Shown one piece after another: positions 1-64,000 of a stretch of DNA of 64,000 nt. The notes beneath the pieces were generated by a model. That model was not told the origin of the DNA and ran no database searches. It saw only the letters and a program-made list of their open reading frames with translations. The stretch lies in the NCBI RefSeq assembly GCF_002952775.1, contig NZ_CP025066.1, positions 1-64,000 of the forward strand, written 5' to 3'. A program made the position numbers and the translations under genes. This stretch comes from Halalkaliarchaeum desulfuricum. Lineage in GTDB: Archaea; Halobacteriota; Halobacteria; Halobacteriales; Haloferacaceae. Position 1 is the stretch's first letter; every line of letters starts with the position of its first letter.

Positions 1-56
1 GATTGATTCGGGAAGGGATCGGTTCCAGGACGCGTCCGTCGCCACCGACGGGAACG

Positions 57-69
57 GTTTCAACTGGAA
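57..69 (-). other. ORB core without G-string
   Basis: Read on the minus strand this is TTCCAGTTGAAAC, identical to the core of the box at 3585-3606. The following bases are CGTTCCC rather than a G-run, so it is at most a partial (mini) origin recognition box. Confidence 0.4.
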
Positions 70-201
70 TTAATTCACCGGAGAAAACCGTCGGTGGGAT
101 CAGTTCCGGACGAGTGAAGTCGGAAGACTGGACCGTGGTATCGATCGGACAACGAGTTGTCTGATCGGTGAATGGGAATCGAAATCGTTCGAGGACAACG
201 C

Positions 202-208
202 TTTTATG
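202..208 (+). promoter_or_regulatory. TATA box candidate for orc1
   Basis: TTTTATG lies where a transcript would begin near 230. This argues against the upstream in-frame ATG at 206, which sits inside the element, and for the start at 350. The resulting leader of roughly 120 nt contains the ORB at 323-344, so Orc1 binding could repress its own gene. Confidence 0.4.
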
Positions 209-322
209 CCGCCTCTTCGTCTGCTTCGTTTGCATCATCTGGACTTCGGGTGCGAACCGAACCCTCGAGAATTCGGGCCGACGGTCGGGGAACCCGTCGT
301 GTTACGGTTCGCGCACCGAGGT

Positions 323-344
323 TCTCCACTCGAAACGAAGGGGT
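323..344 (+). other. ORB-like origin recognition box
   Basis: The box contains CCACTCGAAACGAAGGGGT, ends six bases before the orc1 start codon, and matches the box at 3641-3662 in 21 of 22 positions. The dyad-like half followed by a G-run is the known haloarchaeal ORB layout recognised by Orc1/Cdc6. Confidence 0.7.
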
Positions 345-349
345 GCAAT

Positions 350-2212
350 ATGGACGAGGACGACACGAAGCCAGTCGACGACGGCGACAGCAGGGACGAC
401 GAATCACCGGTATCTCCCGGGGGGGACCGAACGGACGACTCGCAATTGGTGGGTGATCCGGAAGGGACGGGTGATCCAGAAGCGACGGGTGATCCAGAAG
501 CGACGGGTGATCCGGAAGGGACGGGTGATCCAGAAGCGACGGGTGATCCGGAAGGGACGGGTGATCCGGAAAGGACGGGTGACTCTCGGGAAGCAACTGA
601 TTCGAACACCGGCAGTGTCGACGACGTGTTGACAACGGGGACGAGCGTGAAGGGATCGGACGGGACGACGGTCGAATCGAGAAGTCGCGACCGATCCTCG
701 CCGGAGGTCGACATCGGGAGCATGGTGCTCGAGGACGACGAGGAGGACGACAAGGGACTGTTCGACGACCTGTTGTCCGGGGAACCGATCTTCGAAAACA
801 AGGAGGTACTCCGGCCGTCGTACACGCCACACAAGCTCCCGCACCGATCGGATCAGATCAACCAGATGGCGACGATTCTCGTGTCCGCCCTCCGGGGGGA
901 GACGCCGTCGAACATCCTGATCTACGGGAAAACCGGGACAGGGAAAACCGCGAGCGCGAAGTTCGTCTCCCAGGAACTCGAATCCACCTCGCAGAAGTAC
1001 GAGGTCCCCTGTGATGTCGAATACATAAACTGCGAAGTGACAGACACCCAGTATCGCGTGCTCGCTCAACTGGCGAACAAGTTTATCGAGAAGAACCAGG
1101 ATCGAATTCAGGAGCGGCTCGAACGGCTTCGCGAGGTCCGTTCGGACGTCGTTCGCAACGGTGACGCCCGGGTGGACGAAAGCGATCTCGAAGTGAACGA
1201 GGGCGATCTCAGGGTGGACGAGAACAGACAGTCGGAGTCCTCGGACGGGGTCGATATCGTGAAGTTCGACAGCGTCGGGGAGCTCGACGACCGGATCGAG
1301 CGCCTCGAGGCGGACGCCGACGGGATGGAGGAAGTTCCGATGACCGGATGGCCGACCGATCGCGTGTACTCGACGTTTTTCGAGGCGATCGATTACCGCG
1401 AGCGCGTCGTCGTCATCATGCTCGACGAAATCGACAAACTCGTCGAAAAGTCGGGCGATGACACGCTGTACAACCTCTCGCGGATGAACTCCGAACTCGA
1501 GAACTCCCGGATCTCGATCATGGGAATCTCGAACGACCTGAAGTTCACCGACTTCCTGGATCCTCGCGTCAAATCGAGCCTCGGCGAGGAAGAGATCGTC
1601 TTTCCGCCGTACGACGCGAACCAGCTCCGGGACATTCTCCAGCACCGCGCGGACGTCGCGTTCAAGCCGGACGCACTCACCGAGGACGTCATTCCGCTGT
1701 GTGCGGCGTTTGCGGCCCAGGAACACGGCGACGCCAGGCGCGCGCTGGATCTGCTCCGGACGGCAGGCGAACTCGCCGAGCGCAGTCAGGCCGATCTCGT
1801 GCGGGAGGAACACGTCAGACAGGCCCAGGACAAGATCGAACTCGACCGGGTCGTGGAGGTCGTCCGAACGCTTCCCACTCAGAGCAAGATCGTCCTGTTT
1901 TCGATCATCCTGCTCGAGAAGAACGGCGTTCACAACATCAACACCGGCGAGGTGTTCAACATCTACAAGCGACTCTGTGACGAGATCGACGCCGACGTGC
2001 TCACTCAACGTCGCGTAACGGACCTCATCTCCGAACTCGACATGCTCGGTATTGTCAATGCTGTCGTCGTCTCGAAGGGGCGGTACGGCAGGACCAAGGA
2101 GATGAACCTCTCGGTGCCGACCGAGGAGACGGAGGCAGTTCTCCTTTCGGACTCCCGGCTCGGGGATATCGAGAACGCACAGCCGTTCGTTCAGGCCCGC
2201 TTCGACAACTGA
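350..2212 (+). CDS. orc1: Orc1/Cdc6 replication initiator
   Basis: A 620-aa origin-binding AAA+ ATPase that marks the origin and loads MCM. The first 180 residues or so are a disordered acidic extension containing seven GDPE(G/A/R)T hexapeptides. The AAA+ core has Walker A GKTGTGKT near residue 192 and Walker B DEID near 358. An acidic, charged insert of about 90 residues (roughly 250-340) lengthens the segment between them. Sensor regions and a C-terminal winged helix (about 500-600) follow. I chose the ATG at 350 because the longer in-frame start at 206 overlaps a TATA-like element. With no frameshift and intact ATPase motifs it should be functional, and the adjacent ORB box makes it the cognate initiator of this origin. 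Length exceeds typical family members because of the acidic N-terminus and the insert. Confidence 0.95.
   Translation: MDEDDTKPVDDGDSRDDESPVSPGGDRTDDSQLVGDPEGTGDPEATGDPEATGDPEGTGDPEATGDPEGTGDPERTGDSREATDSNTGSVDDVLTTGTSVKGSDGTTVESRSRDRSSPEVDIGSMVLEDDEEDDKGLFDDLLSGEPIFENKEVLRPSYTPHKLPHRSDQINQMATILVSALRGETPSNILIYGKTGTGKTASAKFVSQELESTSQKYEVPCDVEYINCEVTDTQYRVLAQLANKFIEKNQDRIQERLERLREVRSDVVRNGDARVDESDLEVNEGDLRVDENRQSESSDGVDIVKFDSVGELDDRIERLEADADGMEEVPMTGWPTDRVYSTFFEAIDYRERVVVIMLDEIDKLVEKSGDDTLYNLSRMNSELENSRISIMGISNDLKFTDFLDPRVKSSLGEEEIVFPPYDANQLRDILQHRADVAFKPDALTEDVIPLCAAFAAQEHGDARRALDLLRTAGELAERSQADLVREEHVRQAQDKIELDRVVEVVRTLPTQSKIVLFSIILLEKNGVHNINTGEVFNIYKRLCDEIDADVLTQRRVTDLISELDMLGIVNAVVVSKGRYGRTKEMNLSVPTEETEAVLLSDSRLGDIENAQPFVQARFDN
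451..576 (+). repeat. 18-bp tandem repeat, seven units, in orc1
   Basis: Seven consecutive units beginning GGGTGATCC encode GDPEGT, GDPEAT or GDPERT. A partial eighth follows. Units differ at only a few positions, which suggests recent expansion by slippage within a disordered linker. Confidence 0.9.
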
Positions 2213-2246
2213 TTCCTGGTCCTCCCGATTTCGCTGAACCGGACCG

Positions 2247-3248
2247 TTAGTTCCACCGGTTCATCCAACCCGCGTTTCGTCCGGCAGCGACCGCGCTCGC
2301 CCCGGACGCGACCAGCAGGGTCTCCGGCTCCGGGAAGGGGACGGAGGGAAGCGTCCCCGCGAACGGCCCGGCCTCGCCGGTGAAGATCAGGCGGATCCAC
2401 CCCAGCATCGGGACCCGAACGCGAGCCACGCCGGTCACCCAGTCCTCGTGGACCACCGGGGCGATGCCGTTGTGTTCGTAGTCCTGATCGTACCACCGGT
2501 TGTGATCGCCCTTGGTGATGAAGCCGTCATGCGGCGCGGGACAGGTTGCAAGCTCCTCGCAGCTGTCGGCGTTCATCGCGTCCTGGTCCACCCGATCGTA
2601 CCAGTTTTCGCCCTCTTCGACGTGGTGATGCGCGCGGTGAATGATCGGCGATCCGGTGCGATCGGGCGGATCGAAGACGATCACGGACCCCGGCATCCCG
2701 AACGTTTCATAGCTCACCTCGGCGCCCTGTTCGTAGGTCACGACACCGGTTCCGGAGACGGCGGCGTCCGGCGCGTACCGTCCGGGTTCGGTAACGAGCA
2801 CGAGATCACCCATCTTCATGTTCGGCTCCATGCTGGTACTCTCGACGGCGACGAGTGGCGGCCACACCCCACTTATCGCGAACAGAACCAGGCCGATCAC
2901 GAGTACAACCGCGACGCTCAGCAAGACCTCTCGAACGACCATGTACGGGCCGTCCTGGTCGTTCAGAAAGCGCTCAAGCGGGGTGCGGTCGTTCCGGTCG
3001 GGGTCGTCAGTGGATTCGTCGTCGATGGATTCGTCGTCGATGGATTCGTCGTCGATGGATTCGTCGTCGATGGATTCGTCGTCGTGATCGCCATCGACCT
3101 GGTTTATGTCGACCTCGGAACCCGACAGACCCTCTGACTGGACGACTTCGTCGACGTCGGCTTCCTCGCCGGTACCTTCGTCCGATGGAAACGACTCGCT
3201 ACCGTCGCTGTCGTCCTCGTCAGCAGGGGACCGTTCCCCGGATGTCAT
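2247..3248 (-). CDS. sec11: Signal peptidase I (Sec11-type)
   Basis: A 333-aa membrane protease that removes Sec signal peptides on the outer face of the membrane. An acidic, disordered cytoplasmic N-terminus (about 1-100) contains five DDESI/DDEST pentapeptides. One transmembrane helix follows (about residues 105-130). The catalytic serine lies in ESTSMEPNM and the general base is the histidine in IIHRA, as in archaeal and ER enzymes that use Ser/His rather than Ser/Lys. The motif KGDHN supplies the conserved aspartate. A second hydrophobic stretch near the C-terminus (LLVASGASAVAA) may anchor the protein again. It lies convergent to orc1 and divergent from polD, matching the conserved origin-side gene order in haloarchaea. 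Confidence 0.92.
   Translation of the reverse strand: MTSGERSPADEDDSDGSESFPSDEGTGEEADVDEVVQSEGLSGSEVDINQVDGDHDDESIDDESIDDESIDDESIDDESTDDPDRNDRTPLERFLNDQDGPYMVVREVLLSVAVVLVIGLVLFAISGVWPPLVAVESTSMEPNMKMGDLVLVTEPGRYAPDAAVSGTGVVTYEQGAEVSYETFGMPGSVIVFDPPDRTGSPIIHRAHHHVEEGENWYDRVDQDAMNADSCEELATCPAPHDGFITKGDHNRWYDQDYEHNGIAPVVHEDWVTGVARVRVPMLGWIRLIFTGEAGPFAGTLPSVPFPEPETLLVASGASAVAAGRNAGWMNRWN
3004..3078 (-). repeat. 15-bp tandem repeat, five units, in sec11
   Basis: Five nearly identical 15-bp units encode the pentapeptides DDESI (four) and DDEST (one) in the cytoplasmic linker before the transmembrane helix. Confidence 0.9.
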
Positions 3249-3361
3249 CGGAGAGTGTTCGTCACCTCGTCGTTTGAACCTTCTGGGTTCGAAACCGACG
3301 TTGATTCGACTGGTCGGAGCGCTCCGGCACGCTTTTGAGCGGCCGAATCCATCCGGAAGAC

Positions 3362-4954
3362 GTGCCGCTGGAGACGCCCTCGCGTATCGTACAGGAACTG
3401 GCGAGCCAAGGCTACAACGCGGAACGCGAGGCCGTCACCCTCATCGCCGGCGCGTCGGACCCGGACGCCGTCCTCGAGGCGACGGTCGACCGGACTCCGG
3501 GGGACGCGCTCAGAGTGACTGCCGACACCGTTCGCGAAGTCCTCGAAGCCGACCCGACTAGCCGGGGGCGAAACGGGAACAACAACCCCTCTGTTTCAAC
3601 TGGAAATACAACCGGTTTTTCAACCGATGACGGAGGGTCGTCTCCAGTCGAAACGAAGGGGTCTTCGGACCGGGAAAGCGGACCGTCCAAACGGGGGTCG
3701 TCCAAACGGGGGTCGTCCAAACGGGGGTCGTCCAAACGGGATTCGTCCAAACGATCGGTCGAAGTAACCGGGGACATCACGGGACGGTCGACGGGTACCG
3801 GATCGTACGAGGACTTCGTTGCGGTGTTTCGTGACCGGTTCGAGAAGCTCTCGAAGAAGCTCAGAAATCGGGTCAACCACCGACCAGCGGAGACAGTTTC
3901 CGCGATGTCGGGGGGAACCGACGTCGAGATCATCGGCCTGGTGAACGAGATCCGGTCGACGTCGGGCGGACACTGGATCGTGGAACTGGAGGACACTACC
4001 GGCACCGTTCCGTGTCTGGTGATGAACGACCGGGACATCGTAGAACTCGTCGACGATCTCCTGCTGGACGAGTGTATCGCCGTCTCCGGAACGCTGTCGG
4101 ACGACGGCGAGATCGTATTCGTCGACGCCATCCACTTTCCCGACGTTCCACGCAGCTACCGTCCCTCGACAGCGGACCGTCACGTGCAGGCGGCGCTCAT
4201 CTCGGACGTCCACGTCGGCAGCCAGGAGTTCGCCGCCGACGCGTGGCATCGATTCACCGACTGGCTCCACTCCGAGGAAGCCGCGTCGGTCGAGTATCTC
4301 CTGATCGCCGGCGATATGGTCGAAGGCGTCGGCGTCTATCCGAATCAGGACGAGGAGCTTTCGATCGTCGACATCTACGACCAGTACGAACGGTTCGCGG
4401 AGTATCTCAAGGAGGTACCTGGTGATATGGAAATCGTGATGATCCCCGGGAACCACGACGCGGTCAGACTCGCGGAACCGCAGCCGGGCTTCGACGACGA
4501 CCTCCGGGAGATCATGTCGGCACACGACGCTCGGATCTACGGCAACCCGGCGTCGGTGTCGATCGAGGGGGTCACTGTGCTCATGTATCACGGCGTTTCG
4601 CTGGACGAACTCATCGCCGAACTCCCCGAAGAGAAAGCCAGCTACGAGGAACCACACCGGGCGATGTACCAGCTGCTCAAAAAGCGTCACATCGCGCCAC
4701 AGTACGGCGGCCACATGCGGCTCGCCCCCGAAGAGGAAGATTACCTCGTCATCGAGGAGATTCCGGACGTGTTCCACACCGGCCACGTTCACAAACTCGG
4801 CTGGGGGAAGTACCACAACGTTCTCGCGGTGAACTCCGGCTGCTGGCAGGAGCAAACCGGCTTCCAGAAGTCCGTGAACATCGACCCCGACTACGGCTAC
4901 GCCCCGATCCTCGACCTCGACACCCTCGAGTTGACAGTCCGAAAGTTCGTGTAG
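3362..4954 (+). CDS. polB: DNA polymerase D small subunit (DP1)
   Basis: A 530-aa exonuclease/clamp subunit of the archaeal replicative polymerase PolD. An N-terminal helical domain (about 1-70) is followed by a disordered, basic/serine linker (about 75-135) with repeated SKRGS units, an OB-fold (about 185-270) and a calcineurin-like phosphoesterase domain. Metal-binding motifs are visible in order: SDVHVGS, AGDMVEG, PGNHD, YHGVS and GHVH, all intact, so 3'-5' exonuclease activity is expected. I chose GTG at 3362 over the in-frame TTG at 3335 because CTTTT at 3332-3336 is about 26 nt upstream and would give a leaderless message. Two ORB-like boxes lie inside the coding sequence of the linker. 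The large subunit DP2 is not in the window. Confidence 0.93.
3585..3606 (-). other. ORB-like box inside the DP1 coding sequence (inverted)
   Basis: On the minus strand it reads TTTCCAGTTGAAAC, three bases, then GGGGT. It faces the opposite way to the box at 3641-3662, 34 bases away, so the two form a divergent pair. Confidence 0.6.
3641..3662 (+). other. ORB-like box inside the DP1 coding sequence (direct)
   Basis: Contains CCAGTCGAAACGAAGGGGT and differs at one of 22 positions from the box in front of orc1. It encodes part of the disordered linker, where protein constraint is low. Confidence 0.65.
3686..3755 (+). repeat. 15-bp tandem repeat in DP1 linker
   Basis: Four full units beginning TCCAAACGG and a diverged fifth encode [10 protein letters not shown] pentapeptides. 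The repeat begins 24 bp after the second internal ORB-like box. Confidence 0.9.
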
Positions 4955-5007
4955 CTATCCGTCGACGAACTGCCAACTGTTATCCATCCTGCGCTGGTAG
5001 AGCATTT

Positions 5008-5628
5008 ATGTTTGAGAACCGTCCGGATCGCGACGTCGAAGTCGTGCTCGTGGGACGATCGAACGTTGGTAAGTCTACAGTCATGCGCGAACTCACGGGC
5101 CACGACGTCACGACCGGAAAAAAGCCCGGCGTCACCCGTGAACCGAATTACTACGACTGGGCGAGCGAGTCGTTCATGTTCACAGACCTTCCGGGGTTCG
5201 GCTTCATGTCCGGCGTAGAAGAACACCGGCGGGAGGAGATCAAAACCGACGTAGTCAGGTACATCGAGGAGTACGCAGACCACATCATCGCCGGCATCCT
5301 GGTCGTCGACGGGAAGGCGGTCATCGACATCATCGACCGTCACCGGGCCGACGGCGAAATCCCTCACGACGTCGAACTGTTCCACTTTCTGGAGGACGTC
5401 GGTGCCAGTCCGATCGTGGCAGTCAACAAGATGGACAAGGTGGACGATCGCGACGAGCGGCTCGACACACTCTGTGACCGACTCGGCTTGTTCCCCCCGT
5501 GGCAGCAGTGGCAGGAAACGATTGCACCGATCTCTGCGAAGCAAGGACGGATCGAACCGCTCCTCGACTGTCTCCGCTCCAGGTTCGAGGCGGAAAAGCG
5601 GGCGGACCTGTTAAAATTCGTCACCTGA
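5008..5628 (+). CDS. engB: EngB-type GTPase
   Basis: A 206-aa TRAFAC-class GTP-binding protein of the EngB/YihA family, whose bacterial members act in late large-ribosomal-subunit assembly; the archaeal role is inferred. G1 GRSNVGKST (residues 11-19), G3 DLPGFG (about 60), G4 NKMDKVD (about 138) and G5 ISAK (about 174) are intact, and the length is that of a single GTPase domain with no accessory domain. A TATA-like TGTTATCC around 4978-4985 would give a leaderless transcript. It follows polD on the same strand but with 53 nt and its own promoter. Confidence 0.9.
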
Positions 5629-5760
5629 TCCCCGTCGCTTTCCGGAATGTGCCACTAATTTCCCACCTCTATTTAAAGACCTGAAACCTGTGTTATCATT
5701 CCTCACGATTTGTCATCGATATAGCAATCCACATTAACCCCGAACACGAAATCTCCGCTC

Positions 5761-6999
5761 ATGAGTGAATCGTTCGTCATCATCGGCGACGGAATCGCTG
5801 GTTCGTCGGCCGCAGAAACGCTCCGCGAAGAAGCACCGGACTCAGACATCACGATCCTCACCGACGAAGGTGAAGCGCTGTACAACAGGATCCTCATAAA
5901 GGAATACGCGAAAGGTAAGCTTCCCGAGGCACCCGTCTCGATTCACGACACCTCGTGGTACGATGAGCGCGACATCGACCTCCACTTGAACACGCTGGTC
6001 ACTGACATCGACGTGGAGAACGACCAGGTCGAGACCCACGAAGGCGAGACGTACGGCTACGACAAACTCCTCGTCGCCATCGGCGGGACCCCCCAGCAGC
6101 TCCCAGTGCCGAACGCGGACGCCGACGGGATCCACCACTTCTGGACGTTCCAGGACGCGCGGGCGATCCGGGAACACGTCGAGCAGGCCGACAGGGGTGT
6201 CGTCGTTGGGGCCGGGCTGCTCGGGATCGACCTCGCGGCGATCTGTGGCGCCCAGGATCTCCCGTCGCATTACCTCATGCGCGGCAAGTGCTGGTGGCGG
6301 TACGCGCTCTCGGAGGAAGGCGCGGAGATCATCCACGAAGCACTCCGTGACATCGGCGTCACTCCGGTCTTCGAGTCCGGTGTCGACCGATTCGAGACGG
6401 ACGAGGACGGCAAACTCGTCGCCGCGATCGATCCGAACGGGGAACGGTACGAAGCGGACTTCGGCGGCGTCGCGATCGGACTCGATTTCAACACCGAACT
6501 GCTCGAGGATACTCCCGTCGAGACGGACACGGGAATCTACGTCGACGAGTACATGCGGACTGACGTCGACAACATCTTCGCTGCGGGAGACGTCACCGAG
6601 TTCCACGACACCATCCTGGGCGAACGCGGCCAGAACGGTGCGTGGGGTTCGGCAAAGCAGCAGGGGACGATCGCCGCGAAGAACATGATCGACTACGGCA
6701 GCGAGGAGTTCCGCTGGGTGTCCTCGTACTCGATTACGCACTTCGACTTCCCGTTCCTCTCGTTTGGTCACCCGACGATGGGCGAAGAGACGGTCGAGCG
6801 GAAACACTCCGAAAACGAGTGGCGGCGGCTCGCGTTCAAGGACGGCAAGATCATCGGCGGCGTCCTGATCGGCGATCTCTCGCCACAGTCGGCGTACAAG
6901 CAGTTGATGCGGGAAGAACGGGTCGTTGCAGACCAGAAGGACGTCCTGATGCAGAAGGGCTTCTCGGTGGACGACCTGTCGGCTCCCCAAAAGCAGTAA
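5761..6999 (+). CDS. NAD(P)/FAD-dependent oxidoreductase
   Basis: A 412-aa pyridine nucleotide-disulfide oxidoreductase family protein. The FAD-binding Rossmann motif GDGIAGSSAA is at residues 8-17, a second dinucleotide (NAD(P)H) motif GAGLLGIDLA near 150, and the FAD-contacting NIFAAGDV near 280. I see no redox-active CxxxxC pair, so it resembles the rubredoxin/ferredoxin-reductase or NirB N-terminal group rather than lipoamide or thioredoxin reductases. A C-terminal domain of about 100 residues follows. TTAACC about 27 nt upstream of the ATG suggests a leaderless monocistronic mRNA. Substrate and electron partner cannot be read from the sequence. Confidence 0.85.
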   Translation: MSESFVIIGDGIAGSSAAETLREEAPDSDITILTDEGEALYNRILIKEYAKGKLPEAPVSIHDTSWYDERDIDLHLNTLVTDIDVENDQVETHEGETYGYDKLLVAIGGTPQQLPVPNADADGIHHFWTFQDARAIREHVEQADRGVVVGAGLLGIDLAAICGAQDLPSHYLMRGKCWWRYALSEEGAEIIHEALRDIGVTPVFESGVDRFETDEDGKLVAAIDPNGERYEADFGGVAIGLDFNTELLEDTPVETDTGIYVDEYMRTDVDNIFAAGDVTEFHDTILGERGQNGAWGSAKQQGTIAAKNMIDYGSEEFRWVSSYSITHFDFPFLSFGHPTMGEETVERKHSENEWRRLAFKDGKIIGGVLIGDLSPQSAYKQLMREERVVADQKDVLMQKGFSVDDLSAPQKQ

Positions 7000-7110
7000 C
7001 GCGACGGGCAAAGCGATTCTGACGGCGCAATACGGCACAAGACAGTATCTGTGCAGAAGTGTGCAAGAGAAAGCGAAGCGGTTTTCGGCGCAGCCCGGTT
7101 TCTCTCCGGT

Positions 7111-7527
7111 ATGGACCCCGGATCCAGCGACATGACGCTGGCGTTCGAGCTCGAAGCGCTCAAGGAGCTTGCCGATCCGAACGCAGTCATCAACGACGCT
7201 CGTCAGTGGACGAAATATCTCGGCGTAGTCAGTGAGAAACCGACCTACGTGGTCACCAACTTCACGCGGAAACACCGGATCCGACAGGACTTCTTTTCGG
7301 GCCCCCGGGGCGTCACGGAGAGCCTCGAGAACGTCAAGGACCAGTTCGACACGGAACGCTACGTGCTCGTCGGAAACTCCGAGGACGTCGAAGACATCGC
7401 CGCGGATGTCGGCTGGGAGTATCTACCGCTGTCCGACGCAGCGGAGGCAGCCGAGTGGGATATCGCAGGCGGAGAGGGGGACGATGTCGATCCGTTCCAG
7501 GACGACGAACGGGACGACTGGCCCTGA
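7111..7527 (+). CDS. Conserved small haloarchaeal protein, function unknown
   Basis: A 138-aa acidic protein whose sequence ([34 protein letters not shown]) looks like a small alpha/beta domain. The C-terminal 30 residues are an acidic tail. I know of similar proteins in other haloarchaea but no assigned function. The ATG at 7111 and the one at 7132 are both possible starts; the longer in-frame start at 7051 (GTG) is unlikely because its extension has poor haloarchaeal composition. It sits 91 nt before mptA on the same strand. Confidence 0.7.
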
Positions 7528-7618
7528 CTGCCGGCTTCTCCGTTCCGGGTCTCGTGGGCTGCTCTCACGCACGGCAGCATGGAAAGGTCTAACAGCGCAG
7601 ACCCCCTCATTTCGGGAG

Positions 7619-8554
7619 ATGAGTCACCAGCTGCCCGATGTTCAGGCGAGTCGTCCGGACGTGACTGTCGGCCTCTCTCAGGTCGGTGTCACAGGGGTTC
7701 AAAAGCTCGTCAAACTCTCGCGCGGATCGCTGCGCCCGATCGTTCTGATGGCGGAGTTCGAAGTGTTCGTCGACCTCCCGGCCGGCCGAAAGGGGATCGA
7801 CATGAGCCGGAACATGGAAGTCATCGACGAGATCCTCGAGGACATCACCCGCGAGGAGGCGTATCGTGTCGAGGACGTCTGTGGCGACGCGGCCGAGCGC
7901 CTTCTCAGCAAGCACGACTACACGTCGACGGCGGAAGTCCGCATGACCGCAGACTACATGGTCCGGGAGCGAACGCCAGAAAGCGACCGACCGACCCAAA
8001 ACACGGCGGAAATCATCGCCAGCGCGATCGCGACTGACGAGGGGACGCGCTCGGAGATCGGCGCAGAGGTCACCGGAATCACCGTCTGTCCCTGTTCACA
8101 GGGAATGTCCGAATCGCGCGCCAGAGAGCAGCTCGAGGATCTCGGGGTCGACGAGGAAACGATCGACCAGTTCCTCGACCGCGTTCCACAGCCGGGACAC
8201 TCACAGCGCGGTCACGCGACGCTCACCGTCTCCGACGAGGGATCGCCGGACGTCGACCTCGTTGAATTGATCGACATCGCACGGGACGCGATGAGCGCCC
8301 GGATCTACAACCTCGCGAAACGACCCGACGAGGACCACATGACCTACCACGCTCACGCGAACGCGAAGTTCGTCGAGGACTGCGTCCGATCGCTGGCGGA
8401 GGACGTCGTCGACCGGCTGGATCACCTTCCGGACGAGGCCGTGATCCGGATGAAGCAGTCGAACGACGAGTCGATCCACCAGCACAACGCCCACGCCGAG
8501 CGGGAGGTCACGATGGGACAGTTGCGGGATGAACTCGACGGAAACGGAATCTGA
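7619..8554 (+). CDS. mptA: GTP cyclohydrolase MptA (type IB, FolE2 family)
   Basis: A 311-aa Fe(II)-dependent GTP cyclohydrolase that opens GTP to a dihydroneopterin cyclic phosphate, the entry to pterin cofactors and, in haloarchaea, also to archaeosine in tRNA. The family signature VCPCSQ lies near residue 160 and the conserved HANAKFVED segment near 250, with the characteristic [10 protein letters not shown] close to the C-terminus. I chose the ATG at 7619, giving MSHQLPDVQ; upstream in-frame codons read through another gene's shadow. Typical family length is 300-320 residues. Neighbours do not form an obvious pterin operon. Confidence 0.93.
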
Positions 8555-8591
8555 CCACGTTCCGAGATCTGCCAACGGTTCCGGGATCTGA

Positions 8592-9395
8592 CTACAGGTT
8601 CAACGGTTTCGCGTTCTCCCATCTGGGCTCGAACGACTCCCGGACGTCACTGGCGAACTCCGGGTCCTTCAGATCGATCATCGCGAACGCCTCGCCGGGA
8701 TCCAGCGGATTCGACACTTCGATGCAGACCTCGACGTCGTCGATCAGCTCGAAGGTTCCCTGCAGACCGGTTGCGACGCGCACGGAGAAGTTCTCCCGCT
8801 GGGCGAGCCGTTCGGTGTATCGTCGCCCGACGCTTCTGGGGAGCCCGTCGACGACGTCGGGCGAGAGCAGCAGGGAGACGGAGACCCCCCGATCGAGCGC
8901 TTCCTCGAGCTCGTCGGTGATCTGTTCGCCGATCACCCCGAGGTCCAACCCCGCGGCGGGCGCGCCCGCCACCATGACGATCTCCCGTTCGGCCGTCGAG
9001 ATCCGTTCGAGCAACAGATCGAGCGTTTCGTCGGGCCCCACCGCCGCAGTCCAGAAGTGGCCGTCGACCGGTTCGGCGGTCTCCAGTTCCTGTGACAGTT
9101 CGTCGACGACCTCTTCGTACTGTTCGGCCTTCCGCTCGAGCTCCTCTTTCCTGTCCGCGAGCAGACGATCGAGACCCGCGTCGGGTTCGACGGCGACGTA
9201 CTTCTTCGGCCGGCTCGCCGCCTGGCTTCGGACCAGGCTGTACTGCTCGAGGCTGTTCAACACGTCGTAGATCCGTCCCATCGGGACTTCGCTCGCACGC
9301 GACAGCTCCTTTGCCGTTGTCGGTCCGAGACGCAGAAGCGATCGATAGGCACGGGCCTCGTACTCCGAGAGCCCGAGATCGCGGAGACTCGCCAT
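8592..9395 (-). CDS. TrmB-family transcriptional regulator
   Basis: A 267-aa predicted DNA-binding regulator. The N-terminal winged helix (residues 5-75) contains GLSEYEARAYRSLLRLG and the recognition segment MGRIYDVLNSLE, typical of TrmB proteins. A short coiled coil (about 85-120) precedes a C-terminal PLD-like/TrmB sensor domain. In TrmB itself the C-terminus binds sugars, but this shorter version need not. The ATG at 9395 is chosen because TTTATA on the minus strand sits 24-29 nt upstream. It is convergent with mptA and divergent from the MinD gene; its target genes are unknown. Confidence 0.85.
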   Translation of the reverse strand: MASLRDLGLSEYEARAYRSLLRLGPTTAKELSRASEVPMGRIYDVLNSLEQYSLVRSQAASRPKKYVAVEPDAGLDRLLADRKEELERKAEQYEEVVDELSQELETAEPVDGHFWTAAVGPDETLDLLLERISTAEREIVMVAGAPAAGLDLGVIGEQITDELEEALDRGVSVSLLLSPDVVDGLPRSVGRRYTERLAQRENFSVRVATGLQGTFELIDDVEVCIEVSNPLDPGEAFAMIDLKDPEFASDVRESFEPRWENAKPLNL

Positions 9396-9418
9396 GCCCG
9401 AACGTTGCCGTCTCAGAG

Positions 9419-9424
9419 TATAAA
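9419..9424 (-). promoter_or_regulatory. TATA box of the TrmB-family gene
   Basis: TTTATA on the minus strand, 24-29 nt before the ATG at 9395, predicts a leaderless transcript. Confidence 0.6.
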
Positions 9425-9592
9425 CGCACCGAAAGTTTACGGGAAGTGGGTGTGTCACCTTCCCCCGTGTCTCTGGGATTCCGGCGTTTTCCCGTTTATA
9501 GACGCCGATCGAGATGTCCAATCTGGACCAACGCGTCAACTTTCGTCTCGTTTCTCTCGGGAGGGGGAATCGTTTCCCCGGCCGATAGTGGC

Positions 9593-9628
9593 TTTTCGAT
9601 CGGTTCTGCTTTTTCGATCGGTTCTGCT
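9593..9628 (+). repeat. Exact 18-bp tandem duplication upstream of minD
   Basis: TTTTCGATCGGTTCTGCT occurs twice without a gap and ends about 24 bp before the TATA box of the downstream MinD gene. It includes the palindrome CGATCG twice. It may be an operator or simply a slippage product. Confidence 0.8.
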
Positions 9629-9651
9629 TTTCTCCCTGTGACGCCTGTACT

Positions 9652-9659
9652 TTTATATT
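9652..9659 (+). promoter_or_regulatory. TATA box of the MinD-like gene at 9682
   Basis: TTTATATT is 23-30 nt before the ATG, the standard spacing for a leaderless haloarchaeal promoter. Confidence 0.7.
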
Positions 9660-9681
9660 CCCTACCGAATTCGTCGAATAC

Positions 9682-11037
9682 ATGAGCAAATCGTTCACGG
9701 TTGCCAGCGCGAAGGGCGGCGTTGGCAAAACGACGACGACGGCGAACCTGGGGGCAGCGCTCGCGGCGGCCGGCCACGATGTAGTGATCGTCGACGCCGA
9801 CATCGGCATGGCAAACCTCGGAGCGATGCTCGGGATCGTTCCCGAGGGACCGACGCTGCACGACGTTCTTTCCGGTAATGCAGCGCTCGAGGAGGCGCTT
9901 TACGAGGGTCCCTGTGGAATGCGCGTGGTTCCGGGAAGCGTCGAACTCGAGGCGTACACGTCCGTCGATTCGGCGAAGCTTCGGGAAGTGGTCGAGACGC
10001 TCTCCCAGTTCGACGGCTACGTGCTCGTCGACAGCAGCGCCGGATTGAGTCACGACAGTTCGCTTCCGCTCGCACTCGGCGACGGGACGCTTCTCGTGTC
10101 GACGCCGGATCGAGCTTCGCTTCTCGACACCGAGAAAACGCGGGAACTGACCGCTCGACTCGGCGGTTCCGTGCTCGGCGTCGCCCTCACGCGGGTGGAA
10201 CCGGACCATCCGATGTTGGAGTCGGCACCGGAGGTGTTAGGCGCCGACGTGATCGCGGAGATTCCCGAAGACGATTCGGTGACCTCGGCTGCCGCCGCAC
10301 AGGAGCCGCTGGAGATCCACGCGCCACAGTCCCCGGCTGCGGTTTCCTACCGCGAACTCGCCAGGGAACTCACCGGTGAAGCGATCCCCGAACCGGAACC
10401 AGAGGCGGAACCGGAACCAGAGGCGGAACTAGAACCGGAACCGGAGTCCGATGTGCAACAGGTCTCAGGCGTGGCGGTTGCCGGCGATTCGGATTCCGGG
10501 AGGGAATCTGCAGCGGAACCAGGTGAGGGAACCGACGTGGATTCGGGATCAGAGCGGGAAACGGAACCGGAACTCGAACTGGATGAAGAACTGGAAACGG
10601 AGCCGGACGAGTCAGAGGGTCTGGAGTTGGACGAGGAGCCAGAACTGGATCAGGAACTCGACGCGGATTCGGATGCTGAGGCGGACGACAACGGTACCGA
10701 AGACGACATCGAACTCGAAGAGCCGATTCTGGAGGCCGACTCCCAGGAACGCACAGACGAACCGGAGGAAACCGAAACCGTAACCGAGTCCGACGGAGAC
10801 GAACCGGAGGAATCCGACGGGGAACTGGCGGAACCGATCCCAGACGCGGAGCCGACGGACCTGGAGGAGGACACAGACGAGTACGAACGAGAGGACGACG
10901 AATCCCTCGAAGAAACGGACGAAAGCGAGCCGGACGAAAGCGAGCCGGATGAGGGCGACGAGGAATCTGTAGAGGAGGAAACAGGCGAAGAGACAGAAGA
11001 GAAGCGCGGCTTTTTCAGCCGGTTGTTCGGTCGATAA
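9682..11037 (+). CDS. minD: MinD-family ATPase with long acidic tail
   Basis: A 451-aa MinD/ParA-type P-loop ATPase predicted to bind the membrane when ATP-bound and position other complexes. The deviant Walker A KGGVGKTTT is at residues 11-19, with switch I-like DADIGMAN near 40 and Walker B-like YVLVDSSAG near 112. From about residue 235 to 435 the chain is almost entirely Glu, Asp, Pro and Ser in short repeats. The last residues, KRGFFSRLFGR, resemble the amphipathic membrane-targeting helix at the end of bacterial MinD. So an ATPase core appears tethered to a membrane anchor by a 200-residue polyanionic linker. Haloarchaea encode several MinD paralogues, one of which (MinD4 in Haloferax) has a long C-terminal extension and positions motility machinery; whether this is its orthologue is uncertain. 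Confidence 0.88.
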   Translation: MSKSFTVASAKGGVGKTTTTANLGAALAAAGHDVVIVDADIGMANLGAMLGIVPEGPTLHDVLSGNAALEEALYEGPCGMRVVPGSVELEAYTSVDSAKLREVVETLSQFDGYVLVDSSAGLSHDSSLPLALGDGTLLVSTPDRASLLDTEKTRELTARLGGSVLGVALTRVEPDHPMLESAPEVLGADVIAEIPEDDSVTSAAAAQEPLEIHAPQSPAAVSYRELARELTGEAIPEPEPEAEPEPEAELEPEPESDVQQVSGVAVAGDSDSGRESAAEPGEGTDVDSGSERETEPELELDEELETEPDESEGLELDEEPELDQELDADSDAEADDNGTEDDIELEEPILEADSQERTDEPEETETVTESDGDEPEESDGELAEPIPDAEPTDLEEDTDEYEREDDESLEETDESEPDESEPDEGDEESVEEETGEETEEKRGFFSRLFGR

Positions 11038-11061
11038 CCGAGTCCTCTCGATCGTTTCGGC

Positions 11062-11694
11062 CTACTTTTCGAACAACCCCTTCACGTCGTCGCGTTTCCG
11101 TCGCCGTCGCTGCATCCGGGAGCGCAACTGGTCGTAGACGAACTCGCGGGACGGCCCCTTGCCGGCGACGAAATCGAAAAGCAGCGTCGTGACCGCGGCG
11201 CGTCCAACCTGCTGTTCCTCTCTGGCGACCTCGACCGCCTCGGTCAGTATCTCCGCCTCGTAGGCCTCGTACTCCTCGGCCAGCGCCTCGACCGCCAGAA
11301 CGAGCCCATCGAGTTCCAGATCCGTCGGTTCGAGAACGCCGCCCCGATACGAGACTGGATCCGGCGGACCGCGCTCGATCCGTTCGGGATCGCGTGCGAG
11401 CGCATCCAGGAACGCGACGGCGTCTGCGACGGCCACACCGCGATACTGATCTGGAAGGCCGACGAGATACTCGCGACCGCTCTCGGCCAGGCCCGTCGCG
11501 CCGCTCCAGTTGCGGTTGCGGGCGTGGTGTACCGCCGCCGTATACTGGATCAGGCCGTGAAACAACTTCTCGTCGGTGGTTCCTTCCTCGAGTTCCAGCC
11601 AGACGTCCTCCCAGGGGTCGTGTGCGGCGTGATACTCCCCGGTCGCGTACAGCACGAGCCCGGCCCGAAGCGATTCTTCGATCGATGCGTCCAT
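11062..11694 (-). CDS. DUF309 family protein
   Basis: A 210-aa helical protein of the DUF309 family. The diagnostic segment is YHAAHDPWEDVW (residues 22-33), followed by LFHGLIQYTAA, both of which belong to the family's conserved helices. The last 30 residues are strongly basic (SRMQRRRRKRDD), unusual for a haloarchaeal protein and compatible with nucleic acid binding. Biochemical function is unknown. It lies immediately upstream of the AOR gene's 3' end but in the same direction as AOR, with 47 nt between AOR's end and this start, so a shared transcript is possible. Confidence 0.82.
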   Translation of the reverse strand: MDASIEESLRAGLVLYATGEYHAAHDPWEDVWLELEEGTTDEKLFHGLIQYTAAVHHARNRNWSGATGLAESGREYLVGLPDQYRGVAVADAVAFLDALARDPERIERGPPDPVSYRGGVLEPTDLELDGLVLAVEALAEEYEAYEAEILTEAVEVAREEQQVGRAAVTTLLFDFVAGKGPSREFVYDQLRSRMQRRRRKRDDVKGLFEK

Positions 11695-11741
11695 GACGTT
11701 TCCTCCATGAGGTTACATCGGCCGTCCGACACCGACAGCGT

Positions 11742-13661
11742 TCAGGCGGTCATCTCGTTTGTGACCCCGATCTCCTCGCCGATCTCGGGGAGATCAAGCT
11801 GGGAGAGGGTCTCGCGGAGCGGGACGCCCTGGGTGTCCCAGCCGCGGACGGCGTAGTACCGGTCGAGTTCCCGCTCGTACTCCTCCTCGTCGATGAACGC
11901 GCCCTCGTTGGGTCCGTTCGGAACCGTCTCGGTGAACCGCGGCGGGAGCCGATCGTCCTCGCGACCGAACCCTTCCCGCACGTTGAACGCCTTCGAGAGG
12001 TTGTACATCCGCTCGCCCGCGGTGAGGAACTCCGACCGGGAGAGGTCGAAGCCGGTCATCGCGTTGACCAACTCTCGGACCCCTTCCGAGAGGGTGATCC
12101 CGCGAGTGAATTTGCAGACGCCCGTGATGTCGTAGACCGCCATCAGATCCTCCATCTCCTTTAGCGCGATGGCTTTGCCCTCCATCTTCGTGCGGTCGTA
12201 GTTCTCGAACTCCCAGAAGTCGCCGCCCATCTCCAGCGCGTACAGACAGGAGGTGAGGTGGTCGGCTCCGCGCGGGGAGACGCCGAACGCAAGCGCCATC
12301 CCCTTGATGCCCCGGGCCTCGAACCCGGCGGGGGCCTGGTTTTTCACGTGGACCGCGAACTCCTCGCCGGCGCCGGTCCGCTCTGCAGCCCGGACGTGCC
12401 CGTCCATCAGTAGCTGTCCCAGTTCTCCCTCGCCGTTGGCCATCCGTCGCAACAGCTCCAGCAGCGTATCGGCATTGCCGAACTCGAGGCTCACGCCGTC
12501 CGTTTCGACCTCGAGCAGTCCGCGATCCGCAGCCTCCATCGCCCACGCGATCGCGTTGCCGGCGTCGATCGTGTCCAGTCCGAGCCGGTCGCAGATCTCG
12601 TTGGCCTTCGCGACCGCCTCGATGTCGTCGACTTCGACGTTGCCGCCAAGCGCGTACTGGGTCTCGTACTCCGGTCCGTCGACGGCGATGTCGCCGTACT
12701 TCGTGTCCTCGGCTTCGAAGAACTGGCTACACGGCTTCGTACAGTACGGGCACGGCCGCTTGGTGTCGACGTACTCTTCGGTCCAGTACCGCGGATCCAG
12801 GGAGACACGGTCCTCTTCTGGATCGTCGAGTTTGTCGTATGCCCGTTTGAAGAACCCGGACTGCCAGTTCCGCGTCGGGAAGATCCCGAGTGCGGTGTTT
12901 TTCGCGTCGAACGCCTCGCCGGTGCCGTACTGGACGTCGACCGTCGGGTTCCCGGTGCCGGTGATGTCGGTGTCGCCCCGTCCGGTCGTCTCGAGGCGCC
13001 ACTTCTTGTTGAGCTCCTCCAGTTCCTCGGGGCGGGCGACCGGGATGTCATTCGTCCCCTTGACCGCGATTCCCTTCAGGCGCTTCGAGCCCATCACGGC
13101 GCCCGGACCGCCCCGGCCGGCCTGCCGGTCTTCACACTCGATCATCGAGATCCGAGACTCGTGTTCCCCGGCCGGACCGATGACCGCCGTCCGGAAGCCG
13201 GAGCCGTACGTCTCCTTGAGTTGTTCGCCGGTTTCCCAGGTGTCGAGCCCCCACAGGTCGTCGGCGGGCTCGACGCGGACGTCGTCGTCCTCGATGACGA
13301 GCGTCGACGGCTCCTTGCAGGCGCCTCGCACGATCAGCGCGTCGTAACCGGCCCGCTTGAGCTGGTCGCCCATCTTCGCCCCAACGACCGACTTGCCGTA
13401 CCCGCCGGTGAGCGGGGACTTGAACCCGAACGTCGTCTTCGACCCCGTCGGCACCGATGGGCCCACCAGCAGCCCGGGTGCGATCGCGAGCACGTTTTCG
13501 GGGTCCAGCGGGTCGACCTCCGGACCGACCTCGTCGTAGAGGATCCGGGTCGTGAAGCCCGAGCCCCCGAGATAGTTCCTGACGTAGTCGTCGGACAGCT
13601 CTACCGTCCGGTGTTCTCCGGTCGTCAAATCGACGTCGAGAAGCCGTTTCCAGTGACCCAT
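11742..13661 (-). CDS. aor: Aldehyde:ferredoxin oxidoreductase, tungsten-dependent
   Basis: A 639-aa enzyme of the AOR family, which oxidises aldehydes to carboxylic acids with reduction of ferredoxin, using a tungsten-bis-pterin and a 4Fe-4S cluster. The cluster ligands CPYCTKPC (about residues 303-310) and the distant cysteine in GVCKFT (about 514) match the family's C-x2-C-x3-C...C pattern. The N-terminal domain begins with a typical LDVDLTTGEHRT and contains YLGGSGFTTRIL. I chose the ATG at 13661 (MGHWKRLL) instead of the longer in-frame start at 13724; a TATA-like TGTTATGC lies about 30 nt upstream. The natural aldehyde is unknown. A 30-bp-period duplication lies in the upstream intergenic region. 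Confidence 0.92.
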   Translation of the reverse strand: MGHWKRLLDVDLTTGEHRTVELSDDYVRNYLGGSGFTTRILYDEVGPEVDPLDPENVLAIAPGLLVGPSVPTGSKTTFGFKSPLTGGYGKSVVGAKMGDQLKRAGYDALIVRGACKEPSTLVIEDDDVRVEPADDLWGLDTWETGEQLKETYGSGFRTAVIGPAGEHESRISMIECEDRQAGRGGPGAVMGSKRLKGIAVKGTNDIPVARPEELEELNKKWRLETTGRGDTDITGTGNPTVDVQYGTGEAFDAKNTALGIFPTRNWQSGFFKRAYDKLDDPEEDRVSLDPRYWTEEYVDTKRPCPYCTKPCSQFFEAEDTKYGDIAVDGPEYETQYALGGNVEVDDIEAVAKANEICDRLGLDTIDAGNAIAWAMEAADRGLLEVETDGVSLEFGNADTLLELLRRMANGEGELGQLLMDGHVRAAERTGAGEEFAVHVKNQAPAGFEARGIKGMALAFGVSPRGADHLTSCLYALEMGGDFWEFENYDRTKMEGKAIALKEMEDLMAVYDITGVCKFTRGITLSEGVRELVNAMTGFDLSRSEFLTAGERMYNLSKAFNVREGFGREDDRLPPRFTETVPNGPNEGAFIDEEEYERELDRYYAVRGWDTQGVPLRETLSQLDLPEIGEEIGVTNEMTA

Positions 13662-13700
13662 ATCAGTACGTAACTCGTTCCGGGAGTAGCATAACAGTTG

Positions 13701-13759
13701 TTCTATTTCTCGCTTGCTTCCCACCGACGGTTCTATTTCTCGCTTGCTTCCTACCGACG
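13701..13759. repeat. Tandem 29-bp duplication between aor and the radical SAM gene
   Basis: Two copies beginning TTCTATTTCTCGCTTGCTTC are separated by one base and differ at one position. They lie 40 bp upstream of the aor start and 58 bp upstream of the radical SAM start, next to both promoters. Confidence 0.85.
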
Positions 13760-13816
13760 CGACGCCATTCTTTTTACCGATCGGTTTTACCGTCTCCAGC
13801 CGGTATCTCCCTCAAG

Positions 13817-15649
13817 ATGGCCGATTCGGATCTCGACGTCACTATCGTCGACGGCTACGTCGACGAGCCGGCACATTTCGGCGTCCCGCCGTATATTTCG
13901 ACGTATCCTCGGTTCACAGCGGGCGCACTCGTCGACGCCGGCGTCGATCCAGCCCGGATCACCTATCACACGATCGACGCGCTCCGGGACGACAGAAACC
14001 GGTGGCGAGACGTCGCCGAGGCGGACCTGCTCGTCTACGTCGGCGGGATGACGGTTCCCGGGAAGTACGTCGGAGGGACGCCGGCCGAACCCGATGAAGT
14101 CAGGGAACTCGCGTGGACTGCCCGTGGGACGACCCTTCTCGGGGGCCCGGTGCGGTTCGGCGTCGGCGAGGAGAACGCCGGCGCACAGGAGACCCGCCGC
14201 GAGGATCTGGACTTCGACTTCGTCGCGAAAGGGGACGTCGAGGCTGCCGCCCACGACCTCGTCGCGAACGGCCTGGAGGGCTTCAACGACCGGATGCGCG
14301 ACAACGACGAACTCGACCGGTGGGCGGCGGACGGCGCGTTCGTCGTCGAGGGACATCCGAACCATCCGGACTACCTGATCGCCGAGATGGAAACCTCCCG
14401 CGGCTGTGCGTACCGCTGTTCGTTCTGCACGGAGCCGCTGTACGGCAACCCGTCCTTCCGGACGCCGGAGTCCGTCGTCGAGGAGGTACGGGCGCTCGCC
14501 GACGCCGGCGTCCGTCACTTCCGTCTCGGACGACAGGCGGACATTCTCGCGTTCGGTGGCGACGGCGAGGCTCCCAACCCCGAGGCGATATCCCAGCTGT
14601 ACGGCGGGATTCGGGAGGCAGTCCCCGACATCGGCACGCTGCATCTGGACAACATGAACCCGGTGACGATCGTCGAGTATCCCGAGCGCTCCCGGGAGGC
14701 GATCCGGATCATCGCCGAACACAACACGCCGGGGGACACCGCCGCGTTCGGCCTCGAGTCGGCGGATCCGGTTGTCCAGGAGGAGAACAACCTGCTCGTT
14801 TCTGCCGAGGAGTGTCTCGAAGCAGTACGGATCGTCAACGAGGTCGGCGGGTGGCGGCCGGGGGACGATCCGGAGCCGGGAACTGGCGACCCGGACGGTG
14901 CCGACCGACGGTACGGTCCCTCGACGGACCCTGCGCCGGGGCAGCGACTTCCGAAACTGCTTCCGGGGATCAACTTGGTCCACGGGCTCCAGGGCGAACG
15001 CGAGGAGACGTTCGAACACAACCGACGGTTCCTCGAGCGCGTCCTCGAGGAGGGGTTGATGGTCCGGCGGATAAACATCCGGCAGGTGATGTCCTTTGAG
15101 GGGACCGAGATGTCCGACGTCGGCGCCGACATCGCCCGCGATCACAAAAAGCAATTCAAACAGTACAAACGGGAGGTTCGGGAGACGATCGATCGGCCGA
15201 TGCTTCGACGCGTTGCCCCGCCGGGGACGGTGCTGCCGGACGTCCACCTCGAGTACCATCAGGACGGGAAGACGTTCGGCCGGCAGCTCGGCACGTATCC
15301 GCTGCTCGTCGGGCTACCGGGCGAGCGACAACTCGATGACGTCGTCGACGTCGCGATCGTGGACCACGGCTACCGGTCGGTGACGGGGATCCCGTTCCCG
15401 CTGGACGTAAACGCGGCTTCGATGGACGAACTCACCGCGATACCGGGAATCGGGCGCTCCCGGGCGGGGGACATCGTCGTGAATCGCCCACACGAAACCC
15501 TTCCCGAACTGGACGACGGGAGCGCCGAGGGGGTCGACATCGGTCTGTCGAGGTTTCTCACCGTCCGAACCGACGCTGCCGGTTCTGAAAGTCCAGAAGT
15601 GCCCGGAGATAGTCCCGCTTCCGGAAGTCCCGCCAGTTCACGTCGGTGA
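13817..15649 (+). CDS. Radical SAM protein with helix-hairpin-helix tail
   Basis: A 610-aa Fe-S protein. The radical SAM motif CAYRCSFC (C-x3-C-x2-C) lies at about residues 197-204, following an N-terminal Rossmann-like region (1-180) like the cobalamin-binding or UPF0313-type front halves of related enzymes, though I do not see a clear DxHxxG. A helix-hairpin-helix segment ([18 protein letters not shown]) lies near 534-551, suggesting nucleic acid binding. An acidic/Gly-rich insert lies near 345-375. The 3' end overlaps the convergent UppS-like gene by 92 nt. A TATA-like CTTTTTACC is about 45 nt upstream. Substrate is unknown; a nucleic acid modification is a reasonable guess from the HhH tail. 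Confidence 0.85.
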
Positions 15650-16166
15650 AGTACAGCTCCGCGTAGACTGACTGCCAGATGAGAAAGTCCGAGAGCCGCT
15701 CGGCCCCGGTTTTGATGAGGAGATCCGGTTCGTCGGGAAACACCAGCCGCTCGCTCACGTCAGCCTCGCAGATGCTGTCCGGATCCAGGGTTCCCGCCTC
15801 CACGTCGGCGGCGATTTCGCGTACAGCTCTCGCGAACTCCTGCTTTCCGCCGAGGCCGATGTTGATCGTGATCGGGGCGTTCGCCGGCTCCGTCGACTCC
15901 GGCGTCCGAACCGCGATCGGTCGCGGGGCGTCGACGTCTCGCAGTTCCCGTTCGAGAGTCGGCACCACGACTTCGTCGAGCACGCTCACCGTGATTGTCA
16001 CCCGCTCGCCGCCGTACTCGAACGCCCACCCGAGAAACGACTCGAGCGTGTCGTACGCGCCCTGTTCCAAAAGGTCACGCTCGGTAATCGCGACGGCGAC
16101 GTGGCGCGGCGGCTCCGCGTCGTGTAGTCGGTGGCGGACGGCGAGGTATCGATCGTACAGCCCCAC
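15558..16166 (-). CDS. UppS-like cis-prenyltransferase family protein lacking the catalytic N-motif
   Basis: A 202-aa homologue of undecaprenyl/polyprenyl diphosphate synthases. The C-terminal half keeps the family signature: [18 protein letters not shown] and [14 protein letters not shown] at about residues 145-185. The N-terminal half does not: after HVAVAI the usual DGNGRWA-type segment with the catalytic Asp is absent and replaced by [12 protein letters not shown]. Family members are usually 240-300 residues. This may be a non-catalytic partner (as Nus1/NgBR-type subunits are in eukaryotes) rather than an active enzyme. It is divergent from the DUF92 gene 89 nt away and overlaps the radical SAM gene at its 3' end. 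Confidence 0.8.
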
Positions 16167-16255
16167 GTCGATGTCCTCGTGGCGCGGGCCAAAAAGGACG
16201 CCGTTTCGGGGGCGATGTCGGGAGCGTTAAGTGCGCGTCGGCGATACCTCGTGAC

Positions 16256-17575
16256 GTGACGAACAGGCTCCGCCGTGCCGGGGGATTCGCCGCGGTTTCG
16301 ACGCTCGCGCTTGCGGCCCCCGAACTCGGACAGGCGGCCGCCGTCCCCTTTGCGGCTATCGCGGTCCTGGCCGCGTTCGTCGTCGACGACGGCCCCCTTT
16401 TCGAGCTGTTCGCCCGCCCGAATGACCACCGGGAGGGACGGCTCTACGGCCTCGCTGGCTTCTCACTCGCGGCAGCAGGGCTCGCGGTGTTTGCGACGAT
16501 TCCGACGGTTCCGATGTCCGAAAGCGTCTTCGCGGCCGCCGTGATCGTCGTCGGATTCGGAAATCTCGGACGCGCGCTGGTCGCCGAACTCTCTACCGAG
16601 GAGTTTCTCGGGGTCGCCGGCTTCGTCGCGGTCGGGTGTCTGGCCGCGACCGCCGCCCAGCTGATCGTCGCCACTCAGCTTCCGGAGCCGCTCGATCTCT
16701 CGCGTTTCGCCTTCCTCGGGGCGGTCGCCGCGCTGGTCGCCGCGCTGTTGCGATCCATGCTGTTTCCGCGGGACGATCCGCTGGTGGTGCTCTCGGTGGG
16801 ACTCGTCCTCTGGCTGTTCGCCGAACTCGTGCTCGCGGTGTCCCCGATACTGGTCGGTGCTGGACTCGCGATCACCGTCGTGCTCGGGTACGTCTCGTAC
16901 GCCCTCGGGACTGCCTCCGTTCCGGGAATGCTCACCGGCGTGCTGCTCGGCCTGCTCGCGGTGGTGCTCGGCGGGGTCGGCTGGTTCCTGGCGCTCATGG
17001 CCTTTTTCGCGATCGGGGGGCTCTCTTCGAAGTACCGTTACGAGGAGAAGAAGGCCCGCGGGGTCGCCGAGGAGAACGAGGGGGCCCGCGGCACCGGAAA
17101 CGTCCTCGCGAACTCGGCGGTCGCACTCGCTGCCGTTCTCGGGTTCGCCGCCACCGCACACGGCGACGTTCCCGCCTGGCCGCTGGCGCTCGCGTTCGCG
17201 GGGTCGGTCTCGACGGCGCTGGGCGACACGCTCTCCTCGGAGATCGGCGGACTGTACGACGAGCCGCGCCTGGTGACGACGCTGGAACCGGTCGAACCGG
17301 GCACCGACGGTGCGATCACCTGGCAGGGGGAACTCGCGGGGCTTTCCGGCGCGGCGATCGTCGCCGCGATCGCGGCCGTCTCCATGCCGCTTGGATTCCA
17401 ACCGATCGTCGGCGCCGGAATCGTGCTCGCTGCGGGGTTCGTCGGGATGACCGTCGACTCCCTGCTCGGTGCCGCAGTCGAGGGCGACCTGCTCGGAAAC
17501 CAGGCGGTCAACTTCGCCGCCACGCTCGCTGGGGCGATCGCCGCCGTCGGGTTCGGGGTTCTCCTGGCCTGGTAA
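16256..17575 (+). CDS. DUF92 integral membrane protein
   Basis: A 439-aa polytopic membrane protein with about 11-13 hydrophobic helices, GTG start. The family signature lies in the C-terminal half, including ALGDTLSSEIG and the downstream DSLLGAAVEG. A plant member of DUF92 (VTE6) is a phytyl-phosphate kinase, so a role in prenyl-phosphate metabolism is plausible. The divergent neighbour is a UppS-like protein, which fits a polyprenyl lipid function. The first 220 residues are an additional hydrophobic region not needed in shorter family members. Activity in archaea has not, to my knowledge, been shown. Confidence 0.85.
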   Translation: MTNRLRRAGGFAAVSTLALAAPELGQAAAVPFAAIAVLAAFVVDDGPLFELFARPNDHREGRLYGLAGFSLAAAGLAVFATIPTVPMSESVFAAAVIVVGFGNLGRALVAELSTEEFLGVAGFVAVGCLAATAAQLIVATQLPEPLDLSRFAFLGAVAALVAALLRSMLFPRDDPLVVLSVGLVLWLFAELVLAVSPILVGAGLAITVVLGYVSYALGTASVPGMLTGVLLGLLAVVLGGVGWFLALMAFFAIGGLSSKYRYEEKKARGVAEENEGARGTGNVLANSAVALAAVLGFAATAHGDVPAWPLALAFAGSVSTALGDTLSSEIGGLYDEPRLVTTLEPVEPGTDGAITWQGELAGLSGAAIVAAIAAVSMPLGFQPIVGAGIVLAAGFVGMTVDSLLGAAVEGDLLGNQAVNFAATLAGAIAAVGFGVLLAW

Positions 17576-17636
17576 CTCGATTTGAGTGCGCGAGACGCCT
17601 CGTTTTTAACGCTCGGTCGCGTACCGGTCGATAGCA

Positions 17637-18095
17637 GTGGCCATCACCGACAAGATCTACGTCAAGAACCACAGACAGCTCGCCTCGCAGCTGGAGACGA
17701 ACCTGCCGAAGGGGGCGTTCGCGGGGGCGACGCTGGATCTGCTGTTCACCGGTGACGGGTTGGCCGACCTCGATGAGGCCACCCGGGAGCGGGTGCTCGA
17801 CTTCGCCGAGGACTTCCTCGATTGCGACTGCGACAACAACCCGTACTGCGGCTGTCCGGAACGGAAGTTCATCCGGTATCTGCTGGAGTTGCGCGCCCAG
17901 GGGATGGGCCCGGACGCGATCGTCGACACGATGACCGCAGAGTACATGGTGTACGCGTATCCGGGCGACGTGCTGTCGTTTCTGGACAGCGCGGTCCGGC
18001 GGCTCGAGGCGGTCGAGTCGCTGGCGGCGGTCGAGGGAAACGACGAGATGGAACGGACGGCCCGCGAGGCCCGGCAGGCGCTCACCCGAGCCTGA
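17637..18095 (+). CDS. Small Cys-cluster haloarchaeal protein (probably DUF5814)
   Basis: A 152-aa protein with a compact cysteine cluster CDCDNNPYCGC (residues 62-72), likely a metal or Fe-S site. The flanking helices (LDEATRERVLDFAEDFLD; FIRYLLELRAQGMGPDAIVD) are regular and highly charged. It resembles the haloarchaeal DUF5814 family, which I also recall as a terminal domain of some helicases, hence a nucleic acid link is possible. GTG start; GTTTTTAAC about 30 nt upstream supports leaderless expression. Function unknown. Confidence 0.78.
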   Translation: MAITDKIYVKNHRQLASQLETNLPKGAFAGATLDLLFTGDGLADLDEATRERVLDFAEDFLDCDCDNNPYCGCPERKFIRYLLELRAQGMGPDAIVDTMTAEYMVYAYPGDVLSFLDSAVRRLEAVESLAAVEGNDEMERTAREARQALTRA

Positions 18096-18483
18096 ACGAC
18101 GGCTCGTCCGGCTCCCCGTCGAGGTCCTCCAGCTGAATGACGTCCTCCTCTTCGTCCTCGAGCTGCTCGCGGAGGTAGTTCACGTAGCGTTTGTGTTCCT
18201 CGAGCTGCTCGCGGAGGTGTTCGGCCTCGAGTTCGAGGCGCTCGTGTTCGCGGATGAAGCTTTTGGGCACCTCGACTTTCGGCGGGAACGACTCCCCGCC
18301 GTCCATGTTCTCGAGCTCGTGTTCCGGGACGACCCGAACCTGGCCGCCGTGGGCAACGAGGGTGTCCACGTAGTCGCGGAACACCGCCGACAGGGAGATG
18401 TCGCGCTCCTCGGCGATCTCGCGGAGCGTCTCGAACGCGTCCTCGTTGACGCGAAACGAGATTGTCTTGTTCTTGTTGCCCAT
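18082..18483 (-). CDS. Ribbon-helix-helix protein with C-terminal coiled coil
   Basis: A 133-aa protein. Residues 4-45 (NKTISFRVNEDAFETLREIAEERD) form a CopG/Arc-type ribbon-helix-helix. From about 75 to 115 a heptad-rich segment (ERLELEAEHLREQLEEHKRYVNYLREQLEDEEED) predicts a coiled coil, followed by an acidic tail. Probably a dimeric or tetrameric DNA-binding regulator. The ATG at 18483 is chosen over 18495 since CCGTTAAGTAA on the minus strand lies about 27 nt upstream. The 3' end overlaps the convergent Cys-cluster gene by 14 nt. Target unknown. Confidence 0.8.
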   Translation of the reverse strand: MGNKNKTISFRVNEDAFETLREIAEERDISLSAVFRDYVDTLVAHGGQVRVVPEHELENMDGGESFPPKVEVPKSFIREHERLELEAEHLREQLEEHKRYVNYLREQLEDEEEDVIQLEDLDGEPDEPSFRLG

Positions 18484-18571
18484 CGTATTACCCACTCTAC
18501 GCCCCGATTACTTAACGGTTTGTCAGACATCGACCAGAATATCCTTCTTGGTTCGTCCCCACACGGGGGAC

Positions 18572-20176
18572 ATGACTATCGAACTCGACGGTGACTCCCT
18601 CGCGATCGACGACGTGGTGGCGGTGGCCCGCCGCGAAGAACCCGTTTCGATCGCTCCCGGTGCCCGGGAGGCTGTCCGAGAGGCCCGTAAACGGGTCGAA
18701 GACGTCGTTTCGGCCGGCGATCCCGTCTACGGTGTAACCACCGGCTTCGGCGAACTCGTCGACGAACGGATCCCGCCGGAACGGCTCGAGGAACTCCAGT
18801 CGAACCTCCTGCGGAGCCACGCGGTCGGCACCGGGCGAGAACTCGCCCGCGAGGAGGTTCGGGCGATGCTTCTCACCAGGCTGAACGCGCTTCTTGCCGG
18901 CTACTCCGGGGTGCGGACCGACGTCGTCGACGCGCTCGCCGCACTGTTAAACGAGGGCGTCCATCCGGTGGTGCCGTCCCGGGGGAGCCTCGGAGCGTCC
19001 GGCGATCTCGCGCCGCTGGCCCACCTGGCCCTCGTGCTCGTCGGAGATGGTGAAGCCGACGTCGACGTCGACAGCGCAGGTGTGGAGGACGGCAGTCCTG
19101 ACGGGACACGACGGCTTCCGGGAACGGAGGCGCTCGCAGCTGCGGGGCTCGAGCCGCTCACGTTGCGGGCGAAGGAGGGGCTGGCACTGATAAACGGAAC
19201 ACAGCTCACCCTCGGACTGGCGGCGCTTTTCGTCCACGACGCCGAGCGGCTCTGTCGGGCGGCCGACGCGGCGGGAGCGCTCACGACGGAGGTGACGATG
19301 GGAACGACTGCCTCCTGTGCGCCGGCGATTCACGACGCGCGACCCCATCCGGGAAGCGGTGACAGCGCCCGCATGGTCCGCCGGCTCACAGCCGGCTCGG
19401 AGGTGGTCGAATCCCACCGGAACTGCGACCGGGTGCAGGACGCCTACTCGATCCGGTGTCTCCCGCAGGTTCACGGCGCCGTCCGCGACGCGATCTCCCA
19501 CCTCCGGGACGCCGTCGAGGTCGAACTCGACAGTGCGACCGACAACCCACTGGTGTTCTCCCGCGAGGCGGTCGACGACCGCGCGTCGGGAACCGACCGT
19601 GGTGCTGTTGTCTCTGCCGGCAACTTCCACGGGGCACCGCTGGCTTTGCCGCTGGATTACGCGGTCGGCGCGATCACGGAACTCGCCTCGATTTCGGAAC
19701 GCCGCGTCGATCGGCTCCTCAACCCGGCGCTCCAGGAGCCGCATCTCCCACCGTTTCTCGCTCGCGACCCGGGCGTCGAATCGGGGTTGATGATCGCCCA
19801 GTACACCGCCGCGTCGCTGGTGAACGAGTGTCGGAGCGTCGGCCGTGCGTCGACGGACAACATCCCCGTCTCGGGCAACCAGGAGGACCACGTCTCCATG
19901 AGCGCGACCGCCGCACTCGGTGCCCGACGAACCCTCGATCGCGCCCGACGGGTCGTCGCCATCGAACTCCTGTGTGGCGCCGAGGCGACCGAGTACCTCG
20001 ACCCGAAGCTGTCGCTGGGAACCGGTACCGAATCCCTCCGACAGCTCGTCCGAGAGTTGGTCCCGCCGCTTTCGGGTGACCGGCGACTCGACGGCGACGT
20101 CGAGGCGGTCGCGACGCTGATCGAGGACGGGCTCCTGGAAGACGTCGTTCGCGAAACGGCAGGAGATTCCGAGTAG
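18572..20176 (+). CDS. hutH: Histidine ammonia-lyase
   Basis: A 534-aa lyase that deaminates L-histidine to urocanate. The autocatalytic MIO prosthetic group forms from Ala-Ser-Gly in GSLGASGDLAPL (about residues 143-154). Other conserved segments are YGVTTGFGEL (about 50), QDAYSIRCLPQVHG (about 290) and GNQEDHVSM (about 435). It aligns over the full family length. I chose the ATG at 18572; a longer in-frame start at 18398 would run through the RHH gene's promoter. hutU, hutI and hutG are not adjacent, so the histidine degradation genes are dispersed or incomplete here. Confidence 0.94.
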   Translation: MTIELDGDSLAIDDVVAVARREEPVSIAPGAREAVREARKRVEDVVSAGDPVYGVTTGFGELVDERIPPERLEELQSNLLRSHAVGTGRELAREEVRAMLLTRLNALLAGYSGVRTDVVDALAALLNEGVHPVVPSRGSLGASGDLAPLAHLALVLVGDGEADVDVDSAGVEDGSPDGTRRLPGTEALAAAGLEPLTLRAKEGLALINGTQLTLGLAALFVHDAERLCRAADAAGALTTEVTMGTTASCAPAIHDARPHPGSGDSARMVRRLTAGSEVVESHRNCDRVQDAYSIRCLPQVHGAVRDAISHLRDAVEVELDSATDNPLVFSREAVDDRASGTDRGAVVSAGNFHGAPLALPLDYAVGAITELASISERRVDRLLNPALQEPHLPPFLARDPGVESGLMIAQYTAASLVNECRSVGRASTDNIPVSGNQEDHVSMSATAALGARRTLDRARRVVAIELLCGAEATEYLDPKLSLGTGTESLRQLVRELVPPLSGDRRLDGDVEAVATLIEDGLLEDVVRETAGDSE

Positions 20177-20195
20177 CTACTGCCGCCGGGAGTAG

Positions 20196-20822
20196 CTATA
20201 CTCCTGCGCCCGCCGTCGGCTCGGAATCGAGTTCGTCGGAGCCTTCCGTCTCCTCGAGACTCTCGAGCGCCGCGATAGCCGCGTCTCTGTACTCCTCGAC
20301 CGGGGGATCGTACTCCTCGCGGGCCATCCGGGCGTACTCGTTGCCCTCCTCGTCGAAGGCGGCGATGCGGTCGATCGTCCGTTCTGCGGTCTCGACGACC
20401 CACCGGTCGCGCGTCTCCGCGTCGACTTCGGTGATCGCCTCCGGGCGGACGGAGACGTTCACGGTGCCGTCGTCGGTCTCGAACGTGCGGGGTTTGCCGA
20501 CGACCGAGACGTACGCCGGCGGCTCCAGGTCCCGGAGAACGCTGGCCGCCTCGGGCTGGTACTGCCCGGCGTACACGAAGAACGTCCCCGTCGGGTCGAC
20601 GATGCGACCGCGCCAGTACTCGTTGTCCTCGCCGACGTCCTCCTTCTCGGTGAGGGTGCCGACCAGGAACACTCGGTTGGCCCGCTCCCCCGTCGGGAGC
20701 AGCAGATAGACGGGCGCGCGCTCGTCCTCGGATTCCTTGAACGTGTAACCGGCGTCGTTGAACTCGCCTGCGAAGACGCGCCGGGCGACCTCTCGCGTGG
20801 GTGTCGTTTGGCTTTGACTCAT
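20196..20822 (-). CDS. rpap: RPA-associated protein
   Basis: A 208-aa OB-fold protein of the haloarchaeal RPA-associated family (COG3390), which partners with single-stranded-DNA-binding RPA in repair and replication. The OB region spans about residues 15-150 (APVYLLLPTGE, FLVGTLTEKEDVGEDNEYWRGRIVDPTG, YVSVVGKPRTFETDDG). A coiled acidic C-terminus follows. The start at 20822 lies 10 nt after the stop of the rpa gene, so the two are co-transcribed. Whether it is the rpap1 or rpap3 paralogue is uncertain. Confidence 0.88.
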   Translation of the reverse strand: MSQSQTTPTREVARRVFAGEFNDAGYTFKESEDERAPVYLLLPTGERANRVFLVGTLTEKEDVGEDNEYWRGRIVDPTGTFFVYAGQYQPEAASVLRDLEPPAYVSVVGKPRTFETDDGTVNVSVRPEAITEVDAETRDRWVVETAERTIDRIAAFDEEGNEYARMAREEYDPPVEEYRDAAIAALESLEETEGSDELDSEPTAGAGV

Positions 20823-20832
20823 CGTGTTCACC

Positions 20833-21762
20833 TCAAAGCGATCGTGCCTTGACAAGCACCTGTTCGGGGTCGACCGGACCCGGCGATTCCTGTTCGTCGA
20901 CGAGGAGGTACCGGCCGAGCATCGGCCCGCTCACCCGGTAGTACTGACCGAGCACCCGCCCGGCCATCTCGTCGGCGACCACGGTCGTGTCCAGCGCGTC
21001 CATCGCCATCTCCTTGGCCTCCTCGATGGCGATTCCGGTGAGTTCCTCGGTGGCCTCCTTGTCGAAGATGACCTCCTGGGTCTCGACGCCGTCGTCGAGG
21101 ACGCCCTTGATCCGGAGGTCGAACTCGCCTTCGACATCGCCGTGTTCGGAACACCGGCCGTTCTGGAGGACCCGCGTGCAGTTGTCCTCCGGACACCGCT
21201 TTATCAGGCCCGAGCCGGACTGGATGTCCACGAGCGCGCCCTCGACGGTTTCTGCGTCGTCGCCGACCTCGATCTCCTCGTCGAGTTCGGTGATATCGGT
21301 CGTGCGATTGAGCTTCACCGAGTAGCGCCCCTGATACTCGTCGGTGACGACGTTCGAGAGCGCGTAGGCTTTCCCCTCCTCGAGGTGTTCGAGGTCGGAG
21401 GTCTCGAAGGCGACGAACTTGATCGTCCCCGACTCGTCGCCCAGCAATCCGACCTGCGCGATCGAATCGCTATTGGGCTCCCACAGGTCGACGACTGTCA
21501 CCCGCAGGTCGACCCACTGTTCGTCCTCCTCGATGTCGCTTACTTGGACCTGCTGGCTCCCGCCGCGGCTGCTGACGTCGTCGCGTTCGAGGCCCGCTTC
21601 GTCGAGGTAGCTGTTGTAGACGCTCCGGCGTGCCTCGTCGACGGGCACGCGGTATTCGCTCACGAGGTTGTCCAGCCGCTCTTCGACCTCGTCTACGTCC
21701 ACGTCCAGGTGATCCGAGAACTGTTCTGCTATCTCCGCTGCGTGTTGCCGCAACTCTGTCAT
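20833..21762 (-). CDS. rpa: Replication protein A (single-stranded DNA-binding)
   Basis: A 309-aa haloarchaeal RPA. An N-terminal helical region (1-60) is followed by an OB-fold (about 70-165: WVDLRVTVVDLWEPN, QVGLLGDESGTIKFVAFE) and a second OB-like domain interrupted by a zinc-finger candidate (CPEDNC...CSEHG, about 193-210). It lacks the additional OB-folds of the longest haloarchaeal RPA, which fits the shorter RPA3-like paralogue, but I am not sure of that assignment. CCTTTTAAGCC on the minus strand (about 21822-21831) is a strong TATA candidate giving a short leader. Cotranscribed with rpap. Confidence 0.9.
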   Translation of the reverse strand: MTELRQHAAEIAEQFSDHLDVDVDEVEERLDNLVSEYRVPVDEARRSVYNSYLDEAGLERDDVSSRGGSQQVQVSDIEEDEQWVDLRVTVVDLWEPNSDSIAQVGLLGDESGTIKFVAFETSDLEHLEEGKAYALSNVVTDEYQGRYSVKLNRTTDITELDEEIEVGDDAETVEGALVDIQSGSGLIKRCPEDNCTRVLQNGRCSEHGDVEGEFDLRIKGVLDDGVETQEVIFDKEATEELTGIAIEEAKEMAMDALDTTVVADEMAGRVLGQYYRVSGPMLGRYLLVDEQESPGPVDPEQVLVKARSL

Positions 21763-21920
21763 AGGGTATCCCGCCTCCACTTTGTTTTCAATGGGAGGCA
21801 CACGGTGGTTGGTGCGTCATGGCTTAAAAGGCATCGGCACCGGACCGGAAGTAAACTCTGTGGGCCGCAAACTCCACAATGGAGTAGTCCCCACGAACAG
21901 TTTCCGACACACAAGAGAAG

Positions 21921-21932
21921 ATTTTTAATTTA
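21921..21932 (+). promoter_or_regulatory. AT-rich TATA element of the degenerate MinD gene
   Basis: TTTTTAATTTAAAA lies about 21-34 nt before the ATG at 21953, the normal position for a leaderless haloarchaeal promoter. Confidence 0.6.
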
Positions 21933-21952
21933 AAAGTAACTGAAATAAATCC

Positions 21953-22816
21953 ATGGTAGAAACGGACGACGGGGAGAGATCCATCGTCGCGCTCGTCGGA
22001 GCGACCGGCGGTGCAGGGACGACGCGAACGGGAATCGAACTGGCGGCAACGCTCGCGCGGGACGGCCGGACTGTCGCCGTCGTCGACGCCGCGTTCGCCA
22101 CTCAGGGGCTTTCCGAGTACGTCTCCGGACGAATCGCGCCCGACGTGACAGCGCTTGTCACCGACGATCCGAACGAACCGATTCCCTCGGCGACCGTCGA
22201 GCTGTCCGATGCGAGGTCGCCCCTCGACGACGAAGCACAGCGTTCGTTCGGCAGCGTCGAACTGCTCCCCGCGTACGCCCCCTTCGAACGGCTGGCGCGT
22301 GCCAAGACGCCCGCGGCCGCAGAGCTGTTCGAGGAACTGGTCGAGGAAGCGGCAGACGCGTTCGATCACGCGATCGTCGACGTTCCGCCCGTGGCGTCGA
22401 ACCAGGCGATCGCGGCGGTGACCGTCGCCGACACGGTCGTCGCGGTGACGCCGGCAGACGATCACGGAACGGACGCGCTCGTCCGGCTCCGCGACCGGCT
22501 GGCGGATCTCGACATCCCGGTCGACGCCGCCGTCGCCGTCGGCGGCGACCCACGGAGCGTGGAACCGTCAACTGCGGACTCACAGACCGTGGACCTGTCG
22601 CTTCCGGAGACCGATCCGTCCCCGTGCGACGCTCCCTCGTGTCTCGAGGACGACCGCTACGGGGAGGCGCTCGTCGAACTCGCGGAGTCGACGTTCGGTG
22701 TTACCCTTTCGATAGAATTCGAGGCGACGGGCGTGCGTGACCGCGTGGCTGCAGCCCTCACGGATCGTGTGGGTTCGAACGCAACGGTGGGATCGAACGC
22801 GACGGACAGTTCTTGA
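21953..22816 (+). CDS. MinD/ParA-like protein with degenerate P-loop
   Basis: A 287-aa protein with the MinD/ParA fold: N-terminal IVALVGATGGAGTTRTG, VVDAAFATQGLS (position of switch I) and HAIVDVPP (position of Walker B). The deviant Walker A of active members, KGGxGKT, here reads ATGGAGTTR: both lysines are missing. ATP hydrolysis is therefore doubtful. The C-terminus is a simple helical extension ending in repeated VGSNAT. It may act as a regulatory partner of the canonical ParA/MinD at 24444. A convergent TFB gene follows after 42 nt. Confidence 0.75.
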   Translation: MVETDDGERSIVALVGATGGAGTTRTGIELAATLARDGRTVAVVDAAFATQGLSEYVSGRIAPDVTALVTDDPNEPIPSATVELSDARSPLDDEAQRSFGSVELLPAYAPFERLARAKTPAAAELFEELVEEAADAFDHAIVDVPPVASNQAIAAVTVADTVVAVTPADDHGTDALVRLRDRLADLDIPVDAAVAVGGDPRSVEPSTADSQTVDLSLPETDPSPCDAPSCLEDDRYGEALVELAESTFGVTLSIEFEATGVRDRVAAALTDRVGSNATVGSNATDSS

Positions 22817-22858
22817 CCGGATCGACAGTCGCTGGCTGTTCTGGAACCGACCCCCAAC

Positions 22859-23722
22859 TCACTCCCGGAGGTCGTGGAACGTGTTTCGGATCGTCACTGG
22901 GGTTACGTCGGCGACCTCGGCTGCAGCCTGCTGTGTGAGCTCCGAGGAACCGTGCACACGCGCGGCGGTGTACAGACAGGCAGCGGCGACGCCACTGGGA
23001 TCGCGACCGACGTCGATCCCTTCATCGCGCGCGCGATCGGCCAGCTTTCGGGCCCGGCGTTCGGTTTCGGGGCCGACGTCCAGCTGTGACGCGAAGCGGG
23101 GGAGATATTCCGCCGGTGGAACCGGCCCGACCGGGAGGCCGAGCTCGCGGTTCATCGCGTCGTAGGCCGCCTCGTGTTCGTTCGGCGTTGCTTTGGCGAC
23201 GTCGACGACCTCCTCGACGGTCCTGGCCAGCCCCGCGACCCGACACGCCGCGTACAGACACGCAGAGGCGAACCCCTCGATCGACCGGCCGCGGAGCAGC
23301 GACTCCCCCTGGGCGGACTCGAACAGCGTACACGCCTGATCGCGCACGTGCTCGGGTAGCCCCAGCACGTCGGTCATACGCCGGATCTCCGTGAAGCCGT
23401 ACACCTGGTTCCGTTCCCGCTTCGAACGAATCTTCGTCCGATCGTGCTGTCTGCGGAGTCGCGCGAACTTGCGACGCTTGCGCCCTTTCACCCTAGTGTG
23501 GCCGATCTCGGTCGAGAGCCCACGGTCGTGACGCGACCGGGTCAACGGCGCGCCGGTTCGCTCGGGGTTCGTGTCGTCGTCAGCGAACGAGCGCCACTCG
23601 GGCCCGCGATCGATGCGGTCGGCGTCGACGACCAGCCCACAGTTCGAACAGACCGTCTCGTCGCCGTCTGCGTGCAGTCGACCGTCACATTCCGGGCAAC
23701 CAGCGGCTCGTGCCTGGCTCAT
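22859..23722 (-). CDS. tfb: Transcription initiation factor IIB
   Basis: A 287-aa TFB. The N-terminal zinc ribbon CPEC...CSNC (residues 9-27) and the B-finger/reader (about 35-75: GPEWRSFADDDTNPERTGAP) are followed by two cyclin-like repeats (about 100-190 and 200-287) that contact TBP and BRE DNA. Haloarchaea carry many TFB paralogues with promoter selectivity; which one this is cannot be told. It lacks any C-terminal extension. CCGTTTAAGTAA on the minus strand is about 27 nt before the ATG. Divergent from the 173-aa gene. Confidence 0.93.
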   Translation of the reverse strand: MSQARAAGCPECDGRLHADGDETVCSNCGLVVDADRIDRGPEWRSFADDDTNPERTGAPLTRSRHDRGLSTEIGHTRVKGRKRRKFARLRRQHDRTKIRSKRERNQVYGFTEIRRMTDVLGLPEHVRDQACTLFESAQGESLLRGRSIEGFASACLYAACRVAGLARTVEEVVDVAKATPNEHEAAYDAMNRELGLPVGPVPPAEYLPRFASQLDVGPETERRARKLADRARDEGIDVGRDPSGVAAACLYTAARVHGSSELTQQAAAEVADVTPVTIRNTFHDLRE

Positions 23723-23888
23723 ACGTGAAGGTTGGTCGCGATGGTTTACTTAAACGGGGGATGAACGGCGGTTCGAACTCCGGAAACCACGCGTCGAACC
23801 TACCGGTTACCGGTGGGTTCCATCGACGAACCGGCGGATCTCGCGACGAACACGGAGGTTTATCTGTAATGAGCGGACAGTCGTTCAC

Positions 23889-24410
23889 GTGACGCTGTCG
23901 GACATCGCTTCGGGACTGGAGGTGACGACGAGTCAGCGGAAGGCGGAAAGCCGTGGCGTCGCGACCGTCGACGGGACGGAAGCGACGCTGCAGGAGCGGA
24001 TCGAACCGCACGCGGACGAGCTTCCCTGTACCGCAAGCGCCGCCGCGACTCTGCTCGAGTCATACGAGCGCGGCACGAGCGTCGGGGAGAGCGCACGGGA
24101 GGCGGCGGTTGCACCGATGACGGCTGCGAAGGCGCTCCACCGGTGTGGGGTGTCGGGGATCTGTCCGCTGGCGCCGACGAAACGTCGGATCGTCCGGGAC
24201 TGGCTCGCCGGCGACATCTCGCGGAGCGAGGCGCGATCGCTTTCCGGCGCCGACGAGCCGGAGTTCGCGCTGGCCACGTACGTGGAAACCCACGATCCGA
24301 TTCCAGCGCTGGTGGACGCGGTCGCGACCGCGGACCGCGGCCGGGACCCTGCGGTCGAAAAGCGGGACGCGCTCGCGGGAACGATGAGCGACGCCACCGA
24401 ACTGCGGTAG
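23889..24410 (+). CDS. Conserved haloarchaeal protein with HTH-like repeats
   Basis: A 173-aa protein, GTG start, probably leaderless (GGTTTATCTG about 29 nt upstream). Residues 45-95 (AAATLLESYERGTSVGESAREAAVAPMTAAKALHRCG) look like a helix-turn-helix of the homeodomain-like/transposase resolvase class, and 95-135 (LAPTKRRIVRDWLAGDISRSEARSLSG) may be a second one. I do not recognise a named function. It is convergent with the ParA/MinD operon and lies 166 nt from tfb. Confidence 0.72.
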   Translation: MTLSDIASGLEVTTSQRKAESRGVATVDGTEATLQERIEPHADELPCTASAAATLLESYERGTSVGESAREAAVAPMTAAKALHRCGVSGICPLAPTKRRIVRDWLAGDISRSEARSLSGADEPEFALATYVETHDPIPALVDAVATADRGRDPAVEKRDALAGTMSDATELR

Positions 24411-24443
24411 CCTTCCGCCGTCCCGGTCGTTTCTGGATGTTTT

Positions 24444-25100
24444 TCACCGGCAGGAATCCACCGCTCTGGCGAGTTCCCGGATCCGTGCGGCCGCCGTGCT
24501 TCCCGGGGCGGAGTCAGTGATCGGTGTCTCCGTCCGGACCGATCGGCCCAGGCGCGGGTCGGCCGGCACCACGGTCACCGGCCCGCCCAGCGCAGACGCC
24601 ATCGGCTCCGTCGGCGGAGGATCCACGACGCGGTTGCACGCCGCCCCGGCCAGCCCGGTACCGAGTTCCCGCGCGAGTTCTCGGGTCCGGACCGCGTTCG
24701 CGAGCGCGAACGGCTGGGGGGAGACGACGAGCAGACACGCGTCTGCAAGCGCCAGCGGGACGCCCACGTCAGTGCGCAGCCCTGCCGGACAGTCGACGAC
24801 GAGGGTCCCGCGTTCCCGTTCGAGCGTTTCGAGCACGTCCCGAAGCCGTCCCAGATCCGACGCCCGCGCGCCGGAAAGCGATCGACCGCAGGGGACGAGC
24901 GTGACTGGTCCCTCGCGAACGCACTCCGTCGGGGCCGCGCGCCCGGCGAGCGCGTCGTGGAGGTCCGGCCCCCGTCCTGTCGGGAGGTCGGCCATCCCGA
25001 GATCTGCGTCGACGGCCAGGGCATCGAGCGCGGCGGCGAGGTTGTACGCGACCGTCGTCTTGCCGACGCCGCCCTTCCCACCGGCGATCGCGAGGATCAC
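24444..25100 (-). CDS. ParA/MinD-family ATPase (end of mcm-linked cluster)
   Basis: A 218-aa minimal P-loop ATPase. The deviant Walker A GGKGGVGKTT is at residues 7-16, the switch I-like VDADLGMADL near 33, and Walker B-like TLVVDCPAG near 100. It has no membrane-targeting tail. Its ATG overlaps the stop of the upstream coiled-coil/beta-domain gene by four bases, so it is translationally coupled. Position at the end of a compact operon downstream of mcm suggests a role tied to chromosome maintenance; this is an inference from context only. Confidence 0.85.
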   Translation of the reverse strand: MILAIAGGKGGVGKTTVAYNLAAALDALAVDADLGMADLPTGRGPDLHDALAGRAAPTECVREGPVTLVPCGRSLSGARASDLGRLRDVLETLERERGTLVVDCPAGLRTDVGVPLALADACLLVVSPQPFALANAVRTRELARELGTGLAGAACNRVVDPPPTEPMASALGGPVTVVPADPRLGRSVRTETPITDSAPGSTAAARIRELARAVDSCR

Positions 25101-25960
25101 GCGAACCGCTCCAGCGCGTCGAGTGGGAGGTCGACAGACCGTGCCACCTCGGCCCGCGATTCCGCCTGGGCTGCGTTCTCCTCGGCTCGATTGGCCGCCC
25201 GGCGGAGCCGGTCCGCTTTCGAACGGAGCCGCGACGCTTCCCCTTCGAGCGTCTCGACGTCGGCCTCGAGCGCCCTTTCGAGAGCTCTCGCGCCCGCGAT
25301 TCCTGTGCCCCCAACAGGATTCGTCTCATCGCCGACGAGATCCGTCTCTCCCTCGACGAGATCCGTCTCCACGAGTTCTTCGAGCACCTCTGCTGCATCC
25401 TCGACCCCTGCCGACGCCAACTGCGCTGCGAGTGCTACCCGTCGGGTCGCCCGTTCGACATCGTCGTTTCTCTCCTCGGAACCGATCCGTGTCCCGTCAT
25501 CCGGCTCGTGTCCGCCATCCGACTCCGGGCCGCATTCGTCGACCGCGAGCGAGTCCCGGTCGTCACGTGGGGACTGATCCGCGTCGTCGTCGCCCGACAC
25601 CGCCGGTTCGGTGACGACCATCCGCGGCGGCCGGAACGTCCCGAGGGATCGCCGCGCACGGGACTCCGCGTCGTCTTCCGGGGCTGGTCCCCGGCCGGTG
25701 GACTCGATTTCGACGGCCGGATCCGACGGCGGCGACGAACACGCGTATCCGATCCCGACCGTCTTTTCGGCGGGAACCGTGAGCGTGACCCCCGCCTCGT
25801 CCCAGCCGCGCTCGGGAACGCCGTTACGCCGTGGCGGTAACACCGTCCCCTCGAGCCGGTTTTCCACCCTCGCGTGCCGCGTCACAGGAGCGGGGTTGTA
25901 GACGGTTGCCGTCACGAACGTCACCCCGTCCCGTCGTTCGGTGTCGTGCTCCAGCTTCAC
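25097..25960 (-). CDS. Beta-domain plus coiled-coil protein of the mcm-linked cluster
   Basis: A 287-aa protein of no recognised function. Residues 1-90 have the look of a beta-sandwich (VTFVTATVYNPAPVTRHARVE; GVTLTVPAEKTVGIGYAC). A long acidic disordered stretch (about 90-180) follows, with a short pentapeptide-like duplication around ETDLVEGETDLVGDET. The C-terminal 60 residues are an Ala/Arg/Glu coiled coil (SRLRSKADRLRRAANRAE). It is translationally coupled to the ParA/MinD gene by a 4-nt overlap and follows the coiled-coil gene after 30 nt, so all are likely one unit. Confidence 0.72.
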   Translation of the reverse strand: MKLEHDTERRDGVTFVTATVYNPAPVTRHARVENRLEGTVLPPRRNGVPERGWDEAGVTLTVPAEKTVGIGYACSSPPSDPAVEIESTGRGPAPEDDAESRARRSLGTFRPPRMVVTEPAVSGDDDADQSPRDDRDSLAVDECGPESDGGHEPDDGTRIGSEERNDDVERATRRVALAAQLASAGVEDAAEVLEELVETDLVEGETDLVGDETNPVGGTGIAGARALERALEADVETLEGEASRLRSKADRLRRAANRAEENAAQAESRAEVARSVDLPLDALERFA

Positions 25961-25990
25961 GACGATGGGTGCCTCCTCTTCCGGTTTGAA

Positions 25991-26869
25991 TCATCCCTCA
26001 CAGAGCCACACGTCGACATCCAGGAGGCGGGCCGCCCGTCCGGCGTCGTCGATGCCGGTCTCGCGGGCGTCGATCACGATCGGCACCCCGAGATCGGCCA
26101 GCGTGACGGCGGCAAACTGTGACGCTGTCCCTGCAGACTTCGACCCGACCGTCTCGAACGAATCCGCCTCGACGAGCGATTCAACGCGCTCCCGCACCGC
26201 GGTGAACTCCTCCGACAGCGCGTCCGCGAGGACGGCCCTCGCCTCCCGACGCCGGTTGTCGAGGCGATCCTGCAGCTTCATCCGGCGATCCCGAACACTC
26301 CGGGCGCTTCGAGCCTTCCGCCGGGCTGCATCGAGTGCCTGTTCGGCTGCGATCCGGCCTGTCGACGCCTCCGCCAGATCCGCGGCAGCCGCCTTGAGCT
26401 TCTCGACTGTCTCCTCGGTCGGTTCGCCGAGCTCCCGCTCCGTCCGGAGCCGGCCACGGAGCGCAGCGATCCGCTCGCGCAGTTCGGTTTCGTTCGTCGA
26501 TGCCTCGATGACGCTCCGTTTCGCTGCGTCGACTTCCGTCTCGGGCTCCGGCACCTCGATCGACGCGAGTTCCGATTCGAGCTCCCGGATCATTTCGTCG
26601 TGGGATGTCGTCAATCCGCGGGTTCGTGCCGCGGCGGCCACCAGGCGTCGGACGGTCGTTTCGGGGTTCCCGACCGGTCCGAGCACGTCGTATGCGTCCG
26701 GTTCGTCCGGACGTCGCTCACCCACACCCCGTCCGAGTCGATGATTCGTGACCGACTGTTCGGTTCCCGTTCCGTCCCGTATCGCAGCGTGAGCGGCGGC
26801 CGGTGACACGTCGAGACCACGCAAATCACGTCCCCGCCTTCCGGGCGAACACTCCCGTAGCCGGTTCAC
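25991..26869 (-). CDS. Long coiled-coil protein of the mcm-linked cluster
   Basis: A 292-aa protein, GTG start sharing GTGA with the stop of the upstream gene. Its middle (about 100-230) is a nearly continuous coiled coil (ELRERIAALRGRLRTE; RRMKLQDRLDNRRREARA). The first 70 residues are a variable region and the last 55 (FAAVTLADLGVPIVIDARETGID) look like a small alpha/beta domain. The layout is reminiscent of SMC-like or partner proteins without an ATPase head, but I see no motif that establishes this. Function unknown. Confidence 0.72.
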   Translation of the reverse strand: MNRLRECSPGRRGRDLRGLDVSPAAAHAAIRDGTGTEQSVTNHRLGRGVGERRPDEPDAYDVLGPVGNPETTVRRLVAAAARTRGLTTSHDEMIRELESELASIEVPEPETEVDAAKRSVIEASTNETELRERIAALRGRLRTERELGEPTEETVEKLKAAAADLAEASTGRIAAEQALDAARRKARSARSVRDRRMKLQDRLDNRRREARAVLADALSEEFTAVRERVESLVEADSFETVGSKSAGTASQFAAVTLADLGVPIVIDARETGIDDAGRAARLLDVDVWLCEG

Positions 26870-27204
26870 AGCTCCTGCCCCCGGAGTTCGTCCGGATCCG
26901 GATGCTCGGTGCCGGCGGCGAACTTTCCGTACGGCGTGCTCGGTTTCGCCCGTTCCTCGTAGGTTCTCGCCGCTGTCCGCACCCGCTCGGGAACGTCTGC
27001 GAATTCGTTGAAGGGCTCGGTTCGCTCGATCTGGACGTCGTCACCGTGCTTGTACCGCATCCGCAGTGCCAGAAAACCCGAAAACGCCGTCTCCGATAGT
27101 AGGGCCGCCCTTCCGAACCGGCGGACGACAGCGTCCTCGTGTGATCGACAAACGTTTCGAAGCGTCGTTCGAGCCTCCCGCGAATACGTCGCCACGAACA
27201 ACAT
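26866..27204 (-). CDS. Conserved 112-aa protein of the mcm-linked cluster
   Basis: A small, rather basic protein by haloarchaeal standards. Regular helices are visible (SREARTTLRNVCRSH; LLSETAFSGFLALRMRYKHG). No known family recognised. It has its own AT-rich promoter with TTATATTTG on the minus strand about 26 nt before the ATG, flanked by two 13-bp repeats; it is therefore the first gene of a sub-operon that continues through the coiled-coil genes to the ParA/MinD gene. Confidence 0.72.
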   Translation of the reverse strand: MLFVATYSREARTTLRNVCRSHEDAVVRRFGRAALLSETAFSGFLALRMRYKHGDDVQIERTEPFNEFADVPERVRTAARTYEERAKPSTPYGKFAAGTEHPDPDELRGQEL

Positions 27205-27207
27205 ATA

Positions 27208-27250
27208 TTCGACAATAGATTACCTTCAAATATAACTTTCGAGAATAGAT
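27208..27250 (-). promoter_or_regulatory. TATA element flanked by 13-bp direct repeats
   Basis: Two copies of TTCGA(C/G)AATAGAT at 27208-27220 and 27238-27250 lie 30 bp apart, with the minus-strand TATA element TTATATTTG between them. One copy would cover the transcription start and the other the BRE side. The region is strikingly AT-rich for this genome. It reads as an operator controlling the 112-aa gene and those downstream. Confidence 0.55.
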
Positions 27251-27275
27251 ACAATAACGACAACAGGAGAATATA

Positions 27276-27560
27276 TCACACGTGTTCGATGTCGACTTCG
27301 TCGCGGTCGCAGTCGAGATCACGGAGGCTGACGATCCGTTCGGCGGCGGCGTGGGCCGACGGTGCGACGACCACCGCGCCGGCGGCGGCGTCGGGGGCTG
27401 TCGCCCGAAACAGCGATTCCTCGCCCTCGAAGTCGGTCGCGTACGTCCGCAGGACACCGACCACTCGCTTCTCGGTCGTCGCGAGGTCCGCCTCGCCGTC
27501 TTCGAACGCGCGAAGCGCCTCTTCGACGTTCCGGAGTGCGGAGATCCGATCCATCGTCAC
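27276..27560 (-). CDS. Small conserved protein coupled to mcm
   Basis: A 94-aa protein. GTG at 27560 shares GTGA with the mcm stop, which implies translational coupling; the ATG at 27554 is an alternative. Sequence RISALRNVEEALRAFEDGEADLATTEKRVVGVLRTYATDF predicts two to three helices, then FRATAPDAAAGAVVVAPS and a C-terminal helix. No function recognised. Being coupled to mcm suggests a replication-related role, by inference. Confidence 0.7.
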   Translation of the reverse strand: MTMDRISALRNVEEALRAFEDGEADLATTEKRVVGVLRTYATDFEGEESLFRATAPDAAAGAVVVAPSAHAAAERIVSLRDLDCDRDEVDIEHV

Positions 27561-30500
27561 GTGGTTCGGAGGTGGTTCTGCCGCGGTTCGTACACCTCGC
27601 CCTTCCGACGGAGCTTCTCGATTTCGTCTTCCGCTTTGGTGGGGTCCATTCCCACATCGTCGGCTCGCTCGAGCACCTCGTCGATCGGAGCACCCTCCTC
27701 GAACTCGTCTTCGAGTTCCTCGATCAGCCCTTTGAGGTTCTTGATCCGATCGCGCTGGCTCTTCGAGGTGCCGGTTTCGATCACGTCGGCGTCGAACTGG
27801 CCGGTCTCGGGATCCACGCCGATGTCCTGGAGGCTCGACTCGACGATGTCGATCACCCGCTGTGCGTCCTCGTGGTCGACGGTGTCGGACAGCCGGACGC
27901 GGGCACTCGCCTCCGAGAGCCGCACCAGCGCCTCCAGCTTCCGGGCGGTCACGGGGACGGGGTCGTCCTCGTCGGCGCCCTGGGCGCGCAGGTCGACGTA
28001 AAAGTCCCGGATGGCCTCGCGCGCCTCGTCGGTCATCGTCGGGAAGCAGTTGCGCTTCGCGTAGGCGATGTACTTGCGCAACAGTTCGGCGTCCAGCACC
28101 GGCTCCACCTCCTGGGTGGCCTGTTCGACCTCCGACTCGGTGAACTCCGAGGTGGCGAGCCGCTCTCGCTGGGTGTTCATCTCCCCGGCGTAGTTCGTCG
28201 TGAGGATGTGATCCGCCAGCCGGGCGTCGTGGTCGGGGTCCGGCTGGTCGGTGACGGTGAAGATGAGGTCGAACCGCGAGATCAACGCCGGCTCGAGGTC
28301 GATCTGTTCGCCGAGGGGTTCATACTGGTCGAACCGGCCGTATTTGGGGTTTGCCGCACCCAGCAGCGAACAACGGGACTTGAGGGTGGCGTTTATTCCG
28401 GCCTTGGATATGCTGATCTTTTGTTGTTCCAATGCCTGGTGCATGGCGGACCGATCCTCGGAGTTGTGAACGATCATCCCGTTCGCGACGAAGTTGTGCG
28501 TCCCCTCGACGGTGAGGTCGTAAACTCGGGGTGTAGCGTACGAATTCATTTCATCGAGGGTCGCTCGGATCCGCTCTCTGAATTGTTTTATTTGCCTGAC
28601 TGCGACGTTTTGAACTTCCTCAAAGCGATCTGTGTCGACAACCCCAGTAAACCACCGTGACACAGTTGATGCGGAAACATCCAAGCCGTCCGACAATTCG
28701 GCAAAGGATATCTGATGCCGTTGTAATTCTTTTCGTAGTGACTTCCAATCGTTCCCAATTTCAATGTCGTTTTTCAGAAGTTTGCGTGCGTTCGATTCCG
28801 CAAGATCAACTGAACATCCGAGCATATCTGCAAGTTGTTCTCTGTAAATTGGGATACGGTCGGAAGACGAATTAGCACTCACGACTTCGGTGCTTTCGAC
28901 CTTTCGCCATTTGACGTCTCCTTTGATAAGAACAGACAGGGTTGACAAGTCTACAGTAGCTATTTCACGCAGGATTGATTTGAACCGTTCTACGATGGTT
29001 TCCCGCAGAACTTCATCATCTCCCCATAGTCGAGAGATTTTTTGTTGACTGAATGGTGTTCCGATAGCAAGTTCCGACTGCGAAACATGATATCGACCTT
29101 TGAGAGTCGTAAGCACTGACCAGGTCGGTTCCCTATCCAGAACTTCCTGATCTGTTTCTGCTCTTTCTTTCCGACGCTTGAATGTAGCGAGGATTGTTTT
29201 TGCACGCTGGATTGATACATTCGCCTTACCGCTCTCGAAGTCACAGTATGTTCCCTTATTTATCCCACACTCAGACTGATGGAGACGAAGATTTCCACGG
29301 ATTTCCTGTAGATAATCTCCGATCTCGGGAACGACATTGAGAATCGTTCGATCCCCGTCTACGATCTCAAGTACGTCCATTAACGCATTCTGCTTCCGGG
29401 TGAGTGTGAATCCAATGTGGCGCGCAAAGCGGTTGAGGGAATCGGCGTCGGTTATCGTTAATACATGTAGATCACGTTTCTCTTTGCGCTCTCTCGTTCG
29501 TAGTTGGCTGGTAATCCCGAACTGTAGAAGAAGAATACGGGTCCCACATAATATTTCCCGACTCGAGGAGTACACTCTGACATTACCTGTCTGAGTATCG
29601 ACCGACCCCTCGCTGTCAACGAGAGCGCGTACGAACGCCTTTTTCTCTCTTGTGGATCCTTCCGTAACCCACGTCGGAAACGCTTTTCCATCGTAATTCT
29701 CGAGATTCATTCCGGCTTCGAGAACGGAGTCCGCATACCTTCGACCGTGCAGACGTACCGTTTCGACGCCATCTTCTCGTTGTTCACTTTCATGTCTTAC
29801 AGGATCGGAACCGAAAGCAGTCAGACACGCTGATTCAAAGTCCCGCAATAATTCTTCCTCTGAATTCGTAAATCGGATTCCGTAGCAGCCACCAGAGCGA
29901 TCGTATACGATATTTCCATCACCGGAAAGATAACCGAGTATGGCCGCTTTTGCCTCCTGTGGGTCTGAATATTGGTGATTTACTTGGGTTTGTGGCTTGC
30001 TGTTGGTGTCAATTTCTGCAGTAATGGGACCTCCGTCACACGCCGGGGTAGGTATCGTGCGTGGGACATACACCCAGTCGTCCTTTTCAAGGTCACTTGC
30101 TGCACGTGTCTTTCGTTCTCCACCTTCCAACACGAAGAATGGATGGTCCTGGGTAGCGGTGAGTTGCTCTCCTGTCTGTAGAGTCACTTTGCACAGGCTT
30201 TCCGGAGCGTGGTATGCATGAATTGCCGTGACAGGTCTTTTGACGAGATTCCCGTCCTCTGCCATTGTCCACACGGTGAAGTCGACATCCCGAATGGTCT
30301 GTCCGTTTTGCAGTTGTTCTATCTCACCGGATGATTTGGCCTCTCGAGCCAGTTCTCCGATTTGCCGAACACTCCCATCACCCACACTCACAAGAGTTTC
30401 ACCAGTCACACACCGCATTTTGTCCAGTTCGTCGACTGCGGCGATCCCCTTATCAGCGAGCACGAGCGCCCCGGCCTCCAGTGTCCACTGCTGGCCGTCG

Positions 30501-33184
30501 CCGAAGTCGTCGCGTACAGCTGCAGCCGTGTTGTGCGTGACGATCCCGTTTCCGACGAAGTTGTGCGTTTCCGGGACTGTCAGATCGAATACTTCTTTTT
30601 CACCGGTGTCGACCGCAGAAACAACTTTGTCCCAGACCAGTGAAGCTTCGGCTACTTCCTCAACGAAGGGACGATAATCCCCGAGATCACGCTCGGCGAG
30701 GATGTTATTAGTGCGTTCTCGGCTTGGGTTGTTCCCTCGAATAATATTTTGATAATAATCCCCACCCGCTCCGTCCGTTTTTATGAGCGTTTTTCCGATT
30801 GGGAGCCGCTCCCCACGTCGGGTCGTGTCCTCTACGATGGTCTTTAACGCTGCCTCTTTTTTTGTCGAGTTGAACCCTATTTGCTCAGCAAAGACATCGA
30901 TATCCTTTCCATAAATAGTGAGATGGGTTTGGATCGATTTGGATTCGATTTCGTATCCATTTTTAAGTACAGTAGTTCCTCGTCGGTCGCGTTCTCTTCG
31001 CCGTGCACGTATGCCGTACGACTCGAGCATACGTTGGATCTGACGGGCAAACTCATCATCTATTGTCGAGAATTGGATGCTTGAGCCACCCTGTCTTCGA
31101 GCCGAGACACAGCCGTCTGCGTCAAACAGCCCTTGAAGGAACGCGTCAGCGTGTTCTGCCGTCATCAGGCGCGGTTCGAGGCCGATATCGGTTTTTGGTG
31201 ACTCGACGCCGAGGTTGCTAAAGAACCGCGCGACTGTCACACTATGGAAACGAATACATGGGACTCGATTCTCCTGATATTCGATTTCTACTGATCTATC
31301 GAACGTCGATTTGATGCACTCGGCTGCCTTTCGGAGAAGTTCTTCGTCCGAGTTAGAGATCCGAACGTGTCCTCTGTTTTCACCCCTTGAAGAGACGGAT
31401 ACATCACCATCACCGAATACGAGTCCAATAAGGTACATCAGGTCTTCATCGAATCGGTCCGGAATACGGATATCGTGGCCATGACGAAGCATCGCCCGGT
31501 CTATCTCGATATCCTCGAGATCCGCATCTATCGCCTCAAGAATCCGGTCAAGTTTATCAAGAGGTAGGTACCGATTCGCAAGGGAGTCATATATAAAGTC
31601 CTCCGACAAGTCAAGCGCAGCAGCAGCTTCACGGAGTGTACCGAACCTCTCAAAAAGCTGCTGACGCAGGAATGTAATCGACTCTTCGGTCGGTTTGACC
31701 TTCTCCTGTGTAAACTCGATGAAGTCACGAACTGGTGGACTGTGTTTATTAACCTCTTTGTATTTCGGTACTGCCACGTGATCGCCTGATTTGATATCCG
31801 AAATCTCGCGCCACTCGATCCCCCTCTCGCCACAGACGAGGACGGGCGTGTTGACCGATGCTTCCAACTCCTTTCCGTGCGCTGTTTCGATCCGCCGGCA
31901 CGGCTTCTCGGGCATTCGCCAGACGTGAGAACTCTCGCGTAGTTCCATCTCGCCGCTTTCGCGGTCGAAGCTGTAGACTTCGTGGTCGCTTTCGGCAGCG
32001 GTGTCTTCGTCTACGGGATCAGGGTGGTGTTCCTCTGCAAGTTCGCGGATTGGCATGAAGCCTTCCGCGGTGTGAATCTTCGTATCACCGGTCACGCACA
32101 GCCCTGCTGAGCTGCTGCCTTTCCCCGAGGTGTACACCGATCTCGGGGCGATATTTTGTATGTATGAAAGTAGCTGGGACTTCCCAGTACCGGGGTCCCC
32201 GATCAACAGCATGTGCAGGTCCCCCCGGATCCGGGAGCCGTCGGGGAGGTGTTTGGTAACGCCGGAAAACAACTGGAGAATCATCGCGAGCTTCTCCTCT
32301 TCGAAACCGTAGATCGACGGCGCGACCGAATCCACCATCTGCTGGTAGATGTCCTCCTCGCTCGACCGCTCGATGATGTCCTGGACGTCCTCCTGGGTGA
32401 TGTCCATGTCCTCGAACTCCTCGTCCTCGATCGAGATGGAGACGCCGTCCATGTACAGATCGAAGACGGGAGTTTTCTCGTTGCCGTCGGTCATCTGCTC
32501 GATGTGCAACACGCCGACGACGGTGACGTGGTCGCCCGGCGTCACCTTGCCGGTGATGTCGTCTACGATGTCGACGTCGATCGCCTGCGGGGTCTGACCG
32601 CCGCGCAGCCCCTCGGGCGACTCCTGGACGCGGAGCTTCTGGGAGTCGATGAACTCCGACTGGTCGTGGTTCACGCGGAACGGGCCCTGTCGCTCACAGC
32701 CCTGACACTCGTGGGGCTCCTGGAACCCCGACTCCGACTGGGGGATGTACGTCATCGTGCCGCAGCGCTGGCACTCGAAGGCGGCCTCGGTGACCTTCGG
32801 ACGGACGTCGGTTGCCTTCCGGACGATCCCCTGGACGGCGATCATCCGGCCGATGTGGTCGTCCTGGACGCGGATTCCCCGGATGTCGATCGTCTTCGAC
32901 CGCGGGAGGTTCTCGACCCGAACGTGCGCCTGGCCGAGACTCACGTCCGCCGGGAGGTCGTACAGCCGCAGCGCCTCCTCGGCGTACTCGCGGAACTGCT
33001 CGGGCTTTGCGAGGTAGTCCTCCGCGAGGTCGGGATCGAACGTGTACAGGTCGTCGTAGTCGACGTACAGCGACCGCTGTTCGTTGGGGTACCGCTGGGC
33101 GAGTTGCCCGATCTCGTCGCGGTAGTAGTTGCGATAAAACTGGATGAATCGCTCGGTGAGTTCGTCCGTTCCAGCCGTGGCCAT
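27557..33184 (-). CDS. mcm: MCM replicative helicase with two inteins
   Basis: The unspliced product is 1875 aa from ATG 33184 (MATAGTDELTERF); removal of the inteins (523 and 650 aa) leaves a 702-aa MCM, the normal haloarchaeal size. The N-terminal OB domain contains a C4 zinc finger (CQRC...CQGC). The helicase core has Walker A GDPGTGKSQ (about residues 329-337), Walker B VDELDKM and the arginine finger region SRFDLIF, followed by a C-terminal winged helix. Intein 1 interrupts SSSAGL/T shortly after Walker A, and intein 2 interrupts DKMR/S directly after Walker B. Without splicing the helicase cannot work. The gene is divergent from atpH. The flanking small gene at its 3' end is translationally coupled. 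Confidence 0.95.
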   Translation of the reverse strand: MATAGTDELTERFIQFYRNYYRDEIGQLAQRYPNEQRSLYVDYDDLYTFDPDLAEDYLAKPEQFREYAEEALRLYDLPADVSLGQAHVRVENLPRSKTIDIRGIRVQDDHIGRMIAVQGIVRKATDVRPKVTEAAFECQRCGTMTYIPQSESGFQEPHECQGCERQGPFRVNHDQSEFIDSQKLRVQESPEGLRGGQTPQAIDVDIVDDITGKVTPGDHVTVVGVLHIEQMTDGNEKTPVFDLYMDGVSISIEDEEFEDMDITQEDVQDIIERSSEEDIYQQMVDSVAPSIYGFEEEKLAMILQLFSGVTKHLPDGSRIRGDLHMLLIGDPGTGKSQLLSYIQNIAPRSVYTSGKGSSSAGLCVTGDTKIHTAEGFMPIRELAEEHHPDPVDEDTAAESDHEVYSFDRESGEMELRESSHVWRMPEKPCRRIETAHGKELEASVNTPVLVCGERGIEWREISDIKSGDHVAVPKYKEVNKHSPPVRDFIEFTQEKVKPTEESITFLRQQLFERFGTLREAAAALDLSEDFIYDSLANRYLPLDKLDRILEAIDADLEDIEIDRAMLRHGHDIRIPDRFDEDLMYLIGLVFGDGDVSVSSRGENRGHVRISNSDEELLRKAAECIKSTFDRSVEIEYQENRVPCIRFHSVTVARFFSNLGVESPKTDIGLEPRLMTAEHADAFLQGLFDADGCVSARRQGGSSIQFSTIDDEFARQIQRMLESYGIRARRRERDRRGTTVLKNGYEIESKSIQTHLTIYGKDIDVFAEQIGFNSTKKEAALKTIVEDTTRRGERLPIGKTLIKTDGAGGDYYQNIIRGNNPSRERTNNILAERDLGDYRPFVEEVAEASLVWDKVVSAVDTGEKEVFDLTVPETHNFVGNGIVTHNTAAAVRDDFGDGQQWTLEAGALVLADKGIAAVDELDKMRCVTGETLVSVGDGSVRQIGELAREAKSSGEIEQLQNGQTIRDVDFTVWTMAEDGNLVKRPVTAIHAYHAPESLCKVTLQTGEQLTATQDHPFFVLEGGERKTRAASDLEKDDWVYVPRTIPTPACDGGPITAEIDTNSKPQTQVNHQYSDPQEAKAAILGYLSGDGNIVYDRSGGCYGIRFTNSEEELLRDFESACLTAFGSDPVRHESEQREDGVETVRLHGRRYADSVLEAGMNLENYDGKAFPTWVTEGSTREKKAFVRALVDSEGSVDTQTGNVRVYSSSREILCGTRILLLQFGITSQLRTRERKEKRDLHVLTITDADSLNRFARHIGFTLTRKQNALMDVLEIVDGDRTILNVVPEIGDYLQEIRGNLRLHQSECGINKGTYCDFESGKANVSIQRAKTILATFKRRKERAETDQEVLDREPTWSVLTTLKGRYHVSQSELAIGTPFSQQKISRLWGDDEVLRETIVERFKSILREIATVDLSTLSVLIKGDVKWRKVESTEVVSANSSSDRIPIYREQLADMLGCSVDLAESNARKLLKNDIEIGNDWKSLRKELQRHQISFAELSDGLDVSASTVSRWFTGVVDTDRFEEVQNVAVRQIKQFRERIRATLDEMNSYATPRVYDLTVEGTHNFVANGMIVHNSEDRSAMHQALEQQKISISKAGINATLKSRCSLLGAANPKYGRFDQYEPLGEQIDLEPALISRFDLIFTVTDQPDPDHDARLADHILTTNYAGEMNTQRERLATSEFTESEVEQATQEVEPVLDAELLRKYIAYAKRNCFPTMTDEAREAIRDFYVDLRAQGADEDDPVPVTARKLEALVRLSEASARVRLSDTVDHEDAQRVIDIVESSLQDIGVDPETGQFDADVIETGTSKSQRDRIKNLKGLIEELEDEFEEGAPIDEVLERADDVGMDPTKAEDEIEKLRRKGEVYEPRQNHLRTT
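28463..30412 (-). mobile_element. Intein 2 of mcm (650 aa) with LAGLIDADG endonuclease and HTH array
   Basis: Starts with Cys in CVTGETL and ends with VHN before Ser+1. The LAGLIDADG motifs are ILGYLSGDGNIV (about residues 158-169) and VRALVDSEGSVD (about 261-272), both retaining an acidic catalytic residue. It is about 120 residues longer than intein 1. The extra segment (about 330-600) contains several HTH-like stretches: SECGINKGTYCDFE, SQSELAIGTPFSQQKISR and FAELSDGLDVSASTVSRWF. Base composition is visibly AT-richer than flanking exteins. THNFVANGMIVHN is the standard C-terminal splicing motif. Confidence 0.93.
30530..32098 (-). mobile_element. Intein 1 of mcm (523 aa) with LAGLIDADG endonuclease
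   Basis: Starts with Cys in CVTGDTKIH and ends THNFVGNGIVTHN before Thr+1. LAGLIDADG motifs are LIGLVFGDGDVS (about residues 220-231) and LQGLFDADGCVS (about 320-331), with both catalytic Asp present. An HTH-like segment (TLREAAAALDLSEDFIYD) precedes the endonuclease. No stop codon or frameshift, so both splicing and homing look intact. AT-rich relative to the exteins. The 39-aa extein between the two inteins (30413-30529) carries Walker B. Confidence 0.93.
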
Positions 33185-33521
33185 CGCGACGGGATACGTC
33201 GGCATCACGTATGAACCTCATGTTCGCAGCGCGAAAGTGAACGCTCGCCCACCCGGGGCAGCGAGTCGCAAAGGTTTCCGTGCTCAATCTGGAACGGAGC
33301 CACATGCAGGTTGAGGCGCCGCACGTCGCGTGGTTCCTCGGCCAGACGCCGACGCCTACCGGCCAGTTGGCCAGTTCGAGCTCCTGTCCGGACTCCCCGT
33401 GTGGGCACAGGTGCTCGTTATCCTGCCGTTCTCGTCGGCGGGACGTTCGGACGCTACCGGCCGGTGCGTCCGGGTTTCGCAAACACCTTATACGCCGATT
33501 TGCATGTTGTACACGACGAAT
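33185..33521. other. Intergenic region between mcm and atpH
   Basis: 337 bp without a gene I can support. It must carry the divergent promoters: minus-strand TTCATACG near 33210 for mcm and CCTTATACG at 33487-33495 for atpH, the latter about 27 nt before its ATG. The GC-rich middle holds only open frames without coding character. I see no tRNA or clear repeat. Confidence 0.5.
33487..33495 (+). promoter_or_regulatory. Promoter (TATA) of the ATP synthase operon
   Basis: CCTTATACG ends 26 nt before the atpH ATG, so the operon mRNA is probably leaderless or nearly so. Confidence 0.6.
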
Positions 33522-33854
33522 ATGGCGAGACCCGAAGTTCTCGAACGAGTGAAGGCCGCCGAGCGCGAGGCCGACCAGATCATCGAGGAGGCCGAGACGG
33601 AGGCCGACAAGATCATCGAGGAGGCCCGCGAGGAGGCCGGCCGAATCCGGAGCGAGGCCGAACAGGAGGCCGAAGAGGCGGCCCAGAAGCGACTCGAGGA
33701 GGCCCGCGAGGAAATCGAAGCCGAACGGGAGGAGATCCTCGAATCTGGACGGGAGGACCGGGCCGAACTCGAAGAACGAGCCCGAGACCGGTTCGACGAC
33801 GTGGTCGACCTCGCGTTAGAACGGTTCGAGGAGGCGGTACATGCTCAGACCTGA
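33522..33854 (+). CDS. atpH: A-type ATP synthase subunit H
   Basis: A 110-aa peripheral-stalk subunit. Almost the whole chain is a right-handed-type coiled coil of repeating EAE/IIEEA segments (ADQIIEEAETEADKIIEEA), as expected for the H subunit that pairs with E in the A-type stator. It is the first gene of the operon, which follows the usual haloarchaeal order H-I-K-E-C-F-A-B-D. Its end overlaps the start of atpI by 14 nt. Confidence 0.9.
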   Translation: MARPEVLERVKAAEREADQIIEEAETEADKIIEEAREEAGRIRSEAEQEAEEAAQKRLEEAREEIEAEREEILESGREDRAELEERARDRFDDVVDLALERFEEAVHAQT

Positions 33855-35934
33855 GCGGATGAGCAAGGTCTCGGTGACGGGATCCAAGCGGGTGATGGAC
33901 GACGTCATCGAGGCCGTTCACGACCTCAACCTGCTCCACATCAGCGAGTACGACGGCTCCTGGGACGGGTTCTCCCCGGGAGATCCGATGGAGGGCGCCG
34001 AGGAGACGTCCGAAAAGCTCGTGACTGTTCGCGCCCTCGAGAGCATTCTCGACCTGGATCCCGAGGACGCCGGCGCACGCAGAGTCCTCTCGGACGACGA
34101 CATCGAGGCGGAACTCGAGGAGGTCCGCGAGCGGGTGAACGAACTCGACGACAGGCGCGAGGAGCTGAAAGACGAACTCCGGGAGATCGACGAGAAGATC
34201 GACTCGATGGAACCGTACGCCGACCTGGGGATCGATCTCGATCTGCTGTCGGGCTATGACACCCTCGCGGTGGCGGTCGGGCTCGGCAAAGCCAAGGACG
34301 CCGAGGCCGCACTCGAGGAGGCGGAGTCGATCGGTCCGTTCGAACTGTTCTCCGGCGACCGGACAGTCGCGGTGTTCGCCCGGCCGACATCGGGCTCGGA
34401 GGACCCGATCGCGGACGCGCTCGTCGGTGTCGACTTCCAGCCCCTCGACGTTCCGACAGCCGAAGGAAGCCCCGAAGACTACGTTCGGGAGCTCCGTTCG
34501 CGGCGTCGGCAGGTAGACTCGAAGCTCGACAACGTCGAAAGCGAACTCGAGGTCGTAAAACGGGAGGCTGCGGACTTCCTACTAGCAGCCGAAGAGGAAC
34601 TCTCTATCGATGCACAGAAGCGCGATGCACCGCTTTCGTTCGCGACGACCGCCAACGCGTTCGTCGCCGAAGGGTGGATCCCGACCGAGCGCTACGAGGA
34701 ACTCGAAGACGCGATCCAGGACGCGGTCGGCGACCACGCGGAAGTCGAGGAGATCGAGCGGGCGGAGTTCGCTCCCGACGGCGACCACCACAGCGAAGCA
34801 GTCGGCGAGGCCGCGACGGACGGCGGATACGAGACGACCGACGAGAAACCACCGGTAGTCCAGGACAATCCCCGGGTCGCTGCACCGTTCGAGACGCTCG
34901 TGAACGCGGTCTCTCGGCCGAAGTACTCGGAGTTCGATCCGTCGCTGCTCGTTTTCCTCACGTTCCCGCTGATGTTCGGATTCATGATCTCCGACATCGG
35001 CTACGGGGTTCTCTACGTCGCCATCGGCTACTACTTCTGGTCGAAGTACGACACGACAGGGATGAAAAACGTCGGTGCGGTCGCGATGTGGGCCGGCGCG
35101 TTCACGATCTTCTTCGGCTTCCCGTTCGGCGGCGACGTCTTCGGTCACCACCTGCTGGATACGGAGATGGCGAAGGGTGTCGCGCCCGGGTACACCAGTT
35201 GGGCCCAGGCGTGGCTGGTCGTGACGGTACTGTTCGGCGTGCTCCACCTGAACATCGGCTACGTGCTGTCGTTCGTGAGTACGATCCAGCATCACGACTT
35301 CAAACACGCCATGTACGAAGCCGGATCGTGGCTGCTCCTGTTGAACGGCCTGTGGGTGTGGGTGTTCAGCGCCCACTACTACGAGGCGAAACCCGAGATC
35401 CTGTTTGCGGCGTTCGAGACGACCCTCGGGATCCAGACGCAGGGGCTCCCAGAGATCGTCGGTCTCGCCGGTCTCGTTGCCGTGGCGGTCGGCGCCGTCC
35501 TGCTCGCCGTCGGGGAACCCCAGGAACTACCCGAGGTGCTGTCGCCGCTGGTGAACGCGGTCTCGTACACCCGGATGACTGCCGTGCTCCTCGCGAAGGG
35601 CGGGATGGCGGTCGCCGCGAACCTGCTTGCGTTCGGCGCCTACATCGAGGACGGCAGTTTCGTCTTCATGTTCACTCCCTCGAACCTCGCAGATGCCCGG
35701 GCGGCCGGCCAGGACATCGTCTTCGCCGGACTGACGACGCAGGGTGCCGTCGGCGTCGTTGCGGGCATCCTGGTTGCGATCCTCGGTCACATCGTCGTGT
35801 TGATGCTCGGGATCACCGCCGCCGGCATTCAGGGAATCCGTCTCGAATACGTCGAGTTCTTCAACAAGTTCTACGAGGGCGGCGGTCGGAAGTACGACCC
35901 GTTCGGCTACGTCCGTCGATTCACGAGAGGCTGA
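33841..35934 (+). CDS. atpI: A-type ATP synthase subunit I (a)
   Basis: A 697-aa subunit. The N-terminal cytosolic half (about 1-340) contains long charged helices that contact the stator (ELEEVRERVNELDDRREELKDEL). The C-terminal half contains about seven to eight transmembrane helices that form the ion half-channels next to the K ring, with the conserved arginine-containing helix near SYTRMTAVLLAKGGMA (about 570-590). Length and layout match the archaeal I subunit. 257 nt separate it from atpK, more than elsewhere in the operon. Confidence 0.93.
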   Translation: MLRPERMSKVSVTGSKRVMDDVIEAVHDLNLLHISEYDGSWDGFSPGDPMEGAEETSEKLVTVRALESILDLDPEDAGARRVLSDDDIEAELEEVRERVNELDDRREELKDELREIDEKIDSMEPYADLGIDLDLLSGYDTLAVAVGLGKAKDAEAALEEAESIGPFELFSGDRTVAVFARPTSGSEDPIADALVGVDFQPLDVPTAEGSPEDYVRELRSRRRQVDSKLDNVESELEVVKREAADFLLAAEEELSIDAQKRDAPLSFATTANAFVAEGWIPTERYEELEDAIQDAVGDHAEVEEIERAEFAPDGDHHSEAVGEAATDGGYETTDEKPPVVQDNPRVAAPFETLVNAVSRPKYSEFDPSLLVFLTFPLMFGFMISDIGYGVLYVAIGYYFWSKYDTTGMKNVGAVAMWAGAFTIFFGFPFGGDVFGHHLLDTEMAKGVAPGYTSWAQAWLVVTVLFGVLHLNIGYVLSFVSTIQHHDFKHAMYEAGSWLLLLNGLWVWVFSAHYYEAKPEILFAAFETTLGIQTQGLPEIVGLAGLVAVAVGAVLLAVGEPQELPEVLSPLVNAVSYTRMTAVLLAKGGMAVAANLLAFGAYIEDGSFVFMFTPSNLADARAAGQDIVFAGLTTQGAVGVVAGILVAILGHIVVLMLGITAAGIQGIRLEYVEFFNKFYEGGGRKYDPFGYVRRFTRG

Positions 35935-36191
35935 CGGCGGCTCGTCGGTTCTCTTTCCGACGTTTTCCATCCGAACTCCTTGCTGACGGCCGTGACGATT
36001 TTGTTCGGCACGATCGAGCCCTCTTTTCAAGACCCGTCGCTCCTGTGCATGTACTTCACACATTCGATATCGGAGAAAACAGCCGGTTAGGCCCCTGCGA
36101 CGAACGTCTTTGGGAAGCTTTATGGCACTTCTGGCAGCAATAAACTACTGTTCGGAGAGCGGCGAACACTACTCGAAGTGGATTGATACCA

Positions 36192-36470
36192 ATGCTCGAA
36201 ATCGCATACGAACTCGGAAGTTTCGCACTGCAGAACGGCGCTGAGACTGGCGGCTGGGATCCGGAGGCGGCCCAACACCTCGCGAGCGCCGCGGCGGCGA
36301 TCGCCGTCGGCCTCGCGGCCCTCGGATCGGGATACGCCGAACGCGGGATCGGTGCCGCCGCGGTCGGCGCGATGGCCGAAGACGAAGATCTGTTCGTCCG
36401 CGGCCTGATTCTGACAGTCATCCCGGAAACGCTCGTCATCCTCGCGCTGGTCGTCGTGTTCCTGGTCTAA
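36192..36470 (+). CDS. atpK: A-type ATP synthase subunit K (proteolipid c)
   Basis: A 92-aa, two-helix rotor-ring subunit. Helix 1 is HLASAAAAIAVGLAALGSGYAERGIG, helix 2 is LFVRGLILTVIPETLVILALVVV with the ion-binding glutamate in IPETL. ATG 36192 (MLEIAYELG) is preferred to an in-frame TTG at 36183. The 257-nt upstream spacer holds GCTTTATGG (about 36117-36125) and GCAATAAACT, so an internal promoter that boosts production of this multi-copy subunit is likely. Confidence 0.92.
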   Translation: MLEIAYELGSFALQNGAETGGWDPEAAQHLASAAAAIAVGLAALGSGYAERGIGAAAVGAMAEDEDLFVRGLILTVIPETLVILALVVVFLV

Positions 36471-36489
36471 ACGACCACGGGTTTCACAA

Positions 36490-37068
36490 ATGAGTCTGGA
36501 CACTGTCGTTGAGGACATTCGAGAGGAAGCCCGCGCGCGTGCGGACGAGCTACTCGACGAGGCCAACGCCGAGGCCGAGGAGATCGTATCGGAGGCCGAG
36601 GCCGACGCCGAGCGTCTCCGACAGGAACGCGAGGCGGAGGTCGAGCGCACGATCGCCCAGGAGCGCGACCGGTCGCTCTCGAGCGCCAAACTCGAGGCGA
36701 AACAGGAACGGCTCGAGGCCCGCCGGGACCTCCTCGATGAGGTCCGGGAGGAGACCGAGAGCGCGCTGACGGAGCTGGAAGGCGATCGTCGCGAGGAACT
36801 CACCGGAGCGCTGCTGGAGGCGGCGCTCGCGGAATTCGACGAGGAATCGGTCGTCGTTCGCGGACGCGAGGAGGACGCCGAACTGCTAGAGCGGCTGCTG
36901 TCGGACGTCGAGGACGCCCACGTCGGCGACGCCTACGACTGTCTCGGCGGCGTCGTCGTCGAGGGCGACGGGTCGCGGGTGAAAGTGAACAACACGTTCG
37001 ACTCGCTGCTCGAGGAGGTCTGGGACCGGAACCTCAAAGAGTTGAGCGACACACTGTTCGAGCAATGA
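36490..37068 (+). CDS. atpE: A-type ATP synthase subunit E
   Basis: A 192-aa peripheral stalk subunit. The N-terminal half is a long helix of EAE/ERLR repeats that forms a heterodimeric coiled coil with H; the C-terminal half is a globular domain (DSLLEEVWDRNLKELSDTLFEQ at the end) that binds the A/B head. Starts 19 nt after atpK and overlaps atpC by four bases. Confidence 0.9.
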   Translation: MSLDTVVEDIREEARARADELLDEANAEAEEIVSEAEADAERLRQEREAEVERTIAQERDRSLSSAKLEAKQERLEARRDLLDEVREETESALTELEGDRREELTGALLEAALAEFDEESVVVRGREEDAELLERLLSDVEDAHVGDAYDCLGGVVVEGDGSRVKVNNTFDSLLEEVWDRNLKELSDTLFEQ

Positions 37069-38111
37069 TTGCTTCCGGGAGTTCGAACACTGAGTACGTC
37101 GTCGCCCGGGTTCGCGCCCGGCGTGGTTCCCTCTACAGCGACGAGGAGTACCGGAAGCTCATCCGGATGACGCCCGCGGAGATCGCTCGGTTCATGGAGG
37201 AGTCGACGTACAAGTCAGAGATCAACGCGCTCGGGACGCGGTACTCCGGGGTCGATCTCATCGAGTACGCGCTCAACCGGAACCTGGCAAAGCAGTTCAA
37301 CACCATTCTCGGCTGGGCAGAGGGGCGGCTGTACAACCTTCTGGCGCAGTATCTCCGGAAGTTCGACGCCTGGAACGCGAAAACCGTGCTCCGGGGGATC
37401 TACACCGACGCCTCCCGCGAGGCGATCGAGTCGGACCTCATCCGCGCCGGCGAGTTCGACGATCAGATGATTTCCCGGCTGCTGGAGGCCGGCACGATCG
37501 AGGCCGCCGTCGACGTGCTCGAGGACACGCTGTTCGGCGAGGACCTCGCTGCGGCGTTTGCCGACTACGAGGAGGAGGGAGTCCTGGTTCCGCTCGAGAA
37601 CGCGATCGACCGGGCGTACTACGATCACCTGATCACCGACATCGCGGTCGACGAACCGACCGCGCAGTACCGGGAGTTCCTCCAGGCGGAGATCGACTTC
37701 CGGAACGCCCGAAACGCCCTCCGGCTCGCGCGATCGGCGGCCGCCATCGACCCTGCCGAATACTACATCTCCGGGGGCAAGCTCTTCACGGAGTCACAAC
37801 TGGCCCAGCTCGCGAGCAACCTCGACGAGCTGGTCGGCTACATCCGGGAGAGCGAGTACGCAGACGAGCTGTCCGACGCACTCGGACAGCTCGAGGAGGC
37901 CGACAGCCTCATCGCGTTCGAGCATGCGGTCGACGCCGCCTTGCTGGAGTACTCCGACCGTCTCGGCTACGTCCACCCGGTGTCGATCACGCCGATCGCC
38001 TCGTACATCCTCGCGAAGGAGCGCGAGGTCGAGAACATCCGAGCGATCGCGCGCGGCAAGGAAGCAGGGCTATCCGAGGAAGAGATCGAACGGGAGCTGG
38101 TGATCATATGA
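37065..38111 (+). CDS. atpC: A-type ATP synthase subunit C
   Basis: A 348-aa V/A-type central-stalk adaptor (yeast Vma6 homologue) that sits on the K ring and holds the D-F rotor shaft. It is all-helical with the family's three-lobed repeats; NRNLAKQFNTILGWAEGRLYNLLAQYLRKFDAWNAKT shows its typical segment near residue 70. ATGA overlaps at both ends (with atpE and atpF) indicate translational coupling. Confidence 0.9.
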   Translation: MIASGSSNTEYVVARVRARRGSLYSDEEYRKLIRMTPAEIARFMEESTYKSEINALGTRYSGVDLIEYALNRNLAKQFNTILGWAEGRLYNLLAQYLRKFDAWNAKTVLRGIYTDASREAIESDLIRAGEFDDQMISRLLEAGTIEAAVDVLEDTLFGEDLAAAFADYEEEGVLVPLENAIDRAYYDHLITDIAVDEPTAQYREFLQAEIDFRNARNALRLARSAAAIDPAEYYISGGKLFTESQLAQLASNLDELVGYIRESEYADELSDALGQLEEADSLIAFEHAVDAALLEYSDRLGYVHPVSITPIASYILAKEREVENIRAIARGKEAGLSEEEIERELVII

Positions 38112-38434
38112 GCCAGGAGATCGCCGTCGTCGGTAGCCCGGAGTTCACGACTGGGTTCCGTCTGGCCGGCGTCAGGAAGTTCGAGAACGTCGCCGAAGAA
38201 AAGAAGGACGAGGACCTCGACGACGCCGTCGAACGGACCCTTGCAGACGACGACGTCGGCATCATCGTGATGCACGACGACGACATGGAGCATCTCTCCC
38301 GGGACGTCCGGGAGGCCGTCGAGACGAGCATCGAACCGACGCTCGTGACGCTGGGCGGCGGCGCCGGCAGCGGCGGGCTGCGAAACCAGATCAAACGCGC
38401 CATCGGCATCGATCTGATGGAGGAGGAAGACTAA
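38108..38434 (+). CDS. atpF: A-type ATP synthase subunit F
   Basis: A 108-aa central stalk subunit with the CheY-like fold: [35 protein letters not shown] and [12 protein letters not shown]. It pairs with D in the rotor. Its ATG overlaps the atpC stop; atpA starts two bases after the stop. Confidence 0.91.
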
Positions 38435-38436
38435 AC

Positions 38437-40197
38437 ATGAGCCAAGCGACACAACAGGAGACCACCGACACCGGTGTCATCCAGCGAGTCAGCGGACCGG
38501 TCGTGGTCGCCCGCGATCTCGACGCCCGCATGAACGACGTCGTCTACGTCGGCGACGAAGGGTTGATGGGGGAAGTCATCGAGATCGAGGGTGAGACCAC
38601 GACCATACAGGTGTATGAAGAGACCTCGGGGGTCAGCCCCGGGGAACCCGTCGAGAACACGGGCGAACCCCTGACGGTCGACCTCGGCCCGGGGATGCTG
38701 GACGCTATCTACGACGGCGTCCAGCGTCCCCTGGACGTGCTCGAAGAGAAGATGGGGAGCCCGTACCTCGATCGCGGGGTCGACGCCCCGGGGATCGACC
38801 TCGAGGCGACCTGGGAGTTCGAACCGACCGTCGAGGAAGGCGACGAGGTCGAACCCGGAGACGTCGTCGGCATCGTCGAGGAGACGATCACCGTCGACCA
38901 CAAGGTGATGGTACCGCCGGACTTCGAGGGTGGCGAGGTCGCCGCGATCGAGGCCGGCAGCTTCACCGTCGACGAGACCGTCGTCGAACTCGACAACGGC
39001 GAAGAGGTGACGATGCACCAGGAGTGGCCGGTTCGGGAGCCGCGTCCGACCGTCGAAAAACGGACGCCCCGGTCGCCGCTGATCTCGGGACAGCGCATCC
39101 TCGATGGACTGTTCCCGATCGCGAAGGGTGGTACGGCGGCGATTCCGGGACCGTTCGGGAGCGGAAAAACTGTCGCCCAGCACCAGCTCGCCAAGTGGGC
39201 CGACGCGGACATCGTCGTTTACGTCGGCTGTGGCGAACGCGGCAACGAGATGACCGAGGTGATCGAGGACTTCCCCGAACTGGAGGACCCGAAAACGGGC
39301 AACCCACTGATGGCCCGCACCTCGCTTATCGCGAACACCTCGAACATGCCCGTGGCGGCCCGGGAATCCTGCGTGTACACCGGCATCACGATCGCCGAGT
39401 ACTACCGCGACATGGGCTATGACGTCGCGCTGATGGCCGATTCGACCTCCCGATGGGCGGAAGCGATGCGGGAGATTTCCTCCCGACTCGAGGAGATGCC
39501 CGGCGAGGAAGGGTATCCGGCGTACCTGGCGGCCCGTCTTGCGCAGTTTTACGAACGGGCCGGGTACTTCGAGAACGTCAACGGCACCGAAGGGTCGGTG
39601 TCGGTCATCGGTGCGGTGTCGCCACCGGGCGGTGACTTCTCGGAACCGGTAACCCAGAACACACTGCGGATCGTGAAGACGTTCTGGGCGCTGGACGCCG
39701 ACCTCGCCGAGCGCCGTCACTTCCCGGCGATCAACTGGGACGAGTCGTACTCGCTGTACCGCGAACAGCTCGATCCCTGGTTCACCGAGAACGTGGCCGA
39801 CGACTGGGCGGAGATCCGCCAGTGGGCGATCGACACGCTCGACGAGGAGGGCGAACTCCAGGAAATCGTCCAGCTGGTCGGCAAGGACGCCCTGCCGGAG
39901 GACCAGCAGCTCACCCTCGAGGTGGCACGCTACCTCCGGGAGGCGTACCTCCAGCAGAACGCGTTCCACGACGTCGACACGTACTGTGAGCCAGCGAAGA
40001 CGTACCGCATCCTCACTACCATCAAGGCGTTCAACGACGAGGCGTTCTCCGCGCTGGACGCCGGCGTTCCGGTGGAGGAGGTCACCGACGTCGACGCCGC
40101 GCCGCGGCTCAACCGCATTGCGGTCCAGGAGGAGTACGAAGAGTACGTCGACGAGCTCGTCGACGACCTCACCGAACAGCTCCGTGCGCTCTACTGA
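38437..40197 (+). CDS. atpA: A-type ATP synthase catalytic subunit A
   Basis: A 586-aa catalytic subunit. The P-loop is GPFGSGKTV (about residues 233-241), the catalytic glutamate lies in GCGERGNEM (about 262), and the family's non-homologous insert (about 110-200) and DSTSRWAEA are present. No insertion disrupts the nucleotide site. Starts with [17 protein letters not shown]; ends three nucleotides before atpB. Confidence 0.96.
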
Positions 40198-40200
40198 ACC

Positions 40201-41634
40201 ATGAAAGAGTACCAGACTATCACAGAAATCAGCGGCCCGCTGGTGTTCGCCGAGGTCGACGAGGCGATCGGCTACGACGAGATCGTCGAGATCGAGACCC
40301 CACGAGGGGAGATCAAGCGGGGCCAGGTGCTGGAATCCTCGGAGGGTCTCGTGGCCATCCAGGTGTTCGAAGGCACCTCCGGTATCGACCAGAACGCGTC
40401 CGTCCGGTTCATGGGCGAGACGCTGAAGATGCCCGTCACGGAGGACCTGCTCGGACGGGTGATGGACGGCTCGGGGCAGCCGATCGACGGCGGTCCCGAC
40501 ATCGTTCCCGAGGAACGCCGCGACATCGTCGGCGCGGCGATCAATCCCTACTCCCGGGAGTATCCCGAGGAGTTCATCCAGACGGGCGTCTCCGCCATCG
40601 ACGGGATGAACACGCTCGTTCGCGGCCAGAAGCTGCCGATCTTCTCCGGATCGGGGCTGCCCCACAACGAACTTGCACTCCAGATCGCCCGCCAGTCGAC
40701 TGTCCCGGAGGAAGACGTCGGCGGCGATGATGGTGGCGAAGGGGGCGATGGCTCCGAATTCGCGGTGATCTTCGGCGCGATGGGGATCACCCAGGAGGAG
40801 GCAAACGAGTTCATGGCCGACTTCGAGCGCACCGGTGCGCTCGAACGGTCGGTCGTGTTCATGAACACCGCCGACGACCCCGCCGTCGAACGGACGGTCA
40901 CCCCGCGGCTGGCGCTCACCACAGCGGAGTACCTGGCGTTCGACAAGGGGTATCACGTGCTCGTGATCCTCACGGACATGACCAACTACTGTGAGGCGCT
41001 TCGGGAAATCGGCGCGGCCCGCGAGGAGGTGCCGGGCCGCCGCGGCTACCCCGGATACATGTACACCGACCTGGCGACACTGTACGAGCGTGCCGGCCGG
41101 ATTCAGGGCCGGGACGGGTCGGTCACGCAGATTCCGATCCTCACGATGCCCGGCGACGACGACACCCACCCGATCCCCGATCTGACCGGCTACATCACCG
41201 AGGGGCAAATCTACGTCGACCGCGACCTCAACTCCCAGGGGATCCAGCCCCCGATCAACGTGTTGCCCAGCCTCTCGCGGCTGATGGACGACGGGATCGG
41301 CGAGGGGCTCACCCGTGCGGACCACGCCGACGTCTCGGACCAGATGTACGCCGCCTACGCCGAGGGAGAGGACCTCCGCGACCTCGTGAACATCGTCGGT
41401 CGCGAGGCCCTCTCCGAGCGGGACAACAGGTATCTCGATTTCGCCGACGCGTTCGAAAACGAGTTCGTTCAGCAGGGGTACCAGACGAACCGCGTCATCG
41501 ACGAGACCATCGATATCGGCTGGGATCTGCTCTCGACATTCCCGAAAGAGGAGCTCAACCGGATCGACGAGGAGCTGATCGAACAGCATTACCGCGAGGA
41601 GGAGACCGACCGCCAGGTCGTCGAAGCGGAGTAA
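40201..41634 (+). CDS. atpB: A-type ATP synthase subunit B
   Basis: A 477-aa non-catalytic nucleotide-binding subunit of the A3B3 head. As usual for B, the P-loop is replaced by [12 protein letters not shown] (about residues 151-162), without the catalytic lysine. An acidic, glycine-rich insertion, [12 protein letters not shown] (about 177-188), enlarges a surface loop. Start is ATG directly after atpA, stop six nucleotides before atpD. Confidence 0.95.
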
Positions 41635-41640
41635 TCATCC

Positions 41641-42387
41641 ATGGCCAAGGACGTCAAACCGACGCGCAAAAACCTCATGGCGATCGAGGACCGGATCGAT
41701 CTCTCCGAGCGCGGCCACGACACGCTCGAGCAGAAGCGCGACGGCCTCATCATGGAGTTCATGGACATCCTCGATCAGGCCCAGGACGTCCGGTCGGAAC
41801 TCGACGCCGACTACCAGACCGCACAGCGGAAGATCAACATGGCACGGGCCATGGAGGGCGACGTCGCAGTCCGGGGTGCGGCGGCGGCGCTGAAGGAGTA
41901 CCCGGAGATCACGACTCAGTCGAAGAACATCATGGGCGTGGTCGTCCCACAGATCGAGTCAACCAAGGTTCGCAAAGACCTCGACGAGCGCGGCTACGGG
42001 CTGCTCGGCTCCTCGGCCAGGATCGACGAGACCGCCGACGCCTACGAGCAGCTCCTGGAGACGATCATCCTCGCGGCCGAGGTCGAGACCGCGATGAAAA
42101 AGATGCTCGAGGAGATCGAGACCACGAAGCGTCGGGTCAACGCCCTCGAGTTCACGCTGTTGCCCGAACTGTACGACAACAAAGAGTACATCGAGCAGAA
42201 GCTCGAGGAGCAGGAACGCGAGGAAATCTTCCGCCTCAAAAAGATCAAAGCGAAAAAAGAGGAGGAAGAAGCCGAGGAGAAAGCCGAGGCCGCGGCGGAG
42301 GCCGAAAGTGCGGAGAAAGCCGAAGCCGCAGCGGAGGACGAGACGCCCCGCCTCGGACAGACCGACTCCGAACGGTCGGATAGATGA
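41641..42387 (+). CDS. atpD: A-type ATP synthase subunit D
   Basis: A 248-aa central shaft subunit. Two long antiparallel helices (about 10-70 and 120-200) with [20 protein letters not shown] at the start match the family. The C-terminal 45 residues are an extra acidic/alanine-rich tail ([16 protein letters not shown]) not needed for the shaft. The stop overlaps the next gene by four bases, which ties the small downstream gene to the operon. Confidence 0.92.
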
Positions 42388-42782
42388 CGCCCGAACCCTG
42401 TTCCCGATGTGAGGCTCCCACCGTCGCCTTCACCGTCCCAGCGGAACTCAGGGAACACGTGGACGATGTGATGGCGGCGTCGATCTGCACCGACTGTCTG
42501 TTGCTCGAACCGCAGGACGAGCCCGAAGCGACTGCGTCGCCAGAAGACGCCGAATTCGGAACGCTTCCGTTTCCCGATGGCGAGGGCGGGGTCGCAACCG
42601 CGATTGCTGTCGGTCTGCTCGAGTCGCTTGCGCTGAACCGTCCGGCGATCGAAGCGTGTCTCGAGTACGCCGAAGGCCAGGGCGCAGACGTCTTTCTGGC
42701 GCTCGACCGGCTCGCCGAAGCCGACGTGAACCCGTCGTTCGATCCGGCCAGACGGAAAGCACAGCTCGAAAATCTGCTGTAG
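42384..42782 (+). CDS. Small protein with two CxxC pairs, coupled to atpD
   Basis: A 132-aa haloarchaeal protein. CSRC (residues 6-9) and CTDC (about 36-39) probably bind one zinc, making a ribbon of about 40 residues. The C-terminal half is helical ([35 protein letters not shown]). It is the last gene of the atp transcript by virtue of the ATGA overlap. Role unknown; coupling makes an assembly or regulatory job for ATP synthase possible, but only by context. Confidence 0.78.
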
Positions 42783-42812
42783 TCCACCGGTTCAATTGGC
42801 GAAGCGGTGTCG

Positions 42813-43766
42813 TTACTCCGCGAGCAACTCGACGATCAGCGCCTTCTGTGCGTGAAGCCTGTTTTCCGCCTGGTCCCAGACCAGTACGCGGTCCGATTCC
42901 ATCACTGCGTCGGTGATCTCCTCGCCGCGGTGGGCCGGCAGGCAGTGCATCACCTTCGTATCGGTTCCCGCGAGCAACTCCTCGTTCACCTGGAACCCGT
43001 CGAAGGCGGCGAGCTTCCGTTCGCGTTCGTCCTCCTGGCCCATGCTCACCCACACGTCCGTGTAGACGACGTCGGCGCCGGCAATCGCGTCCTCGGGATC
43101 CGTCGTCACGGTCGGTGCCCGCCCGAGTTCGCCGGCGCGTTCGATCACGCCGTCTTCCATCGCGTACGCCGCCGGCGTCGCGACCGTCACGTCGATCCCC
43201 GCCATCGCCGCCCCGAGGACGAACGACTGCCCGACGTTGTTGCCGTCGCCGATCCAGGCGACGGAGACGTCGTCGTCGAAGTGTTCCTGCAACGTGAGCA
43301 GGTCGGCGAGAGTCTGACACGGGTGGGCGTCGTCGCTGAGGCCGTTTATCACCGGACAGTCGGCGTACTCTGCGAGCGTCACCACGTCCTCGTGGTCGAA
43401 CACCCGCGCCATCACGATGTCGACGTACCGTCCCAGCACCCGCGCGGTGTCCCGCAGCGGTTCGCCGTGGCCCAGTTGGATATCGTCGGGGCCGAGGAAC
43501 ATCGCGTGGCCGCCGAGCTGTGTCATTCCGGTTTCGAAGGAGACGCGCGTTCGCGTGCTGGGCTTTTCGAACAACATTCCGAGAGTGACGTCCGACAGCC
43601 GCGATCCGTCCTCGCTGGCTTTCATCGCGGCGGCCCGATCGAGAACTCGCTGTAGCTCCGCCGGCGTGAGGTCGTCGATGTCGACGAAGTCGGTCGCACT
43701 GATCCCGGAGGGAGAGCCCTCCGACGTTTCTCCGGCCGCGGTGTCGGGGTCTTTTGAGTCTGTCAT
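42813..43766 (-). CDS. argF: Ornithine carbamoyltransferase
   Basis: A 317-aa enzyme that forms citrulline from ornithine and carbamoyl phosphate. The carbamoyl phosphate motif STRTRVSFE (about 69-77) and the catalytic HCLPAHRGEE (about 270-279) are intact, and DGNNVGQS (about 165-172) is as in the family. A 25-residue acidic N-terminal tail precedes the fold. It is the last gene of the arginine cluster, 24 nt after argE. Confidence 0.94.
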   Translation of the reverse strand: MTDSKDPDTAAGETSEGSPSGISATDFVDIDDLTPAELQRVLDRAAAMKASEDGSRLSDVTLGMLFEKPSTRTRVSFETGMTQLGGHAMFLGPDDIQLGHGEPLRDTARVLGRYVDIVMARVFDHEDVVTLAEYADCPVINGLSDDAHPCQTLADLLTLQEHFDDDVSVAWIGDGNNVGQSFVLGAAMAGIDVTVATPAAYAMEDGVIERAGELGRAPTVTTDPEDAIAGADVVYTDVWVSMGQEDERERKLAAFDGFQVNEELLAGTDTKVMHCLPAHRGEEITDAVMESDRVLVWDQAENRLHAQKALIVELLAE

Positions 43767-43790
43767 CGTCCAAATCGTCTTGTTCGAGCG

Positions 43791-44948
43791 TTAGTCGTCG
43801 TTCGATACGAACCGTTCACAGACGGCAGTCAACACGCGGACGCTCCGGTCGAACTCCGAAAGCGACAGGTGTTCGTCGGGAGCGTGATCCAGCGCCGAGT
43901 CGCCGGGGCCGTACGTCACCATCGGGCGGTCCCAGGCGGCAGCATACAGGTTGACGTCGCTGGTGCCGGTTTTTCGCAGCAGCCGCGGATCGCCGCCCTC
44001 GCCGCGGATCGCCACCCGGAAGGCCCGGGCCAGCTCCCCCCGCGGATCGCCCATCACCGGCGGGATCGGCTCCTTCCAGGTGACTGTTCCCCCTTCGAGT
44101 TCCGCCTCGGCACGTTCCCGAACCGCCTCGACGGTGGTCGAGGGAGGGACCCGAAGCTGAACGTCGACGGTCGCCTCCACCGAGAGGCCGTCGGCCGAGA
44201 GCCCGCCGTCGAAACCGACGGGTTTCGTCGTCACCTGCTCGAAGACCGGCGTCCACTCGTCGGGCTCGAACGCCTCCTCGACCCGGTTCCACCACGCGAT
44301 CGCGTCCTGAATCGCGTTCGGCTCCGGCCGGGAGGTGTGTCCCGACTCGCTGGTAGAGACGTAGGTTCCGGCCAGGAAACCGCGATAGCCGAGCGTGACG
44401 CCGTCCCAGCCGGACGGTTCGCCGTTTATCACCGCCTCCGGCGGGGAGCGGTCCTCGACGAGGTGACGGGCCCCCCGGGAGTCGGTCTCCTCGCGGACGA
44501 CGCCGACGAACGAGGCGCCGGTACGGACCGCCGTGACCGCCATCGCGGTGAGGGGGCCCGTCGCGTCGACGCTTCCCCGGCCCCACAGTTGGTAGTCATC
44601 CTCGCTGTCCGCCTCGTCACCGTGGTCACCGTCAGCGTCCGTCTCGGCCTCCCGGATCTCGACGGGAACTTCGCCCGGAACCGTATCGACGTGGGAGGTC
44701 AAAAGTACCGCGTCGTCCCCGGGTGCCCGGACGTTGCCGACGTCGTCGAGCCACACCTCCCGGCCGTTCGCCTCGAAGAAGGCGGCGAGCCGTTCGGCCG
44801 CCGCGCGCTCCTCGCCCGAGGGCGACGGGATCGACACCAGGTCGTACAGCAGGCCACGACCGGTCGTGTTCAGCGCCGGGTGGTGCCCCTCGTCGCTGGC
44901 GTCACCCACGTCGGTCACGCCGTCGACGGTGTCGGGAGCACCCATCAC
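43791..44948 (-). CDS. argE: LysW-ornithine hydrolase (M20 family, ArgE/LysK)
   Basis: A 385-aa zinc-dependent M20 metallopeptidase that releases ornithine from the LysW carrier. Metal and catalytic segments are LLTSHVDTVPGE (about 78-89), GRGSVDATGPLTA, REETDSRGARHL (catalytic Glu) and the C-terminal GTSDVNLYAA. It sits between argD and argF with an ATGA overlap to argD, so the context assigns ornithine rather than lysine. Confidence 0.88.
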   Translation of the reverse strand: MMGAPDTVDGVTDVGDASDEGHHPALNTTGRGLLYDLVSIPSPSGEERAAAERLAAFFEANGREVWLDDVGNVRAPGDDAVLLTSHVDTVPGEVPVEIREAETDADGDHGDEADSEDDYQLWGRGSVDATGPLTAMAVTAVRTGASFVGVVREETDSRGARHLVEDRSPPEAVINGEPSGWDGVTLGYRGFLAGTYVSTSESGHTSRPEPNAIQDAIAWWNRVEEAFEPDEWTPVFEQVTTKPVGFDGGLSADGLSVEATVDVQLRVPPSTTVEAVRERAEAELEGGTVTWKEPIPPVMGDPRGELARAFRVAIRGEGGDPRLLRKTGTSDVNLYAAAWDRPMVTYGPGDSALDHAPDEHLSLSEFDRSVRVLTAVCERFVSNDD

Positions 44949-46081
44949 GAGAGAACCTCCGTCACGGCGTCGACGACCCGGTCGGCGTGGGACTGCTCGA
45001 CGACCAGCGGCGGCAGGAACCGAACAACCGTCCGGCCGGCCGGCAGCGCGAGCACCTGCTGGTCGATCGCGAGGTCCCTGAGAACCCGGTTTGCCCCCCG
45101 CTTCACCTCGATTCCGACCAGCAGCCCCGCTCCGCGGACGTCACGAACGGGGAGCTCCTGCTCCTCGGCGGCCGAGGATAGTTCCTCCCGGAAGTACGCC
45201 CCGACTTCGCCGGCGTGAGCCGGCAGGTCCTGTTCGACGATCGTTTCCAGGGTCGCGTTCGCAGCCGCACACACCACCGGGCCGCCGGAGAACGTCGAGC
45301 CGTGGTCGCCGGCGTCCTCGGTGATCCAGTCGGCACACAGTGTTGCTGCCGCCGGCAGTCCGTTTGCGAGCCCCTTTGCGGTCGTGAGCATGTCGGGGAC
45401 GACGCCGGCGGCCTCGCAGGCCCACAGCGTCCCCGTCCGACCGAGGCCGGTCTGGATCTCGTCGAAGACGAGCGCCGCGCCCGCCTGTTCGGTTATCTCC
45501 CGGGCCCGCTCGAGATAGCTGCCCGATGCGGGGTGGATTCCGCCTTCGCCCTGGACGGGTTCGAGAAACAGCGCCGCCGTCTCCTCGTCGACGGCCGCCT
45601 CCAGCGCCTCGGCGTCGCCGTACTCGACGAACTCGATCCCGCCGGCGAGCGGCTCGAACGGCGCCTTGTACTTCTGTTTCCAGGTCATCGCGAGCGCCCC
45701 CATCGTCCGGCCGTGGAACGCTCGCTTCGTGGCGACGATCTTTTCCCGGCCGGTCGCGCTCCGGGCGAACTTCATCGCCGCCTCGTTCGCCTCCGTGCCG
45801 GAGTTGCACAGCCAGACGTTCGCCAGGTCGCCCGGCGCGATCGACGCCAGCCGGTCGTACAGTTCCGTCCGGACCTCGACGGGATACGACGCCTGGACGT
45901 ACGTCAGCGTCGCGGCCTGCTCCTGGATCGCATCGACCACCGCGGGATGGGAGTGGCCGAGTGGCGTCACCGCATACGAGGCGCCGAAGTCGAGGTAGCC
46001 GGTGCCGTCGGCGGACTGCAGATGGACGCCGTCACCCGACTCGATCTGGATGGGCTTTTCCGAGAAGACGAACCCGCTCAT
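44945..46081 (-). CDS. argD: LysW-semialdehyde aminotransferase (ArgD/LysJ)
   Basis: A 378-aa class III PLP aminotransferase that forms LysW-linked ornithine from the semialdehyde, using glutamate. PLP contacts are LCNSGTEANEAA (about 90-101), FDEIQTGLGRTG (about 207-218) and the Schiff-base lysine in TTAKGLANGLP (about 234-244). I chose ATG 46081 (MSGFVFSEKP), since the longer in-frame region upstream reads through argB's end. One nucleotide separates it from the argB stop. Confidence 0.93.
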   Translation of the reverse strand: MSGFVFSEKPIQIESGDGVHLQSADGTGYLDFGASYAVTPLGHSHPAVVDAIQEQAATLTYVQASYPVEVRTELYDRLASIAPGDLANVWLCNSGTEANEAAMKFARSATGREKIVATKRAFHGRTMGALAMTWKQKYKAPFEPLAGGIEFVEYGDAEALEAAVDEETAALFLEPVQGEGGIHPASGSYLERAREITEQAGAALVFDEIQTGLGRTGTLWACEAAGVVPDMLTTAKGLANGLPAAATLCADWITEDAGDHGSTFSGGPVVCAAANATLETIVEQDLPAHAGEVGAYFREELSSAAEEQELPVRDVRGAGLLVGIEVKRGANRVLRDLAIDQQVLALPAGRTVVRFLPPLVVEQSHADRVVDAVTEVLS

Positions 46082-46082
46082 C

Positions 46083-47093
46083 TCACGCCTCCGTCTCCGA
46101 GGTCGTCTCGGTTTCCGTTTCCGCGTCGGTTTCCGCGGCCGCGTCGGTTTCCGGGTTCGATGCGTTCTCAGCATCGACATCGTCGGCGTCGTCGCCGTCG
46201 TCGAAACCGAGCGCACCCGGGTCGATCCGGGTGCCGGCTCCGCCCAGCGCGGCGACGACCGGATCCCGGAGGTTGGCGTCCGACACAGTCACGCCGGCTG
46301 CACCCCCCTCCAGGGCCTCGACCGCGGCCATCACTTTCTTGGTCATGAATCCCTCGGCGGCGGCCTCGAGCGCCTCGAGTTCCGCGGGTGTGGCGGTCGA
46401 CTCGATCAACGTCTTCGGATCCTCCGGGTCCGCGTATATCCCGTCGACGTCGGTCAAAAGCACGAGTTCGGCGCCGATTTCGGCGGCGATCGCGCCGGCG
46501 GCGCGGTCGGCGTCGGTGTTTACGGGCGTGACGCCGCCGTCCGACTCCTCGCCGGCCATCGGCGGGGAGACCACCGGGACGTAGCCCGCCTCGAGCAGCA
46601 GCGACAGTAGCTCGCCGTTGACCGACTCGAGTTTCCCCGAGTGCTCGCCGCGCTTGATCTTCTTTTTGCCGTTCTCGCGCACCCGGACCGCCGACTTGCG
46701 CGGCCCCGAAAGGAGCCCCCCGTCCACGCCCGAGAGCCCGACGGCGTCGACGCCGGACTCCTGCAGAAGCGCGACCAGGTCGGTGTTGAGCTTTCCGGGC
46801 AGCACCATCGAGAACACCTCCATCGTCTCGGCGTCGGTAAAGCGCCCGGAGACGCCCGAGGGAGTCTCGACGTAGGTCGGCTCCTTGCCGAGCCGTTCGA
46901 GCGTCTCGTCGACCGCAGTCGAGCCGCCGTGGACGACGACGACGTCCCGGCCGTCGGCGACGAGATGTGCCACGTCGCCGACGGCGCCCTCCGGATCGAC
47001 CGCCTTCGCGCCGCCGATCTTCACGACGACGGGTGGCGCTCCGTTCGCCGACTCCGATACCCCTCCCTGTGCGGATAGTTCTGCTCCTGTCAT
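46083..47093 (-). CDS. argB: LysW-glutamate kinase (ArgB/LysZ)
   Basis: A 336-aa amino acid kinase that phosphorylates the side chain carboxyl of LysW-linked glutamate. VVVKIGGAKA (about 22-31), VVHGGSTAVDETL and the ELVLLTDVDGIY (about 206-217) segments match the family. The last 45 residues are an acidic, repetitive extension (DAAAETDAETETETTSETEA) beyond the kinase fold. Overlaps argC by four bases. Confidence 0.92.
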   Translation of the reverse strand: MTGAELSAQGGVSESANGAPPVVVKIGGAKAVDPEGAVGDVAHLVADGRDVVVVHGGSTAVDETLERLGKEPTYVETPSGVSGRFTDAETMEVFSMVLPGKLNTDLVALLQESGVDAVGLSGVDGGLLSGPRKSAVRVRENGKKKIKRGEHSGKLESVNGELLSLLLEAGYVPVVSPPMAGEESDGGVTPVNTDADRAAGAIAAEIGAELVLLTDVDGIYADPEDPKTLIESTATPAELEALEAAAEGFMTKKVMAAVEALEGGAAGVTVSDANLRDPVVAALGGAGTRIDPGALGFDDGDDADDVDAENASNPETDAAAETDAETETETTSETEA

Positions 47094-48139
47094 GGCGATC
47101 CCACGGGGTGAAGCCCCCCGAACTCCAGGCCGGCGGTTTCCTCGAACCCGAACGCGACGTTGGCGGCGTGGACCGCCTGTCCGGCCGATCCTTTCATCAT
47201 GTTGTCGATGGCCGAGAACGTCACGACCCGTCCGTTTCCGGGATCGAGTTCGAAGCCGACCTCGGCGTGGTTCGTTCCGGCGACGGCCTTGGGCTCCGGA
47301 TAGCGATAGACGCCGGATCCCCCGGCGACGAGCCGGACGAACGGTTCCTCCTCGTAGGCCTCGCGGTAGGCCGACCAGAGGTCGCCCTTCGAGACCGGTT
47401 CCGGGAAGACGTGTCCCGTCGCGGATGCGCCCCGAACCATGTCCACCGCGTGGGCCGTAAAGGCGACGTCGAGACCGAGGAACGTCTCGATCTCGGCTTC
47501 GTGACGGTGACCTGTCGGGGCGTACGGCCGCACGACCCCGGACCGCTCTGGATGCGAAGAGGCCGCGCCCCCTCCCGCGCCACCCTCCGAAGAGCCGACC
47601 TTCACGTCGACGACGACGCGGTCGTCGGCGGCGAGGAGTCCGGCGTCGACGAGCGGTTTCAAGCCGAGTATCGTCGCTGTCGCGTTGCAGCCGCCCGACG
47701 CGATCAGGTCGGCACCCGGCAGCTGCTCGCGGGTGAGCTCCGGCAGGGCGTACACCGCCCGATCGAGGTACTCCGGCGCGTCGTGACCGTCGTACCACTC
47801 CTCGTACGCTTCGGCGGTGTTCAACCGGAAGTCCGCAGAGAGGTCGACGACGGTGTCCGCGGCGTCGAAGAACTCGTCGATCCGCTCCATCGAGACGCCG
47901 TGGGGCGTGGCCGCAAACAGGACGTCGACGCTTTCGAGCTCCGCCGGGTCGGTAAACCGGAGGTCGAGTTCCCTGAGGTTCGGATGGACCGAGCCGACGG
48001 TCTTGCGGTCGTACGAGCGGGAGGTCGCCTGCACGATCTCGAAGCCGGGATGGCCCGCGAGCAGGCGAAGCAGCTCTCCGCCGGTGAATCCGGATCCGCC
48101 GACGACCGCTGTGGAGAGCGCGTCGCTTCCCTCGCTCAT
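47090..48139 (-). CDS. argC: LysW-phosphate reductase (ArgC/LysY)
   Basis: A 349-aa NADPH-dependent semialdehyde dehydrogenase. The NADP motif GGSGFTGGELLRLL is at about 15-28, and the catalytic cysteine is in SGGCNATATILG (about 147-158). GHRHEAEIE provides the conserved histidine. ATG 48139 is chosen because it overlaps argX's stop by four bases (ATGA). Confidence 0.94.
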   Translation of the reverse strand: MSEGSDALSTAVVGGSGFTGGELLRLLAGHPGFEIVQATSRSYDRKTVGSVHPNLRELDLRFTDPAELESVDVLFAATPHGVSMERIDEFFDAADTVVDLSADFRLNTAEAYEEWYDGHDAPEYLDRAVYALPELTREQLPGADLIASGGCNATATILGLKPLVDAGLLAADDRVVVDVKVGSSEGGAGGGAASSHPERSGVVRPYAPTGHRHEAEIETFLGLDVAFTAHAVDMVRGASATGHVFPEPVSKGDLWSAYREAYEEEPFVRLVAGGSGVYRYPEPKAVAGTNHAEVGFELDPGNGRVVTFSAIDNMMKGSAGQAVHAANVAFGFEETAGLEFGGLHPVGSP

Positions 48140-49062
48140 ACGGCTGATACCTCTGTATCGTCGGTCTCGACTTCGTCGTCGGCGTCTTCGGTTCCGTCGG
48201 TGGCTGCGTCGGCTTTCGTCTCGAGCCAGTCGACGACAGCCGCGGGAACGTCGATGTCGACGGTTTCGTTCAGCGCTTTGAACTCCACCGTGTGGTTCAC
48301 CTCGTGGACCGTGTACTCGCCGGACTTCGCGCCGCCGACCTCCATCAGGTCGACGCCGAGCAGGCCGCCGCCGACGGCGTCGCTTGCCCGTTCGACCAGT
48401 TCGAGCGCCGTCTCGTCCAGTTCGAACGCCGCGGTTTCGCTTCCCTTGGCGGCGTTCGTGAGCCAGTGGTCCGACGTGCGCGTCATCGCGGCGATCGGTT
48501 CGCCGTCGGTCGCGAGCACGCGCACGTCCCGCCCCGGCTTGTCGACGAACTCCTGGACGTAGAACACCTTGTGCTCGTAGTGTCCGAGCGTCGCCTTGTG
48601 CTCGAGGATCGCCTCGGCGGCCGACCGGGACTCGACTTTCGCCATCAGGCGACCCCACGATCCCACGACAGGTTTGAGCACGCACGGGTAGCCGAACTTC
48701 TCGATCGTCTCGAGGGCGGCGTCGGTCGTGAACGACACCTCTGTCTCGGGCGTGGGAACCCCCGCGTTCGACAGCGCGAGGGAGTTTTTCACCTTGTTCG
48801 CGCAGATGTCGGCCGTCTCCGGGCCGTTGACCACGGGGACGCCGTAGCTGTCGAGGAACCGGGTCGCGTACAGCGACCGGCTCGTCGCGAGACAGCGATC
48901 GACGACGAGATCGAGCCCCTCGACGGGCGCCGAGGTCTCTTCGAGTCCGAACTGGTGTTTCCGGACGTCGATCTTCTCCACCTCGTGGCCGCGGTCGCGC
49001 AGCTCCGAGAGGAGCAGTTTCTCGTCCTTGCGGATCCGGGAGTAGAGGATTCCGACCTGCAA
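48136..49062 (-). CDS. argX: Glutamate-LysW ligase ArgX (RimK-like ATP-grasp)
   Basis: A 308-aa ATP-grasp ligase that attaches glutamate to the C-terminal glutamate of LysW. PCVLKPVVGSWGRLM (about 126-140), VQEFVDKPGRDVR (about 174-186) and HEVNHTVEFK near 265 match the LysX/ArgX group. Context with argF, argG and argH assigns arginine synthesis. The last 35 residues are an acidic extension. LysW follows upstream after two bases. Confidence 0.93.
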   Translation of the reverse strand: MQVGILYSRIRKDEKLLLSELRDRGHEVEKIDVRKHQFGLEETSAPVEGLDLVVDRCLATSRSLYATRFLDSYGVPVVNGPETADICANKVKNSLALSNAGVPTPETEVSFTTDAALETIEKFGYPCVLKPVVGSWGRLMAKVESRSAAEAILEHKATLGHYEHKVFYVQEFVDKPGRDVRVLATDGEPIAAMTRTSDHWLTNAAKGSETAAFELDETALELVERASDAVGGGLLGVDLMEVGGAKSGEYTVHEVNHTVEFKALNETVDIDVPAAVVDWLETKADAATDGTEDADDEVETDDTEVSAV

Positions 49063-49064
49063 GT

Positions 49065-49235
49065 TTACTCCCCCCAGTCCTCTTCGAGCTCCGGGGCTCG
49101 GTCGAGGACCGGCGGGTTGACGTCGATTACCTCCAGCTCCGCACCGCAGGTGTCACAGTCGAGTATCTCTCCGGCCTCTAGGTCGTCGTACAGGGTCACA
49201 TCGGCCCCGCACTCGACGCATTCTGCCTGGCTCAT
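49065..49235 (-). CDS. lysW: Amino-group carrier protein LysW/ArgW
   Basis: A 56-aa carrier whose C-terminal glutamate holds the growing intermediate, protecting its amino group. Four zinc cysteines are in CVEC and CDTC (residues 6-9 and 27-30), and the diagnostic C-terminus EDWGE is present. The gene is too short for many ORF callers; I translated it directly. The minus-strand element CCTTATGTG (about 49264-49272) is about 30 nt upstream, giving this gene and argXCBDEF their own promoter. Confidence 0.95.
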   Translation of the reverse strand: MSQAECVECGADVTLYDDLEAGEILDCDTCGAELEVIDVNPPVLDRAPELEEDWGE

Positions 49236-49371
49236 GTCTGTAGGTGATTCTATCGCGGAGAACCCACATAAGGGTTGCGAAACTAAAGTAATTCTTACAA
49301 TTTCTCAAAGCCGATGCTAAGCGCGTATTACCTGCAAACCGCCGCCATTAGAAATCCGGTATCAGATTTCG
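49236..49371. promoter_or_regulatory. Leader and promoter of lysW-argXCBDEF with an inverted repeat
   Basis: Contains the lysW promoter (minus-strand CCTTATGTG about 49264-49272) in an AT-rich patch, and the inverted repeat GAAATC-8 nt-GATTTC at 49351-49370. The repeat starts one base after the stop of the Arg-rich ORF and could be an attenuator, a terminator or an operator. No other gene seen. Confidence 0.45.
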
Positions 49372-49548
49372 TTAGTGTATTTTTGTCCCCTCGCGGGGAC
49401 GGCGGCGAAAGCGGGACGCCGACCGGCCGCCCGGTGGTCGGTCGGGACCGCCGTCGCGGTCGTCGCGGTCGGGACCGCCGTCGCGGCCGGACGACCGCCG
49501 GTCGCGGTCGTCGCGGTCGGACGGCGGTGATTCGGGATCGTCGCTCAC
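49372..49548 (-). CDS. Possible 58-codon Arg-rich ORF coupled to argH
   Basis: Reading MSDDPESPPSDRDDRDRR..., the ORF begins at a GTG that shares GTGA with the argH stop. It contains 14 arginines in 58 residues, mostly in Asp/Gly/Pro repeats encoded by a duplicated 27-bp-period segment (19 bp identical at 49441-49459 and 49468-49486). It lies directly upstream of the lysW transcript. Whether it is translated is unknown; GC-rich repeats easily produce Arg-rich frames, so confidence is low. Confidence 0.35.
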   Translation of the reverse strand: MSDDPESPPSDRDDRDRRSSGRDGGPDRDDRDGGPDRPPGGRSASRFRRRPREGTKIH

Positions 49549-51014
49549 ACATACGTTGCCACCTCCGCCGCCAGCGTTTTTCTCGCGGTTTCGATCCGGT
49601 CGCGACGTTCGTTCGCCGCAGTTTCGTCTGCAGAAACTCCGTCTGTCGCCGCCTCGACCGCAGCCTCGACCTCGTATTCGGCGGGCCCGCCGACCGAGTC
49701 GCGACTCGCGACGCTTTCGGCGGGATCGAGCGCGGCGCGGACGTCCTCGCGGCTCACGTGGGCAAACAGCGACTCCCCGGTCACCTCTTCGGCGACCGCG
49801 TCAATCTTTGCCGCCGAGACGTCGTTTTCGAACCGTTCGGCCGCCGTCGCGACCACCTCGTGGGCCGTCCGGAAGGGGATTCCTGCCATTGCAAGCAGGT
49901 CGGCCACGCCCGTCGCCGTCGAGAACCCCTCGCCCGCGGCGTCGGCAAGCGCCGTCTCGTCCCACGACGCGGTGGCGACCGCGCCGCCGGCGACGTCGGT
50001 CGCGTCGATTACTGCATCGACCGCGTCGAAGGCGTGGGGGTGCACGCGCTGGAGATCGCGGTTGTACGCCCGGGGGAGCCCTTTCAGGCTCGAAAGCGTC
50101 GCCGTGGCGGCGCCGACCGCATCGCCCGCGACGCCCCGCACGAGCTCCAGCGTGTCGGGGTTTTTCTTCTGGGGCATGATCGAGGAGGTGGACGCGTAAT
50201 CGTCGTCGAGTTCGAGGAACCCCCGATTCGAGAAGAGCACCAGATCCTCCGCGAGCCCCGAGAGCGTGACGGCGTGGGTCGCGAGCGCTCCCGTCGCTTC
50301 CGCGAGGAAGTCCCGGGCGGAGGCGGCGTCCATCGAGTTGCGGACGATCCCGTCGAAGCCGAGCAGCGCTGCGGTCCGTTCCCGGTCGACGTCGAACGGC
50401 GTGCCCGCGAACGCGGCGGCGCCCAGTGGCGAGCGGTTCGTCCGGCCGTACGCGTCAAGAAGCCGGGCGGTGTCGCGTGCGACCGCCGACTCGTAGGACA
50501 GCAGGTAGTGACCGACAGTCGTCGGCTGGGCCGGCTGCAGATGGGTGTAGCCGGGCATCACCGCCCCGACGTGTTCCTCGGCTGCGGAACACAGCACCTC
50601 CCGGAGCGCGATCGTCGCCTCGATCGCGTCCAGGAGGTCCGAACGCAGGCGATACCGAATACACGTCGCAACCTCGTCGTTGCGCGAGCGGGCGGTGTGC
50701 ATCTTTCCGCCGTCCGGGCCGATCCGGTCGATGACGGCGGTCTCGATCGCCTCGTGGACGTCCTCGCCGGCGGGCAGTCCGTCGTGGCCCGACGCCTCGA
50801 CGTCGTCGAGGGCCGCGAGGATCTCGCCTGCGGTCTCCCCGTCGATGATTCCCTGTTCTGCGAGCATCACTACGTGGGCACGATCGACCGCGAGGTCGGC
50901 GGCGAAGATGCGCCGATCCCCAGCGAGACTCGAGAGGAACTCCCTGGCGGGGCCGCCGCTGAAGCGGTCGCGGCGAACTGCCGTCCCCTCGTGGTCCTCG
51001 CCGGCTCCGTTCAT
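49545..51014 (-). CDS. argH: Argininosuccinate lyase
   Basis: A 489-aa fumarase/aspartase-family lyase that splits argininosuccinate to arginine and fumarate. The family signature SIMPQKKNPD (about 277-286) and the N-terminal HTARSRNDEVAT (about 105-116) are intact. GYTHLQPAQPTT (about 155-166) contains the catalytic histidine. Its ATG is one nucleotide after the argG stop. Confidence 0.95.
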   Translation of the reverse strand: MNGAGEDHEGTAVRRDRFSGGPAREFLSSLAGDRRIFAADLAVDRAHVVMLAEQGIIDGETAGEILAALDDVEASGHDGLPAGEDVHEAIETAVIDRIGPDGGKMHTARSRNDEVATCIRYRLRSDLLDAIEATIALREVLCSAAEEHVGAVMPGYTHLQPAQPTTVGHYLLSYESAVARDTARLLDAYGRTNRSPLGAAAFAGTPFDVDRERTAALLGFDGIVRNSMDAASARDFLAEATGALATHAVTLSGLAEDLVLFSNRGFLELDDDYASTSSIMPQKKNPDTLELVRGVAGDAVGAATATLSSLKGLPRAYNRDLQRVHPHAFDAVDAVIDATDVAGGAVATASWDETALADAAGEGFSTATGVADLLAMAGIPFRTAHEVVATAAERFENDVSAAKIDAVAEEVTGESLFAHVSREDVRAALDPAESVASRDSVGGPAEYEVEAAVEAATDGVSADETAANERRDRIETARKTLAAEVATYV

Positions 51015-51015
51015 T

Positions 51016-52287
51016 TCAGTTTGTGTTCAGGTCCGATCCGTGTGTGTCGGTTTCCTCGGTTCCGATTTTGTCCCCGCCGTCGGCCGCCAGTTCCGCTTTC
51101 GACTCGGCCACCTTTTTCGTGACCTCGTTTGCGAGCCGGCTCTGGAAGCCGTGGTACTTGGCGACGCCGGTGGCGTCGGACTGTTCGATGCCGTCGACGG
51201 TTTCGGTGTTGAAGGAGGCGGCCGATTCGGAATACACCGCGTAGTCGCTTTCGCGGCCGACCACGCGTGCTTGTCCCCCCTCGAGTTTGATCGTCACCGT
51301 GCCGGTGACCTTCGTTTGGGTCTCGTCGATGAAGCCCTCCAGCGCCGCCACGACCGGCGCGTCGACGAGCCCTTCGTAGCCCTTTTGTGCCCATTCGTTG
51401 TCGACGGTCGTCTTGAAGTCGAGCTCCTCTTTGGTCAACACGAGCTGTTCGAGCCCCGCGTGGGCGTTCAAAAGCACCGTTGCGGCGGGGTGCTCGTAGT
51501 TCTCGCGCACCTTCAGGCCGAGCATCCGGTCTTCCATCATGTCGGTCCGGCCGACCCCGTGGGCGCCGGCGACGTCGTTGAGGTGCTGGATCAACTCGGC
51601 GGAGCCGTACTCCTCGCCGTCGACTGCGACCGGATAGCCGTCCTCGAAGGTGATCTCGAGCAGTTCGGTCTCGCCGGTCGGCGGCTGGGTCCACTCGTAA
51701 ATCTCCTCGGGCGGAACGTAACTCGGATCCTCGAGTTTACCGCCCTCGACCGACCGGCTCCAGAGGTTCGTGTCGATCGACCAGACCCCCTCGTTGCCGC
51801 TCTCGACGGGGAGGCCCTTCCCCTCGGCGTACTCGATCTCCCACTCGCGGGTGAGGCCCAGATCCCGAACCGGTGCGGCGACCTCCATCTCGGAGGCGCG
51901 CCACACCGCCTCGAACCTGAGCTGGTCGTTGCCCTTGCCGGTGCAGCCGTGTGCGAGCGCGTCGCAGTTCTGCTCTTTTGCGACCTCGAGGATCGCCTTC
52001 GCGATCACCGGGCGAGCGAGGGCGGTCCCCAGCGGGTAGCCCTGATAGGTCGCGTTCGCGCGGACACTCTCGAGACACTGGTTTGCGAACTCCTCTCGCG
52101 CGTCCACGACGTAGTGTTCGACGTCGAGCGCTTCGGCCGTCTCGGCGGCCTCGTCGAACTCCGCTTCGGGTTGGCCGACGTCGACCGTGACGCCGATGAC
52201 TTCGTCGTATCCGTACTCCTCTTTGAGCAGCGGGACACACACCGTGGTGTCGAGTCCGCCGCTGAACGCGAGTGCCGCGCGTGTCAT
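51016..52287 (-). CDS. argG: Argininosuccinate synthase
   Basis: A 423-aa enzyme that joins citrulline and aspartate with ATP. The PP-loop AFSGGLDTTV is at residues 6-15 and GCTGKGNDQLRFE at about 115-127. ATG 52287 (MTRAALAFSGG) is chosen; the longer start adds eight residues with no support. GAATTTAAGG on the minus strand (52311-52320) lies about 27 nt upstream, so argGH has its own leaderless promoter. Confidence 0.95.
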   Translation of the reverse strand: MTRAALAFSGGLDTTVCVPLLKEEYGYDEVIGVTVDVGQPEAEFDEAAETAEALDVEHYVVDAREEFANQCLESVRANATYQGYPLGTALARPVIAKAILEVAKEQNCDALAHGCTGKGNDQLRFEAVWRASEMEVAAPVRDLGLTREWEIEYAEGKGLPVESGNEGVWSIDTNLWSRSVEGGKLEDPSYVPPEEIYEWTQPPTGETELLEITFEDGYPVAVDGEEYGSAELIQHLNDVAGAHGVGRTDMMEDRMLGLKVRENYEHPAATVLLNAHAGLEQLVLTKEELDFKTTVDNEWAQKGYEGLVDAPVVAALEGFIDETQTKVTGTVTIKLEGGQARVVGRESDYAVYSESAASFNTETVDGIEQSDATGVAKYHGFQSRLANEVTKKVAESKAELAADGGDKIGTEETDTHGSDLNTN

Positions 52288-52612
52288 GTAGTTCACTCTG
52301 TGGGCTCGCACACCTTAAATTCGTCGCTTTTGTTTACGAAATTAAATGAACTGGATGACTCTGGGGACGCGAAACGGGTGGGGACAGGAAGACAAACTGC
52401 AGCCGACGACGGGGTGGGGTTTATAAGTGGCCTCAAAGGGCCGGTCGTCGTCGGGCCGGGCCGGTCGGTCGACCCGGTCGCGACGCTCGTCGCTCTCGGA
52501 GAAGGGCGGGACTGCGACGAGCGGTCGCCGTCATTACTGCGTCATAGCGTCGGAACCGTACTAAAAGCTTTCGGGAGGCGGACGACGGTCGCCGTGCAGT
52601 CCCCGACTCGCG
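52288..52612. other. Intergenic region between argG and upp with hairpin and orphan TATA
   Basis: 325 bp without a protein gene. Besides the argG promoter (52311-52320, minus) it contains an orphan plus-strand TTTATAAGTGG at 52420-52430 and a 10-bp perfect inverted repeat, CGCTCGTCGC at 52484-52493 and GCGACGAGCG at 52514-52523, with a 20-nt loop. The repeat could be the 3' structure of upp or part of an unannotated RNA. Confidence 0.4.
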
Positions 52613-53290
52613 TCACTTCGTCCGGAACGCCCGGTCGCCGGCGTCGCCCAGTCCGGGAACGATGAACCCGTCCTCGTCGAGTTTCTCGTCGATCGCGACC
52701 GTGAGCAACGTCGCCTCCGGGAACTGCTCGTCGACCCGAATCAGTCCGGCGGGCGCAGACAACGCAGACAGCACGAACAGGTCCTCCGGGTCGTTCGCGT
52801 CCTCGAGGACGTGATCCAGCACCGCACACATCGTGCTGCCGGTCGCGAGCATCGGATCCGCCACGATCACCGTGTCGTCTGCGGTGATCTCGGGCAGTTT
52901 CACGTAGTCGATCGAGATCGGGAACTCGCCGTCCTCGTTCATCCCGGCCTCCTCGTCGCGTCCCGCCGAGATCACGCCCTGTTTCGCGCGGGGGAACGCC
53001 TTCAACAGTCCCTCGACGAACGGCGTCGCCGCACGGAGCACGTTGATGATCACGACGTCGTCCAGCCCCGTCACGCGTTCGCCGGTCGTCTCGGCCAGCG
53101 GGGTTTCGATGGCGACGAACTCCGTCAGCATCTCGCCGTCGATTATCTCGTAGCCGCAGATCCGGCCGAGTTTGACGAGTCCCTTCCGGAACGCCACCTG
53201 TTCGGTCTCGACGCTTCGGAGCTTCGAGAGGGTGTCCTTCGCGAGCGCGTGGGTGATGAGTTTCGCGTGGTCGCGGTCCTCGATGGCCAT
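52613..53290 (-). CDS. upp: Uracil phosphoribosyltransferase
   Basis: A 225-aa salvage enzyme that makes UMP from uracil and PRPP. The PRPP loop [12 protein letters not shown] (about 131-142) and the C-terminal [13 protein letters not shown] are typical. ATG 53290 ([10 protein letters not shown]) has CTTTTAAGG on the minus strand about 24-30 nt upstream, a leaderless promoter. Divergent from pyrG across 131 nt. Confidence 0.95.
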
Positions 53291-53382
53291 ACCCCTACCG
53301 GAGTTCGGGGATCCCTTAAAAGAGGGCGATCCTGCGTCGAGATGCAAGCGGGCGTGGGGATAGTCGCCACTATCCTCGGTGA

Positions 53383-55121
<1,739 letters not shown>

Positions 55122-55122
<1 letters not shown>

Positions 55123-56039
55123 TGGTCGATCCCGAACCGTTCATCGAGGAGGCGATCGAGGAGATCGAAGCCGAGGTCGGCGACGCGAACGCGGTGATCG
55201 CGCTGTCGGGCGGCGTCGACTCCTCGGTGTCGGCGACGCTCGCCTACCGGGCGATCGGCGATCAGCTGACGCCGGTGTACGTCGACACCGGCCTGATGCG
55301 GAAAGGCGAAACCGAGGAGATTCGGGAGACGTTCTCCTTCATGGACAGCCTGCGGATCGTCGACGCGCAAGACCGGTTCCTGGACGCGCTTTCGGGCGTC
55401 ACCGACCCCGAGGAGAAGCGCCACGTCATCGGGGAGGAGTTCATCCGCGTGCTCGAACGGGAGGCCCGCGAGACGGGCGCGGACTACCTCGTCCAGGGAA
55501 CGATCTACCCCGACAGAATCGAGTCGGAGGGTGGTATCAAATCCCACCACAACGTCGGTGGACTCCCGGAGGTCGTCGACTTCGAAGGGATCGTCGAGCC
55601 GGTGCGGGACCTCTACAAAGACGAGGTGCGCGAGCTCGCCCGGGAGCTGGAACTGGAGTCGGTGATCTCCGAACGGATGCCGTTCCCCGGCCCCGGACTC
55701 GCTGTCCGGGTCGTGGGCGAGGTCACCCGCGAGAAGGTCGAGGTGGCACGCGAGGCGTGTCACGTCGTCGAGGAGGAGCTGGAATCGTACGAACCCTGGC
55801 AGGCGTTTGCCGCCGTGGTCGGCAAGGGCACCGGCGTCAAGGGGGACAACCGGGTCCACGGCTGGATCGTCGCCGTGCGGTCGGTGGACTCCCGCGACGG
55901 GATGACCGCCCAGGCGCAGGAACTCGACTGGGAGACGCTCCAGCGGATCCAGTCGCGGATCACGAGCCAGCTCGACAACGTCTCCCGGGTCGTCTACGAC
56001 GTGACCCACAAACCCCCTGCGACGATCGAATACGAGTGA
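55122..56039 (+). CDS. guaAB: GMP synthase, ATP-pyrophosphatase subunit B
   Basis: A 305-aa archaeal two-subunit GMP synthase component that adenylates and aminates XMP. The PP-loop LSGGVDSSV is at about 28-36, the XMP-binding [11 protein letters not shown] near 140, and [15 protein letters not shown] near 187. Overlaps pyrG by one base, so both are co-expressed. The glutaminase subunit (GuaAA) is elsewhere. Confidence 0.94.
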
Positions 56040-56057
56040 CGACGCGAGTGAGAACCC

Positions 56058-56423
56058 ATGACATCTACTGATGCGGACACGGCCGAAACGAATCCGACGA
56101 ACGCGCGCGTGATAGTCACCGGTCCCGACGAACACGGGCTCGCCGCCGAGCTCGAGGACCGGGGCGCGACGGTCTCCCGGATCCCCGAGATCGTCAACAG
56201 CGAAACCCTCGCCGAGGCAGGGATCGAGTCGGCGGCGATCCTGGTGTTGACCGACCTCGGGGAGGCCTCGGCGATCCCGGTCGCAAAGGAGCACAACCCC
56301 GACGTGCGGGCGGTGTCGTACAGTCGCCAGTCGCTGCCGGAGTACGCGAAGGCGCAGGCGGACCTGGCGATCGATCCCGATCTCCTTTCGGCCGACGTCG
56401 TCGCCGAGGAACTGCTCGGGTAG
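56058..56423 (+). CDS. Small Rossmann-like haloarchaeal protein downstream of guaAB
   Basis: A 121-aa protein: VIVTGPDEHGLAAELEDRGATVSRI, AAILVLTDLGEASAIPVAKEHNPDVRAVSYSRQSLPE. The pattern is a small alpha/beta, TrkA-N-like fold without a complete glycine-rich dinucleotide motif. I do not recognise a named family with known function. It starts 18 nt after guaAB and is likely in the pyrG-guaAB operon. Confidence 0.75.
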   Translation: MTSTDADTAETNPTNARVIVTGPDEHGLAAELEDRGATVSRIPEIVNSETLAEAGIESAAILVLTDLGEASAIPVAKEHNPDVRAVSYSRQSLPEYAKAQADLAIDPDLLSADVVAEELLG

Positions 56424-56632
56424 CTCCAGTTCGGCGAGATCCGCCCGTCCTGCCTCCGGCGCGCGAGGGGACGCGAACGCTCGAACCCCCGTTCGATCCG
56501 TCGCTGTTCGGAAACTCCCGGTCGGTTCCAACTTAATTCGGCTTAATTGGCCGGATGACGGATGCAAACCCCGTGAATCCGGCTTTGCTACGTCCACGGT
56601 TGAAGTAGGTCTCCACGAAAGGATCGATCGCA

Positions 56633-57163
56633 ATGAATGGAAAAACGCTTTTCGCGATCGCCACTGCGGTCGCGGTTCTGTTTGCCGGCCTCGGCGCAGT
56701 CGGCGCCGTTGCTGCCGACCAGTCTCCCGAACAGCCAGGCGACGACGAACTGCCCGAATCCGCCGACGAAGCTGCCGACCACGATCGCGACGCCGATCGC
56801 ACGAACGAGTCCGACCGTGACCAGGTTCGCGAACACGTGAACGACACCGACGGCGAGTACGGCCCGCACCACGCCGGTGACGGACACGGCCCGCACCACG
56901 CCGGTGACGGACACGGCCCGCACCACGCTGACGACGCCGTCGACCGACCCGGTGACGCCGGCCCGATGTGGGGCGTTTCCGACCGCGTTCCGAACCACGT
57001 GACGCAGATGCACAAAGAAATGAAGTCGTACTTCGACGAGGAGCCGCCCTACCGGTTCGGTGAGACGATCCGCTCGATCGCCGGCGGCGAGCACCCCTGG
57101 AACGACGACCACCCGCGTGACGACCGCGCGGACGACAACCGCCACGGCAACGCAGGTACCTAA
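56633..57163 (+). CDS. Secreted histidine-rich repeat protein
   Basis: A 176-aa exported protein. A Sec signal peptide (residues 1-28; FAIATAVAVLFAGLGAVGAVAA) is followed by an acidic region and 2.5 copies of GPHHAGDGH (about 77-102), then a C-terminal region rich in His, Asp and Trp (GGEHPWNDDHPRDD). Clustered histidines suggest metal binding outside the cell. It lies three bases before the DUF4382-like lipoprotein gene, so both are probably made together. No known family recognised. Confidence 0.75.
   Translation: MNGKTLFAIATAVAVLFAGLGAVGAVAADQSPEQPGDDELPESADEAADHDRDADRTNESDRDQVREHVNDTDGEYGPHHAGDGHGPHHAGDGHGPHHADDAVDRPGDAGPMWGVSDRVPNHVTQMHKEMKSYFDEEPPYRFGETIRSIAGGEHPWNDDHPRDDRADDNRHGNAGT
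56859..56938 (+). repeat. 27-bp repeat encoding GPHHAGDGH
   Basis: Nearly perfect units beginning GGCCCGCACCACGC, two full plus one partial, create the histidine clusters of the secreted protein. Confidence 0.85.
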
Positions 57164-57166
57164 TCC

Positions 57167-57886
57167 ATGACCGACAGTTCACTCCTCGACCGACGGACGT
57201 ATCTGAAGGCAACCGGCTCGATCGCTGCGATCGGTAGCGCCGGGATCGCTGGTTGTCTCGACGACGTACCGGAATCCGACGCAACCGGAACACTCGCCAC
57301 CCGGGTGACCGACCAGCCCGGTGACATCGGCGACTTCGAATCGTGTGTCGTCACGATTCGGGGAATGTGGGTAAAGCCCGCAAGCGACGACGGCGAGGAA
57401 GACGAGGAAGACGAGGAAGACGAGGAAGACGACGGCGAGGAAGACGAGGAAACCGACGAAGACGCCGAGGAAACCGAAACTCCCGACGAGAGCGACGCCC
57501 GGGAGTACCACGAGTTCGACGAGCCGCAGGAGGCCGACCTGGTCCAGCTTCAGGACGGCGAAACACAGCTCGTCGACGAGCAGGAACTTGCGGCCCGCGA
57601 GTACGAGTTCCTCCAGCTCGACGTGATCGACGTCGACGGTACTCTGGTCGACGGCGGCGACGCAGACGTCTCCACGCCCGGGAACGCACCCTTGCAGTTC
57701 AAACACCGGTTCGAGATCCGCGAGGGGCAGCGGACCGTCTTCACCGCCGACTTCACACCCGTGCGGCGGGGCGCGACCGAGTCGTATCTCCTTCAGCCCG
57801 TCGCGCAGGGAACGACGGTGGAGTACGAGGACGTCGAAGACGAGGAGGACGACGCGGACGGCGAAGACGATTCAACTGAATCGTAA
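57167..57886 (+). CDS. DUF4382-like lipoprotein with acidic linker
   Basis: A 239-aa cell-surface lipoprotein. A Tat signal (DRRTYLKATG) and lipobox (AGIAGC, Cys 28) indicate Tat export with lipid anchoring. The mature part is a beta-sandwich (GTLATRVTDQPGDIGDFESCVVTIRGMWV; QLVDEQELAAREYEFLQLDVIDVDG) of the DUF4382 type, interrupted by a 45-residue run of Asp/Glu (about 73-115) and closed by another acidic tail. It probably cooperates with the His-rich neighbour; ligand unknown. Confidence 0.8.
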   Translation: MTDSSLLDRRTYLKATGSIAAIGSAGIAGCLDDVPESDATGTLATRVTDQPGDIGDFESCVVTIRGMWVKPASDDGEEDEEDEEDEEDDGEEDEETDEDAEETETPDESDAREYHEFDEPQEADLVQLQDGETQLVDEQELAAREYEFLQLDVIDVDGTLVDGGDADVSTPGNAPLQFKHRFEIREGQRTVFTADFTPVRRGATESYLLQPVAQGTTVEYEDVEDEEDDADGEDDSTES

Positions 57887-57959
57887 TCCCGAGTCGAACT
57901 CTCGGTGACTGATCGACGAGAATCTGCTTCGGCAACTACTGTTCACGGCGGGGAGGATG

Positions 57960-58451
57960 TCACTCTTGGTACGGGAGAGTCGTCACATCGAAGGTATTGT
58001 AGTGGCGGTCATAGGTGAGAATGTGATCGATTTCGAGGTGGTCCATATGCGTAGCGATTATGAAGTCAGTGAATGACGCATTTAGGTCGGTCCACTCGAC
58101 GAACGTCGCTTTGGCGTCATTGAAAACGTCCCCGGTGACGGATTCGAACTGATAGAGTGTACTCTCGTCGAGAGTTGTCAGAAACGACGTTGCGTTCCGC
58201 ATCGATGCCTGCTTTTTCAGTCGCGTTGCTGCCTCGTCGACGATATGATCGTTGACGACGAGGCGACGATATGGAAGGTCACCATCGCGAACAAAACCCA
58301 TAAACGCCCGAGAAACTGCATGCATCTGATCTCGGGGGTTGAACAACGCGTACAGGAACTTCGGCCCGACGACGACCTGATGACGGACGTGGCCCGGTCG
58401 AAAATGCTCGGGCGTGACCGTTCCCATCGGTGTGTCGACTGGCTCTGCCAT
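57960..58451 (-). CDS. PIN-domain protein (VapC-like), atypical N-terminus
   Basis: A 163-aa PIN-fold protein. The C-terminal acidic residues are present: FTDFIIATHM (about 131-140) and ILTYDRHYN (about 147-155). At the position of the first catalytic Asp (usual DTN/DTS start), this protein has VVVGPKFLYALFN, so the Asp is replaced by Gly. Nuclease activity is therefore uncertain. It follows the antitoxin-like gene after six bases, consistent with a type II module. Confidence 0.78.
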   Translation of the reverse strand: MAEPVDTPMGTVTPEHFRPGHVRHQVVVGPKFLYALFNPRDQMHAVSRAFMGFVRDGDLPYRRLVVNDHIVDEAATRLKKQASMRNATSFLTTLDESTLYQFESVTGDVFNDAKATFVEWTDLNASFTDFIIATHMDHLEIDHILTYDRHYNTFDVTTLPYQE

Positions 58452-58457
58452 GCGAAT

Positions 58458-58769
58458 TCAGGATTGCGCGGACGGATCGTCGGCGAGTGTGAACGACTTG
58501 TCGCTGCCGTGCCACTCATCGACGAGATCGTCTTCGTCGCGAGCATCCGTTTCTGACGACTCTGGCAGAGAGTCCGCCTCGAGCTCGTCGAGGACGGTGA
58601 ACGCCCGATCGTTTGGATCCGGTCGCTGCTGTCGTTCGATCCACTCGATAACGGCCTCGTGTCCAGCTTCTTTGAGTGACAGCCCGTGTTCTCTCGCGAA
58701 CTCTCGGAACCGTTCGTATTCGTCCTCGTTCAATTCAGTTTGGACGTACTTGGTGTCGTTACTGCTCAT
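58458..58769 (-). CDS. Antitoxin-like protein upstream of the PIN gene
   Basis: A 103-aa protein. The N-terminal half has an RHH-like pattern (YVQTELNEDEYERFREFAREHGLSLKEAGHEAVIEWIERQ), and the C-terminal half is acidic and disordered (LVDEWHGSDKSFTLADD) as in toxin-neutralising tails. ATG 58769 is chosen over 58778. CTTATAGG on the minus strand (about 58808-58815) is a TATA candidate; a perfect palindrome lies right upstream. Confidence 0.78.
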   Translation of the reverse strand: MSSNDTKYVQTELNEDEYERFREFAREHGLSLKEAGHEAVIEWIERQQRPDPNDRAFTVLDELEADSLPESSETDARDEDDLVDEWHGSDKSFTLADDPSAQS

Positions 58770-58819
58770 ACGAATCACTGGTGCTACTACTCTCTATTAT
58801 CTCATGACCTATAAGATGT

Positions 58820-58841
58820 TCACATGAAATAGTTCATGTGA
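58820..58841. promoter_or_regulatory. Perfect palindrome, probable operator of the PIN/antitoxin pair
   Basis: TCACATGAA-4 nt-TTCATGTGA, a perfect 9-bp inverted repeat, lies 51 bp before the antitoxin start and just upstream of its TATA candidate. RHH antitoxins commonly autoregulate through such sites. Confidence 0.6.
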
Positions 58842-58921
58842 CCTCTACCGGTCCCTCGGCCCTCCATCGCTGTTCGCCTTCGAACCGGGCGAATTATCTC
58901 CCGTGCGGTTCCGTTTCGCCT

Positions 58922-59569
58922 GTGACCGACGACCGCGACAAATGGAACGAGCGGTACAGGGACGACGACTTCGATCTCCCCGACGAACCCGTCCCCGAGC
59001 TTGCGCGCCGGATCGATACGCTCCCGGACGGCCGGGCGCTCGACGTGGCGACGGGAAGCGGACGGAACGCGCTGTTTCTCGCCGAGCACGGCTACGACGT
59101 CGCGGCGGTCGACGTCTCCGACGAGGCACTCGCGCAGGCGCGTGCTCGCGCCGAGGAGCGCGGTCTCGACGTCGATTGGATCCGTGCGGACGTCACCGAC
59201 CCCGAGGGTGATTTCCAGCTCGAATCCCGGGCGTACGACCTGGTCGTCATGAGCTTCTTTTATGCTCCCGAGCTGCTGCCGGAGCTCACGGAGGCGCTCG
59301 CACCCGGGGGCGTGCTGGTGTACGAACACCATCTCCGATCGAGCGATCCCATCGAGGTCGGCCCCTCCGACGACTGGGTTCGCTACCGGTCGAACGAACT
59401 GCTCCGGGCGTGTCTCGATCTCACGGTGCTTCACTACGCGGAGGCGACCCGCCACGGGAAGGAGGACGACAGGCCCTCGGCGATCGCGACCGTCGTCGCA
59501 CGCAAGTCCTGTGGCGGCGCTCAGTCGTATCCGGCCGAACGCGACATGCGGGACGTTCCCCGGGAGTAG
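58922..59569 (+). CDS. SAM-dependent methyltransferase (class I)
   Basis: A 215-aa methyltransferase. Motif I is ALDVATGSGRNALFLA (about 41-56), motif II/post I YDVAAVDVSDEAL, and motif III near LTEALAPGGVLVYEH (about 125-139), resembling the tellurite-resistance TehB-like small methyltransferases. GTG 58922 (MTDDRDKWNERY) is chosen over the upstream ATG because GAATTATC lies 25-30 nt before it. Substrate unknown. Confidence 0.85.
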   Translation: MTDDRDKWNERYRDDDFDLPDEPVPELARRIDTLPDGRALDVATGSGRNALFLAEHGYDVAAVDVSDEALAQARARAEERGLDVDWIRADVTDPEGDFQLESRAYDLVVMSFFYAPELLPELTEALAPGGVLVYEHHLRSSDPIEVGPSDDWVRYRSNELLRACLDLTVLHYAEATRHGKEDDRPSAIATVVARKSCGGAQSYPAERDMRDVPRE

Positions 59570-59646
59570 TCGCAGTCTCCCACGGCGCAGTCGGGCGGAA
59601 TCGTGAAGGGAAGGCTTTACCGGCCTGACGGCGTACGAGCCGTCAA

Positions 59647-61053
59647 ATGGTACTCGACGACCTCGGGAGTTCCCTCCGGGGAACGCTCAACGACCTCCGC
59701 GGGAAGTCCCGCATCGACGAGGACGACGTCGGGGAGGTCGTAAAGCAGATCCAGCGCGCCCTCCTGCAGGCGGACGTCGAGGTCGGGCTGGTGATGGAGC
59801 TGTCCGACAGCATCGAACAGCGTGCGCTGTCGGAGGATCCTCCGGCGGGAACGACCGCGCGCGATCACGTCCTGAAGATCGTCTACGAGGAACTCGTCGA
59901 ACTCGTCGGCGAATCCACGGAACTTCCGCTGGAGCCACAGACGATCATGCTCGCCGGCCTGCAGGGGTCGGGGAAGACGACCACCGCCGCCAAGATGGCG
60001 TGGTGGTTCTCGAAGAAGGGGCTCCGACCGGCAGTGATCCAGACGGACACGTTCCGTCCGGGCGCGTACGACCAGGCCAAACAGATGTGCGAACGGGCGG
60101 AGGTGGAGTTCTACGGCGACCCCGACGGGGACGATCCCGTCGAGATCGCCCGTGAGGGAATGGAGGCGACCGAGGACGCTGACGTCCGGATCGTCGACAC
60201 CGCCGGTCGCCACGCGCTGGAGGAGGACCTCATCGACGAGATCGAGGAGATCGAGGCGACGGTTGCCCCGGACGTCTCGCTGCTCGTGCTCGATGCGGCG
60301 ATCGGGCAGGGTGCCAAAGATCAGGCCCGGGAGTTCGAGCGCTCGGTCGGCATCGAAGGCGTCGTCATCACGAAGCTCGACGGGACCGCGAAAGGTGGCG
60401 GTGCGTTGACCGCTGTCAACGAAACCGACTCCTCGATCGCGTTCCTCGGGACCGGCGAGACCGTAAAGGACATCGAGCGGTTCGAACCCTCGGGGTTCAT
60501 CTCTCGGCTGCTCGGGATGGGCGACCTCAAGCAGCTCTCCGAACGGGTCGAACGTGCGATGCAGGAAACCCAGGAGGAAGACGACGACTGGGATCCCGAG
60601 GACCTGCTCGAAGGGCAGTTCACGCTGAAGGACATGCAGCGACAGATGGAGGCGATGAACCGGATGGGCCCCCTCGATCAGGTGATGGACATGATCCCCG
60701 GGCTCGGCGGCGGCATGATGGACCAGCTGCCCGACGACGCGATGGACGTCACCCAGGATCGGATGCGCCGGTTCGACATCGCGATGGACTCGATGACCGA
60801 CGAGGAGCTGGAGAACCCCCGGACTATCGGCCGGTCGCGCGTCGAGCGCATCTCCCGCGGCTCCGGCGTCGAGGAGGAGACTATCCGAGAGCTGCTCGAA
60901 CAGCACAAGATGATGGAGCAAACGCTCAAGCAGTTCCAGGGGATGGGCGAGGGCGACATGCAGCGGATGATGAAGAAGTTCGGCGGCGGAGGCGGCGCCG
61001 GCGGCATGGGCGATCTCGAGGAGCTGGGCGGCGGCAAGGGCCCGTTCGGCTGA
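59647..61053 (+). CDS. srp54: Signal recognition particle 54 kDa subunit
   Basis: A 468-aa SRP GTPase. N domain (1-90), G domain with [13 protein letters not shown] (about 104-116), [10 protein letters not shown] and DTAGR (about 187), and a methionine-rich M domain (about 295-440: [23 protein letters not shown]) that binds signal peptides and SRP RNA. The C-terminus is Gly-rich. A TATA-like GGCTTTACC lies about 30 nt before the ATG. The RNA component is not in the window. Confidence 0.96.
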
Positions 61054-61057
61054 CGCC

Positions 61058-62419
61058 GTGGGCCGAAACTCCGGCGGCGGACGTGGCGTCAGTCGACGTC
61101 TCCGCGACCGTCTCGGCCGGCTCGCACGCTTCGACGTCCTCGCGCTGACGGCGGCCATCTGGTTTCTCGCGAAGTTCCTCCGGTACGCGTTCCCGCCGCT
61201 TTTCGAACCGTTCCAGGCGACGTATGGCGTCTCGAACGCGGAGGTCGGCGCCGCGTTCACCGGGTTCATGCTCGTGTACGCCGCGATGCAGTTTCCTTCC
61301 GGGGCGCTCGCCGACCGGCTGGGATCGGTTCGGGTCGTGGTCGCGGGTGCGTCGCTTGCCGCGGTGGGGGCGCTCGCGGTGGCGATCGGCTCTTTCGCGG
61401 GGGCGGCCGCCGGTTTCGGCGTCCTCGTCGCGACGATGCTCGTGATGGGCGGGGGGACCGGCGCCCACAAGACGGTCGCGATCCGGCTGCTCGCCCGTGT
61501 GTACCCCGCCCGGACGGGGCGGGCGCTCGGCGCGTTCGACACGGTCGGAACGTTCGGGGGCGTGGTAGCGCCGATCGCTGTCGTCGCGTTCACCACCGGG
61601 CTGCTTTCGGGGCTGCCGGGCGATCCCTGGCGGTGGCTCTTCTTTTCGGCGGGGCTCGTCGGCGTCGCCCTCGCGGTCGCGTTCCTCCGGCGGGTTCCCG
61701 GGCGGCTCGAGGCCGACCACGCCGGGGCCGAACGCTCCGGAACGGAAACAGCCGACACCGATCCCGGCGACGCAGTCGGCGACGAGCGATCCGTCGGGAA
61801 GAAGACTGGCTCGAACCCCGGCTTCCGTCGGTACGTGACGCTGTTTTCCGATCCGCGTCTCGCCGCATTCGTCGCCGTGACGCTGTCGTTTTCCTTCGCG
61901 TACAACGGGCTGGTGGCGTTCCTCCCGCTGTATCTCACCCGCGAAGCCGGCCTTGCAGCAGCGACCGCCGGCGGGCTGTACAGTTTGCTGTTTCTGGTCA
62001 GCTTCGTCCAGCTGTTCTCCGGCGAGGCGAGCGACCGGGCCGGACAGCTCCCCGTCATCGTTGCGGCACTGACGCTGGCCACGGTCGGGGTCGCTGCGCT
62101 CGTGGTGCTCCCGATCGCCGGAACGCCCGGCGGGGCCATCGCTGTTGCCGTTGCGGTCGCCGTCGGCGGGCTCGGAATGCACGGATTCAGGCCGGTGCGT
62201 GGCTCGTATCTCATGTTCGTGCTTCCCGACGACATCGCCGGCGGCGCGCTCGGGGTCGTCCGCACCGGGCTGATGGGCGCGGGTGCGGTCGCCCCCGTGA
62301 TCATCGGTGTCATCTCTGACGGGCTGGGGTTCCGGCCCGCCTTCGGGCTGCTTGCGGCCGCGATGGCTGCGGCGGCGACGATCGCCGCGGCGCTGTGGCT
62401 CACCAGAGAGCGGGCGTGA
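61058..62419 (+). CDS. Major facilitator superfamily transporter
   Basis: A 453-aa membrane protein with about 12 hydrophobic helices in two halves; GADRLGSVRVVV-like segment (residues 80-92, ALADRLGSVRV) matches the MFS loop 2-3 motif. A polar central loop of about 55 residues (about 210-265) separates the halves. GTG start, four nucleotides after the srp54 stop. Substrate cannot be inferred. Confidence 0.87.
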   Translation: MGRNSGGGRGVSRRLRDRLGRLARFDVLALTAAIWFLAKFLRYAFPPLFEPFQATYGVSNAEVGAAFTGFMLVYAAMQFPSGALADRLGSVRVVVAGASLAAVGALAVAIGSFAGAAAGFGVLVATMLVMGGGTGAHKTVAIRLLARVYPARTGRALGAFDTVGTFGGVVAPIAVVAFTTGLLSGLPGDPWRWLFFSAGLVGVALAVAFLRRVPGRLEADHAGAERSGTETADTDPGDAVGDERSVGKKTGSNPGFRRYVTLFSDPRLAAFVAVTLSFSFAYNGLVAFLPLYLTREAGLAAATAGGLYSLLFLVSFVQLFSGEASDRAGQLPVIVAALTLATVGVAALVVLPIAGTPGGAIAVAVAVAVGGLGMHGFRPVRGSYLMFVLPDDIAGGALGVVRTGLMGAGAVAPVIIGVISDGLGFRPAFGLLAAAMAAAATIAAALWLTRERA

Positions 62420-62474
62420 TCTCGGCGCCGATCGGAACTGGTGTCCTTTTCACCTCGCGCCGATCACACTCTGT

Positions 62475-63569
62475 ATGGACGAGGGAACGTTACGGCTCGC
62501 GACACGGGGATCGGTACTCGCGCGCCGACAGGCGACGACCGTCCGCGACTCACTGTCGAGTCGACGACTCGACGTGGAACTCGTGGAGATCGAAACGCGC
62601 GGGGACCGCATCACCGACGAACTGATCCACCGGCTCGGCCGAACGGGGGCGTTCGTCAGAGCGCTGGACGAGGAGGTGCTCGAGGGGGACGTCGACGCGG
62701 CCATCCACTCGATGAAGGACATGCCGACGGAGTTCCCCGGGGACCTGGCCGTCGCCGGCGTCCCGGAACGGGCACCCGCCGGTGACGTGCTCGTCACGCC
62801 CGACGGGACGCCGTTCGAGGCGCTTCCCGACGGCGCGACCGTCGGTACGTCGTCGCTTCGTCGGGGCGCACAGCTCTCCAACGCGCGTCCGGATCTCGAG
62901 ATCGACCCGCTCCGGGGCAACGTCGACACCCGATTGGAGAAGCTGCTCGCCCCCTCGCTACAGCGGGAGCACGAACGGCGGCTGAACGCCGAATCCGACG
63001 AGGCGTTCGACGAGGACGTCTCGTTCGACCGCACCACCGACGAGTGGTTCGACGACCTGACTGAACTCGAGCGGAACGCGCTGGGGCGGACGGTCGACTC
63101 GGAGTACGACGGAATCGTGCTCGCGGAGGCCGGTCTGCGTCGGAGTGGCCTGTTCGACGACGTCGAGACGGAGCGGCTCGAACGCTCGCGATTCGTCCCC
63201 GCCCCCGGACAGGGGGCGATCGCGGTGACCGCCGCCGATCCGGACGTGATCGACCTGATCCGGTCGCGCATCGACCACCCGCCGACCCGGATCGCCACTA
63301 CCGCCGAGCGGACCGTCCTCGCGGAGCTCGGTGGCGGCTGCATCGCGCCGATCGGCGTCAACGCCATCCTGCAGGGCGAGTACGTCCACACCCGGGCACA
63401 GGTGTCGAGCACAGACGGGGAGACGGTCATAAACGACACCCGGGATCTCCCGGTCGAATCACACGCGGAGGCTGCCGCGGCGTTCGCCGACGACCTCGCA
63501 GACCGGGGCGCAGCCGACCTCATCGAGGAGGCCCGCGAACGCGCCGAGGAAGAGGGGGGAGACGCGTGA
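62475..63569 (+). CDS. hemC: Hydroxymethylbilane synthase
   Basis: A 364-aa enzyme that polymerises four porphobilinogens. TLRLATRGSVLARRQA at the N-terminus, HSMKDMPTE (about 76-84), GTSSLRR (about 127-133) and the cofactor-bearing cysteine in ELGGGCIAPIG (about 285-295) are conserved. An insert of about 40 acidic residues (about 155-200, LNAESDEAFDEDVSF) enlarges the middle. ATG 62475 is chosen; CCTTTTCACC lies about 30 nt upstream. Overlaps hemD by four bases. Confidence 0.94.
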   Translation: MDEGTLRLATRGSVLARRQATTVRDSLSSRRLDVELVEIETRGDRITDELIHRLGRTGAFVRALDEEVLEGDVDAAIHSMKDMPTEFPGDLAVAGVPERAPAGDVLVTPDGTPFEALPDGATVGTSSLRRGAQLSNARPDLEIDPLRGNVDTRLEKLLAPSLQREHERRLNAESDEAFDEDVSFDRTTDEWFDDLTELERNALGRTVDSEYDGIVLAEAGLRRSGLFDDVETERLERSRFVPAPGQGAIAVTAADPDVIDLIRSRIDHPPTRIATTAERTVLAELGGGCIAPIGVNAILQGEYVHTRAQVSSTDGETVINDTRDLPVESHAEAAAAFADDLADRGAADLIEEARERAEEEGGDA

Positions 63570-64000
63570 GCTCACGGCCACGTGTCGCGGTGTTCCGCCC
63601 GGACGACGACCGCATCCGGACGGCGGTCGAGCTGCTCGAGGAGCTGGGGGCCGCACCGATCGCCGATCCGATGCTTGCAGTCGAGCCGACCGGCGCCGTC
63701 CCGCGGCCGGCGGAGTTCGTCGTTCTCACGAGCAAGACCGGCGTCGAACTCGCTGCCGAAGCGGGCTGGTCCCCCGAAAACGCCGGCCCGGATGGCGAGG
63801 CGGCGATCCTCGTCGCGATCGGCCCGGCGACGGCAGCGGCAGCCCGCGAGGCGGGCTGGTCCCCCGATGTCGTTCCCGAGGAGTACACCTCGGCCGGGCT
63901 CGTGGAGACGCTCGAGGGCCGGGTCGACGGCCGAACCGTCGAGGTCGCGCGCAGCGACCACGGCAGCCCGGTGCTTCTCGAGGGGCTCCGGGCGGCCCGT
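63566..64000 (+). CDS. hemD: Uroporphyrinogen-III synthase, 5' part
   Basis: 145 codons of a GTG-started gene that runs off the window. VAVFRPDDDRIRTAVELLEELGAAPIADP and FVVLTSKTGVELAAEAG, IGPATAAAAREAGW and the EEYTSAGLVETLEG segment match the family's two-domain fold. It shares GTGA with the hemC stop, so hemCD are translationally coupled. It supplies uroporphyrinogen III for siroheme, heme and cobalamin. Confidence 0.88.
   Translation, partial: MSSRPRVAVFRPDDDRIRTAVELLEELGAAPIADPMLAVEPTGAVPRPAEFVVLTSKTGVELAAEAGWSPENAGPDGEAAILVAIGPATAAAAREAGWSPDVVPEEYTSAGLVETLEGRVDGRTVEVARSDHGSPVLLEGLRAAR

Follow-up and report, generated by a model that had tools for sequence, protein, structure and literature searches.

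How does a MinD ATPase operate when the peptide that would fasten it to the membrane stands about 200 residues away from its catalytic core? The question is raised by an open reading frame (ORF) of Halalkaliarchaeum desulfuricum at 9682-11037 on the forward strand of the 64,000-nucleotide stretch of DNA analysed here (NZ_CP025066.1, positions 1 to 64,000; hereinafter the window), which encodes 451 amino acids and is free of frameshifts and stop codons. A preliminary description had read its product as a MinD domain followed by an acidic linker of about 200 residues and a MinD-like end. All three parts are confirmed: residues 5-236 match the archaeal MinD profile TIGR01969 (minD_arch) with 230.9 bits, passing the cut-off of 201.75, the linker consists of 48% Asp/Glu and 3% Lys/Arg, and the chain terminates in KRGFFSRLFGR.

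The ATPase core (residues 1-232; 9682-10377, forward strand) is predicted by AlphaFold2 as a folded domain with pLDDT mostly above 90, and the nearest solved chain is 1hyq_A (E 1.5e-46). It contains the two MinD hallmarks, a deviant Walker A motif of the form KGGxGKT (KGGVGKTT, residues 11-18; 9712-9735, forward strand) and the Walker B aspartate D117 in VLVDSSAG (codon at 10030-10032, forward strand). In an alignment of 22 sequences (alignment A1), K11, G12, G13, G15, K16, T17 and D117 are all invariant. Comparison of the core between the window's genome (G000) and its congener G015 gives dN of 0.039 and dS of 0.51, a dN/dS of ~0.08 that indicates purifying selection on the core in this pair, although as a pairwise ratio it averages both lineages.

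In a tree of 89 cores, the 64 haloarchaeal rows of MinD4 type form a single clade (support 96/96), distinct from two other MinD paralogue clades and from a methanogen MinD group that stands as its sister; an inner f1 fork is weak (84/73). Paralogues from the window's genome (L003 and L004) and from Haloferax (L224, L225, L230 and L231) fall outside the clade. Genus g28 was recognised as Haloferax through G090, one of its genomes, which matches a stretch of an H. larsenii plasmid at 99% identity; none of the genomes could be assigned to H. volcanii itself. Only one paralogue per genome is a long MinD with the end motif (585-721 aa) in six of six Haloferax genomes, and in the Haloferax genome G064 its distances to the other MinD paralogues are 72 kb and 262 kb, a spacing with which the numbering HVO_0225/0322/0595 is presumably consistent; Haloferax volcanii MinD4 is HVO_0322. 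We call the window gene minD4 because it belongs to this clade and because the sole long-tailed Haloferax paralogue matches the published extended C-terminal tail. Judged by sequence, its product and Haloferax MinD4 are orthologues, and it has an extended tail that ends in a MinD-type peptide.

Two further MinD genes of the same genome were recorded. A 218-aa paralogue in the window (24444-25100, reverse strand) scores 130.7 bits against TIGR01969, below the cut-off, groups with the Haloferax paralogue ~72-86 kb from MinD4, and is probably MinD1; the 140-locus match obtained with a minD1 query was minD4 itself. Outside the window, L002 (G000:C1:547232-547915), a divergent 287-aa MinD without the membrane peptide, occupies a long branch within the haloarchaeal MinD4 clade near f6 and is possibly an acquired second copy.

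The end peptide (residues 441-451; 11002-11034, forward strand), in which AlphaFold2 places a single short helix (residues 444-449), had been likened to the membrane-targeting helix of bacterial MinD, here positioned far from the ATPase, and both sequence and descent support the likeness. Searching other haloarchaeal MinD proteins, we found G-[FLI]-[FLI]-x-[RW]-[LFI]-[LFI] or a close variant at the end of 127 of the 129 homologues fetched as best hits from the 148 genomes of the family. The two outside this count are L120, which runs off its contig, and L096, whose sequence breaks at a stretch of N and shows GFLGRLFR in a different frame. R447 is invariant in alignment A1 and F444 and F449 are nearly so. 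GFFSRLFGR is identical in G015 with six of its nine codons different, that is, through synonymous changes only. The motif is not a common ending: 1 of 47 window ORFs, that of MinD4, has it at the C-terminus, and GF[FL]xR[LF][LF] occurs five times in the genome, three of the other four occurrences having been read and found not to be comparable C-termini. These observations support the tail as a MinD-type membrane-targeting sequence, which would bind the membrane. The hydrophobic moment was dropped as a test of the anchor, since it fails even on the E. coli MinD peptide (0.27, shuffled mean 0.37) and is uninformative for the window peptide as well (0.27, below the shuffled mean of 0.44).

Between core and end peptide lies the linker (residues 233-440, ~208 residues; 10378-11001, forward strand), the most acidic stretch among 47 scored window ORFs (best 100 residues 55% Asp/Glu, median 25%). 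AlphaFold2 assigns it no secondary structure and leaves residues ~232-443 unstructured, with pLDDT mostly 40-50. The acidic repeat had been expected to vary easily in length, and it does: of the two congeneric genomes examined, the window's has a linker of 210 residues and G015 one of 330, the additional 120 residues arising mostly through a tandem array of a ESDESEELELGE-like unit. Pairwise alignment places copies of the unit that is expanded to a long array in G015 (ELELDEELE / DESEGLELDEE) at 10570-10638 of the window, forward strand. Tandem Repeats Finder detects an 18-bp repeat at 10390-10429 (2.2 copies, 100%) and a 15-bp repeat at 10916-10949 (2.3 copies, 100%), both on the forward strand, and, in L009, arrays built of 36-48 bp units. 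Across the 129 family homologues, the spacer between core and end motif ranges from 16 to 496 residues with a median of 240. The linker is just 16-81 residues in genus g24, and the length of the tether itself is therefore not strictly needed.

Relatives outside the family place the anchor much closer to the core. The spacer before the end peptide is 13 residues in E. coli MinD, a related end motif follows after 12-18 residues in 72 of 72 methanogen/ANME relatives, and in two genomes of the same order but other families (f5 and f11) only 26-27 residues, end peptide included, follow the core. The simplest reading is an ancestral anchor to which haloarchaea added the long tether as an elaboration. 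The preliminary description had made its proposal depend on orthologues retaining the tail, which holds for the window's family and fails in one other: the Natrialbaceae-type orthologues, 12 from f4 and the Natronobiforma locus L202, lack the end peptide in 13 of 13 cases, and all end within ~80 residues of the core. I[PT][DE]A[ED] is found in the last 12 residues of all 13 (shuffled mean 0.06). These orthologues are nested among anchored f7 sequences in the core tree, and loss of the anchor is therefore likelier than primitive absence. Haloarculaceae-type orthologues (n=11) have shorter, degenerate ends, mostly without Arg, such as GVFGLFN. With ends degenerate in one group and absent in the other, the anchor is thus not essential to every MinD4. 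Both group labels are our own; L202 is the sole named locus, and the label given to f3 is a guess.

The linker also carries short conserved motifs, which the earlier reading of the sequence had not considered. Despite the poor alignment of the remaining linkers, ELAEPIPDAEP is unchanged between the window and G015; it contains the PIPDAE island (residues 385-390; 10834-10851, forward strand), an instance of [ILV]P[DEQ]A[ED]. A second island, EEPILEA (10717-10737, forward strand), is near-identical in G015 (EEPIQEA). When short patterns were counted without preselection in 131 linkers from 28 groups, the IP.AE, IPF, LV..AE and VY.T.L types ranked highest, each in 6-11 groups versus well below one in shuffled linkers. 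Targeted patterns, refined after inspection of the data and compared with shuffles that preserve composition and do not model shared ancestry, give 84 of 138 linkers for [AVSIT][IVL]PF (shuffled mean 0.5), 42 of 138 for the GVYxTxL type (0.1) and 44 of 138 for [ILV]P[DEQ]A[ED] (4.6). None of the six patterns tried is present in 4 of the 28 groups (g3, g18, g24 and g26), and the window linker itself has PIPDAE and lacks the VYTTSL and IPF islands. The linker thus looks like more than filler. Among the papers accessible to our search, none was found to describe such motifs or a variable length for the linker of MinD4, which makes for a weak negative.

These findings bear on two ways in which the tail might be simpler, or other, than an anchor on a functional tether. 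In one, the linker would be a neutral spacer, acidic in the manner of any soluble haloarchaeal protein and drifting in length by repeat slippage, which would leave function to the core and membrane peptide alone. The span of linker lengths from 16 to 496 residues, the repeat array separating the two congeners and the very short linkers of g24 are what such drift would produce, whereas the three motif types far above shuffled expectation, the island held constant between congeners and the I[PT][DE]A[ED] end kept throughout the Natrialbaceae-type orthologues are not, and we consider a merely passive spacer improbable. In the other, the end peptide would dock onto a protein rather than the membrane. 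Its calculated amphipathicity does not exceed that of shuffles, and protein binding by a short peptide at the end of a disordered linker has a precedent in FtsZ; against this, the peptide shares motif type, position and descent with the ends of E. coli and methanogen MinD, and a 2020 study of Haloferax MinD4 reportedly found the membrane-targeting sequence essential for oscillation. We regard this second possibility as very unlikely.

The gene's surroundings were compared in search of an operon partner. Apart from g17637, which matched near two minD4 loci of genus g17, none of the neighbouring genes in the window was found next to minD4 in other genomes, most loci being available with only ~2 kb of flank. 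A neighbour that does recur in other genera (22 groups) looks, by eye, like a putative arginyl-tRNA synthetase, and therefore no MinE-like partner is suggested. Two replication genes of the window were recorded alongside: an MCM replicative helicase of 1883 aa (27557-33208, reverse strand) interrupted by intein sequence, with two Intein_splicing and four LAGLIDADG_3 stretches, and, at the contig start, a 668-aa Orc1/Cdc6-like initiator (206-2212, forward strand) whose tblastn matches to plasmid orc1/cdc6 are partial and in two pieces, so that the ORF may hold an insert.

In Haloferax, MinD4 is linked to motility. PMC11621097 describes its extended C-terminal tail and reports that truncation of this tail impairs motility, that oscillation persists when Walker A or Walker B is mutated, and that polar caps require the Walker motifs. 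In the 99.99% complete genome of the window's species, by comparison, we found no archaellin (PF01917), no CheW and no match to MinE (PF03776; three control genomes were positive), and MinD4 is nevertheless intact. A lone archaellum-type PF04659 protein (L345, G000:C1:3178000-3189000) was found in this genome, and PF04659 was accordingly replaced by archaellin as the archaellum marker. Among 148 family genomes, 129 yielded fetched homologues; of the other 19, three have a tailed MinD4 (L248, L251 and L252) and 16 have none by reading, 13 of these giving 255-258 aa paralogues as best hits (the tree includes three such paralogues) and three giving weak hits only. Archaellin is absent from 11 of the 16 MinD4-less genomes (present in 5) and from 12 of the 132 MinD4-bearing ones (present in 120), counts that are uncorrected for kinship and include several incomplete genomes. 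The corresponding figures for PF04659 are 11 and 5 versus 9 and 123, a similar association. The archaellin match of G049 was below the cut-off and scored absent, and the negatives G133 and G143 were assigned by elimination. Within genus g6, archaellin is absent from 5 of 5 MinD4-less genomes and present in 12 of 12 MinD4-bearing ones.

The window's lineage may have lost motility recently, or its MinD4 may serve another cargo. Were the first the whole story, minD4 would persist here as a relic, in keeping with the missing archaellin and CheW, with the joint loss trend across the family and with the state of the former locus: the congener G015 has an archaellin locus, and of 11 ORFs in its neighbouring stretch two match the corresponding stretch of the window's genome and nine have no match there, beside the single PF04659 protein left. 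The low dN/dS of the core, though averaged over both lineages, the purely synonymous changes in the nine-residue tail and the undamaged frame argue against decay, and we judge a relic quite unlikely. The preliminary description offered a different account, in which the distant anchor uncouples membrane release from the ATP switch; the protein would then stay at the membrane whatever its nucleotide state, with the dynamics driven by another oscillator. No MinE family match exists in this genome, which favours such decoupling; a dimer with two tails should still bind and switch through avidity, which does not. In B. subtilis MinD, moreover, the anchor lies near the core. This protein is also membrane-bound as a monomer according to PMC13246001, and loose coupling therefore needs no long linker. 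The Walker-independent oscillation of Haloferax MinD4 likewise speaks for decoupling, although the linker was not the variable in those experiments and the Walker motifs are still needed for polar caps. Loose coupling plausibly fits that oscillation, and decoupling is not demanded by the sequence; on balance we hold the decoupling account to be doubtful, if less so than the spacer and relic readings.

The mechanism that we consider most likely, with reasonable though far from full confidence, combines a flexible tether, a 'fishing-line' anchor, with a docking strip. The core would dimerise upon ATP binding, as in its family, and each chain would end in an amphipathic membrane-targeting peptide of MinD type. 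The common ancestor with methanogen MinD probably had this peptide ~13 residues past the core; in haloarchaea the spacer would have extended into a long acidic tether, disordered and lengthened or shortened through tandem repeats. The two tails of the ATP-bound dimer would hold it at the membrane by avidity while leaving its height and orientation free, and the short conserved motifs of the linker may bind partners that regulate MinD4 or deliver it to the cell pole, a layout that would resemble FtsZ in its core, variable disordered linker and conserved end peptide. A bolder version, which we put forward only tentatively, makes the linker a multi-motif docking strip that sets the position of MinD4 through a MinE-free partner, with the ATPase only consolidating polar caps, the anchor optional (lost in Natrialbaceae-type orthologues with an IPDAE-like end kept) and the cargo in the window's species other than archaella or chemoreceptor arrays.

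The oscillation of Haloferax MinD4 without its ATPase is unexplained by the bacterial MinDE model, which turns attention to the tail as the part so far unexplored. Naturally occurring forms with spacers of 13, 16-81, about 200 and 496 residues, with the anchor present, degenerate or lost, and with three motifs provide a short list for dissecting its function, and the retention of MinD4 without detectable archaellin or CheW suggests a cargo perhaps not limited to motility. The architecture as such is largely known already from Haloferax MinD4. What our search did not find in print is the conserved end behind a spacer of graded length, the repeat expansion that separates the congeners, the motif islands of the linker, the loss of the anchor in Natrialbaceae-type orthologues, and a complete genome that retains MinD4 with neither archaellin nor CheW detected.

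The comparison with Haloferax MinD4 that had been proposed for this protein places both in the same clade with the same three-part layout of core, linker and end, the Haloferax homologues being 585-735 aa long and ending in KKKGFFSRFLG or similar. The window linker is shorter (~208 versus 345-496 residues) and more acidic (48% versus 32-36% Asp/Glu in two Haloferax), and its host is without detectable archaellin and CheW. FtsZ, which is normally membrane-tethered via partner proteins, unlike the anchor proposed for MinD4, is a works-like analogy only, the folds being unrelated; its variable disordered linker between NTPase core and tethering peptide is described in PMC7320174. Methanogen/ANME MinD proteins (L143-L215 without L202) form the sister clade and share the end-motif type, in chains of 259-267 aa with the short spacer given above. 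E. coli MinD has the same ATPase core family and the same C-terminal K-x-GF-x-x-RLFG (KKGFLKRLFGG versus KRGFFSRLFGR in the window), and differs in its MinE partner, not found in the window's genome, and in a spacer of 13 residues where the window protein has ~208.
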